From Chlorobiota bacterium (GTDB lineage: Bacteria > Bacteroidota > Ignavibacteria > OLB7): a stretch of DNA of 64,000 nt. The first letter of the stretch is position 1. Every line of letters begins with the position of its first letter. Shown here one piece after another: positions 1 through 64,000 of the stretch. Position numbers and translations under genes: made by a program. The stretch lies in assembly GCA_016788565.1 (NCBI GenBank), contig JAEUSP010000115.1, positions 1 through 64,000 on the forward strand, written 5' to 3'. Below the pieces are notes generated by a model that saw only the letters and a program-made list of their open reading frames with translations, made no database searches and had not been told where the DNA came from.

Positions 1-90
1 CAGCAGCAGGTGATCGAGTTGATAGCGCTTCCCATGCGCGCTTCGGAAGTCCGGGACGGTTCGCAGATATGCTACCAGTGTTTGTTCCAT
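1..90 (-). CDS. ISAs1-family transposase, N-terminal tip (runs off left edge)
   Basis: An ATG on the minus strand at 88-90 opens a frame of 30 codons that stays open to the window edge. The peptide contains VPDFRSAHGKRYQLDHLLL, which resembles the PDPR..HG+RY.L..LL segment near the N-terminus of ISAs1/H-repeat transposases. This family copies an insertion sequence by a DDE-type reaction. Only the tip is visible, so it cannot be said whether the element is intact. A purine-rich AAGGAG lies about 23 bases upstream, too far for an ideal ribosome site. The assignment rests on a short motif and is tentative. Confidence 0.5.
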   Translation of the reverse strand, partial: MEQTLVAYLRTVPDFRSAHGKRYQLDHLLL

Positions 91-186
91 CTGTTTTTGG
101 CCTGCAATTTACTCCTTCTTTGAACACTTAACAGCCCTGCCCTCAAGAGGGGGAGCAAGAAAATAGGTGGCATGAACCTCCCGCTT

Positions 187-341
187 CCCGATCCCCGACT
201 CCCGATCCCCGACTCCCGCTCCCCGACTCCCGATCCCCAACTCCCGATCCCCGCCTTCCCGATCCCCGACTCCCGATCCCCGCCTTCCCGATCCCCGACT
301 CCCGATCCCCGCCTTCCCGCTCCCCGACTCCCGCTCCTCGC
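187..341. repeat. heptameric tandem array, CCCGATC/CCCGACT units
   Basis: About 22 heptamers alternate mostly between CCCGATC and CCCGACT, with CCCGCTC, CCCAACT and 8-base CCCGCCTT variants. The array ends at the stop codon of the sigma factor gene. Open frames through it encode only low-complexity peptides and are not genes. Confidence 0.9.
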
Positions 342-343
342 CC

Positions 344-979
344 TCAGTCCTCTTCAAATCGCTCAATCTTCCCTTTCAGCCGTTTCAGCAGAAGGGCGCG
401 TGCGCGGAACAGGTGGGCCTTGACGGTGCCAAGCGGTAGCCCTAATTTCTCGGCAATGTCGGCGTACTCAAGCTCGTAGGTGTGGCGCATCTCGATAACG
501 ATGCGGTATTTTTCGGGGAGGTTCCTGATGGCATCTTGCAGGATTGCGGTACGCTCGGCGGAGGTGATCGGCGCGTCGGGAATCAGTGCGTTCGGGTCGG
601 CGTACTCCATCTGCATTTCACCGTCGTGGGTTTGCACCGGGGCATCCATCGAGACAGTTTTCAGCCGCCGTTTCCGCAAGTAATCAATGCAGTTGTTGCT
701 GGCAATTTTGTACAGCCACGTGCTGAACGCATACTCCGGATTGAAGCTGGCCAGCGAATGGAATGCTTTGATGAAGGCTTCCTGGGTTAAATCGTCGGCA
801 TCGTACTGGTCGCGAATCATGCGGCTAAGCATGGCGTGAAGCGACCGCCAATACTTGTTGCGCAGTCGGGTGTAGGCGGCTTGGTCGCCGGCCAATGCGC
901 GTGCTACCAAGTCGTAATCTTCTTGGCGGCTGCGCAGGCGGCGCTCGTCGGTGGTAGCTGTTTTCGGTTGCGAAGGCAT
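344..979 (-). CDS. ECF-type RNA polymerase sigma factor (sigma-70 family)
   Basis: The 211-aa product has the two sigma-70 regions of extracytoplasmic-function factors. Region 2 includes DADDLTQEAFIKAF and FSTWLYKIASNNCIDYLRKRR. Region 4 has an HTH in LEYADIAEKLGLPLGTVKAHL. It would direct core RNA polymerase to a specific promoter set. I chose the ATG at 979; the frame also extends to a TTG at 1018, which has no better ribosome site. No anti-sigma gene is adjacent, because both neighbours on the right run on the other strand. A possible TTG-N20-ATTCTTTG promoter lies at 1047-1077 but is weak. The stop codon abuts a heptamer array. Confidence 0.9.
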   Translation of the reverse strand: MPSQPKTATTDERRLRSRQEDYDLVARALAGDQAAYTRLRNKYWRSLHAMLSRMIRDQYDADDLTQEAFIKAFHSLASFNPEYAFSTWLYKIASNNCIDYLRKRRLKTVSMDAPVQTHDGEMQMEYADPNALIPDAPITSAERTAILQDAIRNLPEKYRIVIEMRHTYELEYADIAEKLGLPLGTVKAHLFRARALLLKRLKGKIERFEED

Positions 980-1156
980 CGGGCCGAAGTTAGCGTTTTC
1001 CGGCAATTTGGCGAACAATCCGAACTGGTATCAACCTAAACTTCCCCAAAGAATGGGCTTTGCAGATTTGCTGGCAATGCTTTTTTTGCCCCGCTTCCAA
1101 ACGGCGGTTGCCCGCCGTGCGCCGTTCAACAACACAACAGCAACACCAAAAACTCC

Positions 1157-1762
1157 ATGATGAACTTCCACACTTTCATGCTTCGCACGGCATGGATTCT
1201 TGCACTTCTGCCGCTGATTGCCGCTTGCAAATCCACCAGCAGCGTTGCTCAATCGGAAAGCCAGAAGCCGGAAAACCAGAGCCAATCGCCAGCACCGGAT
1301 ACTCCATCACAAGCGGCGCAGGGGACGATTCCGGCGGGGGATACTCAGCCCTACTTCCCCACCGTGCCGTCGGATGCCGATACCGTCGTCACCATCAGCG
1401 GGCTGAAATATGTTGAACACCGCGTGGGGACCGGAGCCGAAGTAAAAAAAGGGATGAAAGTGAAAGTGGATTATGCCGGCTACCTGCTTAGCGGCAAACT
1501 GTTCGACACCTCCATCCGCTCCATTGGCCAAGAGAACAGTTTCGACCGCGGCGGCTACCCGTTCCAACCGTTAGAGCTAACCGTTGGAACCGGGCAAGTG
1601 ATTCAGGGATGGGACGAAGGGCTAACCACCAACATGCGCGTTGGCGGATCGCGCCGGCTGATTATCCCCGCCAACCTTGGATACGGCCCGCAAGGGATGC
1701 GCCCCACAATCCCACCAAACGCAACGCTGGTGTTCGATGTGAAAATGCTGGAAGCAAAATGA
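1157..1762 (+). CDS. FKBP-type peptidyl-prolyl cis-trans isomerase, lipoprotein
   Basis: The 201-aa product starts with a lipoprotein signal whose lipobox LIAAC puts the lipidated cysteine at residue 24. A Ser/Pro/Gln-rich linker follows to about residue 75. The FKBP domain occupies the C-terminal 120 residues and includes VDYAGYL, the ligand-pocket stretch VIQGWDEGL and GYGPQG, ending in VFDVKMLEAK as in FKBPs. It probably speeds proline isomerisation during folding of exported proteins in the periplasm or at a membrane surface. A second, unrelated isomerase (cyclophilin) follows 109 bases downstream in the same direction, so the two may share a folding role. Confidence 0.93.
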   Translation: MMNFHTFMLRTAWILALLPLIAACKSTSSVAQSESQKPENQSQSPAPDTPSQAAQGTIPAGDTQPYFPTVPSDADTVVTISGLKYVEHRVGTGAEVKKGMKVKVDYAGYLLSGKLFDTSIRSIGQENSFDRGGYPFQPLELTVGTGQVIQGWDEGLTTNMRVGGSRRLIIPANLGYGPQGMRPTIPPNATLVFDVKMLEAK

Positions 1763-1871
1763 TGTGGCGGCAAAGTGGAGCATCACCCAGTTCCCCCGAT
1801 TCCCCCGCTTTGATACATTCCACACAAAACATTTTTCCGATGTTTGATCCCCAATTTTAACTGAACAACCT

Positions 1872-2369
1872 ATGGCAGACACAACCAACACCAACCGCAC
1901 TGCGGTGATCGAAACCACGCTGGGAACCATCCGCTTTGAACTGCTGGAGCAAGATGCCCCAAAAACCACCGAAAATTTTGCGACCCTTGCCGGGCGCGGC
2001 TACTACGATGGAGTAATTTTCCACCGTGTGATTGCTGGGTTTATGATCCAGGGAGGCGACCCAACCGGAACCGGACGCGGCGGCGAATCGGCATGGGGCG
2101 GGCGGTTTGATGACGAAATTGACCGGGGCTCCGAAGTCTATCAGATTGGCTACCGCAAGGGGACCGTGGCGATGGCCAATGCCGGACCGAACACCAACGG
2201 CTCGCAATTTTTCATCATGCACGTGGATTACCCGTTGCCCCCCAACTACGCAATTTTTGGCCGCGTTACCGACGGGCTGGATGTGGTGGATGCAATCGCC
2301 ACCACCCAAACCGATTACAACGACCGCCCCGCTACGCAAGTGACCATGAACAAGGTGACCATTGAGTAA
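1872..2369 (+). CDS. Cyclophilin-type peptidyl-prolyl cis-trans isomerase
   Basis: The 165-aa product is a single cyclophilin domain with no signal peptide, so it is probably cytoplasmic. Visible signatures are FHRVIAGFMIQGGDPTGTG, which carries the catalytic arginine, then NGSQFFIMH and YAIFGRVTDGLDVVDAI. The length fits the family. Its stop codon overlaps the TTG start of the downstream RNA methyltransferase, so the two are very likely translationally coupled. Confidence 0.95.
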   Translation: MADTTNTNRTAVIETTLGTIRFELLEQDAPKTTENFATLAGRGYYDGVIFHRVIAGFMIQGGDPTGTGRGGESAWGGRFDDEIDRGSEVYQIGYRKGTVAMANAGPNTNGSQFFIMHVDYPLPPNYAIFGRVTDGLDVVDAIATTQTDYNDRPATQVTMNKVTIE

Positions 2370-3555
2370 GCTGAGTACGCCGGACCCAGCCAACCCAATC
2401 CTGATTACTGCTCCAAAACGGCTGACCTCCTTTCTTGCAAAGGAGGTTGCCGCATTGGGCTATCCGGTTGTTGCCGAACAGGTGACGGGCGTGCTGACCG
2501 AAGGGGAGTTGGCCGATGCCATGCGGCTGAATCTGTGGGTTCGCACGGGGCACCGGGTGTTGTACTTGCTGCAATCGTTCGCCGCGCCAAACGCCGACGA
2601 ACTCTACCGCCAAGCCGTGCAAATCCCCTGGGAAGAATGGGTTGATGTTGATGGCTACGTGAGCGTGGTTTCGTCGGTAAGCAACCCAACAATCCGCGAC
2701 ACGCGGTTTGCAAACGTCCGGCTGAAGGACGCGCTGTGCGACCGGTTAGGCCGGCTGTACGGCCGCCGCCCCGACTCCGGCCCCGACACCAACCAAGCGG
2801 TGATTTTTCTGCATTGGCAGGATGATGCCTGTTCGGTCTATTTAGACACCAGCGGCCAGCCGTTAATCCGGCGCGGCTACCGCAAGATTCCGTGGCGCGC
2901 ACCGATGCAAGAATCGTTGGCCGCCGCGGTGGTGATGGCAACCGGGTGGAGCGGCGAAGGGAACTTCATCAACCCAATGTGCGGAAGCGGAACGCTGGCA
3001 ATCGAGGCCGCGCTGATTGCCCTGGGAAAAGCCCCCGGATTGCTCCGGAGCAACTTCAGTTTCATGCACCTTTGTTGCACCGATGAAGAAGCCGAAGCAT
3101 GGAAGGTGATGCGCGCCGAAGCCAAGCAATCCGCACGCAAAACATTCCCCGGAAAAATTATTGCCACCGACCACTCACCCGAAGCAATTGAAGCCGCGCA
3201 AAAAAACGCTGCCACTGCCGGGGTGGATCACTTGATTGAGTTCCGGGTCTGCGACTTCCGCCAAACGCCGGTGCCGGAAGGGGGCGGTGTGGTGGTGCTG
3301 AACCCGGAATATGGCGAGCGGTTGGGGGAAGAGCGGGCGTTGGAGGAGACCTACCGGGCGATTGGCGATTTCTTCAAACAGCATTGCAGCGGCTATCGCG
3401 GATACGTCTTCACCGGCAACTTGGACCTTGCCAAGCGAATCGGCCTGCGGGCCAGCCGCCGCATCCCGATGTACAACACCACTATTGATTGCCGATTGCT
3501 GGAGTTTGAGATGTACGAAGGGAGCAGAAAAATAAAGGAGCAGAGCGGAGAGTGA
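2362..3555 (+). CDS. THUMP-domain class I SAM-dependent RNA methyltransferase (RlmL/TrmN-like)
   Basis: The 397-aa product has an N-terminal THUMP RNA-binding region (about residues 45-150) and a C-terminal UPF0020 methyltransferase domain. The SAM-binding signature is NPMCGSGTLAIEAALIAL. The catalytic motif IV reads NPEYGERL where the family usually has NPPYG, so one proline is replaced by glutamate. The family methylates guanine N2 in rRNA or tRNA; the exact target cannot be read here. The start is a TTG at 2362 that overlaps the upstream stop, preceded by AAGGTGACC. No better ATG exists before the conserved N-terminus, so the TTG start is plausible. Confidence 0.88.
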   Translation: MSKLSTPDPANPILITAPKRLTSFLAKEVAALGYPVVAEQVTGVLTEGELADAMRLNLWVRTGHRVLYLLQSFAAPNADELYRQAVQIPWEEWVDVDGYVSVVSSVSNPTIRDTRFANVRLKDALCDRLGRLYGRRPDSGPDTNQAVIFLHWQDDACSVYLDTSGQPLIRRGYRKIPWRAPMQESLAAAVVMATGWSGEGNFINPMCGSGTLAIEAALIALGKAPGLLRSNFSFMHLCCTDEEAEAWKVMRAEAKQSARKTFPGKIIATDHSPEAIEAAQKNAATAGVDHLIEFRVCDFRQTPVPEGGGVVVLNPEYGERLGEERALEETYRAIGDFFKQHCSGYRGYVFTGNLDLAKRIGLRASRRIPMYNTTIDCRLLEFEMYEGSRKIKEQSGE

Positions 3556-3596
3556 GTTGGGCGTGGCAGGCTGCTTTCATTGAAGTGTAACCCAAC

Positions 3597-3633
3597 AAAA
3601 AAGGGCCTCAACAGTTGTCTGCTGAAGCCCTTT
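3597..3633 (-). terminator. Rho-independent terminator of speA
   Basis: On the minus strand the stem pairs AAAGGGCTTC with GAGGCCCTTT around a 14-base loop and runs into TTTTTTG. It sits 17 bases beyond the speA stop. The plus-strand T-run is only three bases, so it mainly serves speA. Confidence 0.8.
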
Positions 3634-3649
3634 ACCATCTTCACCCACC

Positions 3650-5680
3650 TCACTCTTTCTCTGGATGCGAGTCCCAGTAGTTGTAGTAGGTGTATTCCTC
3701 CAACCCTTTGGCGTAGGCCTCGGCAAAGCTGACACCTTGCGGCGGGCGCAACTGCTTGCTGCGCACTTTCTCGCGGATGATCGCCTCCATCCGGGTCTTC
3801 AGGTCGCTGGGGTAGTATTGCACCAATTTCAGAGCTTCCACCACTGTGGTTCCCGGCACAATTTTCTCGATGTAGAAATCTTTCGGCTCATCTTCATCGG
3901 CATAGACATGAACCTCGTTGACGCGGCCAAACAGGTTGTGCATATCCCCCAAGATGTCCTGGTAGGCTCCGGTCAGGAACACCCCCAAGTAGTACGGCGA
4001 ACCATCCAGCGGATGAAGCGGCAGCGACGACTCCTCGCCGTCATCGCTGATGAACTGATCCACCTTGCCGTCGCTGTCGCAGGTGATGTCCACCAGGGTG
4101 CCGCGCCGGGTTGGCTCCTCCTTCAGGCGGTGAATCGGCATAATCGGAAACAGCTGGTCAATGGCCCAGTGATCCATGATGCTTTGGAACACCGAGAAAT
4201 CGCACAGATATTGATCCACCAACATCCCCTCCACTTGGTATAAATCCGATGGCAACGACTCTTCCGGGTCTAGCTTTTTCATTGCACGGTTCAGGTGCTG
4301 CATGATGGCCCAGAACAACTGCTCGGTTTTCCCCTTATCCTCCAACGAAAGATAGCCAAGCGAGAACAGCAGATCGGCCTCGCGGCGTTTCTCGATGGCA
4401 TCGTGGTAAATCTCCAGGAAACGTGCTTTCCGCTGCCCTTTTCCGCTTTTGCGAGTGCTTTTGTCGGAGAGCATCTCGTAGCTGTCGTGAAGTTCGCGCA
4501 CCACCGGTTGGTCGTCGTCGCTGACATCGGGGACTGGCTGGGAGACGTTTTTGTGGGTGGCGCTTAGCACCCCCACCACCAGCATCGAGTGATGCGCCGT
4601 CAGTGCCCGCCCACTTTCGCTGATGATGATCGGGTGCGGAACGCCTTCGATGTCGCAGATTTCCTTGATGGTATAAACCACACCGTTCACATACTCCTGC
4701 AAGGTGTAGTTGATGCTTTGCTCCAGCCCTGCTTCCGGCGAATCGTAGTTCACCCCCAAGCCGCCGCCAACATCAATGTACTTCACCCCCAACCCCATCT
4801 TCACCAGCTTGGCATAGACGCGGGTGATCTCCTTCACAGCCGATTTCAGCGAGATAACATCTTGGATTTGCGAGCCGATGTGGAAATGCACCAGCTTGAA
4901 GGCATCGGTCTGGCCACGCTCGCGAAGGATGTTGATTAAGCGAAGCAAGTCCGGGATGGAAACGCCGAACTTCGAGACATCACCCCCCGATTCCGCCCAC
5001 CGCCCGGTCCCGCTGGTGGCAATGCGGACGCGCACACCAAATTGCGTGGCGATTCCCATCGCGTCCGATTCGGCAATCAGCTCCTCGAACTCACGGTACT
5101 TTTCGATGATCGGAAGGATGTTTTTCCCAAGCTGCTGGCCCATCAGAATAGCGCGAAGCATGGTGGAATCCTTGTAGCCGTTGCAGATCAGCAGCATATT
5201 GTCCCGCTCAAGGTGGGCCAGCGCGGCGAACAACTCAGCTTTCGATCCGCACTCCAAGCCGAAATTGTACTCGGCCCCGGCCTCCATAATCTCCAGCACA
5301 ACTTCGTGAAGTTGGTTTACCTTGATTGGATAGACACCTTGATAGACGTTCTCATAGTCGAACTCATCAATCGCCTTGCGGAAGGTTTCGTTGAGTTCGA
5401 TAACGCGGCGGCGCAGAAGGTCGTGGAAACGAATCAGCACCGGAAGCTGCACGCCCCGGCGCCGAATTTCTTTGACGACTTCGTGGATGTCAATCTCGGT
5501 GCTTTCGCCATACACGGGGCGGACGGCAACGTGGCCCCGTTTGTTGATGCGGTAGTAGGGGTAGCCCCACTTGTCAATGTTGTAGAGGAGTGCCGAGTCT
5601 TCCAGCGACCATTGCCCGCCGGGTTCGTCGGGGGGGTCGGGAATGGTGGCCGTAGCCTCCAAAAGGGTCTGTTCCTTCAT
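3650..5680 (-). CDS. speA: Biosynthetic arginine decarboxylase
   Basis: The 676-aa product matches the length and layout of biosynthetic arginine decarboxylase, a PLP enzyme of fold type III. It converts arginine to agmatine, the first step of putrescine and spermidine synthesis. The PLP lysine is K120 in YPIKVNQ. Other family landmarks are the glycine-rich IDVGGGLGVNYD of the alanine-racemase-like barrel, SESGRALTAHHS, and VDQYLCDFSVFQS near the C-terminus. No agmatinase or agmatine deiminase gene lies nearby. A TTG-N19-TACCTTTG promoter precedes it and a strong terminator follows, so it is probably transcribed alone. Confidence 0.97.
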   Translation of the reverse strand: MKEQTLLEATATIPDPPDEPGGQWSLEDSALLYNIDKWGYPYYRINKRGHVAVRPVYGESTEIDIHEVVKEIRRRGVQLPVLIRFHDLLRRRVIELNETFRKAIDEFDYENVYQGVYPIKVNQLHEVVLEIMEAGAEYNFGLECGSKAELFAALAHLERDNMLLICNGYKDSTMLRAILMGQQLGKNILPIIEKYREFEELIAESDAMGIATQFGVRVRIATSGTGRWAESGGDVSKFGVSIPDLLRLINILRERGQTDAFKLVHFHIGSQIQDVISLKSAVKEITRVYAKLVKMGLGVKYIDVGGGLGVNYDSPEAGLEQSINYTLQEYVNGVVYTIKEICDIEGVPHPIIISESGRALTAHHSMLVVGVLSATHKNVSQPVPDVSDDDQPVVRELHDSYEMLSDKSTRKSGKGQRKARFLEIYHDAIEKRREADLLFSLGYLSLEDKGKTEQLFWAIMQHLNRAMKKLDPEESLPSDLYQVEGMLVDQYLCDFSVFQSIMDHWAIDQLFPIMPIHRLKEEPTRRGTLVDITCDSDGKVDQFISDDGEESSLPLHPLDGSPYYLGVFLTGAYQDILGDMHNLFGRVNEVHVYADEDEPKDFYIEKIVPGTTVVEALKLVQYYPSDLKTRMEAIIREKVRSKQLRPPQGVSFAEAYAKGLEEYTYYNYWDSHPEKE

Positions 5681-5755
5681 CCGTTTCTGTTTGGTGCAGC
5701 CTTAAAAAAAGTGAGTACAACGTTGGCGGCCCGAAGGCGCGCCCAATGACGCTGG

Positions 5756-5786
5756 CAAAGGTAAAAGATTGGTGAGAATGGTCAAT
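5756..5786 (-). promoter_or_regulatory. Probable speA promoter (Bacteroidota-type)
   Basis: Read on the minus strand, ATTG at 5786-5783 is followed after 19 bases by TACCTTTG at 5763-5756. This matches the TTTG-N19-TAnnTTTG pattern, about 75 bases upstream of the speA ATG. Confidence 0.55.
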
Positions 5787-5807
5787 GTGAAGAAGTTATC
5801 CGGGGAA

Positions 5808-5835
5808 GTCAGTGGTCAGTGGTCAGTAGTCAGTT
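5808..5835. repeat. heptameric tandem array, GTCAGTG units
   Basis: Four consecutive heptamers (GTCAGTG, GTCAGTG, GTCAGTA, GTCAGTT). A second heptamer family starts 16 bases later. Confidence 0.85.
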
Positions 5836-5851
5836 GCAAGAATCAATTTGC

Positions 5852-5907
5852 CATTCGACATTCGGCATTTGGCATTTAGCATTCGGCATTCCACATTCGA
5901 CATTTTC
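5852..5907. repeat. heptameric tandem array, CATTCGG units
   Basis: Eight heptamers of the CATTCGR/CATTTGG type. The last one runs into the stop codon of the outer-membrane protein gene. Confidence 0.88.
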
Positions 5908-6688
5908 AGAACCGATACCCGACACCCAACTGCACCAGCAGGTGATCCACCGTAAAGGTGTTATCTACCAACACTGTGCTGCTGAAGAGATCGTTCAGCG
6001 CAAGTGAATATCCGGCTTCGGCTTGCAGCTCCACGTGTGGCGAAAACGCGAACCGTAGCCCGGCGGCCAAACGGAGCGCGACGGGTGTGCGCAACGGCTC
6101 GTTGTTCTCAAAACTTCCAACGCGCACGGATTGCTGGCCTGTGCTATCGGTGCTGGTTACTTCCACCCGATTGGCAACGCTGGCAACGCCAATATCAAAA
6201 CCTCCATCAAGATAGACGGCTCGCAATCCTTCCCCCCTTTTTTTATGAAACGTCTCTGCGTTGAAATAGAGGTTCCCTTGCAGCCCAAACGCAAGCTGGG
6301 CGGTTTGCGCGTGGTACTGAAGTGCTGGGCTGGTAGCCGTGGATTGATACTCCACCAAGTACTGCATCAAGCCAGCATCAATGCTAAGGCCAAGCCGTTG
6401 ATTGAAGGGAATTAGGAAGGCTACGTTCGATCGGTAGCCGGTGGCAGTGCGCGCGTTGCTGCTGGGGAAGTCGCCGGTTCCAGTCCCCCCTTCGCCAACA
6501 ATGATGCTGGGGAATGTGCCGCGCGGCGAACTCAGCACCACCCCACCTTTCGGAGCAATCACCACACCGATAGGGCTTGCACCAACATCGGGCCGAGGCA
6601 ACGGTATATCTTCTTCCTGGGCGCGAAGGCTCCATGAACTCAGGAGCAGCCCAACCAGTACGGCAAAGATTGTTTTTGTGGTTTGCAT
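5906..6688 (-). CDS. Small outer-membrane beta-barrel protein, function unknown
   Basis: The 260-aa product has a clear signal peptide ending LSSWSLRAQ (about residue 23). After it come alternating hydrophobic and polar strands with many aromatic residues, ending in VDHLLVQLGVGYRF. A terminal aromatic residue is typical of proteins inserted by the BAM machine. Segments such as LRLAAGLRFAFSPHVELQAEAGYSL look like antiparallel barrel strands. I do not recognise a named family. It may be a porin-like or OmpW/OprF-like barrel of about 8-10 strands. It precedes speA in the same direction but is separated by repeats and a speA promoter, so it is probably an independent unit. Confidence 0.75.
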   Translation of the reverse strand: MQTTKTIFAVLVGLLLSSWSLRAQEEDIPLPRPDVGASPIGVVIAPKGGVVLSSPRGTFPSIIVGEGGTGTGDFPSSNARTATGYRSNVAFLIPFNQRLGLSIDAGLMQYLVEYQSTATSPALQYHAQTAQLAFGLQGNLYFNAETFHKKRGEGLRAVYLDGGFDIGVASVANRVEVTSTDSTGQQSVRVGSFENNEPLRTPVALRLAAGLRFAFSPHVELQAEAGYSLALNDLFSSTVLVDNTFTVDHLLVQLGVGYRF

Positions 6689-6796
6689 GGTCTATCTGCT
6701 GAAAATCTGTTGAATAATTTGCCGCGATGACCGGGCATGAGGCTGAGAGCAATCCCTCTTCGTCATCACCAACAACTAAGCCACTGAAATAGCCCT

Positions 6797-6840
6797 CCGC
6801 TCATGCTGAGCCCCGTCGAAGCATGAGCGGAGCCACCGAA
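6797..6840. repeat. REP-like palindrome, copy 1
   Basis: An inverted repeat CCGCTCATGCT / AGCATGAGCGG surrounds CCCCGTCGA and is followed by AGCCACCGAA. The same element recurs in whole or part at 19828, 25068, 37052, 37531, 42982, 45021 and 51126. Confidence 0.8.
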
Positions 6841-6874
6841 CCGCGGATACCTCTGCGTCATTGCACGAAACTGC

Positions 6875-7546
6875 TTAAAACGCCACCAACGGCATTGTCA
6901 CCCCTGCGCCTTTGTAGCTGCTGGTGGAATCATCTATCTGCAGATAGCGCGCACTTCCGCTGATGCCGCTGGTGTCGCGCTTGAAGTAATAGACCCCCGG
7001 CCCGCCGATTTCATCCACCACAATGTTGGAGCTGCTGTGCCAGTAAAAATATGGCGAGTGAGTCAGCGAAATGTTCTGGTTGCGGGGGATCACCAACGTG
7101 CTGCGGAACTCATTGCTTTCGTGGTAGTTCGCCGTCAGGTTCAGGTCGAACCCCGTGAGGTTGGCCACCCGTGGGGTGAAGATGGTGCCGCCGGGCGCGT
7201 CGTCGTTCTCGATGGTGTATTCGGCGTTGATGGCGTACTGGATTCCAAGCTCACCGGTCGGTTCAATGCCTGCGGGTTTGCCGTCCAGCCCAACCGGGGC
7301 AAGTATCCGCCACGCATGGCGGAACACCCCTTTTTCCCCCAGCGGATAGCTCCGGTCGGTGCGGGCTTCCAGCGTATCTATCGGCGTGCTGTTGCGGAAG
7401 ATGATGATGGGCGTTAGCAGCCGATTACGGAGCGTGGTGGACTGCAACACCTGATCGAACACCACTGGGTTGGGGGATTCATCTACGCAGGCAGCAATCC
7501 CCAACCCCAACAGGCAAGCCGCGCAAAAAAGGGGAAAACGATTCAT
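6875..7546 (-). CDS. Putative lipoprotein, function unknown
   Basis: The 223-aa product has a lipoprotein signal with lipobox GIAAC (cysteine at residue 20) and then VDESPNP. The rest is rich in beta-strand residues, with no conserved family that I can name. The sequence IIFRNSTPIDTLEARTDRSYPLGEKG resembles secreted beta-sandwich proteins. It is likely anchored in the periplasm or outer membrane. The next gene downstream in the same direction (6688-5906) is also an envelope protein, but a REP-like palindrome lies between them. Confidence 0.65.
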   Translation of the reverse strand: MNRFPLFCAACLLGLGIAACVDESPNPVVFDQVLQSTTLRNRLLTPIIIFRNSTPIDTLEARTDRSYPLGEKGVFRHAWRILAPVGLDGKPAGIEPTGELGIQYAINAEYTIENDDAPGGTIFTPRVANLTGFDLNLTANYHESNEFRSTLVIPRNQNISLTHSPYFYWHSSSNIVVDEIGGPGVYYFKRDTSGISGSARYLQIDDSTSSYKGAGVTMPLVAF

Positions 7547-7616
7547 GGTTGTTGATTGGATAGAGATGATTCCGCAATCGGAATTCGGGCTTCAGTACCC
7601 TCCCCTTCCCGAAAGT

Positions 7617-9113
7617 TTAGCCCCCTTCTTCCAGCCGCTGTTTCAGCAACTGCGAGACCATTTTCGGGTTGGCTTTTCCTTTGGTCAGCTTCATTGTTTC
7701 ACCAACGAAATACCCGAACAGATTCCCTTTCCCGCCACGGTAGGCTTCGGCCTGGCCCTGGTTTGCGGCGATTACCTGCGCCACCGCTTCCTCCAAAAAC
7801 GCGCTGTCGCTTACCTGCACAAACCCCTTCTCCTGGCTGATCTCCTTTGCTGATTTTGGTGAGGCCAGCATCTCGGCAAAAATATCTTTCACGTTTTTGG
7901 AGCTAACCACGTCGTCGGCGAACAACTCCACCAACTCCGCAAGCCGCTCGGCGGGAATTGTGAACTCGGTGATCTCCACTTTCTGCTCACCCAGCACCCG
8001 CAGCACCTCGGTCATCATAATGTTGCTGGCAATCTTGAACCGTTCGGGCGTGCCCTGGTTGATGGCCCCGCACACGCGCTCGAAGTAGTCCCCCAAGTCG
8101 CGGGTTTCGGTCAGGATTGTGGCATCGTACAGCGGCAATCCGTACTGGGTTGTGAACCGTTGTTTGCGGGCAATAGCAAGCTCGGGCAACGTGGCGCGGA
8201 TTTCCTCAATCATCTCCTGGCTGATCGTCAGCGGCACAAGGTCGGGTTCCGGGAAGTAGCGGTAATCGTGGGCGAACTCCTTGCTTCGCATGGCGCGGGT
8301 GGTGCGGGTTCCGGCATCCCACAAGCGGGTTTCCTGGGCGATGGTTTCCCCCGACTCTATCGCCGCAATCTGCCGCACGATTTCGTACTCAATCGCTTTC
8401 TCCACATTGCGGAAGGAGTTCAGGTTTTTCACCTCGGTCTTCACCCCAAACGCTTCGGCACCGCGCCGCCGCACGCTGATGTTGGCATCGCAACGGAGCG
8501 CGCCTTCCTCCATGTTGCCGGAGCAAATTTCCAAGTAGGTGACGATGCTCTTCATCTGCATCAGGTAGCTGTAGGCTTCGCTGGCCGAGCGGAGGTCAGG
8601 CTCGGAGACGATCTCGATTAGCGGTGTTCCGGCGCGGTTCAAATCCACCAGTGTGTTGGTGATGTCCAGGTCGTGGATAGATTTCCCGGCATCCTCCTCC
8701 ATGTGGATGCGGGTGATCCCGATTCGCTTGGTTGCGCCGCCATCCAGCTCAATCTCAATCCAGCCTTCGTAGCAGATCGGCTCATCGGATTGGGAAATCT
8801 GATAGCCTTTTGGGAGGTCGGGGTAGAAGTAATTTTTGCGGGCGAATCCACATCGGCGGCGTATCTGGGCGTTGGTGGCCAGCCCCATCCGAATTGCGAA
8901 CTCCACCACGCGGCGGTTCAGCACCGGAAGCGTTCCCGGGTGGCCAAGCACCACGGGGTCGGTGTTGGTGTTGGGCCAGGGGCCGGCCTGGGTTGCGGCG
9001 CGGCTGAAGGCTTTGGTGTTGGTCAGAAGCTGGGCGTGAATCTCCAGGCCGATTACCGGCTCGTATTGGGCAATCAGTTCTGGCGTTAGCTCAAGGGCGG
9101 CGGTATCGGTCAT
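7617..9113 (-). CDS. gatB: Asp-tRNA(Asn)/Glu-tRNA(Gln) amidotransferase subunit B
   Basis: The 498-aa product is the tRNA-binding and kinase subunit of GatCAB, which amidates Asp-tRNA(Asn) and/or Glu-tRNA(Gln). Landmarks include VIGLEIHAQL, GHPGTLPVLNRRVVEFAIRMGLA, RKNYFYPDLPKGYQISQ and HMEEDAGKS. A C-terminal GatB/YqeY tail domain contains the closing GKANPKMVSQLLKQRL. The zinc-site cysteines of many GatB proteins (FCxC and CPVC) read FSRA (36-39) and DPVV (52-55), so this protein appears to lack that metal site. gatA and gatC are not nearby. tRNA-Asn lies just upstream on the same strand, separated by a terminator. Confidence 0.97.
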   Translation of the reverse strand: MTDTAALELTPELIAQYEPVIGLEIHAQLLTNTKAFSRAATQAGPWPNTNTDPVVLGHPGTLPVLNRRVVEFAIRMGLATNAQIRRRCGFARKNYFYPDLPKGYQISQSDEPICYEGWIEIELDGGATKRIGITRIHMEEDAGKSIHDLDITNTLVDLNRAGTPLIEIVSEPDLRSASEAYSYLMQMKSIVTYLEICSGNMEEGALRCDANISVRRRGAEAFGVKTEVKNLNSFRNVEKAIEYEIVRQIAAIESGETIAQETRLWDAGTRTTRAMRSKEFAHDYRYFPEPDLVPLTISQEMIEEIRATLPELAIARKQRFTTQYGLPLYDATILTETRDLGDYFERVCGAINQGTPERFKIASNIMMTEVLRVLGEQKVEITEFTIPAERLAELVELFADDVVSSKNVKDIFAEMLASPKSAKEISQEKGFVQVSDSAFLEEAVAQVIAANQGQAEAYRGGKGNLFGYFVGETMKLTKGKANPKMVSQLLKQRLEEGG

Positions 9114-9216
9114 AATCTTCTGCTTGGATCGGTGCTGAATACTGGCGTTGCTGTGGCGCGCAAGCTACCACAAAACGTGGGTTCGGAAGAAGAGCCTGCG
9201 GGGGCTTCACCAAACG

Positions 9217-9248
9217 AAAAAAGCCGACTGCGTGTGGCAGCCGGCTTT
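9217..9248 (-). terminator. Rho-independent terminator of tRNA-Asn
   Basis: On the minus strand AAAGCCGGCTGC pairs with GCAGTCGGCTTT across a short CACAC loop and continues into TTTTTT. It sits a few bases after the 3' end of tRNA-Asn and separates it from gatB. Confidence 0.85.
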
Positions 9249-9253
9249 GCGCG

Positions 9254-9327
9254 CTCCTGAGGTAGGACTTGAACCTACGACCCTCTGATTAACAGTCAGA
9301 TGCTCTAACCAACTGAGCTACTCAGGA
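9254..9327 (-). tRNA. tRNA-Asn (anticodon GTT)
   Basis: The 74-base sequence folds into a full cloverleaf. The acceptor stem is TCCTGAG/CTCAGGA, the D arm GCTC/GAGC, the anticodon stem TCTGA/TCAGA with loop CTGTTAA, and the T arm GTAGG/CCTAC with loop TTCAAGT. The anticodon is GTT and the discriminator base is G, as expected for asparagine. CCA is not encoded. The gene is flanked by a clear promoter and terminator, so it is a single-tRNA unit. Confidence 0.97.
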
Positions 9328-9340
9328 ATCAAATGGGCTG

Positions 9341-9371
9341 CAAATATAGCCCCACAACCACCCCACGCAAA
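9341..9371 (-). promoter_or_regulatory. tRNA-Asn promoter, TTTG-N19-TATATTTG
   Basis: On the minus strand TTTG (9371-9368) is followed after exactly 19 bases by TATATTTG (9348-9341). Transcription would start a few bases before the mature tRNA end at 9327. This is a textbook Bacteroidota -33/-7 promoter. Confidence 0.8.
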
Positions 9372-9683
9372 CGTTTTTTTTGAAGAGATAAACTTTGAAA
9401 AATTTACGGGGAGCGGCGGCCTCCACCGTGCGCAATGCGGGAAAGCTGCGGCGTAACCGATGCTTGGTTAAGGGTACAATGACGGTACAATCCTCCCCGT
9501 GAAGACTGCGTAACGGTTTTCTGGGTCGGCTTTTCTTCTTAACATTGCAGCGGCTTTCCTGAACTGGCACACTCAAGCCGCTTCTCTACAACCATTCTGA
9601 ATCCTGCGCCCACTGCCGTTGGGCGCGCCGTGCCTCCGCCTGAACGTGAGAGACGATGCCCAGCCTTTGCGAACCGTGCGCTT
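9372..9683. other. Intergenic region without a recognised gene
   Basis: Nothing coding is convincing here. It is the shared upstream region of tRNA-Asn (minus strand) and the large T9SS gene (plus strand). A plus-strand frame reaches back to a GTG at 9630, but the signal peptide begins at the ATG at 9684. Confidence 0.5.
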
Positions 9684-12600
9684 ATGATTGAACTTACTCG
9701 CTACGTACTACAACGCTGCTTGTACCTGCTGCCGCTGTTGCTGTTGGCTGTTTCGCCAGCGCACGCCCAGCGGGAGTGGAATATCTGGTACTTCGGCGAA
9801 TATGCTGGCGTTGATTTCAACACCGGCTTCCCGGTCGCGCTTGGCAACGGGATGATGCGCCAGCTGGAAGGCTGCGCCAGCATCGCCCACCCACGCACCG
9901 GCAAGCTGCTGTTCTACACCAGTGGCGACACGGTCTGGAACGCGCTGCACCGCCCAATGCCAAACGGCTGGAAGCTGAAATCTTCGGCACCGAACTGGAC
10001 CAGCACCCAATCGGCAATTATCGTCCCCTTCCCGCGCGACACCAACCGCTACCTGATCTTCACCGCCGACTGCGGCGACTACTGGGATGGCTCGCACCCC
10101 ACCACCGGCATCAGCTACTCCATCGTGGATATGCGCGCCGATAACGGCTTGGGTGATGTTGTGGTGAAGAACGTGAACATCATGCCGAAGGCCACCGAAA
10201 AACTCACCTTCACACGCCACGCCAATGGCCGCGATTTTTGGGTGGTGACGCATGAGTTCGGCAATCAGAATTTCCGCTCCTTCCTTGTTACCCCGGCTGG
10301 CGTGAATCCCACGCCGGTCATTTCCACCACCGGCTACCCTCACGCTGGCGATCCGTTCAACAACATTGGGGTGATGAAAATTTCCCCGAACGGAAAGAAG
10401 CTGGCGCTGGCAATCTGGTACGAAGGGGTGGCCGAGCTGCTTGATTTTAACAACCACACAGGACAAGTCAGCAACCCCATCCAACTTCCCACCGAGGGGT
10501 TAGAGTACGGCATCTGTTTCTCCCCCGATAACACCAAACTCTACGTCAGCCGCGCCAACCGGCTGGGGAGCGCGATCCACCAGTATGAGATCAGCACAAA
10601 CTCCCCCCTGCTGATTGTTTCCTCACGGATTAAAATTGCCGACTTTGCCATCAACGAGTTGGGCGACTTGCAGATTGGTCCCGACCGAAAAATCTACGTG
10701 GCACAGGGGAATAGCGTCTGGCTTGGCGTGATCCACTCACCAAACGCGGGGGGGCTGGGGTGCAACTACCAAGCCAACGGGGTGATGCTTTCGGTTTCCA
10801 GCAACATCCGCCGAGGCTCGTTCTTGGGTTTGCCCAATGTGCTACTGACCGACCCCGCCGGGATTGATCCACAGCTTGTCCCGCCGGTAGCCCGATTCCA
10901 GCCAAGCCAAGAAGCGATTTGCGCGGGTGAGTCGGTCAGTTTCACCGACCTTTCGTTCGAGAATCCGACTGCATGGGAGTGGTTTTTCCCCGGGGGCGAT
11001 CCAGCGGTTTCTTACGAGCGGCATCCGCAGAACGTTCAGTATGCAACCCCAGGAACCTACACGGCAATGCTTGTGGCATCCAGCCCAAAGGGGACCGACA
11101 CCGCACGGGTCCAAATCACCGTGAACCCGCTTCCGGCCATTGATGTTGGAAGCGGAACGGGCGAAGTTGGAATCTGCGCCGGAAGCTCAATCCAACTGAA
11201 CGCTACCGGTGGCGTGTCGTTCCAGTGGAGCCCCGCCGAAGGGTTAAGCTGCACCGACTGCCCCAACCCGATTGCGCGCCCAACCATAACCACCACCTAC
11301 TCGCTCACCGCCGTCAACCAGTTTGGTTGCCGCGCCAGCGATAACATCACCGTGAAAGTTTCCCCAACCCCGGTGGCCGCCGCCGGGCCGGATCAAAACA
11401 TCTGCCCTGCCTCCAGCGTGGTGTTGGAAGGTTCGGGAAATGGAAAATATCAGTGGAGCCCTGCCGAAGGATTAAGCTGCACCGATTGCGCCCAGCCAGT
11501 GGCAACACCAACGGCATCCACAACTTACCGGCTGATCGTCACCAACCCGGAAGGGTGCAGCGACACCGATGAAGTGAACGTGACCGTGCGCCCCGCCCCA
11601 ACCGTGGCCGCCGGACCCGACACCACCGTTTGCCCAGGAACACCAGTGACGCTGACCGCAACCGAAGGGGAAGCCTACCGCTGGAGCCCAGCCACCGGCC
11701 TAAGCTGCACCGACTGCCGCCAGCCGATTGCAACCCCCGACACCACCACCACCTACACCGTGCAAGTAACCGACGGCGCGGGCTGCCCGGGTGTTGGGAC
11801 CGTCACCATCACCACAAGCCCACACCCCGAGGTTGATGCAGGGCGGGCAATCACGATTTGCGAGGGGGATAGCATCCGGCTGGAGCCATCGGGGGCAAGC
11901 CGATACCAGTGGGAACCCGCCGCTGGGTTAAGCTGCACCGACTGCGCAAGCCCAATGGCCAAGCCAGCGCAAACCACCACCTACACCGTCACCGGCTACG
12001 GGCCAAACGGCTGCTGGGGGACTGACACTATCACGGTGACAATCAATCCCGCGCCGGCGATTGTTCATGCTGAAATTGGGCGGCACTATCGGCCCTATCC
12101 TGGCACACGAATCAACGTGCCGATTCAGTTGAACGAATCGCTGGACGATGCCGGGATCAGCCAGATCATCATCACGCTGAGTTTTGAGCCGGCGATGCTG
12201 CAACTGATTAACGGAGGGGTGGGACTTACCAACACTCTGCTGGCGGGAACCTTGCTGGATGGGTGGCTGGCAATTCCGTTGGACACGGCTGCGGGGAAGT
12301 ACCGCGTCCGGCTGATTGCCCCCCAGGGTGAAACGCTCCACGGCGGCGCTGGGACGTTGCTGAAACTTCGCTTCCAAACATTTTTGGGCTACCCAGCCAC
12401 CAGCGAACTCCCCTTTACTCTTGAGTTGGCGGGGGCTGGCTGCACACGAGTCATCACCTCACCCGGCTTTGCAAAATTGGATTCCGTCTGCGGGCTAAAC
12501 TTGCGGCTGATTACCGGCGGCGTTGATGATTACGCGCTGGATCAGAATCACCCGAACCCCTTCAATCCAACCACCGACATCCCCTTCTCGCTTGGCTTGG

Positions 12601-12788
12601 ATGGCCCAACACAACTCACCATCCACGACCTAACCGGGCGCACCGTTGCCACGCTGGTGAACCAACATCTTCAGCCCGGCAAATACCAAGTAACGTGGGA
12701 CGCTACCGGATTCCCAAGCGGGCTGTACTACTACCGCCTTGTGAGCGGGCATTGGAGCAAGGTGCAGACGATGATGGTGGTGAAGTAA
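9684..12788 (+). CDS. Secreted PKD-domain protein with T9SS sorting domain
   Basis: The 1034-aa product begins with a signal peptide ending VSPAHAQ. The N-terminal ~380 residues form a beta-propeller-like part whose opening (IWYFGEYAGVDFNTG...CASI...LLFYTSGDTVWN) is typical of secreted Bacteroidota proteins. Next comes a PKD domain (ICAGESVSFTDLSFENPTAWEW). Four Ig-like repeats of about 80 residues follow, each with a W-x-P-x-x-G-L-S-C-T-D-C motif, then a cohesin-like sandwich. The C-terminal ~80 residues (NHPNPFNPTTDIPFSL to the end) are a T9SS type A sorting domain. The product is probably exported and attached to the cell surface or released. The next gene, an AAA-SARP regulator, reads in the same direction after a 389-base repeat-bearing gap. 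Confidence 0.92.
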   Translation: MIELTRYVLQRCLYLLPLLLLAVSPAHAQREWNIWYFGEYAGVDFNTGFPVALGNGMMRQLEGCASIAHPRTGKLLFYTSGDTVWNALHRPMPNGWKLKSSAPNWTSTQSAIIVPFPRDTNRYLIFTADCGDYWDGSHPTTGISYSIVDMRADNGLGDVVVKNVNIMPKATEKLTFTRHANGRDFWVVTHEFGNQNFRSFLVTPAGVNPTPVISTTGYPHAGDPFNNIGVMKISPNGKKLALAIWYEGVAELLDFNNHTGQVSNPIQLPTEGLEYGICFSPDNTKLYVSRANRLGSAIHQYEISTNSPLLIVSSRIKIADFAINELGDLQIGPDRKIYVAQGNSVWLGVIHSPNAGGLGCNYQANGVMLSVSSNIRRGSFLGLPNVLLTDPAGIDPQLVPPVARFQPSQEAICAGESVSFTDLSFENPTAWEWFFPGGDPAVSYERHPQNVQYATPGTYTAMLVASSPKGTDTARVQITVNPLPAIDVGSGTGEVGICAGSSIQLNATGGVSFQWSPAEGLSCTDCPNPIARPTITTTYSLTAVNQFGCRASDNITVKVSPTPVAAAGPDQNICPASSVVLEGSGNGKYQWSPAEGLSCTDCAQPVATPTASTTYRLIVTNPEGCSDTDEVNVTVRPAPTVAAGPDTTVCPGTPVTLTATEGEAYRWSPATGLSCTDCRQPIATPDTTTTYTVQVTDGAGCPGVGTVTITTSPHPEVDAGRAITICEGDSIRLEPSGASRYQWEPAAGLSCTDCASPMAKPAQTTTYTVTGYGPNGCWGTDTITVTINPAPAIVHAEIGRHYRPYPGTRINVPIQLNESLDDAGISQIIITLSFEPAMLQLINGGVGLTNTLLAGTLLDGWLAIPLDTAAGKYRVRLIAPQGETLHGGAGTLLKLRFQTFLGYPATSELPFTLELAGAGCTRVITSPGFAKLDSVCGLNLRLITGGVDDYALDQNHPNPFNPTTDIPFSLGLDGPTQLTIHDLTGRTVATLVNQHLQPGKYQVTWDATGFPSGLYYYRLVSGHWSKVQTMMVVK

Positions 12789-12815
12789 CCTTCGACCTCT
12801 TCGACCTCTTCGACG

Positions 12816-12982
12816 AATGTCAGGCGAAGCCTGACAGAGAAAGAAAAAATTCCCCTCCTATGGAGGGGTGGCAGGCGAAGCCTGACGGGGTGGTCGGACG
12901 GCACTGAGGATCACTATAGCCGTAGCACTCTCACCGCCGAGCAACCACCCCGCCCTGGCGGGCACCCCTCCACAGGAGGGGA
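12816..12982. repeat. Imperfect inverted repeat between the PKD protein and the AAA regulator
   Basis: TTCCCCTCCTATGGAGGGGT with its extension to GGGGTGGT (12850-12894) is mirrored by ACCACCCCGCC...AGGAGGGGAA at 12943-12982. The short palindrome TCAGGCGAAGCCTGA occurs just before the left arm and a copy lies within it. The arms could form a large stem and may stop readthrough. The rest of the gap to 13177 shows nothing recognisable. Confidence 0.7.
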
Positions 12983-13177
12983 ATGGAACAGACGCTGGAA
13001 CATCTGCAAACCGTCCCAAGCGTTCGTGATTCCGCATTCATGGCAATGATTCGATCAAGAATCCAACGATCAGCTTTCCCAACAACATCCCCCAGCTTCA
13101 TTGCCTTGTGAGGACTTAATGGCCTTGCCCCGGGCAACTCACACACGCTTCACCGGATGTGACTTCTCCTGCAACCG

Positions 13178-16100
13178 ATGGCCAAGCCTGAACACTCCTC
13201 TGATACCAGCGATTCCCTCCTCACCTTCCTCAATCGGGGGTCGCTTCCGTTTGTGGGGCGCGATGCCGAGCTGCGGCAGATTATCCAATTCTGGGAAGGA
13301 ACCGCGCGCGCCGATGAGATGCGACTTGCGTTGCTGATTGGCGAGGCGGGGCAGGGGAAAAGCCGGCTGATTGAAGAAGCCACGCTGCCAATCACCGCAC
13401 GCGGCGGCATTGTGCCCCACGTCAAAATCTATCCTGAATCTACCACCTCCCTCCTAGTACTCCTCTCCCGCTCCCTTGCCGTGGACCCCGCCACGTCGTC
13501 AATTCTTCGCGCCGATCCCGAACCAACGCTGGTTTCGGTTGCCGATGCCTTGCGGCGGCTTTCGCGGCTGCGCCCGGTGATGCTGGTGGTGGAAGATGTT
13601 CACCTTCTGGCCGGAAGTTCGCTGGCCGAGTTTGCGCAGATTTTGGAGGCCCTTGCCGACGAGTCCCTCTCCATCCTTTGCGCCGCCCGCCCGGTAGATA
13701 TGGGTGCGCGCGGGGCAATGGAACGCTGGCTAACCGACCAGATCACCTTGCGTGGGCTTGATGACACTGCCGTTGAACAAATCTGGCAAACGTTGTTCCA
13801 GCAGAAGGTGGCACTCCCTTCAATCACGGCACTGCAAGGGGCAACGTCCGGGAACCCGCTGGCGATTCGCTCGGCACTTCGCGGCGCGCTGGCTGGGGCA
13901 CTGCGCGAAGAACATTCCAGCGAAAGCCCACCCTACTTGCGGCTCGCGGCTACCGATCTGGCTCAATCGTTCCGCCACAGCGTGGCGTTGCTGGCCGATG
14001 GAATGACCGCCCATCTTTCACCCGAGGAATTTGCCAACGCCATGCAGCTTGCGATTCTTGGCGAGTTGTTTTCGGCCGAAGCGGCAAGCGTTGTGATTCA
14101 GGGGGATGCCGCCGCCGCACTCCGCACGTTGCGCTACCGTGGGATACTTAGCCACGCCGCCACGGGGGCAACTCCAATTCCCGGAAACAGCAGCCTCCAC
14201 CAGCCGATTTCCTTCACTCACACCCTGCTTCACCGGCGGCTGATTGATCAGCTTGAAACCACCCCGACCTCACCCGAACTCCTTTGGAAACTTTGCACTA
14301 CTTCGCTCCCACTCTACTCCTTCCAACCCTTCCTTCTGCTTGCGCCGATTGCCCCGCAACTCTCCATTTCCGCCCAGGAAGCACACAGTGGCGTGGCGGC
14401 AATTGTGGCGCGGACAAAAGGGATGAACGTTGCAGTGCTGGAAACCGGCGGGCGCGTGTTGTTGGAGTGTGGCCGCGCAGTTGCGCAAGCGTTTTCAAGC
14501 CAATGGAGTAGTGACCAACAACAGGAAAGTGAGCTTCTGCTGATTGCCACGGACCTACGCATCCGCCGCCTTGAACTGTACACCGACCAGTTCCAGCGCG
14601 ACGTTGAGCAGTACCTTGAGCTGGCCAAAAACCCGGACACGCACACCATTGCCGCGCATCGGCTGAACGGGCTTGCAACCATCCACGCAATCAGCAACAT
14701 GCGCCACTACGCCAAACGCCACGACACTTGGGAAGAAGGGGTGATGCTTGTTGAACGCTACCCCGAACTACGCCGCAGCGACGATTGGATCAACTTCCTG
14801 CGCCAGCTTGCGCAGGGTTCATCGCTGGATCACGACATCATCCGCGCAGTGGAGCGGGAGATGGAGCAGATGTTCCAGATAGAGGGGATTGACCCGCAAT
14901 TCAAAGAACGCTGCTGGCGCGAGATTGCCCCGTTTTTGCTGGACACGTTTGCCAATGAATCGGAGTTGGAAAAGCGGCATCAGCTGTGCCAGCGGCTGCT
15001 TGCTTCCCCCTACGTTTCCGATCCGCAAACCCTTTCGCGGATTGTCTCCTTCCACCACAACACCGGCCAGGCCGACCGCACGTTGCAGCTTCTGGAGCGA
15101 TTGCTGCCGTTGCTGAAATCGCACGGCATTCTCACCAACTTCTACTCCCAACAGATAAAACGCCTTCAGCTGCACGCCGGGTTTGGGATGCGCCCCAGCA
15201 TCATCGAAGCGGAGGTGGATCGCCTGATTGCTGAAGTCCCCGACCCAATTCGCGATGGGTTCCGGCGGTTTGTTGGGCTGATACTGCCGCAGTTCTACGC
15301 ACAACTTGGCGACGACGCAGCATTGCACGACTGCATCGCCCGGCGCACCCAGGACCGCCGGCAACTGTTTGCCGACGTAATTGCGCTGGCCGCCGAGACC
15401 CCTGCAGAGTATCAACAAGCCTTGCAGCAAATCCGGCACGGGGCGATGCTTCCTGCAGATATTTCACGGCTGATTAAGCTGCTGCAACATCCAGAGTCGG
15501 CGCAGAATCCGGACGTGGCTTTGGTGTTTACTCAGTTCGATATGCGGGCACTTCGGCTAACGGATTTGATTTTTCTGCGGCTGGCGTTTCAGCTTGTCGG
15601 GCAGCTGCCGGAACCGCTCCAGAAACGATTGCACGGCGCGGGGACGGCGTTGTTCAACAATGTGATGGAGTGGCTACAGAAGCAGGAGTTGTGGGCCTTC
15701 ATGCTTCCATTTCTGGATCGTTTTGGGGAGAGCTACTGCAACAAGAAAGAAGCAAAAATCTGGCGCGACCGCATCGCCCAACTTGCCGAGAAACGCCGTC
15801 CAGCCGAAGGGGAACCGAACACAAAAAAAATCTGGCTAACGATGATTGGAACCATCCAAGCTCAGCTTCCCGATGGGACGGTGGTGCCGATTCGTGGCGG
15901 GCGATTGCGCGCGGTGCTGGGGCTGATGGTGGCCGACCTGATGCAGAAGCAACCGCTGGAACCGCGTGAGTTCCGCCACCTTGCTGCCGGCGGCGAAGGG
16001 GACCCCGAACACGCCCGCAAAACAATGAACGCCGCGGTGTTCCGATTGCGCGACTTGCTGGGGCCGCAGGTGATCCGCACCGAAGGGGAAACGCCCGCGC

Positions 16101-16507
16101 TGAACCTTGATGCCGTCCAAGTGGATTTGCTGCTGGCCCGCCAACAGCTTCGCGAAGCCGCCCGCGCACTGCGCGACGGCGCGTTGCGGCGCGCTTATCC
16201 AGCGGCAATGCAAGCACTGGAGCTTACCCAGGGTGAGGTTCCATTCCCAAGTTTGTACGAAGAATTATTCGAGGCCGCACGCGAAGATTTTGAACATCTG
16301 CTGCGGGCCACCACCATGCGCGTGGCTTCGGGGCTGCTACGCGAAGATGACCCCGCCAGCGCCGAAGAGCTTCTGCGTCGCGCCCACACGATGATGCCGG
16401 AAGATGAAGAAGTAATGGAGCTACTGAACAACTCACTGGCGCAACAAGGGAAGCGGACCGAATCGGCCCGCCTGCGATTGCGGGCAATGATGGAGGAGCC
16501 GGCATAG
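13178..16507 (+). CDS. Large AAA/STAND ATPase regulator with C-terminal SARP (winged helix + BTAD) region
   Basis: The 1109-aa product opens with an AAA-type ATPase. Walker A is GEAGQGKS at residues 55-62, and the Walker B-like VMLVVED lies at 134-140, followed by VHLL. Residues ~350-880 are helical TPR-like repeats. Residues ~885-1000 resemble a SARP/OmpR winged helix, with LRAVLGLMVADLM and the stretch ending AVFRLRDLLG. The last ~100 residues match a BTAD TPR domain. It is probably an ATP-controlled transcription activator that binds DNA through its C-terminus, as in MalT-like STAND proteins but with a SARP output. AfsR-type SARPs carry the winged helix at the N-terminus. A paralogue starts at 63525. 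The target genes are unknown; the upstream PKD/T9SS gene is a possibility. Confidence 0.8.
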   Translation: MAKPEHSSDTSDSLLTFLNRGSLPFVGRDAELRQIIQFWEGTARADEMRLALLIGEAGQGKSRLIEEATLPITARGGIVPHVKIYPESTTSLLVLLSRSLAVDPATSSILRADPEPTLVSVADALRRLSRLRPVMLVVEDVHLLAGSSLAEFAQILEALADESLSILCAARPVDMGARGAMERWLTDQITLRGLDDTAVEQIWQTLFQQKVALPSITALQGATSGNPLAIRSALRGALAGALREEHSSESPPYLRLAATDLAQSFRHSVALLADGMTAHLSPEEFANAMQLAILGELFSAEAASVVIQGDAAAALRTLRYRGILSHAATGATPIPGNSSLHQPISFTHTLLHRRLIDQLETTPTSPELLWKLCTTSLPLYSFQPFLLLAPIAPQLSISAQEAHSGVAAIVARTKGMNVAVLETGGRVLLECGRAVAQAFSSQWSSDQQQESELLLIATDLRIRRLELYTDQFQRDVEQYLELAKNPDTHTIAAHRLNGLATIHAISNMRHYAKRHDTWEEGVMLVERYPELRRSDDWINFLRQLAQGSSLDHDIIRAVEREMEQMFQIEGIDPQFKERCWREIAPFLLDTFANESELEKRHQLCQRLLASPYVSDPQTLSRIVSFHHNTGQADRTLQLLERLLPLLKSHGILTNFYSQQIKRLQLHAGFGMRPSIIEAEVDRLIAEVPDPIRDGFRRFVGLILPQFYAQLGDDAALHDCIARRTQDRRQLFADVIALAAETPAEYQQALQQIRHGAMLPADISRLIKLLQHPESAQNPDVALVFTQFDMRALRLTDLIFLRLAFQLVGQLPEPLQKRLHGAGTALFNNVMEWLQKQELWAFMLPFLDRFGESYCNKKEAKIWRDRIAQLAEKRRPAEGEPNTKKIWLTMIGTIQAQLPDGTVVPIRGGRLRAVLGLMVADLMQKQPLEPREFRHLAAGGEGDPEHARKTMNAAVFRLRDLLGPQVIRTEGETPALNLDAVQVDLLLARQQLREAARALRDGALRRAYPAAMQALELTQGEVPFPSLYEELFEAAREDFEHLLRATTMRVASGLLREDDPASAEELLRRAHTMMPEDEEVMELLNNSLAQQGKRTESARLRLRAMMEEPA

Positions 16508-16682
16508 CTTCGCTTCTACTCAACACACCGGCCACAGGTCGCGAACTCCATTGTTGGAAACGTCTTGTGTAATCCCTCGCGCTTGCTTCCTGCCTATATT
16601 GGGCAACGGATAGCTGGCCGTGTGGTTCTTCTTGGTGCAGCCTATCCACCCATCTTACTAACCATCTAATTGGAGTTTCCGA

Positions 16683-18125
16683 ATGTCCGAAGCGGTGACG
16701 CCGCGCAGCCAAGATTATGCGGCATGGTACATCCAGGTGATTCAACGCGCAGAGCTTGTTGATTACGGCCCGGTAAAAGGGACGATGGTCATCAAGCCAT
16801 ACGGCTACGCATTGTGGGAAAATATCCGCGACCAACTGGACCGCAGGTTCAAGGCCACCGGACACCAGAACGCATACTTCCCGATGTTCATCCCCTACTC
16901 CTTCATCCAAAAGGAAGCCGAACACGTTGAGGGATTTTCACCCGAGCTTGCGCTGGTGACACACGCCGGCGGGAAGGAGTTGGAGGAGCCATTGGTGGTG
17001 CGGCCAACCAGCGAGACGATCATCAACTACATGTTTGAGAAGTGGGTGAAATCCTACCGTGACTTGCCGTTGCTGATTAACCAGTGGGCCAACGTGGTCC
17101 GGTGGGAACTTCGCCCGCGCCCATTTTTACGCACCACCGAATTCTTGTGGCAGGAAGGACACACCGCCCACGCCACGCCGGAAGAAGCCGAAGAGGAGAC
17201 GCTGAAGATGCTGGATGTTTACGTTGATTTTGTGTACAACGAGGCCGCAATCCCGGTAATCCAGGGGCGGAAATCAGATAACGAAAAATTTGCCGGGGCG
17301 GCCCGCACCTACACGATTGAAGCGATGATGGGGGATGGCAAAGCATTGCAAGCCGGAACCAGCCACAATCTTGGCCAGAATTTCTCCAAAGCCTTCGGCA
17401 CCCGATTCCTGACGCAGGATGGGACGCTGGAACACCCCTGGCAGACTTCGTGGGGGGTTAGCACACGCATGGTTGGCGGGGTGATTATGACCCACGGCGA
17501 CGACAAGGGGCTGGTGCTTCCGCCACGGCTTGCACCGGTGCAAGCAATCATCGTCCCCATCTGGAAAAATGATAGTGAGAAAGCTGCGGTGAAGGAAATG
17601 GTGCTGCGGGTGGAGCAGACATTAATCGCCGCCGGAGTTCGTGCAAAAGCGGACCTGAGCGAGCAAGAAACCGCCGGCTGGAAATTCAACGAGTACGAGA
17701 TGCGGGGCGTTCCGCTGCGGATTGAGATTGGGCCGAAGGATGTAGAAAAAAATGCCGTGGTGTTTGCCCGCCGCGACCGCCCAGGCAAAGAAGGAAAGCA
17801 GTTCGGAATCCCAGCCGATGACGTTGGGCGGGTGGCCATTGAGTGGCTGGCCGATATTCAGCAATCGCTGCTGGAACGCGCCATTCAGTTCCGCGATTCC
17901 AACATCGTTGATGTGGAAACCCCCGAGCGGTTTGCCGAGGTAATCGCCAACGGCCAGTGGGCGCGCGCATGGTGGGCCGGAACCGGAACCGACGAGCGGA
18001 AGCTGAAAGATGAAACCGGCGCAACGCTCCGCTGCTTCCCGCTATCGCAACCGGGCGGAACAGGCCGCTGCTTCCTAACCGGGGCCGAAGCCAGCGAAGT
18101 AGCAGTGTTCGCAAAGGCGTACTAA
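16683..18125 (+). CDS. proS: Prolyl-tRNA synthetase (short, archaeal/eukaryote-like type)
   Basis: The 480-aa product is a class II synthetase that charges tRNA-Pro. Motif 2 lies in LINQWANVVRWELRPRPFLR and motif 3 in MTHGDDKGLVLPPRLAP. RPTSETIINYMFEKW is typical of the family. The length and the terminal FAKAY mark the ProS type 3 group (Thermus/archaeal-like) without the editing insertion of E. coli ProRS. The C-terminal zinc domain appears degenerate: only C451 and C463 are visible, and the expected CxxC reads CFLT. The Fic gene follows after 29 bases, suggesting cotranscription. Confidence 0.96.
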   Translation: MSEAVTPRSQDYAAWYIQVIQRAELVDYGPVKGTMVIKPYGYALWENIRDQLDRRFKATGHQNAYFPMFIPYSFIQKEAEHVEGFSPELALVTHAGGKELEEPLVVRPTSETIINYMFEKWVKSYRDLPLLINQWANVVRWELRPRPFLRTTEFLWQEGHTAHATPEEAEEETLKMLDVYVDFVYNEAAIPVIQGRKSDNEKFAGAARTYTIEAMMGDGKALQAGTSHNLGQNFSKAFGTRFLTQDGTLEHPWQTSWGVSTRMVGGVIMTHGDDKGLVLPPRLAPVQAIIVPIWKNDSEKAAVKEMVLRVEQTLIAAGVRAKADLSEQETAGWKFNEYEMRGVPLRIEIGPKDVEKNAVVFARRDRPGKEGKQFGIPADDVGRVAIEWLADIQQSLLERAIQFRDSNIVDVETPERFAEVIANGQWARAWWAGTGTDERKLKDETGATLRCFPLSQPGGTGRCFLTGAEASEVAVFAKAY

Positions 18126-18154
18126 CATTTTTTTCTCGCCGAGGATTTCACGCG

Positions 18155-19597
18155 ATGAGCGATCCCACCAACAACCAGCAGAACGCCCAGCATAGATTGA
18201 TTGATCTACGCCAAGCCGATGCCAACTACAACCCCATTCCACGGTTTGCCGAATGGAAGGTTGAGCCGATAAGCTCGGCACGGTGGGATCGCTACATGGC
18301 ACGGCTTGAGGGGCTGAGGAATACCTCTGCAGATGCCTTGCAACGTGCCTACCGCTCAATCCGGCGCGCCGCAGCCATTGATACCGGCGCACTGGAAGCA
18401 TTGTACGAAGTGGATCGTGGGTTCACCTTCACCGTGGCGATGCAAGCAGCCACGTGGGAGGAGCAGCTGAACAAAAAGGGTGCGGAGGCGCGCCGCATGA
18501 TCGAAACTCAAATTGAGGTCTATGACCAACTTCTTGATTTCGTCACCGGGAAACAGCCGATTGTGCCAGCGTGGATTCGGGAACTTCATGCAGAGTTAAC
18601 CGCCGCGCAAGAAACCTACCAGGTGCACACAGAAGTTGGTTGGCAAAAGCATCGGCTTGCTGGGGGTGAGTACAAAAGCCTTCCGAACCACGTGCTTACC
18701 TCCGACGATACGATCCACTCCTACGCCCCGGTGGATATGGTCCCGACGGAGATGCACCGGCTTTGCCAGGAGTTCACCACGCCAGAATTTTTGGGCGCGC
18801 ACCCCGCGTTGCAAGCGGCCTACGCCCATTATGCTTTTGTCTGTATTCATCCCTTTGCCGATGGCAACGGGCGTGTGGCACGGGCGTTGGCTTCGGTCTT
18901 CACCTACCGTGCGGCGCGGGTTCCGGTGCTGATTCTTTCCGACCATCGCCCAGAATATCTGCACGCCTTGCGCATTGCCGATAGCGGGACCCCGAACCCG
19001 TTCGCCGATTTCATACTTCAGCGGACCCTGGACTCGATGCAGTTGGTGCAGGAGAGCCTGAAAGAGATTGAGCAGGAACCGATTGAGCAATCAGCCCAGC
19101 AACTCTATTCTCTGTTCCAAACAAAAGGGGGATTTACTCACGCCGAAGTGGATGGCGCAGCATATTCGTTGATGGAGTTGCTTGAACGCGAATTGAACAA
19201 AACCGCAGTGGAATTCAATCGCCCCAACCAGATCCAGATTAGAACCGAAGCCCAACGGAGTAATGACTATCAACCATCCAACGAACTTCTTCGGCTACCA
19301 GTGACCAACAGGGGGCGGCAGCTATTGATTCATGCCAGCACGTTCGCGCCGGCAACAGCCAGCATCACCTACACCATGTTCGTTGAAGTGCCCAAAGATT
19401 GCGACACGGAGGACGACATCATTGTCCGCGACGAGGAACATCAGATCATCTTTGAAGCACGGATGGCAGAGCTTGTGCCGCACGCATCGGTGGTTGTGCA
19501 ACTACGTGCGGGAATGACAGCGCGCCGAGTTATCACCCGATTGCTCACCGAGTTACGCCAGCACGCAGAACAGAAGTTGAGAACAACCGGATATTGA
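18155..19597 (+). CDS. Fic-domain protein (probable AMP-transferase)
   Basis: The 480-aa product carries a canonical Fic motif HPFADGNGRVAR (residues 232-243), whose histidine is catalytic in transfer of AMP, or occasionally another nucleotide moiety, to target hydroxyls. An N-terminal helix holds T77-GAL-E81, equivalent to the S/T-xxx-E inhibitory motif of class II Fic proteins, so the enzyme is probably self-inhibited. C-terminal to the Fic core there appears to be a winged-helix-like part and a beta-rich tail. It lies 29 bases after proS. Nothing here identifies the target, and no separate antitoxin gene is adjacent. Fic proteins of this layout are common in bacterial genomes, and their functions are mostly unknown. 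Confidence 0.9.
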   Translation: MSDPTNNQQNAQHRLIDLRQADANYNPIPRFAEWKVEPISSARWDRYMARLEGLRNTSADALQRAYRSIRRAAAIDTGALEALYEVDRGFTFTVAMQAATWEEQLNKKGAEARRMIETQIEVYDQLLDFVTGKQPIVPAWIRELHAELTAAQETYQVHTEVGWQKHRLAGGEYKSLPNHVLTSDDTIHSYAPVDMVPTEMHRLCQEFTTPEFLGAHPALQAAYAHYAFVCIHPFADGNGRVARALASVFTYRAARVPVLILSDHRPEYLHALRIADSGTPNPFADFILQRTLDSMQLVQESLKEIEQEPIEQSAQQLYSLFQTKGGFTHAEVDGAAYSLMELLERELNKTAVEFNRPNQIQIRTEAQRSNDYQPSNELLRLPVTNRGRQLLIHASTFAPATASITYTMFVEVPKDCDTEDDIIVRDEEHQIIFEARMAELVPHASVVVQLRAGMTARRVITRLLTELRQHAEQKLRTTGY

Positions 19598-19664
19598 GAG
19601 GCTACCGCTGGCATTGTTCGTGGAGGTCGCTGTGGCGCAGATCATCATTCGGCTCATCTCAAGT

Positions 19665-19780
19665 TATACTCCAAACAGAGTGGTTTGCGAAAAACTCAAT
19701 CACTGTCATTCCCGCGAAAGCGGGAATCCATAGCACACATAGCTGAGTAGAGTTTCGCAAACCAATTTGCGCCGAGTATA
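19665..19780. mobile_element. MITE-like element, 116 bp, copy 1
   Basis: The element is bounded by TATACTC and GAGTATA. Subterminal inverted repeats read GGTTTGCGAAA / TTTCGCAAACC. A central perfect hairpin ATTCCCGCGAAAGCGGGAAT lies within. It encodes no protein. Copies of exactly the same length lie at 42661 and 48958 in the opposite orientation, and a core fragment lies at 32560. Confidence 0.85.
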
Positions 19781-19827
19781 GTGTGCAAAGTAAGGAACTG
19801 GTAGGTGAGAGATCGGTAGCTTCGATG

Positions 19828-19884
19828 TTCGGTGGCTCCGCTCATACTTCGACGTGGCTCAGCATGAGCGGGGACGATATTCGG
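19828..19884. repeat. REP-like palindrome, copy 2
   Basis: TTCGGTGGCTCCGCTCAT, then ACTTCGACGTGGCTCAGC, then ATGAGCGGGGACGATATTCGG. The CCGCTCAT/ATGAGCGG arms pair. It lies between the MITE-like element and the phosphatase gene. Confidence 0.8.
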
Positions 19885-19996
19885 CAACTCGGATCATACT
19901 TTGCACACAGATGGGCCAAATATCCAATCTTCCCAGAGAGGCAAAACAGCCCTTGCAACTTCACCTCACTTTCCCCGAATTTGCCCCCCCTTCCTG

Positions 19997-21265
19997 ATGA
20001 CACATCAACAACCAACCCGCCGCCGCTCGCTGTTGGGCCGCCCGAAAGATCGGCCCGGCGATGTTCCGCTCTGGAAACTGCTTCTGCTGATTCCCAGCGG
20101 CTTCATGGCCTTTTTTTTGCTGATGAATCTGGTGAACGGCGGGGCGATTCCCGAGCTGGCCATTGTGCGGAAGGTGGCGGTGATTGTCATCATCTTCTCC
20201 ATCCCGATCACCACGATTGCGCACCTTGCCACGCTGTACATGGCACGGTTCCGGGCCACGATTTCCGCAGGGGTTCGGCTGTTTTTAATCCCGCTGCTTT
20301 GGTTGGCAAGCGGGCTTCTGGGGTCCGGAATTGGAATTGGGCTGGCATTGCTGATTCAGCAGTTTGGGTATGTGGTGCTGGATCCGTTAGCCCGGGGATT
20401 TTCGGCAGAGGCGGCGGTTCCACTCTTCATGGGGAACAGCGTTGTGGCGGTTGCAATCGGGCTGGTGATTGCCTTTGTCCGCTCGGCAAAACAGGAAGGC
20501 TTGGAAGATCAAGAGGAGCTTCTCACCAGCGAGTTCCAGGCGGCCCGAAGTGTGCAACTCAGTCTGCTTCCCGACGACGACGCACGCATTTTTGGATTCG
20601 ACATCGGCGCAACAATGGTTCCGGCAGTCGAGATCGGCGGCGATTATTATGACTTCCTTTCGTTCGCCAACGGAAGCAAAGGGGTTATTGTGGCCGATGC
20701 CGCCGGCAAGGGAATCCCCGCAGCGTTGGTGATGGCAAAATTCCAGGGGATGACCCAGGCTCTCTCCATCCATGTCAGCAATCCTGCCGATTTGTTCGTT
20801 GGGTTGAACGACACGCTTCGGGTGCGATTGCACCGCCGCAATTTCATCACCGCCGCGCTGCTGAACATTGATTTCGACGACAACTGCACATTCTTCCGCG
20901 CCGGGCATAATCCGTTGTTGCTGTTTCGCAGTTCCACCAACACGGTGCAGGAACTTCGTCCCGCAGGCATGGCCTTGGGGCTGGCGCATGGCGCGGCGTT
21001 GGGAAGCTCGCTGCAACCGGTGCTGTTCACCATGAACCCGGGCGATGTTGCCCTGATAACCTCCGACGGATTTACCGAAGCCGAGAACGCCAACGGCGAA
21101 CAATTTGGCGACCAACGGCTGCGCGGCGCGTTGCTGCAAGCAAGCCAAACGCTGGCCAGCGCGGCCAACATCCGCGGCCAGTTGCTGACCGATCTGAGCG
21201 ACTTCGTTTCCGGTGCCGAACAGCACGACGACATCACGCTTGTGGTGATTCGGAAAAGTGAGTAA
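19997..21265 (+). CDS. Membrane-anchored PP2C-type serine phosphatase (RsbU-like)
   Basis: From the ATG at 19997 the product is 422 aa. The N-terminal ~165 residues contain about four hydrophobic membrane segments (WKLLLLIPSGFMAFFLLM, VAVIVIIFSIPITTIAHL, LFLIPLLWLASGLLG, VVAVAIGLVIAFV). The cytoplasmic C-terminal part is an RsbU/SpoIIE PP2C domain. It has GGDYYDF, DAAGKGIPAAL, a glycine/threonine motif in ITSDGFTEAEN, and DDITLVVI, which supply the metal-binding aspartates. Enzymes of this type often dephosphorylate anti-anti-sigma proteins in partner-switching systems; no STAS or kinase partner is present here. An upstream in-frame TTG at 19901 lies too close to the REP-like repeat to be a likely start. 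Confidence 0.9.
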   Translation: MTHQQPTRRRSLLGRPKDRPGDVPLWKLLLLIPSGFMAFFLLMNLVNGGAIPELAIVRKVAVIVIIFSIPITTIAHLATLYMARFRATISAGVRLFLIPLLWLASGLLGSGIGIGLALLIQQFGYVVLDPLARGFSAEAAVPLFMGNSVVAVAIGLVIAFVRSAKQEGLEDQEELLTSEFQAARSVQLSLLPDDDARIFGFDIGATMVPAVEIGGDYYDFLSFANGSKGVIVADAAGKGIPAALVMAKFQGMTQALSIHVSNPADLFVGLNDTLRVRLHRRNFITAALLNIDFDDNCTFFRAGHNPLLLFRSSTNTVQELRPAGMALGLAHGAALGSSLQPVLFTMNPGDVALITSDGFTEAENANGEQFGDQRLRGALLQASQTLASAANIRGQLLTDLSDFVSGAEQHDDITLVVIRKSE

Positions 21266-21289
21266 GTGCTGGACAACCACTAAAGCAGA

Positions 21290-21721
21290 TCACGATAGCT
21301 GAAACGTGATCGAGACCATCGTCTCCTCCGTCCCCCCCAGCGAAGCGTATAAATGGCGCGCAGGAGTGTTCTCCTCTTCAGTCCCAAGCCATGCCTGGCG
21401 GCATCCCAACGCCACACCAAGCGCAAACAGTGCTTTCATCAGTTGCGTTGCAATCCCTTGCCGTTGATACTCAGGCGCAACGCCAACCTCATTGATCCAT
21501 AGCTCAGGCGGTTTATCGGGGTGGATGTAATGGACGGCGGTGGCGATCCCAACAACCACACCATCCACCATTGCCACAGCGATGTGGTGGCGCGGGTCAG
21601 CCAAAAATTCCTGCGCAAATTTGGGGCGGACTTCGTTATCAAAAACCTCGTCGGCAACGCTGTCTAATATCGCCGCGTCCGTTGCAGTTAAGGTGCGGAT
21701 GGTGGTGGATTGCTTCATCAT
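21290..21721 (-). CDS. GNAT-family N-acetyltransferase
   Basis: The product is 143 aa from the ATG pair at 21721/21718. It has the GNAT fold signature, with acetyl-CoA motif A in INEVGVAPEYQRQGIATQLM (Q-R-Q-G-I-A) and the later ARHLYASLGG. The fold transfers an acetyl group from acetyl-CoA to an amine; the substrate is unknown. An in-frame extension to 21859 lacks conserved sequence and would overlap the start of the divergent secreted-protein gene, so I reject it. The gene converges with the phosphatase gene, leaving 24 bases between them. Confidence 0.88.
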   Translation of the reverse strand: MMKQSTTIRTLTATDAAILDSVADEVFDNEVRPKFAQEFLADPRHHIAVAMVDGVVVGIATAVHYIHPDKPPELWINEVGVAPEYQRQGIATQLMKALFALGVALGCRQAWLGTEEENTPARHLYASLGGTEETMVSITFQLS

Positions 21722-21848
21722 TGGTGCGTTATCCCGTTTCTGTTCAGTGAGTTTTGTTCGATGGATTTTCTGCCACGCCTGCAAACATCCTGTTCCCCTT
21801 CCTTTCCCTAACTTCGCCTCCCTTTCAACACTTAACCAAGCTACTCCC

Positions 21849-24318
21849 ATGAAGCTCACGTTCTACTCACTGCTGCTGCTGATGTTGGCGGCTGGCGCGC
21901 TGCCGCTGCGTTCGCAAGAAATGGCAGGGCCAACATACGACTTGGAGGAGTACGAAGGGGGGCAAAAAGCTGCACGGGAATATCAGGAGCGATTGCACCA
22001 GGCGGGGATGAACGGGGCAACAATCCATGCCGCTTGGCAAACCACACGCGCACGGTTGGAGCCGAAACATGGCGCAACCCTTGCGGCTTCACCGGGGTGG
22101 GAGTTCATCGGCCCGCGCAACCAAGCTGGCCGGATGAAAGGGCTGGCGGTTGCCCGCAAGGATACAGCCCTGTGGTACAGCGCGGCCGATGGCGGCGGCG
22201 TGTGGCGTTCCAGCAACTCGGGGCGGTCGTGGGTTCCGCTTACCGACACCCTTCCGTCGCTTCGGATGTCCACGCTGGCAATGTCGCCACATGATGACAA
22301 CCTTCTGCTTGCCGCAACGCACGAAGGGATGATCTACCGCACCAGCAATGCCGGCGCAAGCTGGAGCATCATCACCATCCCCGATATTGGCTTTGTCTAT
22401 GATCTCACGTTTGATCCCATCACCCCAACCACCGTCTGGCTTGCCGCCGATGGTGGGGTGGCCAACATCCGATGCAGGGGAAACGTGGGTGGCGGTGCGC
22501 AAAGGTGGCCGCGCAACCAGCCTTAGCATTGACCAAGCAAACCCCAAGAACATCCTGTACGGCCACAACGACTTTGGGGGGAAAGGAAGCATCTACCGCA
22601 CTGCCGATGGTGGCGAAACATGGCAGCTTGTGCTGGAGCGTTCGGTTGGATATTGGGAGCGGGTGAATGTGCGGATTGCTCCATCGGACCCGACGGTTGC
22701 CTACTGCTGCACCAACGGCGGGAAAGGGACGTTCTACAAATCGCTGGATGCCGGGGCCACCTGGGACACGCTTGCCGCGCAGCCCTACCGCGACAGCTAC
22801 CACCGTGGCTACGACGTGTTCGAGATTTCCCCGATAAGCCCCGATATTCTGATTGCCGGTGGAACCTCACTGTACCGCACCATTAATGGCGGGCTAACCT
22901 GGCAAGGGGGCGACACCGTCAACGATGATCTTCACGTGGATCAGCACGCCTTTCTGTTCCCGCCACACCTTGAAGGGACCTTCATTGCCGGGAACGATGG
23001 GGGCATCTACCGAACCTCCGAATACAGCGATAACCGCATCCGCTGGACGATGCTGGATAACGATTTGGTGACGCTACAGATCTACAACTGCGCAATCCAC
23101 CCCGACCGAACCGACACGGTGATTGTTGGCTGCCAGGACAACGGCTACGATAAATTCAGCGGCAACGAGTACAAGTGGAAAGTTGTTGGGGGCGATGGAT
23201 TCTGCACAATCTACGACTACCAGAACCCAGGCTATTTCTACCACGAATACACCTACCACAACCTGCACCGCGCCGACGATGGATTCAACTGGTGGTCCGC
23301 AAAAAAAATGAACGGGCTGCCAACCGACTCCAGCAACAATGGCTTCTACACCGGCTTCACCGACCCCGACCGCTCCGACTGGTATGGCCAAGCAATCGCC
23401 ATCTCCCCGAACAACCCCAAAACACTCTACATCGGCTCGAACAAACTGTACCGCACCGACGACCGTGCCGAGAATTGGCGCGCGGTGGCAAGCCGCGAGT
23501 TTGCCGCCAACCAGTACGATGTCATCACCACGATTGCGGTGACGAAGGAGAGCCAGCCGAGGGTCTATCTGGGAACAGGTGCGGGAAAAGTATTCCGGGT
23601 GATCGAGGGGAAGGATAGCGCGGTTTCTTCCGACATCACCCCGTCGTTTGGGGCAATCGGGCGGATACGTGGGATCGTGGCGTTGCCGGAAAACCCAGCA
23701 ACTATCTGGGTTGGCGGCGATGGAGGTTGGCAAAACAAAGGGGTGATGGTCAGCACCAACAGCGGCGCAACGTGGGCGGTTCGTTCGGAAGGGCTGCCAC
23801 GGGGCGGGGTAAACCGCCTGCTGGCCGACCCCGATAGCGCGGGGACACTCTACGCGGGAACCTCCTTCGGCCTGTTTTTCACCCGCGATAACGGCCTGCA
23901 CTGGTACGCCATGCCCGGCTTCCCAACTGTGGAAGTCTGGGATTTTTCGTTCGACCAAACAACACGCACTCTGCTTGTTGGAACTTACGGCCGCGGCGCA
24001 ATTCGCGCCCAGGGATTTATTCCGCCGCCGCCACCGCCGTTGCCATCGGGAGTTACCGATTTGACCGAATCTGCCAGCCAACTTAGCGTGCTCACCTCCT
24101 CCACCGGCCAGCCCACAATTCGGGTCCGGCTTGAGAAAGAATGTGAGGTTGATCTGGGATTATTCAACATTGTGGGCCAGCGCGTTGCCACGCTTCATTC
24201 AGGGGAATTGGGGATGGGGACGCATGAGTTTGGGATAGCCGACCAGCCGCCGGGAAATTATGTGCTGCTGCTGCGTGCTGGCGGAAGAGTGCATCCCGAA
24301 AAAATCATCCTGAAATAA
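21849..24318 (+). pseudogene. Secreted BNR/Ycf48-like beta-propeller protein with T9SS sorting domain, frameshifted
   Basis: Two overlapping frames together encode a secreted protein of about 823 residues. The first starts at the ATG at 21849 with signal peptide LPLRSQ and carries BNR/Asp-box motifs such as SSNSGRSWVPL and TSNAGASWSII. Near 22455-22462 (GGTGGGGTGG) the reading frame must shift to continue with TSDAGETWVAV. Either one extra base or a loss of two explains this; the frame-2 text WPTSDAGETW would fit after DGGV. Further Asp-boxes follow, then a C-terminal T9SS domain (VDLGLFNIVGQRVATL to the end). The second frame has no signal peptide or natural start. It may be a genuine pseudogene or a sequencing error. 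Similar sialidase-like or sortilin-like propellers are common secreted T9SS cargo. Confidence 0.75.
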
Positions 24319-24399
24319 GCGGGGGTAATTGAGAATGGAGACCAGTTGTCCCCTTCGCACGCTCACTTGAGATGAACCCAAAAACAACCAACATCAACT

Positions 24400-24960
24400 A
24401 TGCCAACTCAATCAACCATCATGCCGATTGGCACTTTCGCTCCTGATTTTACGCTTCCCGATACCGTTTCGGGGAAAGAGATTTCGCTGCGGTCGGGATC
24501 GCCGGCGGCGGTGGCCACGGTGGTGATGTTCCTTTGCAATCACTGCCCGTACGTCATCCACATCCAGCACCCGCTTGCCGCGCTTGCGGCGGAGTATATC
24601 GGGCGCGGGGTGGCGTTTTTTGGGATCAACTCCAACGATGCCCAGCAGTACCCCGACGACTCACCCGAAAAAATGAAGCAGGTTGCTGCCGAAATCGGCT
24701 ACCCCTTCCCCTACCTGTTCGACGAAACCCAGGAAATTGCACGCGCCTATCAAGCCGCCTGCACCCCCGAGTTTTTTGTGTTCGATGCCAACCTAACGCT
24801 GGCCTACCACGGCCAAATGGATGACTCCCGCCCACGCACCACCATCCCCGTCACCGGCCAAGATTTGCGGAACGCGCTGGAGGCAGTGATCGCAAGCCGC
24901 CCAGTTCCGGGGCTTCAGAAACCAGGGATTGGCTGCGGGATAAAGTGGAAACGGGGGTGA
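24400..24960 (+). CDS. Thioredoxin-fold redoxin (AhpC/TSA-like)
   Basis: The 186-aa product has a thioredoxin fold with the redox motif CNHCPYV in FLCNHCPYV. The lead-in FAPDFTLPDTVSGKEISL is typical of AhpC/TSA-related redoxins. No signal peptide is present, so it is probably cytoplasmic. Its partner and substrate are unknown. A second in-frame ATG at 24421 may be the start, since the recognisable domain begins there (MPIGTFAPDFTLPD). A run of repeats separates it from the convergent T9SS gene at 25174. Confidence 0.88.
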   Translation: MPTQSTIMPIGTFAPDFTLPDTVSGKEISLRSGSPAAVATVVMFLCNHCPYVIHIQHPLAALAAEYIGRGVAFFGINSNDAQQYPDDSPEKMKQVAAEIGYPFPYLFDETQEIARAYQAACTPEFFVFDANLTLAYHGQMDDSRPRTTIPVTGQDLRNALEAVIASRPVPGLQKPGIGCGIKWKRG

Positions 24961-24991
24961 GTAGAGGTCTGCTCCGCAGGCCTCTCCCAAC

Positions 24992-25055
24992 TCTCCCTTT
25001 TCCCCCAATTTTTTTTGGGGGACGCGAAGCTCGCCAGAGCGAAGCAGGGGGGCGC
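24992..25055. repeat. Dispersed GC-rich repeat, copy 1
   Basis: CCCCCAATTTTTTTTGGGGG followed by ACGCGAAGCTCGCCAGAGCG and AAGCAGG. The same arrangement, with CCCCCAGAATTGGGGGG, occurs at 32451-32515. Confidence 0.75.
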
Positions 25056-25067
25056 AAGGCTGTGATA

Positions 25068-25124
25068 TTCGGTGGCTCCGCTCATACTTCGACGGGGCTT
25101 CAGCATGAGCGGGGACGGCATTCG
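25068..25124. repeat. REP-like palindrome, copy 3
   Basis: TTCGGTGGCTCCGCTCATAC, TTCGACGGGGCTTCAGC, ATGAGCGGGGACGGCATTCG. It matches the copy at 19828 almost throughout. Confidence 0.8.
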
Positions 25125-25137
25125 CAGGAAACTCCAA

Positions 25138-25170
25138 GATTCGACATTCGACATTCGACATTCGACATTT
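25138..25170. repeat. heptameric tandem array, CATTCGA units
   Basis: Four to five heptamers of CATTCGA stop a few bases before the stop codon of the SBBP-repeat protein. Confidence 0.85.
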
Positions 25171-25173
25171 CTC

Positions 25174-28100
25174 TCACCTCCTAATCACCATCCGCTTTGT
25201 TTCTTGGTACTGGCCTGCGGTTAGGGTGTAGAAGTAGGTTCCGTCGGGAAGATCGGAGAGATTGAGCAGAAGGCTGTAGCTGCCGCCGGGGAGTTCTTCG
25301 TCCAACGGGCGCAGCAGTTGGCGGCCGTTGGCATCGAACACGCTGACTGTACTGCGGGCATCCTCAAGCTGCTGAAAGTTGATCGTCACCGACCCGTTGG
25401 CGGGGTTCGGTATCGGCTCCTGCAACGCGTTCTGATGTTTGCCAAGCCCAATGCTGGTCAGCACGCAACGGCTCCCGATCTGGATCAGCGCTGAATCGGC
25501 ACAGGCCGTTGGAAGCAAAAAAGTGGCGTTGCTCACCGCCGAATCCAACTTCACCACTGCATCGCCATTGCCGCCGGTTAGTGCTAAAAATCGGAGGCGC
25601 GCAACCTGAGTAGTGATTGAACTCACCCCTTGCAGCCGCAGCGTCAGGCGGCCATTTCCATCGGGGATCGCTTGCAGGGTTGCGGGTGAAATTTCCAGAA
25701 ACTGAAGCATTGCCACGGGGTAGCGCACCTGCCACGCAAGGTCAGTCGGGAAAGGGAACTGCACGGCTTGCGTGGCCTGAACCACCACTTCGATAGTATC
25801 CCCCGCAATCGCCCGCGTGCGGCCCGAAATGCAGAACTGCACCTCCTCCCCCGATTCCACCCCAACCCCGGCCAAGCCCACCGGAACGGAGTCGCGGCAG
25901 GGATTGCTGAACATTGCCAATGGAGTAATCTGGTAGCTTCCCGGCGCGGTGGGGGTAAACTCCAACTCAATCGCCACCGAATCCCCGGGCTGCAACAATC
26001 GCGGCAGCGACGGCTGGGACGAGATCACCCGAAACGCAGCTGGCAAATCCCCCAACGAATCAAGTTGCAGCGGAAGCTGAGTAGTGTTGGTAAGGGCCAG
26101 CGTGGCGCGCCCGGTTGTGCGAACCGGAACCACGCCAAAATCCCCACCCGACGCAGCAAGCGTTGGCGCGACCACCCGCGCCGCCACATCCAGCAGAAGC
26201 GTGTCGTTGCAGGGCTGCAGCACCACAGCAAATTGCGCGGCAGCATCGCCAACGGCGGTGGGGGTGAACCGAATCGGCAGCGTGATGGAGTCGCCGGAAG
26301 CAACCGTCGCGCCGATGCTTGCCGGGTCCGCCGCAAACGCAGCATCGCCAGAAACCCGAACGATTGAAGCAACCCGTGCCGGCGTTGGGCTGTTGCCCCG
26401 GTTCCGCACGATTGCGGGGAGCGTAAAGGTTCCGGGGATTGCGCAACGGAGCATCGGCGGAAGCGCGACACTGCTTTGCGCGAACGACAAAATGAACCCC
26501 GTTTTTACGCCGCGTACCTCCACCTCAATCGGCGTGCTGCATCCCTCCACAACGTAGCGGATGCTATCCACGTTCAGCCCAGCTTTCTGCGGCGTAAACC
26601 GGAGTGTGATTTGCCGCGCTCCCCCCGCCGGAATATCGAACGGAAGCGCGGGACGAAGATGCGCCAGCCCCTGCGTTGCCGCCAGCGAATCCACCCGCAC
26701 CACCCCGACGGAATTGTTGGCCAGAGTGATCGTGGTATCAATGAACGACGTGCATTGCAGCAGCGACCCCATATCCACGTGAGTTGGGGCTGCGGTCAGC
26801 TGCAGATCCACACGCTGGGCAAGCACCACCAACCGAAGCGTATCGGTGCAGCCATCGGCATCGAACGGGATCGCAAGGCGCAGAGTATCCCCCCCGGAAG
26901 CCACCGAACGGTAGCGGATCAGCAACGGAAGATTCCCCCCCTGCGGAACCGGAACCGGGAAATTTGCCGGATCAACCAAGCTGAATTGCGGGTTGCTCAG
27001 CGCAGGATTTGCCGCAACTAACTCCCCCAACGCAAGGCTTTGCAGGATCAGCGTGGTGTCGCGCAGAACCGTGTCGCCGATGCAGGCAGCAAACGTTGGG
27101 ATCCGAACGGTATCGGCCACGGGGCGCAACCCGCCACGCCCAAGCCGTTTGCCCCGAAGCTCGGTCGTTGCCGAAACGCTGCAAGGGCCGCCAATCAGTT
27201 GCAGTATCTCCGTTGCGTCGTTGGTTTCCGGGCGCGGGCGGAAGCGGATGCGAAGGGTGAAACTTCCCCCCGGAGCAATCACAAACGGCGGCGGGTTCAA
27301 TATCTGGAACTGGGCCAGCACCGATGCCGAAGTAATGGTAATCGGCGCGGTTCCATCGTTGAACAGCGTGATGGTAGTATCGGACTGGCTTCCGCAAAAA
27401 CTGATCGTTGGGAAGGGAAGCACCGCCGGAAGCGGGCGCAACTGGACAGTATCGGCAACCCCCTCAATCGGAATCCGCAGCGCGTCGCCACACTCGGCCA
27501 GCCGGATCACCACCGTGTCGCGGAACAGCCCGGTGGCGGTGGGATTGAACCGAACCCGCAAGACCGGAAGCAACTGCTCCAGCTCCTTCAATGGCTTCGG
27601 GAACGTTGGTTTGTTCAGCAGTGTGAAATGGGTTCCGGCAACAAGGTCAATCGCGGTGATTCGCACGCCGCCGCTGCCGCTGTTGGCAATGGTGAGCGCA
27701 GTATCAATCCCGCCAGCACGGCAGGGGAGGACCGTGCGGAACGAAATCGCCGCCGGAAGTGCGGTTGCCCCCGGTGCCGAGCGAACAGCGGTGAACGGAA
27801 TCCGCAGCGGATTCCCCTGCACCGAGTCGTTGGTGAACACCAGCAAGGTGTCGTTAAACGTGTTCTTCTGCGAGGCCGATTGAAACTGCACGATATACCG
27901 AAGTGAGTCCTTCGGCCTGATGGTATCCGGCGGGTTGCGCACCACCCCCGAGGGCGGGAAATTTCCGATCCGCACCACCGAGAATGTTGGATTCGGCTCG
28001 CTGCTGATTTTGAAAATGTTCCGGTCAATCACCAAGTCAGATTCCCCGGTGTTGAAGATGTGGAACGTATCCAGCCGAACCGTTTCGCAGCGGAGCGTAT

Positions 28101-30240
28101 CCAGCAAGCGGGGAAACGGCGCAATGGCTTGCGGGCGGCGCTGGAACCCGTAGCGAAGCAGGAACGCATCGGTTGCCGGGCTTGTGCCATCGTTCAGCGT
28201 CTGGTCCAACGCAAAGCGGGTGACGGGGAAGTTTGCCGATTGCGTGGTTCCGCAAATCAGCAAATCGCCGTAGCGGTTCAGGTGGCTAACGTGCGCCGGG
28301 GAATCATCCCCCGATCCGCCGGCCACAACAGCGTGGCGGATGGTGCTTCCGTCGGGACTCAGCTGGATCATGGCAAGCTCCATCCCCCCACGCGACCGCT
28401 GCGTTGGCGCGTCAGCCGAAACAGGGAAAGGGTTTGCCGGAAGGTTATCGGTGGTTCCGGCAAGGAAGACATTCCGCCCGGCGTCCACCTGGATTGTTGC
28501 CGGAACGCCCCGGTCGTTGGGGCCGATGTAGCGGCCCCAAGCAATCTGTCCGTTCAGCGTATCCAGCCGCGCCGCGAACCACGCGCCGGAAGGGGTTGAA
28601 ATTGTTGTTGGGAAATCGCCGGAAACCGTCACCCCGGCGATGTAGGGGGTGAGTAAGCTGTCAAGGGCAATCGCCGTTGCGTGGTCTTGCGCGCTTCCGC
28701 CAATAAAGGTCCCGTACAGCAGTTTGGTTCCGGTGAAATCAATCCGTACCAGGAACGCATCATGCCCCCCGGCCAACGTCTGCGCAACGGCGTTCGGCGA
28801 CGTTGGGAAATCGCCCGATGAGGTCCAGCCCGTCACCCACGCGGCTCCGCCAGGCTCGGCCACAATTCCGGCGGCGCGCTCGTTTCCGCTTCCCCCCACG
28901 TAACTGCTGTACATCAGCGATGAACCGTTCGCGTTCATCTTCCCCACAACCACATCTTCCCCCCCCTGCTGGGTGGTGGCAAGGCTGCCAAACGTCACGG
29001 GGAAATCGTTGGAAGAAGTCCAGCCAGCAAAATGGATATTGCCAGCCGCATCCAGCCGGATATCCTCGATTCGCTCCTGCTGCTTCCCCCCAATGTAGGT
29101 GGCAAAATTGAGTACGTTGCCGCGCGGGGAAAGGGAGAGGATGAAGCCATCGGAGCCGCCGCCGCGCACGGTTTGCAGCGCGCCTGGGGTGGCGAAATTA
29201 TCCGAGGTGGTAACGCCCGCCACCACAGCATCGCCGCGGCGTGTTAGCCGAATGGTGGTTGGCTCGTCGTCGCCCCGGCCACCGATGTAGGTTCCGTAGA
29301 TCAGCGTGCTTCCGGTGGGGTCCAACTTTGCAAGAAAAATGTCCTGGGCCAGCGTCACCGGGTCGCTGATTGTTCGGCGGATTGCCCCGGCAGTGGTGGG
29401 GAAATCTTGCGACCGCGTGACCCCGGCCACCACGATATTCCCGAACGTATCCACGGCAACGCCCCGCCCTTGCTCGGCCCCCGCGCCCCCAATGTAGCTG
29501 CTGAATTTCACCGAGGGATCAATGACAAGCTCCAGCCTGCGATCATACTCACCAAACTGAAACCCAATCATCCCCTTTTCCAGAATGAACCGTGCGGGGA
29601 CGTAGCGGCGCGCACCGCTGGGAAGCAGCTGCCAGCAGATGGGCGGGGCTTCGCGCAGTTGGCCAACGGAGGTTTCCACCACCAGCGCGCCATCGTTGGC
29701 AATGCGGAGCGATTCGGCACCTTCGTACTGGTAGCGGAGTTTGTCTGGCCGCGCTCCGGGGGCGGCAATCAGGTCATATTTCAGTTCACCTTCTTGGGCC
29801 TGGTAGAACCGCCCGGTGATTCCAGGAGCAATGGCGGAGTAGTGAATTTCGGCGAAGGCGGGAATGGCGGTGAGTGGCGTTGTTTCGGTGAAAAAATTCC
29901 AGCTGCCGGGGAGTTTCTTTTTGCCGGAAGCAACGCTGGCCCCGCCCAGAAATCGCTGGCGAAGGATGTGGCGGTCGCCCCGCTGGTTCGCCAAATCATA
30001 CACCACTTCGCGGTCGGCAAACCAGACCCGTTGCCCCGGGCGATCCAGCAAAAACCGCACGGCATGATCCCACTGCCCACGGTTGGAAATGAACGGCATG
30101 GAAATCGCATTTCCCGTTTGGACGATGCGCACTTCATCACCCCCTGCTGGCACTTCTTGGGCCGGGGAACCATACGCCAGCACGCACAGAAGCAGCAGCC
30201 TCCAGGCAAGGAAAGAGCGAAGATGGTTCGGAAGGGTCAT
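25174..30240 (-). CDS. Giant secreted SBBP-repeat / choice-of-anchor protein with T9SS sorting domain
   Basis: The 1688-aa product has a signal peptide ending AYGSPAQ. An N-terminal domain of the DUF7948 kind leads in (residues ~45-240, SNRGQWDHAVRFLL). A set of SBBP beta-propeller repeats follows to about residue 690; each has a form like YGTYIGGRGDDEPT or GWTSSNDFPVT. Residues ~700-1520 are tandem Ig-like/choice-of-anchor-D units, several with cysteine pairs and the pattern LTIRFTP. The last ~80 residues are a T9SS sorting domain (IPNPANGSVTINF ... GTYFYTLTAG). It is probably a secreted or surface-bound structural protein. Its ATG overlaps the OmpA-like gene's stop (ATGA), so the pair is translationally coupled. 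Confidence 0.93.
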   Translation of the reverse strand: MTLPNHLRSFLAWRLLLLCVLAYGSPAQEVPAGGDEVRIVQTGNAISMPFISNRGQWDHAVRFLLDRPGQRVWFADREVVYDLANQRGDRHILRQRFLGGASVASGKKKLPGSWNFFTETTPLTAIPAFAEIHYSAIAPGITGRFYQAQEGELKYDLIAAPGARPDKLRYQYEGAESLRIANDGALVVETSVGQLREAPPICWQLLPSGARRYVPARFILEKGMIGFQFGEYDRRLELVIDPSVKFSSYIGGAGAEQGRGVAVDTFGNIVVAGVTRSQDFPTTAGAIRRTISDPVTLAQDIFLAKLDPTGSTLIYGTYIGGRGDDEPTTIRLTRRGDAVVAGVTTSDNFATPGALQTVRGGGSDGFILSLSPRGNVLNFATYIGGKQQERIEDIRLDAAGNIHFAGWTSSNDFPVTFGSLATTQQGGEDVVVGKMNANGSSLMYSSYVGGSGNERAAGIVAEPGGAAWVTGWTSSGDFPTSPNAVAQTLAGGHDAFLVRIDFTGTKLLYGTFIGGSAQDHATAIALDSLLTPYIAGVTVSGDFPTTISTPSGAWFAARLDTLNGQIAWGRYIGPNDRGVPATIQVDAGRNVFLAGTTDNLPANPFPVSADAPTQRSRGGMELAMIQLSPDGSTIRHAVVAGGSGDDSPAHVSHLNRYGDLLICGTTQSANFPVTRFALDQTLNDGTSPATDAFLLRYGFQRRPQAIAPFPRLLDTLRCETVRLDTFHIFNTGESDLVIDRNIFKISSEPNPTFSVVRIGNFPPSGVVRNPPDTIRPKDSLRYIVQFQSASQKNTFNDTLLVFTNDSVQGNPLRIPFTAVRSAPGATALPAAISFRTVLPCRAGGIDTALTIANSGSGGVRITAIDLVAGTHFTLLNKPTFPKPLKELEQLLPVLRVRFNPTATGLFRDTVVIRLAECGDALRIPIEGVADTVQLRPLPAVLPFPTISFCGSQSDTTITLFNDGTAPITITSASVLAQFQILNPPPFVIAPGGSFTLRIRFRPRPETNDATEILQLIGGPCSVSATTELRGKRLGRGGLRPVADTVRIPTFAACIGDTVLRDTTLILQSLALGELVAANPALSNPQFSLVDPANFPVPVPQGGNLPLLIRYRSVASGGDTLRLAIPFDADGCTDTLRLVVLAQRVDLQLTAAPTHVDMGSLLQCTSFIDTTITLANNSVGVVRVDSLAATQGLAHLRPALPFDIPAGGARQITLRFTPQKAGLNVDSIRYVVEGCSTPIEVEVRGVKTGFILSFAQSSVALPPMLRCAIPGTFTLPAIVRNRGNSPTPARVASIVRVSGDAAFAADPASIGATVASGDSITLPIRFTPTAVGDAAAQFAVVLQPCNDTLLLDVAARVVAPTLAASGGDFGVVPVRTTGRATLALTNTTQLPLQLDSLGDLPAAFRVISSQPSLPRLLQPGDSVAIELEFTPTAPGSYQITPLAMFSNPCRDSVPVGLAGVGVESGEEVQFCISGRTRAIAGDTIEVVVQATQAVQFPFPTDLAWQVRYPVAMLQFLEISPATLQAIPDGNGRLTLRLQGVSSITTQVARLRFLALTGGNGDAVVKLDSAVSNATFLLPTACADSALIQIGSRCVLTSIGLGKHQNALQEPIPNPANGSVTINFQQLEDARSTVSVFDANGRQLLRPLDEELPGGSYSLLLNLSDLPDGTYFYTLTAGQYQETKRMVIRR

Positions 30241-32264
30241 GAGTCGCTTTTGCTGGTTGGGGTTCGGATTTCAATCATCACGGTGCGGCAGTGGGAGCGG
30301 CCTTCGGGGGTGTTGTAGGGGAATCGTTCCCGCTCGCCACAGGCCGATTCATCCACCACCACACTCACCGTTTTTGGGGCAAGCGAGCGAAAAATTTTGG
30401 CGACCTCGTTGGCCCGCTGGATTGCAAGCTGGCGGTTGTGATTGTCGTCGCCAAGCGAGTCGGTGTAGCCAACCAACCGGACGATTGCCCCGGATTGTGT
30501 TTGGGCGATAATCGCCTTCAGCAAGGCCATGTCGCTTCGGCTGATGGTTGGGCTGTCGAAGTTGAACAGAAGGAGTGAGTAGTTTTCAATGGCCGTGTCG
30601 TTCTGCGGCGTGTCACGCAGGGGGGTGTAGGCCACATCAATCTGGCGCAACGGGGTTGCGGCGTTGGCTCCGGTGCTGTCGGTAACACGAAGCGCGTACT
30701 GAAGTTGCATCGGCAACGAGGGGAGTTCGCCACGGTCGTTGCGCCATTCCCAAACGATAGAGTCGGGCAGTTGCTGTTGGCCGCCAGCAAAGGATTTCCA
30801 GCGGCTTGATTGCTCCAGCACGTCAAGGCTCCACTGGGCCAATCCCCCTTCGGCCACCACGCTTGGGTAGAAGGTGATGGAGGGCGGCGTAGCAATCCGC
30901 TGGATATGCCGGCGGATTACCGGGCCGATGATATTCAGGTCGCTGCTGGTGATCTCCACACGGGCGTTTTCTTCGGCCCCTTCCGGCATTGCTTCGCTTG
31001 CGGGGCTGGCCGGCATTCCCCCGCCAACAACCCGAATCCGCCGCGATGGAACCCGCCAGACTTCCACCAGATATTGCTTCACACTTTCGGCACGTTGCCG
31101 GGCAAGCCGTGGCTCGGTTTCCCCGCCGTTGCGGTGGCCGGTGATTGTTAGGATTGCATCGGGGGTGCGGCGCATCCTCATGCCGATGATGTTCAGCAGA
31201 TGGTAGTACACATCCAGCGCCGAACCGATCAACTGCGCGTTCCCAAAACCTTCCACCGCCTGCGGCTCCAACTGGCGGTAGCGTTCGGGAATCAGGTTGC
31301 TCCCTTCCGCAAAAAAAATCTGGTTCAGCAGCGGCAATGTTTCGATGGAGTCTTGCTCCTCGATGCTGACCCGAACAGTATCTGGGTTGGTCCGGATTGC
31401 TGCGGCCAAGGCTGGCAGCGGCGGCGGTGGAGGTGGCGGCGGCGGAACCCGAAGTGTGTCCGGTGGCGGCGGCGGTGGCAATTCGGCAGGGAACCCAAAA
31501 CGGAGCGCGCCCCCCGCAACCAGTTGAAGGCTGCGCCAATCGTTGCCCCCCACCAGTGAGGTGAGTGAGTAGCTGACGGAGAGCTCCGGCTCCAGCCATG
31601 AACGCTCACCAATCGGAAACCCGTATCCAACCCCACCCGACAATCGTGCGGTGAACGCCGATGCCGCAAATATCCCCCCCTGCTGAATTTGCTGCTGGCG
31701 ACGCCCGGCAAGCAGCAAGTTTGACGGGGAAACGGCGCGCTGGCTGTAGCGGTATTCTTGGTTGATTGCGGTTTGCAATCCCAGCCCGGCGCGGCCACGC
31801 AAGCGGCCAGCAATGGGGGCAACAACGGAAAGGTCCATCACTCCATCCAGGCGGGTGGCATCCAGGATATTATCAATGATTGCGCGGGTCAGTTGGCCAT
31901 CGGCAGCGCGGATGGGGCCGGCATCGAAGGTGTGGGTGAAGGTCCCGGAAAATGGGGCAACCCCGATCCGCAACTGAAGCAGTGGCGACCAGACCGCAGG
32001 CTGGAACTCTATCAATCCGCCGCCAGCAATCGCCGCGCCGCTTCCGCTGCTGAACCGGGCGCAGTCGGCGTAATCGGGAATCGCCAGCTGACCGCTGTGC
32101 CATGCTGACCCAATAGCACCAAACAGCCCGAACGACTGAAAGAATCTATCGGAAAGATTTGGCATTGCTTGCGGCACGCCCCCCCCTTGCGCCACTGCCT
32201 GCGATTGCAGCGTGGCAAGCAGCGCGGCAACGGCAAACAAGCGGTATCGGAGGCAAGGCTTCAC
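30237..32264 (-). CDS. Double OmpA-domain outer-membrane protein
   Basis: The 675-aa product has a signal peptide ending SQAVAQ. Residues ~27-265 are probably an outer-membrane barrel. A proline-rich linker (two runs of prolines around DTLRV) follows. Two OmpA-like peptidoglycan-binding regions come next: one around residues 300-445 (ILTITGHRNGGETEPRLARQ) and one at 570-670 (VRLVGYTDSLGDDNHNRQLA). The protein probably anchors the outer membrane to the cell wall. The stop overlaps the start of the 1688-aa T9SS protein by 4 bases, suggesting an anchoring or export partnership. Confidence 0.92.
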   Translation of the reverse strand: MKPCLRYRLFAVAALLATLQSQAVAQGGGVPQAMPNLSDRFFQSFGLFGAIGSAWHSGQLAIPDYADCARFSSGSGAAIAGGGLIEFQPAVWSPLLQLRIGVAPFSGTFTHTFDAGPIRAADGQLTRAIIDNILDATRLDGVMDLSVVAPIAGRLRGRAGLGLQTAINQEYRYSQRAVSPSNLLLAGRRQQQIQQGGIFAASAFTARLSGGVGYGFPIGERSWLEPELSVSYSLTSLVGGNDWRSLQLVAGGALRFGFPAELPPPPPPDTLRVPPPPPPPPPLPALAAAIRTNPDTVRVSIEEQDSIETLPLLNQIFFAEGSNLIPERYRQLEPQAVEGFGNAQLIGSALDVYYHLLNIIGMRMRRTPDAILTITGHRNGGETEPRLARQRAESVKQYLVEVWRVPSRRIRVVGGGMPASPASEAMPEGAEENARVEITSSDLNIIGPVIRRHIQRIATPPSITFYPSVVAEGGLAQWSLDVLEQSSRWKSFAGGQQQLPDSIVWEWRNDRGELPSLPMQLQYALRVTDSTGANAATPLRQIDVAYTPLRDTPQNDTAIENYSLLLFNFDSPTISRSDMALLKAIIAQTQSGAIVRLVGYTDSLGDDNHNRQLAIQRANEVAKIFRSLAPKTVSVVVDESACGERERFPYNTPEGRSHCRTVMIEIRTPTSKSDS

Positions 32265-32450
32265 TGGATGAAGTTGTTTTTTTTGAGTGTGTTGTTGATT
32301 CAGTTTGCTCTGCTGCCAGCCCCTTATCCCCCACCCTCTCCCATGCTGATCTCACTGCTGGTTCCGCTCCATCCGTCGGCTGGATAAGGGGGCCGAAGCC
32401 GGGGAAGGCAATAGGATCACCGATTCCCGACCACCGAATTCACCCTCCCC

Positions 32451-32515
32451 CTTTCTTCCCTTTCCCCCAGAATTGGGGGGACGCGAAGCTCGCCAGAGCG
32501 GAGCAGGTGGGCGCG
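32451..32515. repeat. Dispersed GC-rich repeat, copy 2
   Basis: Same arrangement as the element at 24992-25055 (CCCCC..AATT..GGGGG then ACGCGAAGCTCGCCAGAGCG). It lies in the 405-base gap between the DUF885 gene and the OmpA-like gene, in which no coding frame is convincing. Confidence 0.75.
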
Positions 32516-32559
32516 AGCAGAGGGGGAATCCAAAGGCAGATGCAGCACACATCAGCAGT

Positions 32560-32607
32560 ATGGATACCCGCTTTCGCGGGTATGACAGTGATTGATTTTT
32601 TTCACAA
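32560..32607. mobile_element. MITE-like element, core fragment
   Basis: TGGATACCCGCTTTCGCGGGTATGACAGTGATTG matches the centre of the 116-bp elements, with a compensated hairpin stem (ACCCGC..GCGGGT). The terminal inverted repeats are absent. Confidence 0.6.
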
Positions 32608-32669
32608 TCTCCCTCCTCTCTTCCCCACCCCCTTCCTCCAACCAAAGCGCGAAACCCGCCAAAGCTGAT

Positions 32670-34598
32670 TCATTTCCCCACCGGCATTGGGGTGAGTTGA
32701 ATGGGGGCGGAAATTCCGCTTCCGGCCTCACCTCTTCCGGCCCCACCTCCATTTTTTACGGAAGCAACCCACTGCTGCATTCGGGTTTCCAGAATATCCA
32801 GCGGAAGCGCGCCGGCCCCCAGCAGGTAATCGTGAAAAGCGCGGATGTCGAACTGCGGGCCAAGCTGGCGCTGGGCGTTTGCGCGTAGCTCGGCAATTTT
32901 CAACTGGCCAACTTTGTAGGCCAACGCCTGCCCCGGCCAGACGATGTAGCGATCCACCTCGACGGTGATGTCATGCTCGGATTTCCCGCTGTTTTCCATA
33001 AAATAGGCGATTGCTTGATCGCGGCTCCAGTCCATCGAATGGATGCCGGTATCCACCACTAACCGGATTGCCCGCCACATCTCGTACATCAACTGCCCAA
33101 ACCGTGAGTAGGGGTCCTGGTAGAAACCCATTTCGTAGCCCAGGCTTTCGGCGTACAGGCCCCACCCTTCCACGTAGGCGGTGTACATCCCTTCGCGGCG
33201 GAACTCCGGCAAGCCCTCCAATTCCTGGGCAATCGCAATCTGCAAGTGGTGGCCGGGGACAGCTTCGTGCAGCGTCAGTGCCTCCATTTCCCACTTGGGC
33301 CGGGCCGCAAGGTTGTAGGTGTTGGCGTAGAAATAGCCGGGGCGTGCGGCCTTCAACGAGCCGGGATAGTAGTAGGCTGTGGTCTGCGATTTTGCGGCGT
33401 AGGACGGAACAGCAATCACCCCATACGGCAACCGAGGAAGCCGCCCGAACATGCGGATCAACTCAGGATCGGCACGCTTGGCAATGTTGCGGTAGCCTTG
33501 CAGCAGGGCAACGGAATCGGCGAAAAAAAATCGTGGGTCGCTTCGCAAAAAGCGCACAAATTCTTGGAACCCACCGGTGAACTTCACCTCCCGTATCAGC
33601 GCCTCCATCTCCCCACGGATTCGCTTCACCTCACTCAATCCAAGCTCGTGAATTTGCTGCGGGGTCATGGTGGTGGTGGTTTCCTGGCGCACACGATCGG
33701 TGTACCACGCAGCCCCGTTCGGCAGGCTGCTTGCGCCGATTTTGATTCGGGCATTGGGGATATACTTGTCCACTAAAAAGTCGTGCAGCCTGCGGAATGC
33801 TGGGACTACATCATCTTCGTAGATCGTTGCCGCACGCTTCCGGAAGGTTGCTGCTTGGTCGGCGGGGATAGTTGGGGGCAGCGTTGCAAAGGCTTCCAGC
33901 AACGGGCTTTGCCAGGGGTTGTCGGGGATCACATTGCTGACCTGTTCGGGGATGTCGCGCAGGGTGATTTTTGGTGGAGTGATCCCTTTGTCCAGCCCTT
34001 TTTTCATCAACTCCATCGCTTGGTCAATCGCTACCGGAAGAGCTTTCAGTCGGGCAAGGATCGCTTCCACTTGGTACGGCTGGCCGGTGGGCATATCGGA
34101 TAGCATCTGCGGTGCTTCCTGGTGGATACCGCTCAGCTGGGTGATCGGCATCAGTTCGCCGGGGAAAGCATTCCCCTGCTGCTCGCTCAGCAAATTGAAG
34201 CGGAAGAGGTCGTAGCTGAGTTGATCTTGCGGGTTCAGGGCGTTGCGGTTGATTGCTTCCAACGCCCGCAACGGAAGCTCGACTTCCCGTTTTCGCTGCT
34301 CGATTGCGCCGATGGAGTTATCGGTCCAGCGGTCATCCATTCCCGGGAAGCCGACATCAGTTGCCCATTCTGGGAAGTTGAACATCATCCGGGTCCAGTC
34401 GGTTTCGAACAAGCGGTGCAGCCGCGCCGAATCGCTTCCGCCAGCGCGGTTGACATCGGTGTACAGGTCATCGAACTGCTTCCGTTCGGTGCGTGGTTGC
34501 CCCAACACCGGTAGCCAAACCGCCAACGCCAGAACAGCAACTGGCAAGGCGATCCGGCAAGCAGAAGCGACAACATGATAGGCAGCAAAAGAGTTCAT
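32670..34598 (-). CDS. DUF885-family secreted metallopeptidase-like protein
   Basis: The product is 642 aa from the ATG at 34598. The N-terminal hydrophobic stretch ALPVAVLALAVWLPVLGQ is a signal peptide. The family hallmark HEAVPGHHLQ, a HExxH-like zinc site, is clear, together with AYVEGWGLYAESLGYE. DUF885 proteins are thought to be zinc peptidases; a substrate is not known. In-frame extensions to 34622 and 34706 exist, but the latter reads through a heptamer array (HSAFDIRHSAFG), so it is not a real start. Upstream, 140 bases of repeat separate it from tsaC. Confidence 0.9.
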   Translation of the reverse strand: MNSFAAYHVVASACRIALPVAVLALAVWLPVLGQPRTERKQFDDLYTDVNRAGGSDSARLHRLFETDWTRMMFNFPEWATDVGFPGMDDRWTDNSIGAIEQRKREVELPLRALEAINRNALNPQDQLSYDLFRFNLLSEQQGNAFPGELMPITQLSGIHQEAPQMLSDMPTGQPYQVEAILARLKALPVAIDQAMELMKKGLDKGITPPKITLRDIPEQVSNVIPDNPWQSPLLEAFATLPPTIPADQAATFRKRAATIYEDDVVPAFRRLHDFLVDKYIPNARIKIGASSLPNGAAWYTDRVRQETTTTMTPQQIHELGLSEVKRIRGEMEALIREVKFTGGFQEFVRFLRSDPRFFFADSVALLQGYRNIAKRADPELIRMFGRLPRLPYGVIAVPSYAAKSQTTAYYYPGSLKAARPGYFYANTYNLAARPKWEMEALTLHEAVPGHHLQIAIAQELEGLPEFRREGMYTAYVEGWGLYAESLGYEMGFYQDPYSRFGQLMYEMWRAIRLVVDTGIHSMDWSRDQAIAYFMENSGKSEHDITVEVDRYIVWPGQALAYKVGQLKIAELRANAQRQLGPQFDIRAFHDYLLGAGALPLDILETRMQQWVASVKNGGGAGRGEAGSGISAPIQLTPMPVGK

Positions 34599-34648
34599 GG
34601 CGTTGTTGTTAAGAGAGAACATGAAGGGTGGCAAAGATACAACCGTTG

Positions 34649-34714
34649 GAATGCCGAATGCCGAATGCCGAATGTCGAATGCCGAATGAAGAATGAAGAA
34701 TGCCAAATGAAGAA
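34649..34714. repeat. heptameric tandem array, CATTCGG units (reverse)
   Basis: Eight or nine degenerate heptamers of GAATGCC / GAATGAA, the reverse complement of CATTCGG units, lie just upstream of the DUF885 start. Confidence 0.88.
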
Positions 34715-34730
34715 TCCCAACGTGGCTCTT

Positions 34731-34767
34731 GCAACTGACTACTGACTACTGACCACTGACGACTGCC
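34731..34767. repeat. heptameric tandem array, GTCAGTA units (reverse)
   Basis: About five heptamers (ACTGACT/ACTGACC/ACTGACG). It overlaps the 3' end of tsaC: a TAG inside the repeat provides the gene's stop codon. Confidence 0.85.
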
Positions 34768-35719
34768 AACTCTCCCCCGCCGCCTTCATCACCCGATCCA
34801 GCAGGCCAGCCGAGATTGCCGAGAAGCTGGTGAGGTGAATGATGATTTCATCAATCGCCTCATCTTCAGCTTGGCGAAGCAGTTGGTAGAATGTTGATTC
34901 CAACAACGGCTCCACACGCAGTTCGTTGCTTGAGCGACCAGGGCCGGCGGTAGTAAGGATCAACCGGCGTGTGCCGTCGGCAACAAGCAACGGGACCTGG
35001 CCAACCACCAACTGAATCGGGATGTTGGGGGCGTAGTGGCGGTATTTCATCCCGGGGGAGCGGGGCGTTTCGGCATGGGCGGATGACCTCACCACCCGCT
35101 CCCCCAGCAACTCGGCAACGGCTTCGGGGGAAACCGCCCCGGCGCGCAGCAGCACCGGAGCATCACCGCTCAGGTCAATCACCGTAGATTCAATTCCCAG
35201 ACGGCAGGGGCCGCCATCCAGCACCGCTGCAATCCGTCCAGAAAGATCATCCAAAACGTGCTGGGCCGTTGTGGGGCTGGGCCGACCCGAAGTGTTCGCC
35301 GACGGAGCCACCAGCGGCCCCGATGCCCGCAGCAACTGGTTGGCCACCGGATGATCGGGCATCCGCACGGCCACCGTTGGCAACCCAGCGCGAACAATAG
35401 CGGGGATTTCGGGCCGGGCGGGAAGCACCAGCGTTAGTGGGCCAGGCATGAGTTCATCAATCAACCGTTCGGCGCGGGGCGAAAGGAATGCACAGCGTTC
35501 GAACTCCGCCGGTGTGGTCAGATGCACAATCAGTGGATTATCGGAGGGGCGGCCTTTGGCACGGAACACCTGCGCCACGGCATCAGGGTTGAAGGCATCG
35601 GCACCCAGGCCATACACCGTTTCGGTTGGGAAGGCAACCACCTGGCCAGCACGAAGCAGCCGCGCAGCTTGGGCGATTGCGGTTGATTCGGCGGCGGCAT
35701 CAAGCAGAGAGGTTTTCAT
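34739..35719 (-). CDS. tsaC: L-threonylcarbamoyladenylate synthase (Sua5/TsaC)
   Basis: The 326-aa product has an N-terminal YrdC domain and a C-terminal Sua5 domain, the long form of the enzyme. It makes threonylcarbamoyl-AMP from threonine, bicarbonate and ATP, which feeds N6-threonylcarbamoyladenosine at tRNA position 37. Landmarks are VVAFPTETVYGLGADA, RAKGRPSDNPLIVH and VAPSANTSGRPSPT. I use the ATG at 35719; the frame opens at a GTG at 35737. The final residues SWQSSVVSSQ are encoded by heptamer repeat, so the native C-terminus has probably been altered by repeat insertion. Confidence 0.93.
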   Translation of the reverse strand: MKTSLLDAAAESTAIAQAARLLRAGQVVAFPTETVYGLGADAFNPDAVAQVFRAKGRPSDNPLIVHLTTPAEFERCAFLSPRAERLIDELMPGPLTLVLPARPEIPAIVRAGLPTVAVRMPDHPVANQLLRASGPLVAPSANTSGRPSPTTAQHVLDDLSGRIAAVLDGGPCRLGIESTVIDLSGDAPVLLRAGAVSPEAVAELLGERVVRSSAHAETPRSPGMKYRHYAPNIPIQLVVGQVPLLVADGTRRLILTTAGPGRSSNELRVEPLLESTFYQLLRQAEDEAIDEIIIHLTSFSAISAGLLDRVMKAAGESWQSSVVSSQ

Positions 35720-35765
35720 GTTGGGAAAAAATAGCACCGAAGGCTTGGTTTGTAAGACTTTTTAC

Positions 35766-35796
35766 TTTGCGGCGACCCTTACCAGCCCTATGTTTG
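35766..35796 (+). promoter_or_regulatory. rpmB promoter, TTTG-N19-TATGTTTG
   Basis: TTTG (35766-35769) and TATGTTTG (35789-35796) are separated by exactly 19 bases. The start of rpmB lies about 100 bases downstream. Confidence 0.75.
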
Positions 35797-35894
35797 TGGC
35801 TCATTTCTTTGGAGTACCCCCTTCATCGGAATGTTTCCAACGGCTGATAGAGCAACAACATACATTCAACGAACCTGAAAAGGAGACACCAGCA

Positions 35895-36128
35895 ATGGCA
35901 CGTCGCTGTGAACTAACTGGCCTGGGGCCAAGCTACGGCAAAAGCATCTCGCACGCGCACAACGTGAGCAACCGCCGTTTTATGCCGAACCTGCAAACCA
36001 AGCGGATTTGGCTGGACGATGAGAAAAAATGGATAACGGTGAAAGCCACCGCAAAAGCACTGAAGACCCTTGACAAAAAAGGCTACCGTGCAATGATGGC
36101 CGAACTGAAGCAGAAGACTGGGAAGTAA
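35895..36128 (+). CDS. rpmB: 50S ribosomal protein L28
   Basis: The 77-aa product is ribosomal protein L28, with MARRCELTGLGPSYGKSISH, then NRRFMPNLQ and the C-terminal TAKALKTLDKKGY. The ATG at 35895 has an AGGAG 9 bases upstream; a longer frame to 35448 runs through the tsaC region and is not real. A Bacteroidota-type promoter sits ~100 bases upstream and a rho-independent terminator follows, so it is a single-gene unit. No rpmG (L33) gene follows. Confidence 0.97.
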   Translation: MARRCELTGLGPSYGKSISHAHNVSNRRFMPNLQTKRIWLDDEKKWITVKATAKALKTLDKKGYRAMMAELKQKTGK

Positions 36129-36183
36129 TTCCCATCCCGTGTCCGCTGGCAATTTTGGATAACAATTTTGGATAGCAATGCAA

Positions 36184-36228
36184 CGCCCGGTTTTGCGCAA
36201 ACAAGCGCACAGCCGGGCGTTTTGTTTT
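36184..36228 (+). terminator. Rho-independent terminator of rpmB
   Basis: CGCCCGG (36184-36190) pairs with CCGGGCG (36213-36219), with an inner GCGC/GCGC pairing, and is followed by TTTTGTTTT. It is about 55 bases past the rpmB stop. Confidence 0.88.
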
Positions 36229-36319
36229 GCGGCATCTGTAACTTGCGGGCGTTGGCAAGCGAAGCAGCGGGGACCCCTCAACCTTCCACCGAACTTTTTC
36301 ACCGGCATCCGGCAGCACC

Positions 36320-36961
36320 ATGATTGATATGGAAGCAATTCTCCACTCGCTACAAGGGCTTCCCCCGATTGGGGTCTATGCCGCGCTTTGGCTTGTCTGC
36401 TTCATCGAGAACGTCTTCCCCCCCTCACCCAGCGACCTGCTGATGCTGTTTATCGCCACGCTGATCGGCTTCGGAACCATTGATTTTCTTCCTGCAGTCG
36501 CCGTGGCAACCGCCGGAAGCGTGATGGGGTTTATCGCCGCATTCTACTTGGGGCAGACCTATGGCCGCCGGCTGATGGAGTGGGGGAAACTCCCCTTCCT
36601 CACCCCCGAGTCGCTGAAAAAAGTGGAGGCGTGGTTTGCCAAATATGGCTACTGGGTGATTATCGCCAACCGATTTCTGGCGGGGACGCGGGCGGTGATT
36701 AGCTTCTCTGCCGGGATTGCACGGCTGCAACCGCTGCGAACCACCATCCTTTGCGCCATCTCGGCACTGGCATGGAACGTTGGGGTGATTTGGCTGGGAT
36801 CATTTCTGGGAAGCAACTGGCAGTATGGTGAGGAAATCCTACGACGCTACGGCATTGTGGTGACGATACTCCTGGCGGCTATCGTCCTGTTTGTGGTGGT
36901 GCGGAAAGTGCTGCAAAAGCGGAAGGAGGATAAGCAACCGCCAGATTCAATTTCTTCATAG
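36320..36961 (+). CDS. DedA-family (SNARE-associated) membrane protein
   Basis: The 213-aa product is a polytopic inner-membrane protein with about five hydrophobic segments. It has the DedA signature (ENVFPPSPSD near the N-terminus; GSVMGFIAAFYLGQTYGRR; ANRFLAGTRAVISFSAGIARL). DedA proteins are undecaprenyl-phosphate or phospholipid flippases, or support the proton-motive force. The highly charged tail VRKVLQKRKEDKQPPDSISS is cytoplasmic. The stop codon TAG is also the beginning of a GTCAGTG heptamer array. Confidence 0.92.
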   Translation: MIDMEAILHSLQGLPPIGVYAALWLVCFIENVFPPSPSDLLMLFIATLIGFGTIDFLPAVAVATAGSVMGFIAAFYLGQTYGRRLMEWGKLPFLTPESLKKVEAWFAKYGYWVIIANRFLAGTRAVISFSAGIARLQPLRTTILCAISALAWNVGVIWLGSFLGSNWQYGEEILRRYGIVVTILLAAIVLFVVVRKVLQKRKEDKQPPDSISS

Positions 36962-36988
36962 TCAGTGGTCAGTAGTCAGTGGTCAGTG
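36961..36988. repeat. heptameric tandem array, GTCAGTG units
   Basis: Four heptamers (GTCAGTG, GTCAGTA, GTCAGTG, GTCAGTG), abutting the stop codon of the DedA gene. Confidence 0.85.
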
Positions 36989-37009
36989 GTGGGGTTTCGG
37001 TTTGGCTTT

Positions 37010-37044
37010 ATTTCACTCTTCCCTTTTCACATTTCACTCTTCGC
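37010..37044. repeat. heptameric tandem array, ATTTCAC/TCTTCNC units
   Basis: ATTTCAC, TCTTCCC, TTTTCAC, ATTTCAC, TCTTCGC in a row. A similar array, reverse oriented, lies at 48905-48933. Confidence 0.75.
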
Positions 37045-37051
37045 CGACCAA

Positions 37052-37088
37052 TTCGACGTAGCTCAGCATGAGCGGTGACGCGGTTCGG
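37052..37088. repeat. REP-like palindrome, copy 4 (partial)
   Basis: TTCGACGTAGCTCAGCATGAGCGG...CGCGGTTCGG: only the right half of the element remains. Confidence 0.65.
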
Positions 37089-37142
37089 TAGATTTTGCAC
37101 ACTAACCACAGACAAATCTCAATTTTTTAGATAGAGTTCACC

Positions 37143-37349
37143 ATGCCAACAGAACACAAAGGGCCAGACCGTGAGAATGCCGCGCAGACCCCGGAGCCTA
37201 CCAACAGCGAAGAGCAACAACATCCAAGCGATGCCGAGTTTGATGCGTTGTTAGCCACAGAAGAGAGTATGGAGTTCTTGAAACTCATGGGGGATGAAGT
37301 GCTGAAGGCATATCACCGTGGCGAAACCGAGAAAGGTGGGTTTGGATGA
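37143..37349 (+). CDS. Small acidic protein, function unknown
   Basis: A 68-aa frame with good codon quality has the core SDAEFDALLATEESMEFLKLMGDEVLKAYHRGETE. Acidic and glutamine-rich residues surround it, and there is no signal peptide or membrane segment. I do not recognise a family. No strong ribosome site is seen (GATAGAG 9 bases before the ATG is weak). It lies between repeat elements and could be an orphan gene of the accessory region. Confidence 0.5.
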   Translation: MPTEHKGPDRENAAQTPEPTNSEEQQHPSDAEFDALLATEESMEFLKLMGDEVLKAYHRGETEKGGFG

Positions 37350-37371
37350 TTGGTTCGCTTGCCCCATTACT

Positions 37372-37578
37372 CCGTGCTTCAGCGCGGAGATTGCGGCCAC
37401 CGCACTTCCCCTTCTTCCGTTCCTCCCCGGCTTTGGCTCCCTCTCCCACCCCACCAAATATGAGGCAACCAGCAGCAACCTCAGTTTGGGAGAGGGCGGG
37501 GGGTGAGGGCAGGCAGCGAAGGCCGCTCGGTTCGGTGGCTCCGCTTCATATTTCGACGAGGCTTAGTATGAGCGGAGG
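37372..37578. repeat. 206-bp compound dispersed repeat, copy 1
   Basis: It starts at CCGTGCTTCAGCGCGGAGAT, contains TGGCTCCCTCTCCCACCC and GTTTGGGAGAGGGCGGGGGG (an inverted CCCTCTCCCA/TGGGAGAGGG pair), and ends in a REP-like palindrome (from 37531). The second copy is at 42825-43030. Confidence 0.8.
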
Positions 37579-37630
37579 GTGGGGTTCTCGGTGGACGCAG
37601 GGGGATTTCTCCGGAACTCCATACTCTTCT

Positions 37631-37665
37631 ATTTGGCATTCGACATTTGGCATTCGGCATTCCGG
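37631..37665. repeat. heptameric tandem array, CATTCGG/CATTTGG units
   Basis: Four to five heptamers ending 7 bases before the stop codon of the outer-membrane protein gene at 37673. Confidence 0.8.
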
Positions 37666-37672
37666 TGGCTTC

Positions 37673-38602
37673 TCAAATATCCTGCACAATCCCCACCATC
37701 AGCGATTGCCGAATCTGCGTTCGTAGCGATTGCTTTACGTCATGCACCACCGTGAAATTCCACGTGATCCCCAACGACTTCCACACGTTCATCCGTAGCT
37801 CGTTCTCCGAACGCACCGTCCACACCCCCAACTGGTCGAATGTCCCCAGCATCCCGAACCGCCCCGTGTAGCTGATCGAAGAATCCAGCTGTGCGTTCAT
37901 CTCGTTCACCCACTCCACTCCCGATTGCGCCCGGTACGCCTCCACGTCCGGCGTTCGCGCGTCGTTGGTTTGTTGGGTGTGGTGGCGGGCGCGGATCTGT
38001 TGCAGCGTCAAACCCAATCGGGTGCTCCATCCGGCAGTGTGGTCTCCAAGAAAGTAGGTGCAGCCAAGCGCTTGTTGGGAAGTCACTGGGTCCCAGAGTT
38101 TAGCGGTGCGGGTGCGCAGCGGCCCGGCAACGGCAAAGGATTCTGTGATGGGTGTGCGGGCGTTGGCACTGAAGTAGGGATCAACCCGCCAGCCGAGAGG
38201 GAGGGTCAGCACTCCTTCGGCAAAGGCTTCGTTCTCACTCAGGCGGAAAGCATTTTGTGGGATGGAGTCATCGCGGTAGCTGCCACCGAGGGCCATGGTG
38301 AGGTTGCCGCGAAGTTGAAACGGCTGAACAACCCACTGGTAATTGCTTCGGGTTGCAAACCGCGCCGATAGCAGAAGCTCATCCCCCTGTGCGGTGTTCC
38401 AGGAAGCGGATTGGACGATTGAGCAGTTGAGGTTTGTGGTTGATGGAACGATTGCGGTCGGTACAATAATCGGTGCAGCTACAGGCGGAGATTGCGCCCG
38501 TAGCAATCCTCCACACAGCAGCCACAATACTCCACACCGTGCAGTTACGGCAATAATATGCCAGCAAATTGAGAGCATTCGTATGGTGTTCAACGGATTC
38601 AT
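37673..38602 (-). CDS. Outer-membrane protein, DUF3078-like
   Basis: The 309-aa product (from ATG 38602) has a long N-terminal hydrophobic region ending LLRAQSPP, a probable signal peptide. The rest is rich in strand-forming motifs with aromatic residues (LLLSARFATRSNYQWVVQPF, KLWDPVTSQQALGCTYFLG, ELRMNVWKSLGITWNFTVVHD). That pattern resembles DUF3078 beta-barrel proteins of the Bacteroidota, although the match is by pattern only. It follows the Ycf48-like T9SS gene 52 bases downstream in the same direction, so it may be its operon partner. It sits at the left edge of the AT-richer island. Confidence 0.6.
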   Translation of the reverse strand: MNPLNTIRMLSICWHIIAVTARCGVLWLLCGGLLRAQSPPVAAPIIVPTAIVPSTTNLNCSIVQSASWNTAQGDELLLSARFATRSNYQWVVQPFQLRGNLTMALGGSYRDDSIPQNAFRLSENEAFAEGVLTLPLGWRVDPYFSANARTPITESFAVAGPLRTRTAKLWDPVTSQQALGCTYFLGDHTAGWSTRLGLTLQQIRARHHTQQTNDARTPDVEAYRAQSGVEWVNEMNAQLDSSISYTGRFGMLGTFDQLGVWTVRSENELRMNVWKSLGITWNFTVVHDVKQSLRTQIRQSLMVGIVQDI

Positions 38603-38654
38603 TATCAGCAATACCAATACTGGCTCGTACTCTCTTTCTCATCTATGCTGGCCA

Positions 38655-40979
38655 CTATTTCACCACTACCAACCTCCCAACACTCTGAGTGTTATCACTG
38701 CTGACGACGACCTCGTACACCCCCGCAGCAACATCCGCTACGTTCAACTCCAGTGTTTGATATTCTCCTGACCATCCCACATTCTCAATCGGGATTGTTT
38801 GTATCATTCGGCCAAGAATATCACGAAGAATAATGCTTCGAATAACAGTGCTTCCCGGCACTTCCACCCGTCGCCGATCGTTTGTGGAAATGGTTGGCAC
38901 TACTCGCACATCCGCATTATTCCCCCCATTGTGTTCACCTTCGTTTGGAACTGACGTTACTGGCGTAGCGAACTCGCCACGAACCAGTACACCATGTCCA
39001 TACACTATCATTGTTCGAGCACTTGGCGTTAATACTCCACCCCGAAACACCACACTGCTATCGCTTGCTTGTGGTGGCCATACATATTCTCGTTCCCATG
39101 TCTTTCCAGCGTTTGTCGTCTTCATCAACAACGCATTGCTCCCGAAAATGTAGCCTACCGAATCACTGAAGAATTGAATCCTGGTAACTGCCCCATCCAC
39201 ATTTATGGAATCCCAATGATCTCCACCATCTAAAGTAGAATAAACTCTTCCCATCTTTGGAGCATACCCGCTTCCATCTCCTAAACCATAGCTTATCCAA
39301 CATTTATTTTCATTTTGACAGGCAATACTTGTGAGCCAAAATGAAAAATTTTTATTAAATACCTCCTTTTTCATTTGCCATGATCGACCGCCATCTATTG
39401 TTCGATATAATCGTGAAGCAAATACAGTGTCAACATCATGTATTTCTCTATGTAAGGATAAAAGTCCTATCCAACCTTGCATATCATCTAAAAAATGAAA
39501 ACTAGTAATCAGAGTTTGCTCCGCTGGAGACTGGATACTATTTACCCAACTTCTACCTCCATCAGTCGTTGTGAAAATAATACTATCAGTAGCTAAAAAA
39601 CCTCTCTGTGAATTTAAAAATTGCATCCCTGAAGCATAACTGTACTGTAACCCATTAAATGAAGTTTCAACTAAGCTCCACTTACTCCCTTGATCTTCAC
39701 CACGAAGTAGGAAACCGCTATTATAAATTCCATTCCATGGTAATGCAAGAATAGTACCTATTTTATCCTCTACATATAGCTGCTTTAATCTCCGAGGAAC
39801 ATCAATTGATGACCATGATAGGCCACCATCTGTTGTCCGTAAAACAGATCCAGAACCACTGCCTCCAATAACTACTCCTGTTTTATCATTAAAAAAATAT
39901 CCATCGGTGTATTGAAGATTATCATCAGGAGGGATATCTAATTGCCATAATTTCAGATACAATAATTCGCGCCATGTCTTTCCATTATCTTTGCTTATTA
40001 CTATGCAACTATTTTGGCCAACTCCTAACAAATCATTATTCGAATTTTTAGCTATATCGCTAAACCCGTATACGTCTGTTCGTATGCCTGATTTAATCCC
40101 TTTCCATGTTTTACCGCCATCCACTGTTAATACTGCAAGCACGCCAAGTGTGTCTGTAAATCGTGGCAATTGCCCCATGGCTATAATCCGTTGTGAATCT
40201 ATTACTGCTACAGTGTTAGGATAATGATTTAATCCGGCGGTATCGGCTAATCGCCAACTTGCAAACTTATCATTACTAATAAGGACAACTCCTGCGCGCG
40301 ATGGGCCAACCTGATACCCAACAACAGCACAGGTAGCCCCATTGCAACTCACACCTGTATAGCGGGGCAAAGAATCAACTCCTAATCGCTTCCATGTTTC
40401 ACCACCATCTGTTGTCCGCAATACATATCCATAATTTTGCTTGCCGCCAACGATAATCCCATGCAGGCTGTCTGAAAATGCAATATCAGCTAATGGTTGC
40501 GAAGACTCTTGATAAATCTGTACCACACTCCAAGTATTTCCCCCATCGTTAGTACGAAGTGCGCGCCCGCTATCGGCAAGGATAAATCCTCGCTGAGAAG
40601 TTGCAAAGGCAATTCTAGTAAGGATATTCTGTTTTGGTGAGTTTTGTGGTTGCCATCTCTCTCCACCATCTGTCGTTTGCAAAATTGTTCCAGAAATAGA
40701 TGAGGCAAAACCATGCAACGAGTCAATGAAATACAGTCCAAGCAAGTGATCCGTAGTCCCGCTTTCCATATACCTCCATGTTTCCCCAGCATCAGTAGAT
40801 TTCATAATCACCCCATGCCATCCTACTGAAATCACTGTAGAGTTCGATAACCATTTTACAGACCTTTGGTGTGTACCAATACGCTGCCAGTGGGACTGTG
40901 CTAAAGTTGTTGTCGTTTTAATGATTAGGAATAACAACAGCCAGAAAAATGACGATAGATGCTGAGATTGTGGTTTCAT
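38655..40979 (-). CDS. Secreted Ycf48/BNR-repeat protein with T9SS sorting domain
   Basis: The product is 774 aa from the ATG at 40979. A signal peptide ends TTTLAQ. Multiple Ycf48/BNR-type blades follow, with Asp-box motifs such as STDAGETWRYM, TTDGGERWQP, TNDGGNTWSVV and TTDGGETWKRL. The C-terminal ~80 residues (IIRDILGRMIQTIPIENVG ... GVYEVVV) are a T9SS sorting domain. It is likely a surface or secreted beta-propeller. The gene body looks visibly more AT-rich (about 39.2-41.0 kb) than the housekeeping genes. It is the third gene of module A (sigma factor, Cys-rich protein, Ycf48-like protein). Confidence 0.88.
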   Translation of the reverse strand: MKPQSQHLSSFFWLLLFLIIKTTTTLAQSHWQRIGTHQRSVKWLSNSTVISVGWHGVIMKSTDAGETWRYMESGTTDHLLGLYFIDSLHGFASSISGTILQTTDGGERWQPQNSPKQNILTRIAFATSQRGFILADSGRALRTNDGGNTWSVVQIYQESSQPLADIAFSDSLHGIIVGGKQNYGYVLRTTDGGETWKRLGVDSLPRYTGVSCNGATCAVVGYQVGPSRAGVVLISNDKFASWRLADTAGLNHYPNTVAVIDSQRIIAMGQLPRFTDTLGVLAVLTVDGGKTWKGIKSGIRTDVYGFSDIAKNSNNDLLGVGQNSCIVISKDNGKTWRELLYLKLWQLDIPPDDNLQYTDGYFFNDKTGVVIGGSGSGSVLRTTDGGLSWSSIDVPRRLKQLYVEDKIGTILALPWNGIYNSGFLLRGEDQGSKWSLVETSFNGLQYSYASGMQFLNSQRGFLATDSIIFTTTDGGRSWVNSIQSPAEQTLITSFHFLDDMQGWIGLLSLHREIHDVDTVFASRLYRTIDGGRSWQMKKEVFNKNFSFWLTSIACQNENKCWISYGLGDGSGYAPKMGRVYSTLDGGDHWDSINVDGAVTRIQFFSDSVGYIFGSNALLMKTTNAGKTWEREYVWPPQASDSSVVFRGGVLTPSARTMIVYGHGVLVRGEFATPVTSVPNEGEHNGGNNADVRVVPTISTNDRRRVEVPGSTVIRSIILRDILGRMIQTIPIENVGWSGEYQTLELNVADVAAGVYEVVVSSDNTQSVGRLVVVK

Positions 40980-41063
40980 GATATGTTGAGGGAGCAATGA
41001 TTGATTTGTTGCTGGTTTTAATCTATCTAAATTATCCAGCCTATATTATTTCCACTAACGACA

Positions 41064-41099
41064 CCTCTACCTACTACTTTTTATTGTAATAGGTAGAGG
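41064..41099. promoter_or_regulatory. Intergenic hairpin between the Cys-rich and Ycf48-like genes
   Basis: CCTCTACCTACTA pairs with TAATAGGTAGAGG (one mismatch) around a short A/T loop. It lacks a T-run in either direction, so it may be an attenuator, an RNA-processing site or a repeat rather than a simple terminator. Confidence 0.5.
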
Positions 41100-41125
41100 G
41101 GATGCCATTATCCTTCTATGAAGAT

Positions 41126-41749
41126 TTAGGGACATACAACAGGTTCAGGAGGTTGTACCCCAGGGCACATTGTTGTACAGCCAGTTTGATACTCACATTG
41201 ATCTGAGGTTGCTGTCCCTTGATAAAACGGAGTAAGAGTGCCGTCGCACCGGCAGCAAATTTGAAAAAGGTCTGCACATCCTTGGCTAGCACCCGCAGGA
41301 CAAGGATCCCACTGACCATTTATTTCTGTCCAACATGTTCCCCAACTTACCTGAAACGAAGTAATAATTTCAGGGCAATTTTTGCAGGTTAATCCAATTG
41401 GATTTTGGGTAATTAATATTTTCGCGATTTCTCTCATCTTTTGTCCAGTTAAGACACATCCTGAACCTGTCGGTATTGTCACCTGTAAAATATGGTATTG
41501 ATTTGATGGAAATACAGTAGGCCCAGGGATACAATACTTAACCTGAATTGCAACCCCAGGACAACTGGGTACGGTCATCGTAGTCGTAAAAGGTCCCAAA
41601 AATCCTGTCGGACACTGCGCCTGCAATAAGCCTGCCGATAGAAGCATCATTGCCATGATGCCTATACCAACTATGCACAACTTGCATAGCGTCTTACTAC
41701 ACTCCCTGCGCCACATTCCCACTATTGCTACCGTTCTATCTTGTTTCAT
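41126..41749 (-). CDS. Secreted cysteine-rich protein of a novel family, member A
   Basis: The product is 207 aa from the ATG at 41749, which has an excellent AAAGGAG site 7 bases upstream. A signal peptide ends at LLQAQ, then the mature part is Cys-rich. The cysteine pattern is C-x2-C-x13-C-x10-C-x7-C-x6-CC-x-C near the end, then a final C-x3-C (GCTTMC). The protein at 46352 has the same framework (C-x3-C-x12-C-x14-C-x5-C-x6-CC and final C-x3-C). Both also lie between a regulator and a Ycf48-like T9SS gene. I recognise no known domain. It is presumably disulphide-stabilised and exported. Confidence 0.7.
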   Translation of the reverse strand: MKQDRTVAIVGMWRRECSKTLCKLCIVGIGIMAMMLLSAGLLQAQCPTGFLGPFTTTMTVPSCPGVAIQVKYCIPGPTVFPSNQYHILQVTIPTGSGCVLTGQKMREIAKILITQNPIGLTCKNCPEIITSFQVSWGTCWTEINGQWDPCPAGASQGCADLFQICCRCDGTLTPFYQGTATSDQCEYQTGCTTMCPGVQPPEPVVCP

Positions 41750-42014
41750 GATCTTCTCCTTTAAGAGTATGATTTGTTTGTCTTCTATCTCAGCCATACC
41801 CACTCATTTCCTACAGTCTATGTGGCCACCTTCTAATGCAGTAGAAATGCACTAACCGATTTTCCACACCGACATAATGAATGCGCAGTTACTGACACCG
41901 TGGGTTGCACCACCTCCCAGCACAGGAGAGGTGAAACTGGCGAATATGGTGAGGGTTGTTATACCGTTTGTTGAACAACACACGGCGACTCACCGGCAGA
42001 GTTAGTGTACAGTA

Positions 42015-42533
42015 TCAATACGAACCGCAGAGTTCCGGGAAACTGCTCCGTAGCTTCTCTTTTGTTCGGCTCCCTTTTTGTCGTATTGTCCCCACCTTCT
42101 TTCCCAATATTTCGGCTATCTCTGCATAGCTATACCCTTCTCCATAATGGAGCCATACTATCGTCTGCTCCTCGCCTGTTAGAACCGGTTTGATGTTCTC
42201 CCAGTCCATCTTCGCCTCAATGACCGCTCCCGCTCCCGAGTGTAGCTCCTCATCAAACGCCTCTGTTAGTTGCCCAATTCTCCCCTTGCGTCTTTCACGC
42301 CGATGGTATGCCAACCATTCATTCTTCAGAATCCCCATTATCCACGATTTGAAGCTACGCTCCCCATCCCACATCCCAAATTGTGTCCATGCCTTTACTA
42401 ACGTCTCTTCAAGAATATCCTTCCGGGCAGATGCATCTTTGCAGCGCCACCATAGCCATCGTTCCAGCCTTGGCAAGATCACTTTATAACGGTGCAGAAA
42501 CTCTTCTGTTTGCTGGTGAGACAACGAAGCCAT
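42015..42533 (-). CDS. ECF-type RNA polymerase sigma factor
   Basis: The 172-aa product has sigma-70 region 2 (ILEETLVKAWTQFGMWDGERSFKSWIMGILKNEWLAYHRRERR) and region 4 with an HTH (GYSYAEIAEILGKKVGTIRQKGSRTKEKL). It would direct RNA polymerase to dedicated promoters. The Cys-rich secreted gene starts 265 bases downstream in the same direction, then comes the Ycf48-like T9SS gene. No anti-sigma factor is visible. It forms the regulator of module A, and its composition is AT-richer than the speA/gatB region. Confidence 0.9.
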   Translation of the reverse strand: MASLSHQQTEEFLHRYKVILPRLERWLWWRCKDASARKDILEETLVKAWTQFGMWDGERSFKSWIMGILKNEWLAYHRRERRKGRIGQLTEAFDEELHSGAGAVIEAKMDWENIKPVLTGEEQTIVWLHYGEGYSYAEIAEILGKKVGTIRQKGSRTKEKLRSSFPELCGSY

Positions 42534-42660
42534 GAAATACAGGAGGTTGAGTGAGGGGTCACCGTGGTGTGCTGGGAAGCATGGCCAAAGGTCACATACT
42601 CTATATGCCGCAATTTGCCAAAACGTTACATGCCTTCAAAAAAAATGGCTCATTTATCGT

Positions 42661-42776
42661 TATACTCGGCGCAAATTGGTTTGCGAAACTCTACTCAGCT
42701 ATGTTCGCTATGGATTCCCGCTTTCGCGGGAATGACAGTGATTGAGTTTTTCGCAAACCACTCTGTTTGGAGTATA
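42661..42776. mobile_element. MITE-like element, 116 bp, copy 2
   Basis: TATACTC...GAGTATA ends, with GGTTTGCGAAA and TTTCGCAAACC inner repeats and the hairpin GATTCCCGC/GCGGGAATG. It is reversed relative to copy 1. Confidence 0.85.
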
Positions 42777-42824
42777 ACGTGAATACAATGCGGGGTTTAC
42801 AGGTGGCTTCTCTGTTGCATTTCA

Positions 42825-43030
42825 CCGTGCTTCAGCGCGGAGATTGCGCCAACCTCATAATTCCTTCCCTTTTTTTTTCTTCGCTTTGGCTCCCTCTCCC
42901 ACCCGACAAATGCGAGGCAACCAGCAGCACCATCAGTTTGGGAGAGGGCGGGGGGTGAGGGCAGGCAGCGAAGGCTGCTCGGTTCAGTGGCTCCGCTCAT
43001 ACTTCGACGGGGCTTCAGCAACAGCGGTGG
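42825..43030. repeat. 206-bp compound dispersed repeat, copy 2 (ends in REP-like palindrome)
   Basis: Begins CCGTGCTTCAGCGCGGAGAT, includes TGGCTCCCTCTCCCACCC and GTTTGGGAGAGGGCGGGGGG, and ends in a REP-like element (42982-43030). It is about as long as copy 1 at 37372. The 603-base gap 42534-43137 also holds the MITE-like element and heptamers and no convincing gene. Confidence 0.8.
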
Positions 43031-43050
43031 GCTGGGTTCGCGGTGTGGTG

Positions 43051-43136
43051 GTCAGTGGTCAGTTGCAAGAACCAATTCGACATTTGGCATTCGACATTTG
43101 ACATTTGACATTTGACATTTGGCATTCCAACATTCC
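43051..43136. repeat. heptameric tandem arrays, GTCAGTG then CATTTGG units
   Basis: Two GTCAGTG heptamers (43051-43064), then about nine CATTYGA/CATTTGG heptamers (43074-43136). The last abuts the stop codon of the SirB1-like gene at 43138. Confidence 0.85.
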
Positions 43137-43137
43137 G

Positions 43138-44019
43138 TCAGTCGTACGCAACTGTGGAGGGGATAATTCGGCGGATGGCCCAGAGCAGTTCAGCAGTTAA
43201 TTGGGGCTGTTGTTCGCGGTAGATTTCTGCAAGGTTCCGAAGCATCCGCGCCACGATTTCGCGGTTGGTTGCCGGCTCCAAGTAGCGTGGGTGGTAGTTG
43301 ATTCCCATCACCCGCAGAAGGTCGCAGCAATCTTGGTAGCTCAGGATTGAACCTCCATCGAACGTGTCAAGAAAAAAGCTATCCTCCTGCCCCTGATACT
43401 GCAACAGAAACCGCGCCGGAAAACTAATGCCAGCAATCGGAAGCCCCAACCGCCGCGCCAGCAGCAACACTACCACCGACAACGAAACAGGAATCCCCAC
43501 GCGTCGCTCAATCACCTTGTTCAGGAAGGAGTTGGCGGGGTCGTAATAGCTGTTCTGCGCCGCACCGCAAAACCCTAACTCTTGGAATAAATACCGCCCA
43601 ACTGCCTTTGCACGAGCAACGTCATCGGAGCTGTTGGCAACGGCAAACTGTAGCTGGCTGGCAAGCTGGTCAAGCTGCTGGGAGTATTTCGGGACATTGA
43701 GATCGGGATAGGCCACCAGCGCAACGGTGAAGGCTGCGGTTTCCAGATCAATATCCTGCTCCTCCTCTAACCCCTCCACCAACCGCTCAATCCCGCCGTG
43801 AAATACTTGAATGGCAATTTTCCCCAGGGCAACGCGGGCGTGTTCCAGGGCGACCGGGTTGGTTCCGGTTTCCATTGCTTCCCGCAGTGCCGGGGCGGCG
43901 GCAATCCCAAGCTCCACCAGCTTTCCCTGAACGGAGGCGGTTACGGCCGGGTCGTCGTCATCTATCAACGCCATCAAGGCGGGAAGGAGCTTGGAGTATG
44001 GATCGGTTTGTGCTGCCAT
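43138..44019 (-). CDS. SirB1/transglutaminase-like protein
   Basis: The 293-aa product has a helical N-terminal half and a SirB1-type transglutaminase-like second half. NSFLNKVIERRVGIPVSLSVVVLLLARRLGLPIAGISFPARFLL closely follows the SirB1 pattern, with the FP..FLL motif. SirB1 proteins lack an established role. The gene follows the LOG-family gene by 14 bases and is almost certainly in the same operon. No signal peptide is visible. Confidence 0.85.
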   Translation of the reverse strand: MAAQTDPYSKLLPALMALIDDDDPAVTASVQGKLVELGIAAAPALREAMETGTNPVALEHARVALGKIAIQVFHGGIERLVEGLEEEQDIDLETAAFTVALVAYPDLNVPKYSQQLDQLASQLQFAVANSSDDVARAKAVGRYLFQELGFCGAAQNSYYDPANSFLNKVIERRVGIPVSLSVVVLLLARRLGLPIAGISFPARFLLQYQGQEDSFFLDTFDGGSILSYQDCCDLLRVMGINYHPRYLEPATNREIVARMLRNLAEIYREQQPQLTAELLWAIRRIIPSTVAYD

Positions 44020-44033
44020 TACCGCTGCAAAAA

Positions 44034-44894
44034 TTATAGCTGATGGAACTTCGCCAGGGATTCCGTCAAGTAGGTAAACGCATCGTGAACATCGTTCGAG
44101 CGGTGGAACAAATTCAGGTCGTCGGGGGAGATCATCCCGAACTCCACCATGCGTGGGAAGTTGATGACTTCATCCCAGAAATCGCTTCCGTACAGAACGA
44201 TGGGCAAGTTTTTCGTCACCTTTCGGGTTTGCACCAGTGTCAATAACTCCATGCACTCATCCAGCGTGCCATAGCCGCCCGGGAAGATCACCATGGCGTT
44301 GGCAAGCTGCATAAAAAACAGCTTCCGCATGAAGAAATAATGGAACTCGAAGTTCAGCGTCCCCGAGATATACGGGTTGGGAAATTGCTCGAACGGCAGC
44401 GAGATATTCAGCCCGATGGACTCACCTCCGGCAAGATGCGCCCCCTGGTTTGCGGCCTCCATAATTCCCGGGCCGCCGCCGGTGCAAACCACAAAACGCT
44501 TCTGGCTTCCGGGGGGAGTGTGTTGTTTCCCCCACTCGGTTATCAGGCGCGAAAGCTCCACGGCATCGGCGTAGTAGCGGCCCATCAGATGCTTCGTTCT
44601 CAGCATATCCAGCGTGGCAAGGTGAAGCTCGCGCTGTTCGCCGTGCGATTGCGCGATTTGCCGTTCAATGGCGGCAATGGTGCGTGCGGTGTGCTCTGGC
44701 GGAGCAATCCGTGCCGACCCAAAGAAGACCACCGCACCCGAAACATTATGCCGGATGAACCGCTCTGTTGGCTCGATATATTCGGCCATAATTCGGATCA
44801 CCCGCGCATCGGGGCTGTTCAGAAACTCGCTGTTGTTGTAGGCTTTGGTGATTGGCCGCTCGGGCTGTTCGGGTTGTGTATGTTGTTCCGCCAT
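44034..44894 (-). CDS. LOG-family nucleotide phosphoribohydrolase (TIGR00730-like)
   Basis: The 286-aa product belongs to the LOG/Rossmann-fold family that hydrolyses cytokinin-type riboside 5'-monophosphates or other purine nucleotides. The diagnostic motifs GGGPGIMEAANQGA and PGGYGTLDECMELL are both present. An extra N-terminal region (AEYIEPTERFIRHNVSGAVVFFGSARI) fits the long form. It is the first gene of a two-gene unit with the SirB1-like gene. The reaction in this organism is inferred from the family. Confidence 0.9.
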   Translation of the reverse strand: MAEQHTQPEQPERPITKAYNNSEFLNSPDARVIRIMAEYIEPTERFIRHNVSGAVVFFGSARIAPPEHTARTIAAIERQIAQSHGEQRELHLATLDMLRTKHLMGRYYADAVELSRLITEWGKQHTPPGSQKRFVVCTGGGPGIMEAANQGAHLAGGESIGLNISLPFEQFPNPYISGTLNFEFHYFFMRKLFFMQLANAMVIFPGGYGTLDECMELLTLVQTRKVTKNLPIVLYGSDFWDEVINFPRMVEFGMISPDDLNLFHRSNDVHDAFTYLTESLAKFHQL

Positions 44895-45020
44895 GCGGGT
44901 TATCCTGTGCGTTGTTAAATAGGGGAAGAGTGTGTTGATATGGGCTGGTTAATACAATGCTGATGGCGACAAGAAATCTTAGTTCATCGAAAATGAACAT
45001 GCAAATTATGAATCAAGTTA

Positions 45021-45080
45021 CCGAATATCGTCCCCGCTCATGCTGAGCCCCGTCGAAGTATGAGTGGAGCCACCGAATAT
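45021..45080. repeat. REP-like palindrome, full copy
   Basis: CCGAATATCGTCCCCGCTCAT then GCTGAGCCCCGTCGAAGT then ATGAGTGGAGCCACCGAATAT. This copy shows both flanking ends and is a good consensus. Confidence 0.8.
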
Positions 45081-45171
45081 AGAAGCAGCCAATGCGCCAC
45101 CTACCGTTTTCCCTTTGGCACACTATCGCATAGATAAGCCGAAATTTCAACCAGCTGCCCGCAAATATAAA

Positions 45172-45206
45172 CGCGCCCGACGATCTGGTAACGATCGCCG
45201 GGCGCG
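45172..45206 (-). terminator. Strong GC hairpin, probable minus-strand terminator
   Basis: CGCGCCCG pairs with CGGGCGCG around an inner CGATC/GATCG stem. Read on the minus strand it runs into TTTATATTT. It may end the transcript of the module B genes about 600 bases away. Between 45207 and 45475 I see no gene. Confidence 0.6.
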
Positions 45207-45475
45207 TCCCGCTTTACGTGTGTGAAACAATGCGCCCCAAATGGACGCGGTGAGGAACACCCCAGTGATGGGGTTGTGCGTTAGGATTGGCGTTGGTCAG
45301 AATGTTGGTAGGAGGAACATCTGGTCAAGGAACGGAGGTACGATTCGGATGCGCAGGGACGCGCAAGGAGGGAACCTTCGCCAATCTCACGCGGTTGCTA
45401 CGTTTTAAGGAATTGAACGCATGGTGCTGCCGGCACATGGTTCAAAAACGTAGCGATGCTGTTGAGGAACAGTTT

Positions 45476-45781
45476 TCAAAGAATGGGTGAGAGTACATCA
45501 CCAAAAAAAGCACTCGGACGACGGCCCGCGCCAAAGATTCCGTAACATTTGGCTTGCAGACAATGAGTGACGGTGATACCGTTTCCCCCCTGCTGCGCGG
45601 TGGAAAATGGCGGCATGGCCGTCGTCCGATTAGTGTTCGCTTCTGTGGCCAACAGACTGGAATTCAGCCCCCCAGAATTTCCAGTACTACCAGCAGAAGC
45701 TATCACAAGGATATCGTCCGTATGGGTCGGAGAGGAGGCCCCGGCATACCGGACAGATATCGTGCAGTTTTCAAGGAACAA
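45476..45781 (-). pseudogene. Remnant of a choice-of-anchor/Ig-like secreted protein
   Basis: A frame of about 100 codons contains CTISVRYAGASSPTHTDDIL followed by VIASAGSTGN, closely like the repeated Ig-like unit of choice-of-anchor-D secreted proteins. There is no signal peptide, and a stop precedes the frame. It lies downstream of the module B T9SS gene on the same strand. I think it is a fragment of a larger secreted protein. The pattern is short, so the call is tentative. Confidence 0.35.
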
Positions 45782-45811
45782 GCGTTTGTTGTTCAGCTAC
45801 CGAACGGCAGA

Positions 45812-46324
45812 TCAGCGAGCCACCACAATTCTTCCCACCCCGGCCAACACCCCACCACAATTCAAGCTGAACGAATAGACCCCGTTTGGCAAAGCAGCCG
45901 TGGCATACTGCACCGATTGCTGCGAGGGATGAACCTCCATCTGTTGGATGTCGGCTTGCGTGCCACGGTTATCGTACAGCCGCAGTTCCGCTTGGCCGAA
46001 CAGTGAGGTTTTCAATGGGATCGCCACCACTCCGGTTGCGGGGTCGGGGCTGGATGCTGTCAGTGCAAAAGGAGCTGCACCCTGGATCGCGTTCCGCAGC
46101 GACTCTATCGCTTGTTGGCGGGCATCTTCCCCTTCGTTTCCGCGCACCCACCGCCATGTTTTTCCGCCATCGTTCGTAACTAATGCCGAGCGTCCTTCTG
46201 CGGAGACGACGGTGATATTATCGTCGGCAGATTCCGAGTTGCCATTGTTTTGTGCCATCAGGTTTGGGGCGCAAAACAGCACCGAAGCTGCGGTGGCAAG
46301 CAGATATATCAGGTAGCGTTTCAT
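45812..46324 (-). CDS. Short Ycf48-like protein with T9SS sorting domain
   Basis: The 170-aa product has a signal peptide ending APNLMAQ. One Asp-box (TNDGGKTWRWV) follows, as in Ycf48/BNR proteins, and then a T9SS-like C-terminal domain (ELRLYDNRGTQADIQQMEVH ... GVYSFSL). It looks like a much-shortened relative of the 774-aa protein at 38655: signal, one blade, sorting domain. It starts 27 bases after the Cys-rich gene's stop and forms module B with it and the LuxR fusion. Confidence 0.75.
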   Translation of the reverse strand: MKRYLIYLLATAASVLFCAPNLMAQNNGNSESADDNITVVSAEGRSALVTNDGGKTWRWVRGNEGEDARQQAIESLRNAIQGAAPFALTASSPDPATGVVAIPLKTSLFGQAELRLYDNRGTQADIQQMEVHPSQQSVQYATAALPNGVYSFSLNCGGVLAGVGRIVVAR

Positions 46325-46351
46325 GCCGATGATGCTCCACAGAGTGATTGA

Positions 46352-46984
46352 TTACTGGCATGTTGTTTCGCATGGCAGGCCGTTGGGCCCGATGCCGCAG
46401 CTACCGGTTGGAGTCACCCCAATCAGCGTGATTGAAGGACCGCTTGCGCCCGGCGGGCAGCAGACGGCGTACTCTTTTTCGCACGAAGCAGTGATGTCGC
46501 AGCTTTGGAAGTGAGTTCCATTACCGCTTCCGGTACGGGAAACACACAGCGACTGATAGACTTTCGTGACAGTGGGAGTTGAGCAACTTGGCCCACAAGC
46601 GGTATATCCGTTGGTAATCCCCTGAGCCACGGCAAGCTGGGAAAGCATTCCGAAAAGCTGCCCGGTTGGAATTGCATCAATCACCCCAGCACAATCGCCC
46701 GTGCAACGGATGGAACTGGTGTTCAAGACATAGTCTATCCGGTTGGTGGAGGTGCGGTAAACGACGATCTCCATTCCTATGCTGCACTCTTTTTTTTCTT
46801 TTTCATCAGCCAGTAGCTGGCCTCCTTGACCACCAACCTGTAAATTGACCCAGAATGTTGCTATAACCGTAGCATTCGGATCGGATGGATGCGGAGGGTA
46901 TGGCTGGGCAGATGCCTCGGTTGAATGCCATAATAGCATTGCTATTATGGCAACTATGCTTCTTGTGAATAGCGTACTGTTCAT
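46352..46984 (-). CDS. Secreted cysteine-rich protein of a novel family, member B
   Basis: The 210-aa product has a signal peptide ending TEASAQ. The mature part is Cys-rich with C-x3-C-x12-C-x14-C-x5-C-x6-CC, followed later by a final C-x3-C (CETTC). The spacing closely follows the protein at 41126, and the gene holds the same position between a regulator and a Ycf48-like T9SS gene. Overall sequence identity beyond cysteines is low. It has no recognised domain and may be exported to the surface with its T9SS neighbour. It is part of an operon with the 45812 gene. Confidence 0.7.
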   Translation of the reverse strand: MNSTLFTRSIVAIIAMLLWHSTEASAQPYPPHPSDPNATVIATFWVNLQVGGQGGQLLADEKEKKECSIGMEIVVYRTSTNRIDYVLNTSSIRCTGDCAGVIDAIPTGQLFGMLSQLAVAQGITNGYTACGPSCSTPTVTKVYQSLCVSRTGSGNGTHFQSCDITASCEKEYAVCCPPGASGPSITLIGVTPTGSCGIGPNGLPCETTCQ

Positions 46985-47135
46985 TGCTTTGGGGGCTTAT
47001 CGAAACGTCTTTCCGTGCTGTTTACAACTACTCGGCAGATGCACGAGTAAGGCTCATTCAGCCGATTGCAATATCGCTGATGATCACGCCAGATTCCTAT
47101 ACCACTATCGTGTATTTTTTTCTTGCCGCACTGAG

Positions 47136-48353
47136 TTAGAAGCCTAATCGCGAAGTAAAGTACTTTGCAAACAATTCTTGCGCGCTACCAGTATTGGTCT
47201 TGTGGTAGATATTAGAAGCATGCTTGCGCACGGTTTCAATGGAGATAAGTAGCCGATCTGCCATTTGTTGGTAAGAATGCCCAAGTAACTGTAGAATCAC
47301 CACTTTCTGTTCTTGCTCTGTAAGCTCGGCATCCCGGTTCAACGCAGCCATCGCATCATTCAGAACATATCCTTGGGGTTTGGCCAGCTGATAACGTGCA
47401 ACAAGGTCGGAAAAAAGAAACTCTATGAACTTCTCTTGCAAATGAAGGAACTCAATTGTGTGTCGCGAGATAGGCGCTTTTGTTTTCTCCCGCCATAGCA
47501 CGATAACACCGATGTATTCGCGCTGTTGGTAATAATACTCGAAACAAGAAGGTGGATGATAGATTCTTTCTGTAAACCCCTTGCTTGCCAGACTACTCAC
47601 AATCCGTTGTGAAGGAGCGTGCTCGGCATCACGCGAAGTAACAGCAAGAGAACTCGGCTTTTGATCACCTGCCTGAACGAATTGTGTGACCGATTGCTGC
47701 TTATCCAGCTTGCCTGGATTCAACAGATCACACGCAACATCAATCACCACTGTTATTCTATCTACGTCAAATAGCAACGTTTGAAGCCCATCCCGAAATG
47801 CAGTTATCCACTGAACAACATCTGGTGTGGTTGGCAGGGTGTTCAAGAACCCCAAAAAACTTGCAGAAACAAGCGAGTTGTAGGGATTCGCTCCTGCAAC
47901 TGCTATAGGCTTAGAGCCATCCACTGTTTGCCAATCTTTCCGTATTCCCAGAGTTGTTCGCAGTAAACGGGAGACTCCCTCAAGGCTATATTCTACGTTA
48001 TGTTGCTCTTGTATCCATCGCCGCACCGACTCTAAGGTTCGCAGATTCCCGGCCTCAAACTCTTTTTTTAGAGACTCAACTCCATGGTGATCAAGGCGCT
48101 GTGGTCTGCCACGCTTTCCATTTCCAGCAATAAATTCCTCAAATCCTTGATTCACGTAGGTTTTCCACCAACGTCGCACAGTACGCTCGGAACACCCTGC
48201 CTGTTCAGCAATTGCTTCTAATGGTAGCTCTGGCTGTTGTTTTATCAAACGGAGAATCCGAATTTTTTGTACATCTGGCTCGCTCATGCGGCGTTCCTGC
48301 CACAGGAGCATATCAAGACTTTCCGTTACAGTTCGGGAGCGAGATTTTGCCAT
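47136..48353 (-). CDS. Fusion regulator: IS630-transposase-like HTH, GAF-like middle, LuxR HTH
   Basis: The product is 405 aa from the ATG at 48353. Residues ~35-70 are an HTH (LEAIAEQAGCSERTVRRWWKTY). With ~71-136 (GFEEFIAGNGKRGRPQR to YSLEGVSRLLRTTLGI) they match the N-terminal DNA-binding half of IS630-family transposases. No DDE catalytic domain follows. Residues ~165-335 resemble a GAF-like domain (YIGVIVLWREKTKAPIS). Residues ~344-405 are a LuxR-type HTH (LTEQEQKVVILQLLGHSYQQ ... TVRKHASNIYHKT). It looks like a domesticated transposase DNA-binding part reused in a regulator. It is the first gene of module B, upstream of the Cys-rich gene. The -7-like element at 48388-48395 may be part of its promoter. 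Confidence 0.8.
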   Translation of the reverse strand: MAKSRSRTVTESLDMLLWQERRMSEPDVQKIRILRLIKQQPELPLEAIAEQAGCSERTVRRWWKTYVNQGFEEFIAGNGKRGRPQRLDHHGVESLKKEFEAGNLRTLESVRRWIQEQHNVEYSLEGVSRLLRTTLGIRKDWQTVDGSKPIAVAGANPYNSLVSASFLGFLNTLPTTPDVVQWITAFRDGLQTLLFDVDRITVVIDVACDLLNPGKLDKQQSVTQFVQAGDQKPSSLAVTSRDAEHAPSQRIVSSLASKGFTERIYHPPSCFEYYYQQREYIGVIVLWREKTKAPISRHTIEFLHLQEKFIEFLFSDLVARYQLAKPQGYVLNDAMAALNRDAELTEQEQKVVILQLLGHSYQQMADRLLISIETVRKHASNIYHKTNTGSAQELFAKYFTSRLGF

Positions 48354-48387
48354 AATGATACCTTGTACTATCAATTTAGAATCCGGC

Positions 48388-48395
48388 CAAATATA
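48388..48395 (-). promoter_or_regulatory. -7-like element TATATTTG upstream of the LuxR fusion
   Basis: TATATTTG on the minus strand lies 35 bases before the ATG. I found no matching -33 TTTG at 19-21 bases, so it is only a half-site candidate. Confidence 0.3.
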
Positions 48396-48514
48396 ATTGA
48401 ACTCTCAGAAAAATTGGGTAGCTCAGTACCTTCTTTCAACCACAACGCCCCAATCCCCCCGAAACATCACTGGTAGGATTGAGGCGGTTGTTGCTTGTAT
48501 GATGCTTGTCTGCT

Positions 48515-48796
48515 TTATCGCGCAAGAATCATCCAGCGCGAAGCACGGTACGAACCGGATTCTAAGCTATAACAGTATAAACCGCTCGGTAGCCACTCAC
48601 CATTGAACATCACCCGATAGGCTCCTGCCTCCAGATACGCGGCAACAGGACGCGCCACTTCCTCACCCAACAGATTTGTGATCCGAATGATTACTGGACC
48701 ATCCAGCCCTACCGAAAACGGCAACTCCGTTGTCGGGTTAAAAGGGTTCGGGCGATTCTCCAACAACGCATAGCCCGCATCGCTCGATTCTATCAT
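48515..48796 (-). pseudogene. Orphan T9SS sorting domain fragment
   Basis: The 93-aa frame starts just before RPNPFNPTTELPFSVGLDG and ends SRWMILAR, which is a complete T9SS type A sorting domain with nothing else. There is no signal peptide, and in-frame stops lie close upstream. It is likely the 3' remnant of a lost secreted protein gene. A role as a stand-alone peptide is possible but unsupported. Confidence 0.6.
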
Positions 48797-48904
48797 CCGA
48801 AAATTGGTAGTGGTTCACTCGGGTGAGATGCAGAAGATGATAGCCATGTAGGAGCAACACGCTAAATTTGAAGATTCTCCCCACTATGAGCCACTACCCC
48901 AAAG

Positions 48905-48933
48905 CCAAGAGTGAAATGTGAAGAGTGAAATAG
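48905..48933. repeat. heptameric repeat, ATTTCAC/TCTTCAC type (reverse)
   Basis: GAGTGAAATGTGAAGAGTGAAAT, equivalent to ATTTCAC TCTTCAC ATTTCAC TCTT on the other strand, similar to the array at 37010-37044. Confidence 0.65.
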
Positions 48934-48957
48934 AGCCAAAGCCAGCAACCAACTAAT

Positions 48958-49073
48958 GATACTCGGCGCAAATTGGTTTGCGAAATTCTACTCAGCCAGA
49001 TGTGGTATGGATTCCCGCTTTCGCGGGAATGACAGTGATTAAGTTTTTCGCAAACCACTCTGTTTGGAGTAGA
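48958..49073. mobile_element. MITE-like element, 116 bp, copy 3
   Basis: GATACTC...GAGTAGA ends (slightly diverged), with GGTTTGCGAAA and TTTCGCAAACC inner repeats and the GATTCCCGC/GCGGGAATG hairpin. Same orientation and same length as copy 2. Confidence 0.82.
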
Positions 49074-49105
49074 CAACTGACCACTGACAACTGACAACTG
49101 ACCAT
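49073..49105. repeat. heptameric tandem array, ACTGACC/ACTGACA units
   Basis: About four heptamers directly follow the MITE-like element. Another short run, TATCAAT TATCAAT TATTCAT, occurs at 49152-49172. Confidence 0.75.
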
Positions 49106-49171
49106 CACCCCGCCTCCGCCAAAAATCCCCCTCCCCCTCACCAACCGGCAACTATCAATTATCAATTATTC

Positions 49172-49204
49172 ATTGCCTCCCCCCTTGTTGGCGTTGTAAG
49201 TTTG
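49172..49204 (+). promoter_or_regulatory. Possible mrdA promoter, ATTG-N21-TAAGTTTG
   Basis: ATTG (49172-49175) and TAAGTTTG (49197-49204) are spaced by 21 bases, close to the 19 seen for tRNA-Asn and rpmB. The gene's ATG lies 36 bases further on. Confidence 0.5.
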
Positions 49205-49240
49205 CTGCAAGAACAGACCACGGCAGCACGGACGACAACA

Positions 49241-51124
49241 ATGAACGACGAACAGCAATTTGGATCGCGCACGCGCAAGAACATTTTTATGGCCATTGTG
49301 GGCTTGGTTGCGTTAGCATTTGTGGGGCGGCTGGTGCAGTTGCAGTTGGTTGAAGGGCAGGAATACCGCCAGAAATCGGAGGCACAAGGGATTAAGCGGA
49401 ACGTGCGCGAGCCGAACCGTGGCGCGATTTACGACCGCTACGGGCGGTTGCTGGTGGGGAACGTTCCGGCCTACAGCATCTCGGTAGTTCCGAACAAACT
49501 GACCCCTGAGGTGAAGTGGAAATTGGCCACAGTGATGCGGGTGGATACCGCCGAAATTGACCGTTTGGTAAAGCAGTTCAAAACCAACGACTACTCCCCC
49601 GTCAAAATTTTCCGCGATGTCACCTATGCCGATTTTGCGCGGTTAAGCGAGCTTCATACCGAGCTTCCCGGCATTGATATTGAGGAAGACAGCAAGCGTG
49701 AGTACACCTCCGAAATCCGTGCAAGCCACATTCTTGGCTACATCGGCCCAATCAGCGAAGGGGAGTTGAAGACCGCTGGCGATTACTATTTGCGGAACGA
49801 CCTTATCGGCAAAAATGGAGTAGAGAAAGCGTGGGAAACCGAGCTTCGCGGGGAAAAAGGATATGAGTTTCTGCTGGTGAACAACCGTGGCAAACGGGTT
49901 GGCAGTTTCAACAACGGCAACAACGATCTGAAGCCGTTCAACGGGTTCGATTTGTACTTGGGGGTGGATGCACAGCTTCAGCAATATGCCGAACAATTGC
50001 TGCGCCCGTACCACGGCGCGGTGGTTGCGTTGGACCCCAGCACCGGCGAGATTCTTGCAATGGCCAGCGCGCCCGATTACGACCTCCGCATCTTCAGCGG
50101 CTCGCGCGACCGCGACGCAATCCGTGCCCTGAAATTAGATACGAACAACGTGCCGGAGATGAACCGCGCAACGCAAGCGGTCTATCCCAGCGGCTCAACT
50201 TGGAAAATGCTGATGTCCATCGCTGGGCTGATGTCGGGAACAATCACCCCACAAACCACCATCTCCTGCCCGGGTTCTTTCACGTTTGGCGGCAACACTT
50301 GGAAGTGCCACGGCGCGCACGGCGCGGTGAATGTCCAGAAATCCATCCACGTGTCCTGCAACGTGTTTTACTACAAACTGGTGTTGCAGTTGGGGATTGA
50401 TAACTACTACAAGTATGCTCACCTTTTTCACTTTGGCGAGAAGATCAGCCCCGACATCACCGAAGGGGGAACGCTGATGCCATCGCGGGGGTACATGGAT
50501 AAAAAATATGGGAAGGATCGGTGGCGAGGGCCGCTGGTGAACTTGGGAATTGGGCAGGGGGATATGCTGGTGAACCCGTTGCAGCTTGCCGCCTACTGCG
50601 CAGCCATTGCCAACAACGGGGTGTGGAACAAACCCCACATGGTGCGTGCGGTCCGCAACCGCCGATTGAACAACGAGATTGACCGCGTCCGCTACGACCC
50701 CGAGAATTTGGGAATCTCCATGGATATTCTGAAGGTGATCCAAGAAGGGATGTACGACGTGGTGAACACCCCCGGCGGAACAGCACGGGCCGCAAAGTTA
50801 GATAGCATCATCGTTGCCGGAAAAACCGGAACCGCACAAGCGGGAAAAGGGAAAAAAGACCACGCATGGTTTGTCTGCTACGCACCGTTCGATAAGCCCA
50901 AAATTGCGCTGTGTGTGTTGGTGGAAAACAGCGGCTTTGGCGGAACCTACTCCGCCCCAATCGCCCGCAAACTGATTCGGTTTTTCCTAACCCGCCAACG
51001 CGAAGCGGGGGATGAGGTTGTGGATCACAACGTGCAATCCCCCTACGCGCTCCCCTCCATCATGCCCGACAGCGGCGACTCGCAAGAAAGCGATTTAATC
51101 CCAGCGGAGTTGATGCCGGAGTAA
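49241..51124 (+). CDS. mrdA: Penicillin-binding protein 2 (cell-elongation transpeptidase)
   Basis: The product is 627 aa from the ATG at 49241. A short cytoplasmic tail precedes one membrane helix (NIFMAIVGLVALAFVGRLV), then the PBP dimerisation domain and the transpeptidase domain. The serine nucleophile is S319 in SGSTWK (S-x-x-K), with SCN and KTGTAQAG as the second and third motifs. It cross-links lateral wall peptidoglycan with RodA during elongation, but no rodA or mre genes are in view. The frame opens at a TTG at 49202, but the ATG better matches the expected N-terminus. Confidence 0.96.
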   Translation: MNDEQQFGSRTRKNIFMAIVGLVALAFVGRLVQLQLVEGQEYRQKSEAQGIKRNVREPNRGAIYDRYGRLLVGNVPAYSISVVPNKLTPEVKWKLATVMRVDTAEIDRLVKQFKTNDYSPVKIFRDVTYADFARLSELHTELPGIDIEEDSKREYTSEIRASHILGYIGPISEGELKTAGDYYLRNDLIGKNGVEKAWETELRGEKGYEFLLVNNRGKRVGSFNNGNNDLKPFNGFDLYLGVDAQLQQYAEQLLRPYHGAVVALDPSTGEILAMASAPDYDLRIFSGSRDRDAIRALKLDTNNVPEMNRATQAVYPSGSTWKMLMSIAGLMSGTITPQTTISCPGSFTFGGNTWKCHGAHGAVNVQKSIHVSCNVFYYKLVLQLGIDNYYKYAHLFHFGEKISPDITEGGTLMPSRGYMDKKYGKDRWRGPLVNLGIGQGDMLVNPLQLAAYCAAIANNGVWNKPHMVRAVRNRRLNNEIDRVRYDPENLGISMDILKVIQEGMYDVVNTPGGTARAAKLDSIIVAGKTGTAQAGKGKKDHAWFVCYAPFDKPKIALCVLVENSGFGGTYSAPIARKLIRFFLTRQREAGDEVVDHNVQSPYALPSIMPDSGDSQESDLIPAELMPE

Positions 51125-51125
51125 G

Positions 51126-51150
51126 AAGTATGAGCGGAGCCACCGAACCG
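51126..51150. repeat. REP-like element, partial
   Basis: AAGTATGAGCGGAGCCACCG is the right part of the REP-like palindrome, located directly after the mrdA stop. Confidence 0.6.
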
Positions 51151-51200
51151 AGAAGCAGACGCTCCCTTGGTGATTCTGAAATCTTCAACAACCCACATTC

Positions 51201-51557
51201 CTATTGATGGCCGACACGCGCCCAGACGTTACGCAGTTCTGTGGTGGCGATTCCATCGGCCTCCATCGCCCCGTACAGATGCTCCATTCCGCCGCCGCGC
51301 CAATCCTGTTTCCATTGCCGGATCACCTCTATTGTTGCCGAAAACAGCACAGATAAGGCGTGCTCAGAAAAACCCTCCGTGCTCATCAGCAGTGTGCGAA
51401 CGCGCCGCTTAATTGGCAGATGCCGAAGCGGCAACACTCTTGCCAGCCACAGCAGTTCTTCCCGCTCGATCTCTGTAAGAATCACAGTGATGGCCACAGC
51501 CGTAGCATTGCTGCCGGCAGTGTTCCCTTCTTGGTTGGTCGTAAGTCTGGTATCCAT
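51201..51557 (-). CDS. Small IS630-like helix-turn-helix protein
   Basis: The 118-aa product has a helical DNA-binding pattern. LTEIEREELLWLARVLPLRH, RVRTLLMSTEGFSEHALSVL and ATIEVIRQWKQDWRGGGMEH resemble the N-terminal HTH half of IS630-type transposases. No catalytic domain follows. It is the last in a run of minus-strand genes that starts at 63088. It may be a transposase remnant or a small regulator. The LuxR fusion at 47136 carries the same kind of domain. I infer DNA binding; no target is known. Confidence 0.5.
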   Translation of the reverse strand: MDTRLTTNQEGNTAGSNATAVAITVILTEIEREELLWLARVLPLRHLPIKRRVRTLLMSTEGFSEHALSVLFSATIEVIRQWKQDWRGGGMEHLYGAMEADGIATTELRNVWARVGHQ

Positions 51558-51774
51558 GCCGTGTGAGGAAGATTGTCTGGTATGGAAAGAAATTGAGTTC
51601 AGAAATTGAGACCGCCCAGATGCGGCGATATGTGAGGGAAAACGTGCCGTAGGCGATTTCCGGCAGTGCGAAAATCGCCTACGGTGTCACGTGATTTCCA
51701 CCACCCGCGCGCCCCCTGCAACGGAGCCGCAATCGGTGTTGATGCTGAGAAGATTGCGTTGCTCCAGCGATTGA

Positions 51775-52455
51775 TTATTGAGCCACCACCACCTGGCGCG
51801 CGCATCTCTCCCCGTTGCATTCAGCGACCAGCAGGTAGTTGCCGCTGGGCAGATCGCCGAACTCAACCGCAACGTCGTGTTCCCCGGCCGCAACCTCCCG
51901 CAGCGGCGGTAAGGCGCGAACAACCTGCCCCGATTCATCGGCAATCCACAGCCGCACTTGCTGGTGCTGTTGCCCCTGGTTCAGATGAAGTCTTATCCAA
52001 GCACGCCCCCCTTGCTGGCCAATCAGTGGGTTTGGATACACACCAGCAATGGCGAACCCTCCCTGCTTCTTCGTGATTGCCGCTGTGTTCGATTGCGCCT
52101 GTTGCTTGCCAATCACCAACTCACCCTCCACTTGCAAATTCTTCCCTTGCTCGGCTTGCACCGATGCAACGTAGATTGCTTCCCCCAAGGGTATCAGCAC
52201 TTGGTGCTGGATAACCACTCGCGATTCCGGCAGGCTCTGGCTTCCCGGATATTCCCCCGGCAACAGCGGTATCCAAGCCGCGCCGTTCCAACGCTCCCAG
52301 ATTCCTGATTCTTCCCACGTTCCGTTCCCAACGCTTCGGATATCCCCTTCGCGTAACTGCCCCATCGCGTCTTGGCTCCATACCACCATGAACGCCACCA
52401 CTACCAGCAGCCACCGCTTCCCTCTGCCGTGCTCTGTTTCTGCTTCTTGGTTCAT
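51775..52455 (-). CDS. Secreted protein with T9SS sorting domain
   Basis: The 226-aa product has a hydrophobic N-terminal signal (LLVVVAFMVVWSQDAMGQ). A middle part, REGDIRSVGNGTWEESGIWE, looks like the edge of a G8-like or secreted beta-solenoid domain. The last ~85 residues (IAGVYPNPLIGQQGGRAWIRL ... LPSGNYLLV) form a T9SS type A sorting domain. It lies 78 bases beyond the stop of the 52534 gene and 217 bases before the small HTH gene, all on the minus strand. Confidence 0.8.
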   Translation of the reverse strand: MNQEAETEHGRGKRWLLVVVAFMVVWSQDAMGQLREGDIRSVGNGTWEESGIWERWNGAAWIPLLPGEYPGSQSLPESRVVIQHQVLIPLGEAIYVASVQAEQGKNLQVEGELVIGKQQAQSNTAAITKKQGGFAIAGVYPNPLIGQQGGRAWIRLHLNQGQQHQQVRLWIADESGQVVRALPPLREVAAGEHDVAVEFGDLPSGNYLLVAECNGERCARQVVVAQ

Positions 52456-52533
52456 TGTTGGCTCCTGATTGCTCTTCGCTCAATCATTGTTTCCCCGTAC
52501 TCAGTTGAAACTCAGTTGCGCCCGTCCACCGCA

Positions 52534-53295
52534 TTAGTTGCGGATGTAGAGGTGGATGAACGCATCGGCCCCGGCATCCCCGGATAGATGCACCACCACC
52601 GCGTCAGTCCCCGCGTTGAACGACGTCACCGTGGCGATGATGCCGTCTGCGTCGTCGTCCTCCAAGCTCACTTGGATTTTCGAGGCCGCCGTCACATCAA
52701 ACGTTCCATCCACTCCCGCCAAGTTGAAGGTGAAATCTTGCCCACCCCCCGTTGTTGCTTTGCGGAACCCTTGCGGGATACCTAAGGCCGTTGCATCCAC
52801 AGCAATTGTGGTGTTCCCCGCGTTGTTGGTGATGGTGATCCCGGTGCCCCCCAGCAAGTCCACCGCTGTCGGGTCGCTGCTGCCACCAACGCCACGCAAA
52901 ATCTGGTTTGCCCCCAACGACACCGCTTGGATTGGGCTAGTCCCGTTGCCGATCAGCACCGCGCCGTCGGTGAAACTGCTTCCGCCGGTTCCGCCGTTGG
53001 TGATGTTCAGCACGTTCGAGACGAAGTTGTTGCTGGAAAGGTCAATCGTTCCTTTGGTGACGGTGAAGGGGGAAGCGGTGTTCGTCGTCAGGAACACCCG
53101 TCCGGTTCCGTCATACTGCGGGAAACGGAGTTCTTGGTTGCCAGTCAGTCCGGTGCTGGTCATGCTGGTCCGGAAACCGCTGTTGGTGATCCGGAACTCG
53201 CTGGATGTCACTTGCGCAGTCAGTGTGGCACTGGCAAGAATACCGATGGTTGCCGCAGATGCGACGGCCGTAGCAAGGCGTGTGATCGTCTTCAT
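52534..53295 (-). CDS. Secreted tail-fibre-like beta-rich protein
   Basis: The product is 253 aa from the ATG at 53295, with a strong AGGAGGT site 8 bases upstream. A signal peptide ends TLTAQ. The glycine/threonine-rich body (SNVLNITNGGTGGSSFTDGA, VLIGNGTSPIQAVS) resembles phage tail-fibre-like or Bacteroidota surface proteins. It lacks a recognisable T9SS sorting domain. An antisense frame over this gene is a shadow. It belongs to the surface-protein run starting at 63088. Confidence 0.7.
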   Translation of the reverse strand: MKTITRLATAVASAATIGILASATLTAQVTSSEFRITNSGFRTSMTSTGLTGNQELRFPQYDGTGRVFLTTNTASPFTVTKGTIDLSSNNFVSNVLNITNGGTGGSSFTDGAVLIGNGTSPIQAVSLGANQILRGVGGSSDPTAVDLLGGTGITITNNAGNTTIAVDATALGIPQGFRKATTGGGQDFTFNLAGVDGTFDVTAASKIQVSLEDDDADGIIATVTSFNAGTDAVVVHLSGDAGADAFIHLYIRN

Positions 53296-53560
53296 GGTCT
53301 GGTACCTCCTGGGCTGCCTTCCAATTCCCCGCCACTCGGCAATGGAATGGTTGGCATCATATTGATTTGTGATTTTGGTTGCTTGTTTTTCGGGGCAATT
53401 ATTTGCCAACGGGCATGGCTCCGCCCGTCCAGCAGTGCAGTGACTTGCGCACAGATCACTGCCAGAGAGGAGCCTTTGGTTGATTCGTTTTCAAGGAAAC
53501 ATTTCCGTTCGTCCCTTCTCCTCGCCCCTCACTCTCCACCATTCCCTACTCACTCTTTCT

Positions 53561-53587
53561 CATTCGGCATTCGGCATTCGGCATTTC
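53561..53587. repeat. heptameric tandem array, CATTCGG units
   Basis: Three full CATTCGG heptamers and one CATTTCT end just before the stop of the 53590 gene. Confidence 0.8.
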
Positions 53588-53589
53588 TC

Positions 53590-54354
53590 TCACGGATTAA
53601 TCACGATGTAATCCAGCGAGGCCCCAACGTTCGGATAGGGGGATGAAAAATGAACATCGAAGCCACTGCCGGGATTTTTGGTTGTTGTTGTCGAGACGAT
53701 CCCCGGCGCAACGGGGTCGGTGATGGAAACAACAACAACGGCCCCAGCATTTAGCCCCGGAAAGGAGATGGAAAGGTCGGTTGTGTTCAGCGGAATTGGG
53801 ATGCTTCCGGCGAATTTCCCGTTGCCAGCCCCGCTTAATTGGTTGGCGATCACCAGCCCCGTTCCTGTAGGCTGAAGCACCGAGCCATTTCCAACATTTA
53901 GCGTCTGCCCAGTGTTCGTTCCGGCCCCAATCTGATTGAACCCAATCACCGACAACTTGCTCAGGAACGGAACCCAGTTCGGAGCCAAAGGAGTCCCCGC
54001 GTTGTATTCAAATTGGTTGGCGGTTTTGTTATAAATCAGCAGCGTGGTTGCCGGGTGATAAATGGCATCCCGCTGGGGTTGGGTAAGCCGCGGAATCAGC
54101 AAGCCCGCTTGCGTAGTGGTCATATCCAGCAAGGCCGAAATATCTGGCATGGTAGTCCCCATGCCGACGTTGCCGTAGATGTCGGTCGTTGGCGCAGTGT
54201 GACTTCCGGGAGTAGGTTGGCTTTTGGCTACCGACAGCAACGCCAGTAGCAGCACCAGCAGCAGCGATAGCTGAAGCAACAACGGAAGCAGTGGCTGAAT
54301 CCGTGACTGAGTCCGTGGCCATCTGAGCAGAAATCGGGATCGCATAGTGTGCAA
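53590..54354 (-). CDS. Secreted tail-fibre-like protein
   Basis: The 254-aa product begins with a long hydrophobic signal region (LLPLLLQLSLLLVLLLALLS). It is followed by DIYGNVGMGTTMPDISALLD and TTQAGLLIPRLTQPQRDAIY, both common in secreted Bacteroidota proteins with head-like repeats. The C-terminus (VGASLDYIVINP) is not a T9SS sorting domain. It starts 67 bases after the 1469-aa protein's stop and is probably cotranscribed with it. Confidence 0.75.
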   Translation of the reverse strand: MHTMRSRFLLRWPRTQSRIQPLLPLLLQLSLLLVLLLALLSVAKSQPTPGSHTAPTTDIYGNVGMGTTMPDISALLDMTTTQAGLLIPRLTQPQRDAIYHPATTLLIYNKTANQFEYNAGTPLAPNWVPFLSKLSVIGFNQIGAGTNTGQTLNVGNGSVLQPTGTGLVIANQLSGAGNGKFAGSIPIPLNTTDLSISFPGLNAGAVVVVSITDPVAPGIVSTTTTKNPGSGFDVHFSSPYPNVGASLDYIVINP

Positions 54355-54421
54355 GGTTCAGGATTAGGTTTTCGATAGAAATTGCGCTCGGTATTTATCC
54401 AGAATTTGTTAATCGAATGCG

Positions 54422-57400
54422 TTATTTAATTTTTGAAATGTACTCTTGCAGCTTTTTTATCCGTTCTTGCTGGGAAGCTATTTTTTTTGCGAGCCGAGCG
54501 GCTTGGTAGCGAAGAACGCGGTTGTTCATCTTTACGAAGTTTTCAAAAAAGACGGTGATCTTTTTTTGTTTTGCTCCGTCCAGTGTTGGGTCTGGCTCAA
54601 CAGTTTCCCAGTCAACATTTTCGGCAGCGCGCGCCACCACGTAGCTGGTGTCGAACATTCCGGCATCGCGCATTGCATGGCCGGGTACGGAAGAAGAAAT
54701 CAGGTAATCGCCGGGGCGGATATTTCCGCCCAAATTTGTCACCCACATCTCACCATTTCCCACTGCCATCACAAGGCTTGGATTGTTTGTGTTTGAAACC
54801 TGCTCCGGTTCGCGGATAGATAAATACGCGCCCAACACGGCTGGGTCGTTGGCAATGCTGGTGGGGGCAATCCCGTAAATAATTTCGGATGATGGCAACC
54901 CTTTCGCGTGCTGGTTATTCCCCGTCATGCTAACCAGTGTTCCTTTTTCAATCGGCTTGTTAGCAATAGCGTAATGGCTTCCGGTAAATGCGTTGTAGCT
55001 CACGGTTCCGCTGGCCACGGTGATATCACCCACACTGGCTCCACTTCGGAAAAACTCCATCAACACGCCGTCGCTTCCGGTACGATTTACGGCAATCGCC
55101 CGCGCTCCTGATTCGACCACTGATAAACGTGTTGCCGGGGTTGTTGTGCCAACTCCAACCGTTCCTCCAGTAAAAATTCCGTCGTAATTATTTTGCCCAT
55201 TGGCCGCTGTCACGTTGATGCCGATATTACTCTCAGTTGTTCCCGCGCTCCCATCATCCCACGCCCCTGTTGATTGAATATCCAACGCAATTTTATCAAT
55301 GCTTGCGGTGGTTGTGGTTGCGGAATTATCCACACGTGAGGCGGTGAAGGCAGCGGTTTTTACTCCAGTTCCCGCAACATCCAGCGTCCATGATGGATTT
55401 GTCACTCCAATTCCCACTTCCCCATTTTCGGAAATTCGCATCCGTTCGTTTGCACCGCTTGCGCCAGTAAAAAATTGGATTGGTTGTGCTGTGGCGTTTG
55501 TGGTTGCCAGCACCAACGGCCCTGCCGTAGTGGTTCCTAAAAAATTCCCAGTAGTGCCATTCCACGGCGTGCCGGTAAAAATAACGCGACTGTTTGTGGT
55601 GATATTTCCACCAAGAAATTGCGCGGCGATATTGGTTGCTCCGCCGGAGACATCAGACTGGAAGCCGATGTTGCGTGCTGAGGTTCCGTTCCAAGTGCCA
55701 GTGGAGGTAATATCCAGTCCAATTTTTATGAGGCCATCTGCCGTTGAGGTTGCCGTGTTCTGAAGTCGCGTTGCGGTGAATGATGCTGTTTTTGCTCCCG
55801 ATTGCGTGTTCAGCAAAAGCCAATCTTGAGTTGGCGTTGTGGTGTGGGTGTGCCCCACGCCAACCCGCCCCGCCACAAATAAGGCAGGATAATTGATTGA
55901 AGCACCCGAGGTCGCCACATTTAGGCCGATATTTATTGCGCTGGTTCCATTCCACGTTCCCGTGGATTGTAGATCGAGCGCGGTTTTCGTGACGCTGTTG
56001 GTTCCCGATGTTGCGGTGGTTTGTACACGCATTGCGGTTGCATCATTCGTGATTGCACCGCTGCTGGCTACGTCCAGCGGCCACGATGGCGCGGTAATTC
56101 CAATTCCGATTTCCCCGGATGCAGAAACCCGCATCCGCTCGGTTGAACCGTTGTTGCCAGTGAAAAAAAGAATTGGCTGGGCGGTTGCTGAAGTTGTGGA
56201 AAATGCGATTCCGTTGGATCCGCTGCTTCCCAAATAATTTCCTGATGTCCCGTTCCAAGCGATTCCGGTACAATTAATCTGCTGCTCACTTTGCAACGGC
56301 GCGCCCAAGAAACGTGCGGCGATATTGGTTGTGCCACCGCTCACCGTGCTCCGAAGCCCGATATTCGTGCTGGTTGCGCCATCCCATTGCCCGGTCGAAA
56401 GAATTTCCAGACCGCGTTTGATAACCGAAGCGGTTCCAGAAGTAGCGGTGGCATTTATTCTGATACCAATAGCGGTGTCGTGTTGGGTAACTATGGCTCC
56501 GGTGCTGGTAATTCGCATCCGCTCGGTTGCATTTGTTGCCAGCACAAACGGTTCCGTATTTCCAGCAGTTGTTCCAATAAATTGGCCGCCTACACCGCCG
56601 GAAGAAATTGCGTTCCCAGAAAGCCCCCACGCGCCATTATTTGCAACTTCACTTGCCGATTGCCACGTAAGCGAACCTGTGCCGGAAAGGTCTCGCAAAA
56701 TATAATCGCTTCCACCAGTGCCTAACGCTGCTGGTAGGGTGTAGTTAATATCTGCTGTTTGAGTCTGGGCACGGAATGAAGTGAAGTGTGTTCCGGTGTA
56801 GGTTTTACTGGTGTTGGGTTCGGCAAGCACCAGCTCACGTGCGTTTCCATCAACGTTGCCAAGCACAAGGTTAACATCAGTAAATACCGCCATTGTTGGG
56901 ATAGGAATCCGAAATCCCAAGCTATTGGAGTTCGTGTAGGGCTGAATGACAACATCGCGTGTTGTTGTGCTGCCATTAAACCCGAATGTTCCTTTCTGCC
57001 GTATTGATAACGCCCGCCCGCCGGGGATTGCAGAGTAATGCGGGAGGAAGGTGTTTGCGCGAACTGATAAGTAGGCTAATTGCTCAGAAAAAGAATTTCC
57101 AAACCCGCCAGAAATCGTTGGATATTCGGGATTGTATTTAATAATATTTGCCGCTCCGCCACCAATAAACCCTGCACTATAGCCGATTGGAGTAGGCATA
57201 GGCGGGACAGCAGCCTGATCAATTTTATTGTCATGGCCGCCTCGAATAGTCATATAGAATCGGATGCTATCGTTAGATGCTCCTAAAAAACTATTTCTTG
57301 CACCGCCAAACAGTACCCCTCCATTATTAGTAATGGTATATGTCTCATGTTCCATACCACCGCCAATAAACACGGAGTTGCTTTTATTTGTGAAAGTAGC

Positions 57401-58831
57401 ACGCCCATAAATTCTGTGATTATATCCACCAGCAATTACGGAATTACTTAGATCATACATAAGAGATGTTCTTCCACTCAGGATTCCGCACCGATTAAAA
57501 TTAGCCGCATTATGGCCTAGAAGATGCCCCTGCCCGCCACCAATAATTCCGCCCGGCACATACCCCACCCCATTCGTGAGTCCTCCCATTATTGTTGAGC
57601 CGATTGTTGAATCTTCTTCTACAACGTTCCCTTCTCCACCCATAATTACTGCATCAGCAACGCGACTAACCATTGTATGGGCGCGCCCGCCAGAGATTGC
57701 TGAGAAATTTGTAGGGCCGCCGGAACTAAGGCCATACATCAAATTCCCTCCACCCCCTCCTGTTCTCATTGTGGTTCCGGAAACGGCCCCACCGCCAGCA
57801 ATAACATTACCGCGCCCGCCTGAACTTGAGTTCGAGTAATCAATATAATTTCCTGCATAAATGTCATTTTGATCGCCACTGTACATCCCAGCTAAGATAT
57901 TCGGGCTGCTGTGGAAATGCTCATAAATCACCACGTGGAAATTATTTGCCCGCAAATTCATGCGGCAATTATCGTTGTTGCAATCAGTGGTTCCAAGGAA
58001 GTTTGTGCTGCCGATAGTTCCAGTATTTCCGGTGATTTTCCAGGCACTATCGGAAGATGGGAGCGATGCGGGTGAGGTCCACGACATCACGCCTGATGAC
58101 GCGGCCGTGATCGGGTAGGTTGCCGCCGGAAGCGCGGTGGGGAGTGTGTAGAGAATATCGGAGGATTGAATGCCAGCCTGCAACGCCGTGTAGTTCGTTC
58201 CACTGCCGCTTGGTTCGGCCAACCGAAATTCCGATGCTGTGCCGGAGTTGGAAAGGAGTGCATTCCCCCTTACCTCCATTTTTTGCGAAGCAGCTGCGCC
58301 CCCAAGCCCAATTCCCACATCCCCGGCCGCGCTGATGGTTGCTTGGTCGGTGTTGTTGGTTAGCCACCGCATTGGCTGGGCCGATACCGTTGCCAGCATC
58401 AACGCTTTGGCGTTGGTGGTTCCCAAAAAAGATTCCCCGCTGCCAGTGCCGGCCGCAGCGATGCTGTTTCCAGAAAGAGACCAGACGTTATGAAGCTGCC
58501 AAGATGGGACCCCGCTATTCATTGTCAGCCACTCCCCGTCGTTGCTTGCAGGAATCCACACGCCGTTGCTTTGCGCGCCGTTTTTATCAAAACAGAACAG
58601 GGTTCCGCTTTGGGGGATGTTCGTGGTTGGGAAGGCAATGGTATATCTGGACGCTGCCCCAGAAAGGGTGTTCAACGTCAGTTTGTTGGGCGAGCTTGGC
58701 GTGGAAGGGTCTTGAAAAACAATTCGTGGCGTGGCAACCTGTGCCGTGGCCTCCATCCCCGATAGAAGAAGAAGGAAAACCAAAGCCGTGCCGACACAGC
58801 AGAATGGTAGAACGATTGTAGGTTTGTTCAT
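54422..58831 (-). CDS. Large fibre-like surface protein, paralogue 1
   Basis: The 1469-aa product has a signal peptide ending LLLSGMEATAQ. After an N-terminal part, residues ~330-620 are Gly-rich repeats (GGGRNSFLG, MGGLTNGVG) resembling YadA-type or tail-spike beta-roll heads. Residues ~700-1260 contain several repeats of roughly 110-130 residues, each with KTA.FTA.R..N.AT and STGTWNGTSA motifs. The C-terminal part carries PGDYLISSSVPGHAM, also found in phage-tail-like surface proteins, and ends in a coiled coil (AKKIASQQERIKKLQEYISK). No T9SS domain is seen. It is probably a secreted trimeric or fibrous protein. Its start lies 45 bases after the stop of the 1403-aa paralogue. Confidence 0.82.
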   Translation of the reverse strand: MNKPTIVLPFCCVGTALVFLLLLSGMEATAQVATPRIVFQDPSTPSSPNKLTLNTLSGAASRYTIAFPTTNIPQSGTLFCFDKNGAQSNGVWIPASNDGEWLTMNSGVPSWQLHNVWSLSGNSIAAAGTGSGESFLGTTNAKALMLATVSAQPMRWLTNNTDQATISAAGDVGIGLGGAAASQKMEVRGNALLSNSGTASEFRLAEPSGSGTNYTALQAGIQSSDILYTLPTALPAATYPITAASSGVMSWTSPASLPSSDSAWKITGNTGTIGSTNFLGTTDCNNDNCRMNLRANNFHVVIYEHFHSSPNILAGMYSGDQNDIYAGNYIDYSNSSSGGRGNVIAGGGAVSGTTMRTGGGGGNLMYGLSSGGPTNFSAISGGRAHTMVSRVADAVIMGGEGNVVEEDSTIGSTIMGGLTNGVGYVPGGIIGGGQGHLLGHNAANFNRCGILSGRTSLMYDLSNSVIAGGYNHRIYGRATFTNKSNSVFIGGGMEHETYTITNNGGVLFGGARNSFLGASNDSIRFYMTIRGGHDNKIDQAAVPPMPTPIGYSAGFIGGGAANIIKYNPEYPTISGGFGNSFSEQLAYLSVRANTFLPHYSAIPGGRALSIRQKGTFGFNGSTTTRDVVIQPYTNSNSLGFRIPIPTMAVFTDVNLVLGNVDGNARELVLAEPNTSKTYTGTHFTSFRAQTQTADINYTLPAALGTGGSDYILRDLSGTGSLTWQSASEVANNGAWGLSGNAISSGGVGGQFIGTTAGNTEPFVLATNATERMRITSTGAIVTQHDTAIGIRINATATSGTASVIKRGLEILSTGQWDGATSTNIGLRSTVSGGTTNIAARFLGAPLQSEQQINCTGIAWNGTSGNYLGSSGSNGIAFSTTSATAQPILFFTGNNGSTERMRVSASGEIGIGITAPSWPLDVASSGAITNDATAMRVQTTATSGTNSVTKTALDLQSTGTWNGTSAINIGLNVATSGASINYPALFVAGRVGVGHTHTTTPTQDWLLLNTQSGAKTASFTATRLQNTATSTADGLIKIGLDITSTGTWNGTSARNIGFQSDVSGGATNIAAQFLGGNITTNSRVIFTGTPWNGTTGNFLGTTTAGPLVLATTNATAQPIQFFTGASGANERMRISENGEVGIGVTNPSWTLDVAGTGVKTAAFTASRVDNSATTTTASIDKIALDIQSTGAWDDGSAGTTESNIGINVTAANGQNNYDGIFTGGTVGVGTTTPATRLSVVESGARAIAVNRTGSDGVLMEFFRSGASVGDITVASGTVSYNAFTGSHYAIANKPIEKGTLVSMTGNNQHAKGLPSSEIIYGIAPTSIANDPAVLGAYLSIREPEQVSNTNNPSLVMAVGNGEMWVTNLGGNIRPGDYLISSSVPGHAMRDAGMFDTSYVVARAAENVDWETVEPDPTLDGAKQKKITVFFENFVKMNNRVLRYQAARLAKKIASQQERIKKLQEYISKIK

Positions 58832-58876
58832 AGCAAGGACCCAAGAAGTAGCGTTGATGAAGGATTCCGTTGGAGA

Positions 58877-61800
58877 TTAATTCTGGATGCCGCCAGTTGT
58901 TGGCGGACGCTCCTCATCCTTCTTGCCATGAATAAATTTTTCTAGGGCTTCAAGCTGCTTTTGCTGTTCTTGAAGCTGTTGTTCTAATGCCCGTAAATAC
59001 TCAGCCGAAACACCATTGATTTTGGTGAAACTGCCAAAGAAGACCGAGATTTTCCGGCGTTTTGCTCCGTCGTAGCTGGGGTCGGGTTGCACGGTGGACC
59101 AATCCACCGATTCGGCTGCGCGGGCCACCACGTAGCTGGTGTCGAACAATCCGTTGTCGCGCATGGCGCATCCGTACAGCGAGGAAGAGATCAGATAATC
59201 CCCCGCCCGAATTGCTCCCCCCTGATCGCTGACCCAAAGCTCCCCATTGCCAACCGCCATCACCAAGTGTGGGTTCCGTTCGTCGTGTGGTTGCTTCGGT
59301 TCGCGCAGTGTGAGGTAGGCCCCGATCACGCTTGGGTCGTTTGCTTGCTGCGTTGGCGCGATGCCGTAGATAATCTCCGATGAAGGAAGCCCCGGGGATT
59401 GCTTGTTTGCGCCAGTCATCTTCACCAGTGTTCCTTTTTCCATTGCCTGGTCGCTCCAGGCGTAATGGCTTCCGGTGAAGGCGTTGTAGCTGACGGTTCC
59501 GCTGGCAACGGCGATATCCCCAACGCTGGTTCCATCGCGGAAGAACTCCACCAGCACACCGTCGTTGGTGGTGCGGTCGGCAGCAATCACCCGCGCTCCC
59601 GATTGCTCCACCGTCAGGCGGGTCGCCGGGGCTGTGGTTCCGATGCCAACATTCCCACCGGTAAACAGCGCGGCATAATTATTCTGCCCCCCCGACACGT
59701 TCACGTTCAGCCCGATTGCATTTTCGGTGGTGACTCCGCTGCCGTCGCTCCAGGTTCCGCTGGTCTGGATATCCAAACCGATTTTGTTGATGTTTCCCGT
59801 TGTGCTGTTGGTGGCGGTGTTCTGAACACGCCCTGCGGTGAACGCAGCTGTTTTGGCTCCGCTGGCAGCAACATCCAATGGCCATGACGGAGCAGAGTTT
59901 CCGATGCCAACATTCCCCGCCCCGCTGATCCGCATCCGCTCGTTGGCTCCGTTCGCTCCGGTGTAAAACCGGATGTCCTGCGGCGTAGCGTTGATTGTGG
60001 CCAGCACCAGCGGTTGAGTGGTGCTGGTTCCCACAAAGGAACCAGTTGTGCCGTTCCATGCGGTTCCGGTTAGATGCAGGCTGTTGTCGGTCTCCACGCG
60101 ACCGCCCAGAAATTGAGCCGCGATATTTGCCGTTCCGCCACTGACATCCACCCGTAGGCCGATGTTCTGCGCTCCGGCCCCGCTCCATGTTCCGCTCCCT
60201 TCAATATCCAACCCAATTTTGGTGAGGCTGGCAGTGGTGGAGGTCGTCGTGTTCTCGATAGAGGTTGCGGTGAAGTTTGCACTTTTGGCTCCGTCAGCAA
60301 CAACGGTAAGCGGGGCGTTTGGAGCGGTGGTTCCAATGCCAACATTTCCGCCGTTGAAAAGCGCGGCATAGTTGGTGCGCCCGCCGGTTGCGTTCACGTT
60401 CAGCCCAACGTTGGCGGCGTTAGTTCCATCCCACGTCCCTGTTGATTGAATATCAAGCCCGGTTTTTGTGATGGATGCTGTGGATGATGTGGACGTGTTC
60501 TGAACACGAGACGCAGTGAAGGCTGCGGTTTTGGCTCCGGCGGCAGAAACATCCAACGGCCATGATGGCGCAGGATTTCCGATGCCGACATTTCCGGCTC
60601 CGGTGATTCTCATCCGCTCGTTCGCGCCGCTTGCCCCGGTGAAAAACAGGATATCCTGGGCCGCAGCGTTGGTGGTGGCAATCACAAAAGGCTGCGTGGT
60701 GGCTGTGCCGATGTAGGCTCCGGTGGTTCCGTTCCATGGAGTTCCGGTCAGCAGGATGCTGTTGTCGGTTTCCACGCGCCCACCCAGAAATTGGGCTGCG
60801 ATGTTGGCCGCCCCGCCAGTTGCCTGCACCGACAAACCGATATTCTGGGAACCGCTTCCGGTCCACGAACCGGTGGAGACCAGATCAACACCAATTTTTG
60901 TTTGGCCAGCGGTGCTGGAAGTTGCGGTGTTATTAATCTGGAAACCGGTGTACGATGCTGTTTGCCCGCCGGAGTGTGTGGTCTGGAAATTTCCACGATT
61001 GGTGATCCGCAGGCGTTCGGTTCCGCTGGTGGCCAGCACCAATGGCTGTGTGTTGCCGGAAGGAGTTCCCAAGTATTGCCCACCAACTCCGCCGGTGGTG
61101 ATGTTATTGCCGGTCAAGCTCCAAAAATTATTCCCCACAAGCGAAGCGATGGGCTGCCAGGAGAGCGATCCGGTTCCGGATGCGTCGGCCAGAACGTAAT
61201 TGCTGCTGCCGCTCCCCAACGCTGCCGGAAGTGTGTAGGTGATGTTGGCCGTTTGAGCTTGGGCTTTGAAGCTGGTAAAAAATGCGTCGTCGTAGTAGCG
61301 GGCCGAAAGACCACTATTGGGGGCAGTGAAGTAGAACGCACGGGCCTGCCCATCCACATTGCCCAGGACCATATCTACGTTGCCGAAATAGGCATACGGG
61401 TTTGCAAACCGCCCGGTGGTGGGAAGCACCGTTTGCGCGCCGGTGGTGTCGCCATTGAACCCGAAGCTGTTGTCGGTTTGGATAGTAAGATTTCTTCCGC
61501 CGGGAATCGCCGAATAATCGCTGGTGATGATGTTGGTAAATCCGCCAGAAATTGTTGAGTAATTTCCTTCGATTCGATTTTTTTCTCCACCGCCAATCAC
61601 CCCACCCGTCACCGTTGTCGAAACCGTTTGGATAAGATTATCAAACCCACCGGTAATTGCGCCGAAGTACGTGTTTGCAAGGCGATTGCGCCGCCCGCCG
61701 CCAATCACCCCTGCGGAATCGTTTCCGGTAATCCGGTTGCCAAGCCCCGCGCCGATAAAGGAGAATTTAGGGTTGCCGGTTCCATCGCTGATAATTTGGT

Positions 61801-63088
61801 TGGTGTCGCCACCCAGAATAACTGAGTAGGGGGAATCTTCAATTTTATTCCTGCGCCCGCTGAAAATTCCGGTGTAATCGGCATCAATAAGCTCATGCTG
61901 CTGTCCGCCGCCGATAATGCCGTAATCGGAACGTTCAACGCGATTGCCATCGCCGCCGCCAATGGCCGTATAAAGGGAGGAATAAATGCGATTTCCCTGC
62001 CCTCCACCGATATTGGTGGCGGTTCCTGCACTTCCCCCTAACGTGTCAATACGGTTATCGCGACCTCCGGAAATTGCCGAAAAAGAGCCAAGGATATAAT
62101 TGGTCTGTCCCGACTCCCCGCCGCCAGCAATCACATTCCCCCCACCACTGCCAGCAATTTGATTTCCAGAATATCCACCGGTGATATTGGGGCTGGTGGC
62201 ATTGGGTGAATACAGCATCACCCGCTGATTATTGACCTTAATTTGCAGGGGTTGATTATCGGTGGTTCCAAGGAAATTGCTGCTCGCATTAGTGCCGCTG
62301 TTGCCCGTGATTTTCCAAGCATCAGTTGGCGCGGGGAAGGTACTGGGATTAGTCCAAGACATTGTCCCCGATGTGGTGGAAGTAAGCACGTATCCATCGG
62401 CAGCAGGGGACGCGGTGGGGAGTGTATAAGTGATATTTGCCGATTGTGCCGCCGACTGAAATGCGGTATAATTGCTCCCCGACCCGCTTGGTTCGGCAAG
62501 GCGCAGCTGCGCGGCAGTTCCGCTGTTGCTTAACAGCAGGTTCCCCTGAACCTGCAAGCGTTGGCCAGGGTTTGTGGTCCCAACTCCAACATTTCCTGTG
62601 CCATCAATCCGCATCCGCTCGGTGTTCCCGGTCAGGAACTGAATGGGTTGTGATTGCAGCGTCCCCAAAATCAACGGCTGCGCGTTGGTGGTTCCCAAAA
62701 ATTGTTGGTTGGCTCCGGTTCCTGCCGTGGTAATGCTGTTCCCCGACTGCGACCAAAACGACCCCGGAAGCCACCGTGGAACGCCACTGCTGAACGTCAA
62801 AATATCGCCCGCATTGCCGGGCGAAATCCAAACACTGCTGGCTGTGGTGGAATTTTTGTCGAAATAGAGCATGGCCCCACTGGCTGGGGCATTGGTGGCC
62901 GGCAACCGAAGAGTGTAGCTTCCGGTTGCCCCGGGCTGAACAGATAGAGTAAGGGTGTTGCTGTTGCTGGGATTGGAGGGGTCTTGCAGCACAATCCGCG
63001 ATGTTGTGACTTGGGCTTCCAACAGGATTGGAGCCAGCAGCACAAGCATTACCGCTATGCCGACCCGGCCGTTCATGGAGCTGTTCAT
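58877..63088 (-). CDS. Large fibre-like surface protein, paralogue 2
   Basis: The 1403-aa product has a signal peptide ending APILLEAQ. Its architecture matches the 1469-aa protein: Gly-rich head-like repeats (IIGGGQQHELID, GGGDGNRVE), several blocks of KTAAFTASRVQNT...STGTWDGT units, a C-terminal segment with RAGDYLISSSLYGCAM, and a C-terminal coiled coil (LEQQLQEQQKQLEALEKF). An alternative start at 63076 is possible. It is the first gene of the minus-strand run, 436 bases from the divergently read AAA regulator. The near-repeated DNA inside (about 59640-60960) is prone to recombination. Confidence 0.82.
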   Translation of the reverse strand: MNSSMNGRVGIAVMLVLLAPILLEAQVTTSRIVLQDPSNPSNSNTLTLSVQPGATGSYTLRLPATNAPASGAMLYFDKNSTTASSVWISPGNAGDILTFSSGVPRWLPGSFWSQSGNSITTAGTGANQQFLGTTNAQPLILGTLQSQPIQFLTGNTERMRIDGTGNVGVGTTNPGQRLQVQGNLLLSNSGTAAQLRLAEPSGSGSNYTAFQSAAQSANITYTLPTASPAADGYVLTSTTSGTMSWTNPSTFPAPTDAWKITGNSGTNASSNFLGTTDNQPLQIKVNNQRVMLYSPNATSPNITGGYSGNQIAGSGGGNVIAGGGESGQTNYILGSFSAISGGRDNRIDTLGGSAGTATNIGGGQGNRIYSSLYTAIGGGDGNRVERSDYGIIGGGQQHELIDADYTGIFSGRRNKIEDSPYSVILGGDTNQIISDGTGNPKFSFIGAGLGNRITGNDSAGVIGGGRRNRLANTYFGAITGGFDNLIQTVSTTVTGGVIGGGEKNRIEGNYSTISGGFTNIITSDYSAIPGGRNLTIQTDNSFGFNGDTTGAQTVLPTTGRFANPYAYFGNVDMVLGNVDGQARAFYFTAPNSGLSARYYDDAFFTSFKAQAQTANITYTLPAALGSGSSNYVLADASGTGSLSWQPIASLVGNNFWSLTGNNITTGGVGGQYLGTPSGNTQPLVLATSGTERLRITNRGNFQTTHSGGQTASYTGFQINNTATSSTAGQTKIGVDLVSTGSWTGSGSQNIGLSVQATGGAANIAAQFLGGRVETDNSILLTGTPWNGTTGAYIGTATTQPFVIATTNAAAQDILFFTGASGANERMRITGAGNVGIGNPAPSWPLDVSAAGAKTAAFTASRVQNTSTSSTASITKTGLDIQSTGTWDGTNAANVGLNVNATGGRTNYAALFNGGNVGIGTTAPNAPLTVVADGAKSANFTATSIENTTTSTTASLTKIGLDIEGSGTWSGAGAQNIGLRVDVSGGTANIAAQFLGGRVETDNSLHLTGTAWNGTTGSFVGTSTTQPLVLATINATPQDIRFYTGANGANERMRISGAGNVGIGNSAPSWPLDVAASGAKTAAFTAGRVQNTATNSTTGNINKIGLDIQTSGTWSDGSGVTTENAIGLNVNVSGGQNNYAALFTGGNVGIGTTAPATRLTVEQSGARVIAADRTTNDGVLVEFFRDGTSVGDIAVASGTVSYNAFTGSHYAWSDQAMEKGTLVKMTGANKQSPGLPSSEIIYGIAPTQQANDPSVIGAYLTLREPKQPHDERNPHLVMAVGNGELWVSDQGGAIRAGDYLISSSLYGCAMRDNGLFDTSYVVARAAESVDWSTVQPDPSYDGAKRRKISVFFGSFTKINGVSAEYLRALEQQLQEQQKQLEALEKFIHGKKDEERPPTTGGIQN

Positions 63089-63524
63089 GGTGCTGTACCT
63101 TGCTTGGCATTATGCAATGCTCTGCTCATACCGATTTTCCCCGCGCTGTGGCGGAACAACAACAATTGGTGGAGCAGTCACCAACTTCCTCAGTGTTGAT
63201 TATCGGGTTGGGTATCGAAAGGCTACCTCCCGCAGCATCCTCTTGTACTGGGGAGGAAGCCAAACGATGGGATTAAGGTACACGAGCGGCATATCAGTTC
63301 TGGCCAAATGCCATAACACCAACTTCAACAAGGGTGAAAAAAAATCACAATCAGCGATTTCTGCAAAAAAACTTATAATTGCCGATGAAGGGGTAGCTGC
63401 AAGCAGTTAATGGCCTCTTCGGTTCGGCGCGCGCAACCATCACTTGGCAAGGGAAGCTGCTATTTCAAGCCATCGGTGATAGTGCAGAGTATGTATCATC
63501 ATTGTTAGGAAAGAACACCAGATA
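63089..63524. other. Divergent intergenic region
   Basis: This 436-base region separates the surface-protein run from the AAA regulator. I see no tRNA, array or strong open frame. It must hold the promoters of both units, but no clear TTTG-N19-TAnnTTTG was found. Confidence 0.4.
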
Positions 63525-64000
63525 ATGAGCAACAACACAGCGAATAGCAGCATCTTTGTTGGCCGCCAAGCAGAGATAGCGCGGCTTATTGAGTTTTGCC
63601 AGGGGATCGAGACTGCTTCCTCCTTACGGATCACCACATTAGTTGGGGACGCAGGGATTGGGAAATCGGCGTTGATAGGGCAACTGATGCTTCGGTTACA
63701 GGCGCAGAACACAACGATCATCCACGCAAAAATTTATCCCGACTCGGCTTACTCACCTTTGCTGGTGTTGGAGCAATCGCTTCGTGAATCGGCAGCGTTA
63801 TCGAAGTTGTTGGGGAATCCATCGGCAGCGGCCAGCTTGTTGGTGCCAAGCTCGCTTCGACGTATTGCCCGTTTGCGGAAATCGGTGGTTATTCTTGAGG
63901 ACACCCACTTGCTGCAGCAAGAAGCGATGGAAGAATTCTCCACCATCCTTACAGCCATCGCCGATGAGTCAATCTCCATGATTCTAGCCACCCGCCCGGG
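63525..64000 (+). CDS. AAA/STAND ATPase regulator, N-terminal part (runs off right edge)
   Basis: The ATG at 63525 opens a frame of 158 codons with no stop before the window end. It aligns with residues 21-178 of the 1109-aa regulator at 13178. Both share the FVGR.AE lead-in and Walker A (GDAGIGKS here, GEAGQGKS there). They also share AKIYPDSAYSPLLVLEQSL versus VKIYPESTTSLLVLLSRSL, the Walker B-like VVILED, and ILTAIADESISMILATRP. The rest, including any C-terminal DNA-binding part, is outside the window. Its position next to the fibre-protein run suggests it regulates them, but this is inferred only from location. Confidence 0.88.
   Translation, partial: MSNNTANSSIFVGRQAEIARLIEFCQGIETASSLRITTLVGDAGIGKSALIGQLMLRLQAQNTTIIHAKIYPDSAYSPLLVLEQSLRESAALSKLLGNPSAAASLLVPSSLRRIARLRKSVVILEDTHLLQQEAMEEFSTILTAIADESISMILATRP

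Follow-up and report, generated by a model that had tools for sequence, protein, structure and literature searches.

Introduction

Host capture of transposase DNA-binding domains has been described mainly from eukaryotes. In Caenorhabditis, the helix-turn-helix (HTH) of Tc1/mariner elements was captured by F-box genes, where it reportedly plays no part in transcriptional regulation (PMC12062965). LuxR acts at the lux box, which is centred at -42.5 (PMC7585371), and the sigma-A promoters of Bacteroidota carry a -7 box, TAnnTTTG, at -12 to -5 (PMC9723704). No published fusion of an IS630-type domain with a LuxR regulator was found in the literature searched. Here we describe a gene from a Chlorobiota bacterium, lying in a stretch of 64,000 nucleotides that was analysed as a whole (hereafter the window), in which an original prediction had seen the DNA-binding region of an IS630 transposase joined to a LuxR regulator. 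We consider it probable that this gene encodes a LuxR-type regulator that acquired the DNA-binding first ORF of an IS630-family transposase, and that it is the control gene of a cassette, as a LuxR-like activator of a secreted-protein gene.

Results

Domain order of the regulator

The open reading frame was confirmed, with its ATG at 48353 and its stop at 47136, and is divided as follows.

47136..48353, minus strand: regulator gene, 405 aa, with an IS630-type HTH domain, a GAF-like middle and a LuxR HTH (ORF, profile matches, paralogues, model)
47931..48353, minus strand: N-terminal IS630-type tandem HTH domain, residues 1-141 (Pfam and NCBIfam, alignment, dN/dS)
47379..47864, minus strand: middle domain, residues 164-325, predicted fold like GAF and autoinducer domains (structure model; none among the Pfam matches listed)
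47154..47336, minus strand: LuxR (GerE) HTH, residues 340-400 (Pfam match, recognition-helix comparison)

The LuxR HTH that had been predicted was recovered by Pfam (GerE, PF00196) at residues 343-394 with an E-value of 3.4e-10, and a C-terminal HTH of this type was present in 9/9 members examined. The Pfam matches listed for the regulator of the window and for nine members include no family that covers the middle domain, nor the autoinducer-binding PF03472. The structure model (mean pLDDT 75, pTM 0.44) has two helical units in residues 27-134, compatible with a tandem HTH, followed by an alpha/beta domain at residues 164-325 and the LuxR HTH. In Foldseek, the middle and C-terminal parts fell near the LuxR-type receptors SdiA, QscR, CviR, LasR and RhlR (best E 9e-4), with GAF proteins ranking below them; the TM-scores, at about 0.2, were low, and the LuxR HTH itself accounts for part of the match. 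The middle domain is thus predicted to have a GAF/LuxR-receptor-like fold, and the GAF-like middle of the original prediction agrees with this model, though not with any Pfam match among those listed. The LuxI synthase family (PF00765) had no match in G000, G001, G002 and G004, and control genomes were equally without a match.

Relation of the N-terminal domain to IS630 transposases

The NCBIfam model of IS630 transposases (NF033545) aligned residues 42-139 of the regulator with its positions 12-112 of 299 (E 1.5e-15), scoring 57 bits where the cut-off is 100. Since only this portion of the profile is covered, the DDE domain is absent, as had been foreseen; indeed, the residues that follow are those of the middle domain and the LuxR HTH, with no DDE part. 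The IS630 model matched all 12 family N-termini sampled, the best at E 2.2e-16. The Pfam models HTH_23, HTH_32, HTH_28, HTH_29 and HTH_33 all match residues 29-132, and the models of IS481, ISNCY and IS3 also match the N-terminus, weakly; nevertheless, IS630 was the best curated match by several orders of magnitude.

The domain was also searched for outside the bacterial family, in 294 genomes of the class and 396 of the phylum (about 690). The best matches include IS630 first ORFs (L089, L108, L109, L113 and L115), each of which precedes an ORF with the IS630 DDE signature. The alignment to these first ORFs is co-linear and gap-poor over about 140 residues, starting at the N-terminal helix and stopping close to where the first ORF ends, and the helix bearing arginine and tryptophan aligns with the same helix of the elements. 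The proposed likeness to IS630 HTH regions was thereby borne out, with an extent that had been set too short, at 136 residues, given that the homology reaches about residue 141. Among the best matches in the approximately 690 genomes, no ordinary regulator with the same tandem HTH was recognised, standalone proteins of uncertain status aside. A standalone protein of 141 aa in G258 (L107) figures among the outside matches, and at L107:4833-5285 (minus strand), in another family of the same class, a standalone IS630-type HTH protein with no DDE ORF is encoded upstream of a large secreted-protein gene. Because the HTH and DDE ORFs are separate in these elements, a fusion at their boundary would give just this domain. 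From the sequence comparison, capture from a transposase would be the most economical reading, and its direction is the one we infer.

Between the window regulator and its G001 orthologue, dN/dS was 0.12-0.17 for residues 1-131, similar to the middle domain, and the LuxR HTH was the most conserved part of the regulator. Over residues 25-76 the ratio was about 0.06, which indicates strong conservation of the first HTH and of its helix SERTVRRWWKTY. These ratios point to purifying selection on the N-terminal domain. Its second HTH half has degenerated in the L051/L052 group. Taken together, the profile matches, the co-linear alignment, the repeated domain order and the purifying selection support both a relation to IS630 and a fusion with a LuxR regulator.

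A recent insertion of an IS630 element into a LuxR gene was considered and rejected, since the own genome contains no IS630 transposase over the cut-off, no pair of terminal inverted repeats was found flanking the regulator gene, and the domain order is kept between genera. Two inverted-repeat pairs were found, one with both arms inside the regulator gene and the other with one arm inside. Elsewhere in the window, an ORF of 118 aa (51201-51557, minus strand) gave a weak IS630 N-terminal match (E 0.028).

Distribution of the full-length and short forms

A search for homologues with the same domain order, as had been suggested, found two paralogues in the own genome (34 and 28% identity) and, in three other genomes of its bacterial family (G001, G002, G004), another eight full-length copies. 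About ten more copies in this family are without the N-terminal domain. Of the 60 genomes closest to the own one, only these three have relatives in full-length or short form, and G003 has none; elsewhere the LuxR HTH alone matched. A GTDB scan with a 5-member alignment as query returned the same genomes, as JADZEY01 (Armatimonadetes bacterium SJ842), JAQBOZ01 (Chlorobiota bacterium RYN_334) and JAFDZV01 (Bacteroidetes bacterium SZAS-92), together with two unrelated LuxR HTH matches. Thus, neither the genomes sampled nor the GTDB-wide scan contained a regulator with IS630 HTH and LuxR parts outside this family.

The tree built on the shared part requires three changes between full-length and short forms. 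Since a single clade of full-length forms was not rejected (AU p 0.21), one gain of the N-terminal domain with later losses is possible. An apparently split regulator gene in G001 was set aside, its halves lying at contig ends with an identical overlap, which indicates an assembly gap. At L057:9-1025 (= L082), a short-form regulator carries an extra C-terminal HTH of XRE type (PF01381, E 7e-9), absent from its orthologue L055. In the window, upstream of the regulator, a short ORF (48515-48796, minus strand) ends in a sequence like a type IX sorting tail and is possibly the end of a broken gene.

A cassette with a secreted partner

The Cys-rich gene at 46984, to which the original prediction had pointed, proved the more informative lead, through its pairing with the regulator.

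46352..46984, minus strand: partner gene, encoding a secreted Cys-rich protein of 210 aa of no known family (homology, profile search, Pfam)
45812..46324, minus strand: third gene, encoding a small secreted protein that ends in a sorting tail for type IX secretion (PF18962 profile, cassette comparison)

Immediately downstream of 14 other regulators, and in the same orientation, lie homologues of the partner, at distances of 128-751 bases. A partner profile found 16 copies in four genomes, 15 of them directly downstream of a regulator and one starting at a contig end. Among 391 genomes of the class, all copies belong to this family, save one weak partial match of 46 residues in another family; this match and the copy at the contig end aside, no partner was found outside cassettes. 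All full-length regulators have a partner, as do 4 of the approximately ten short ones, and six short regulators are without partner or operator site. A co-divergence of regulator and partner was discarded, with no correlation once the G001 orthologue was left out.

By inspection, the partner protein has a signal peptide. Most copies hold 10-16 cysteines and four copies 2-3. It had no credible Pfam match, and its predicted fold, despite a mean pLDDT of 83, had no PDB match better than E 0.16. On this comparison of sequences the partner is a previously undescribed family of secreted proteins. The third gene follows in six cassettes; for the PF18962 sorting domain, the L073 and L067 copies score over the cut-off and the window copy falls just below it (25.6 versus 27 bits). 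A cassette of a regulator, a secreted and usually Cys-rich protein and sometimes a type IX protein thus appears to have multiplied in one bacterial family.

At L062:4745-5440 (minus strand), the N-terminal domain occurs by itself (146 aa), and both this copy and a broken piece of a further one adjoin a complete cassette. The same layout with another kind of regulator is present in the window at 38655-42533 (minus strand), with genes, in this order, for an ECF sigma factor, a Cys-rich secreted protein (41126-41803) and a large DGGxTW-repeat protein. Relatives of the Cys-rich protein encoded there occur in G001, G002 and G003, and its only likeness to the cassette partner is a CC..C..C tail.

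A candidate operator and promoter

In most cassettes a candidate operator sits between the regulator and the secreted-protein gene, and in the window the corresponding elements are the following.

47097..47120, minus strand: candidate operator, an imperfect palindrome, AAAAAATACACGATAGTGGTATAG, which is the longest stretch identical to the G001 orthologue (motif search, orthologue comparison)
47068..47075, minus strand: candidate -7 element, GATATTGC, with 3/6 consensus positions and the operator spacing of other cassettes (promoter-pattern comparison)

The motif search in 14 intergenic regions gave a palindrome, CTACACAAAAGTGTAG followed by TTG in its best form, mostly located 113-178 bases ahead of the partner start, with a score of 165 versus 89-95 in mononucleotide shuffles. 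When each orthologue group was represented by a single cassette and dinucleotide shuffles served as control, the score was 96.8 versus 93.8 for the best of 15 shuffles. Given this marginal difference, support for the motif comes mainly from orthologue conservation and promoter spacing. Indeed, the operator is the longest identical stretch in 4/5 orthologue pairs (21-24 bases), and 11 cassettes have a TAnnTTTG-like -7 element 20-21 bases after the motif; these elements match at a mean of 5.1/6 positions versus 2.6 at random positions, with 0/20,000 draws as high. In most cassettes the motif abuts the -33 element of a -33/-7 promoter, and the -7 register of PMC9723704 puts the centre of the palindrome near -44, close to that of the lux box (-42.5). 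The operator of the window is kept in G001, its own site and -7 element being weak (3/6).

The cassettes whose regulators are without the IS630 domain (L053, L054, L055, L057) keep the operator, which makes the LuxR half, and not the IS630 half, its probable reader. L055 and L057 each repeat the motif, together with a separate -7 element, 36 bases beyond the partner gene; in L057 this second copy precedes the type IX gene. The operator site varies with the regulator group: three cassettes (L051 and two in L052), in which the LuxR recognition helices are altered, are without the motif, and in these another candidate element, CATGCGxGTGAxTT-like, was found by eye at a fixed 32 bases from ATxTTTG. 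A wider regulon was not retained, since pattern matches at 3 mismatches were near control level outside cassettes. No RNA element was found in the region.

Discussion

The domain order, the homology, the pairing, the operator and promoter pattern and the purifying selection can all be read from the DNA itself, and they suggest how the regulator might work. The middle domain would sense a signal, and the LuxR HTH, as a dimer, would bind the palindromic operator that adjoins the -33 element and activate the promoter of the secreted-protein gene, as LuxR does at the lux box. The IS630-derived domain may add a second contact, with DNA or protein, sharpening or separating the circuits of the paralogues; its role would be separate from operator reading, because the operator is common to regulators without it. 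From the operator position we infer that the regulator most likely activates, and does not repress, the partner gene. In its boldest form, which we regard as doubtful, a two-handed regulator born of the captured first ORF would read two kinds of site, and the cassettes, as they multiplied, would have diverged to form parallel signalling circuits, insulated from one another within one cell.

Of the two DNA-binding modules originally proposed, one of them from a transposase, the IS630 relation and the LuxR fusion stand; DNA binding by the N-terminal domain does not follow, as the sole common operator also occurs where that domain is missing. It is conceivable, as a tentative alternative, that the IS630-type domain has lost its DNA binding and become a module for protein interaction or dimerisation, with the LuxR HTH alone contacting DNA. 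Such a change would accord with the operators kept beside short regulators, with the degenerated second HTH half of the L051/L052 group and with the nematode F-box case, in which the Tc1/mariner HTH is a possible interaction platform (PMC12062965). However, the strong conservation of the first HTH and its helix, and the alignment of the arginine/tryptophan-bearing helix with that of IS630 first ORFs, argue against it.

The preferred reading of the LuxR half as an activator has to be weighed against repression of the partner, or reading of the palindrome by some other factor, the pairing then reflecting duplication of whole blocks. We consider this unlikely. Position alone is no proof of activation, and six short regulators have neither partner nor site; yet the operator lies upstream of the -33 element, abutting it and not covering the start site, as with LuxR-type activators, and the site varies with the regulator group. 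It is very improbable that the N-terminus is an ordinary tandem HTH with no capture involved, resembling transposases only as HTHs in general do and hence matching generic Pfam and other transposase models, given the lead of IS630 over other curated matches of the N-terminus, its match to 12/12 members, a co-linearity that stops where the first ORF stops, and the want of an ordinary regulator with this tandem arrangement among the best matches of the approximately 690 genomes, uncertain standalone proteins aside.

The locus offers a bacterial case of capture: there are several paralogues, the captured domain is present in some forms and missing from others, and every gene has a candidate target promoter at its side, so that the effect of adding such a domain is directly testable. 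Moreover, it brings to light an unnamed family of secreted proteins with its specific regulator.

To conclude, the regulator resembles LuxR-type quorum-sensing receptors such as SdiA, QscR, CviR, LasR and RhlR in having a ligand-domain-like middle followed by a C-terminal GerE HTH, and in its predicted palindromic site near -44. Unlike them, it has an extra N-terminal IS630-type tandem HTH, shows no PF03472 among the matches listed and adjoins a secreted-protein gene. With the first ORF of the IS630 family (IS630-Tc1-mariner) it shares a co-linear tandem HTH over about 140 residues, whereas it has no DDE domain, second ORF or terminal inverted repeats, and its HTH is fused to a LuxR regulator and conserved as a host gene. 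As in the F-box genes of Caenorhabditis (PMC12062965), an HTH of the same transposase superfamily was apparently captured by a multicopy host gene family; in contrast to that eukaryotic case, in which the HTH is reported to act outside transcriptional regulation, it is here joined to a bacterial transcription regulator.
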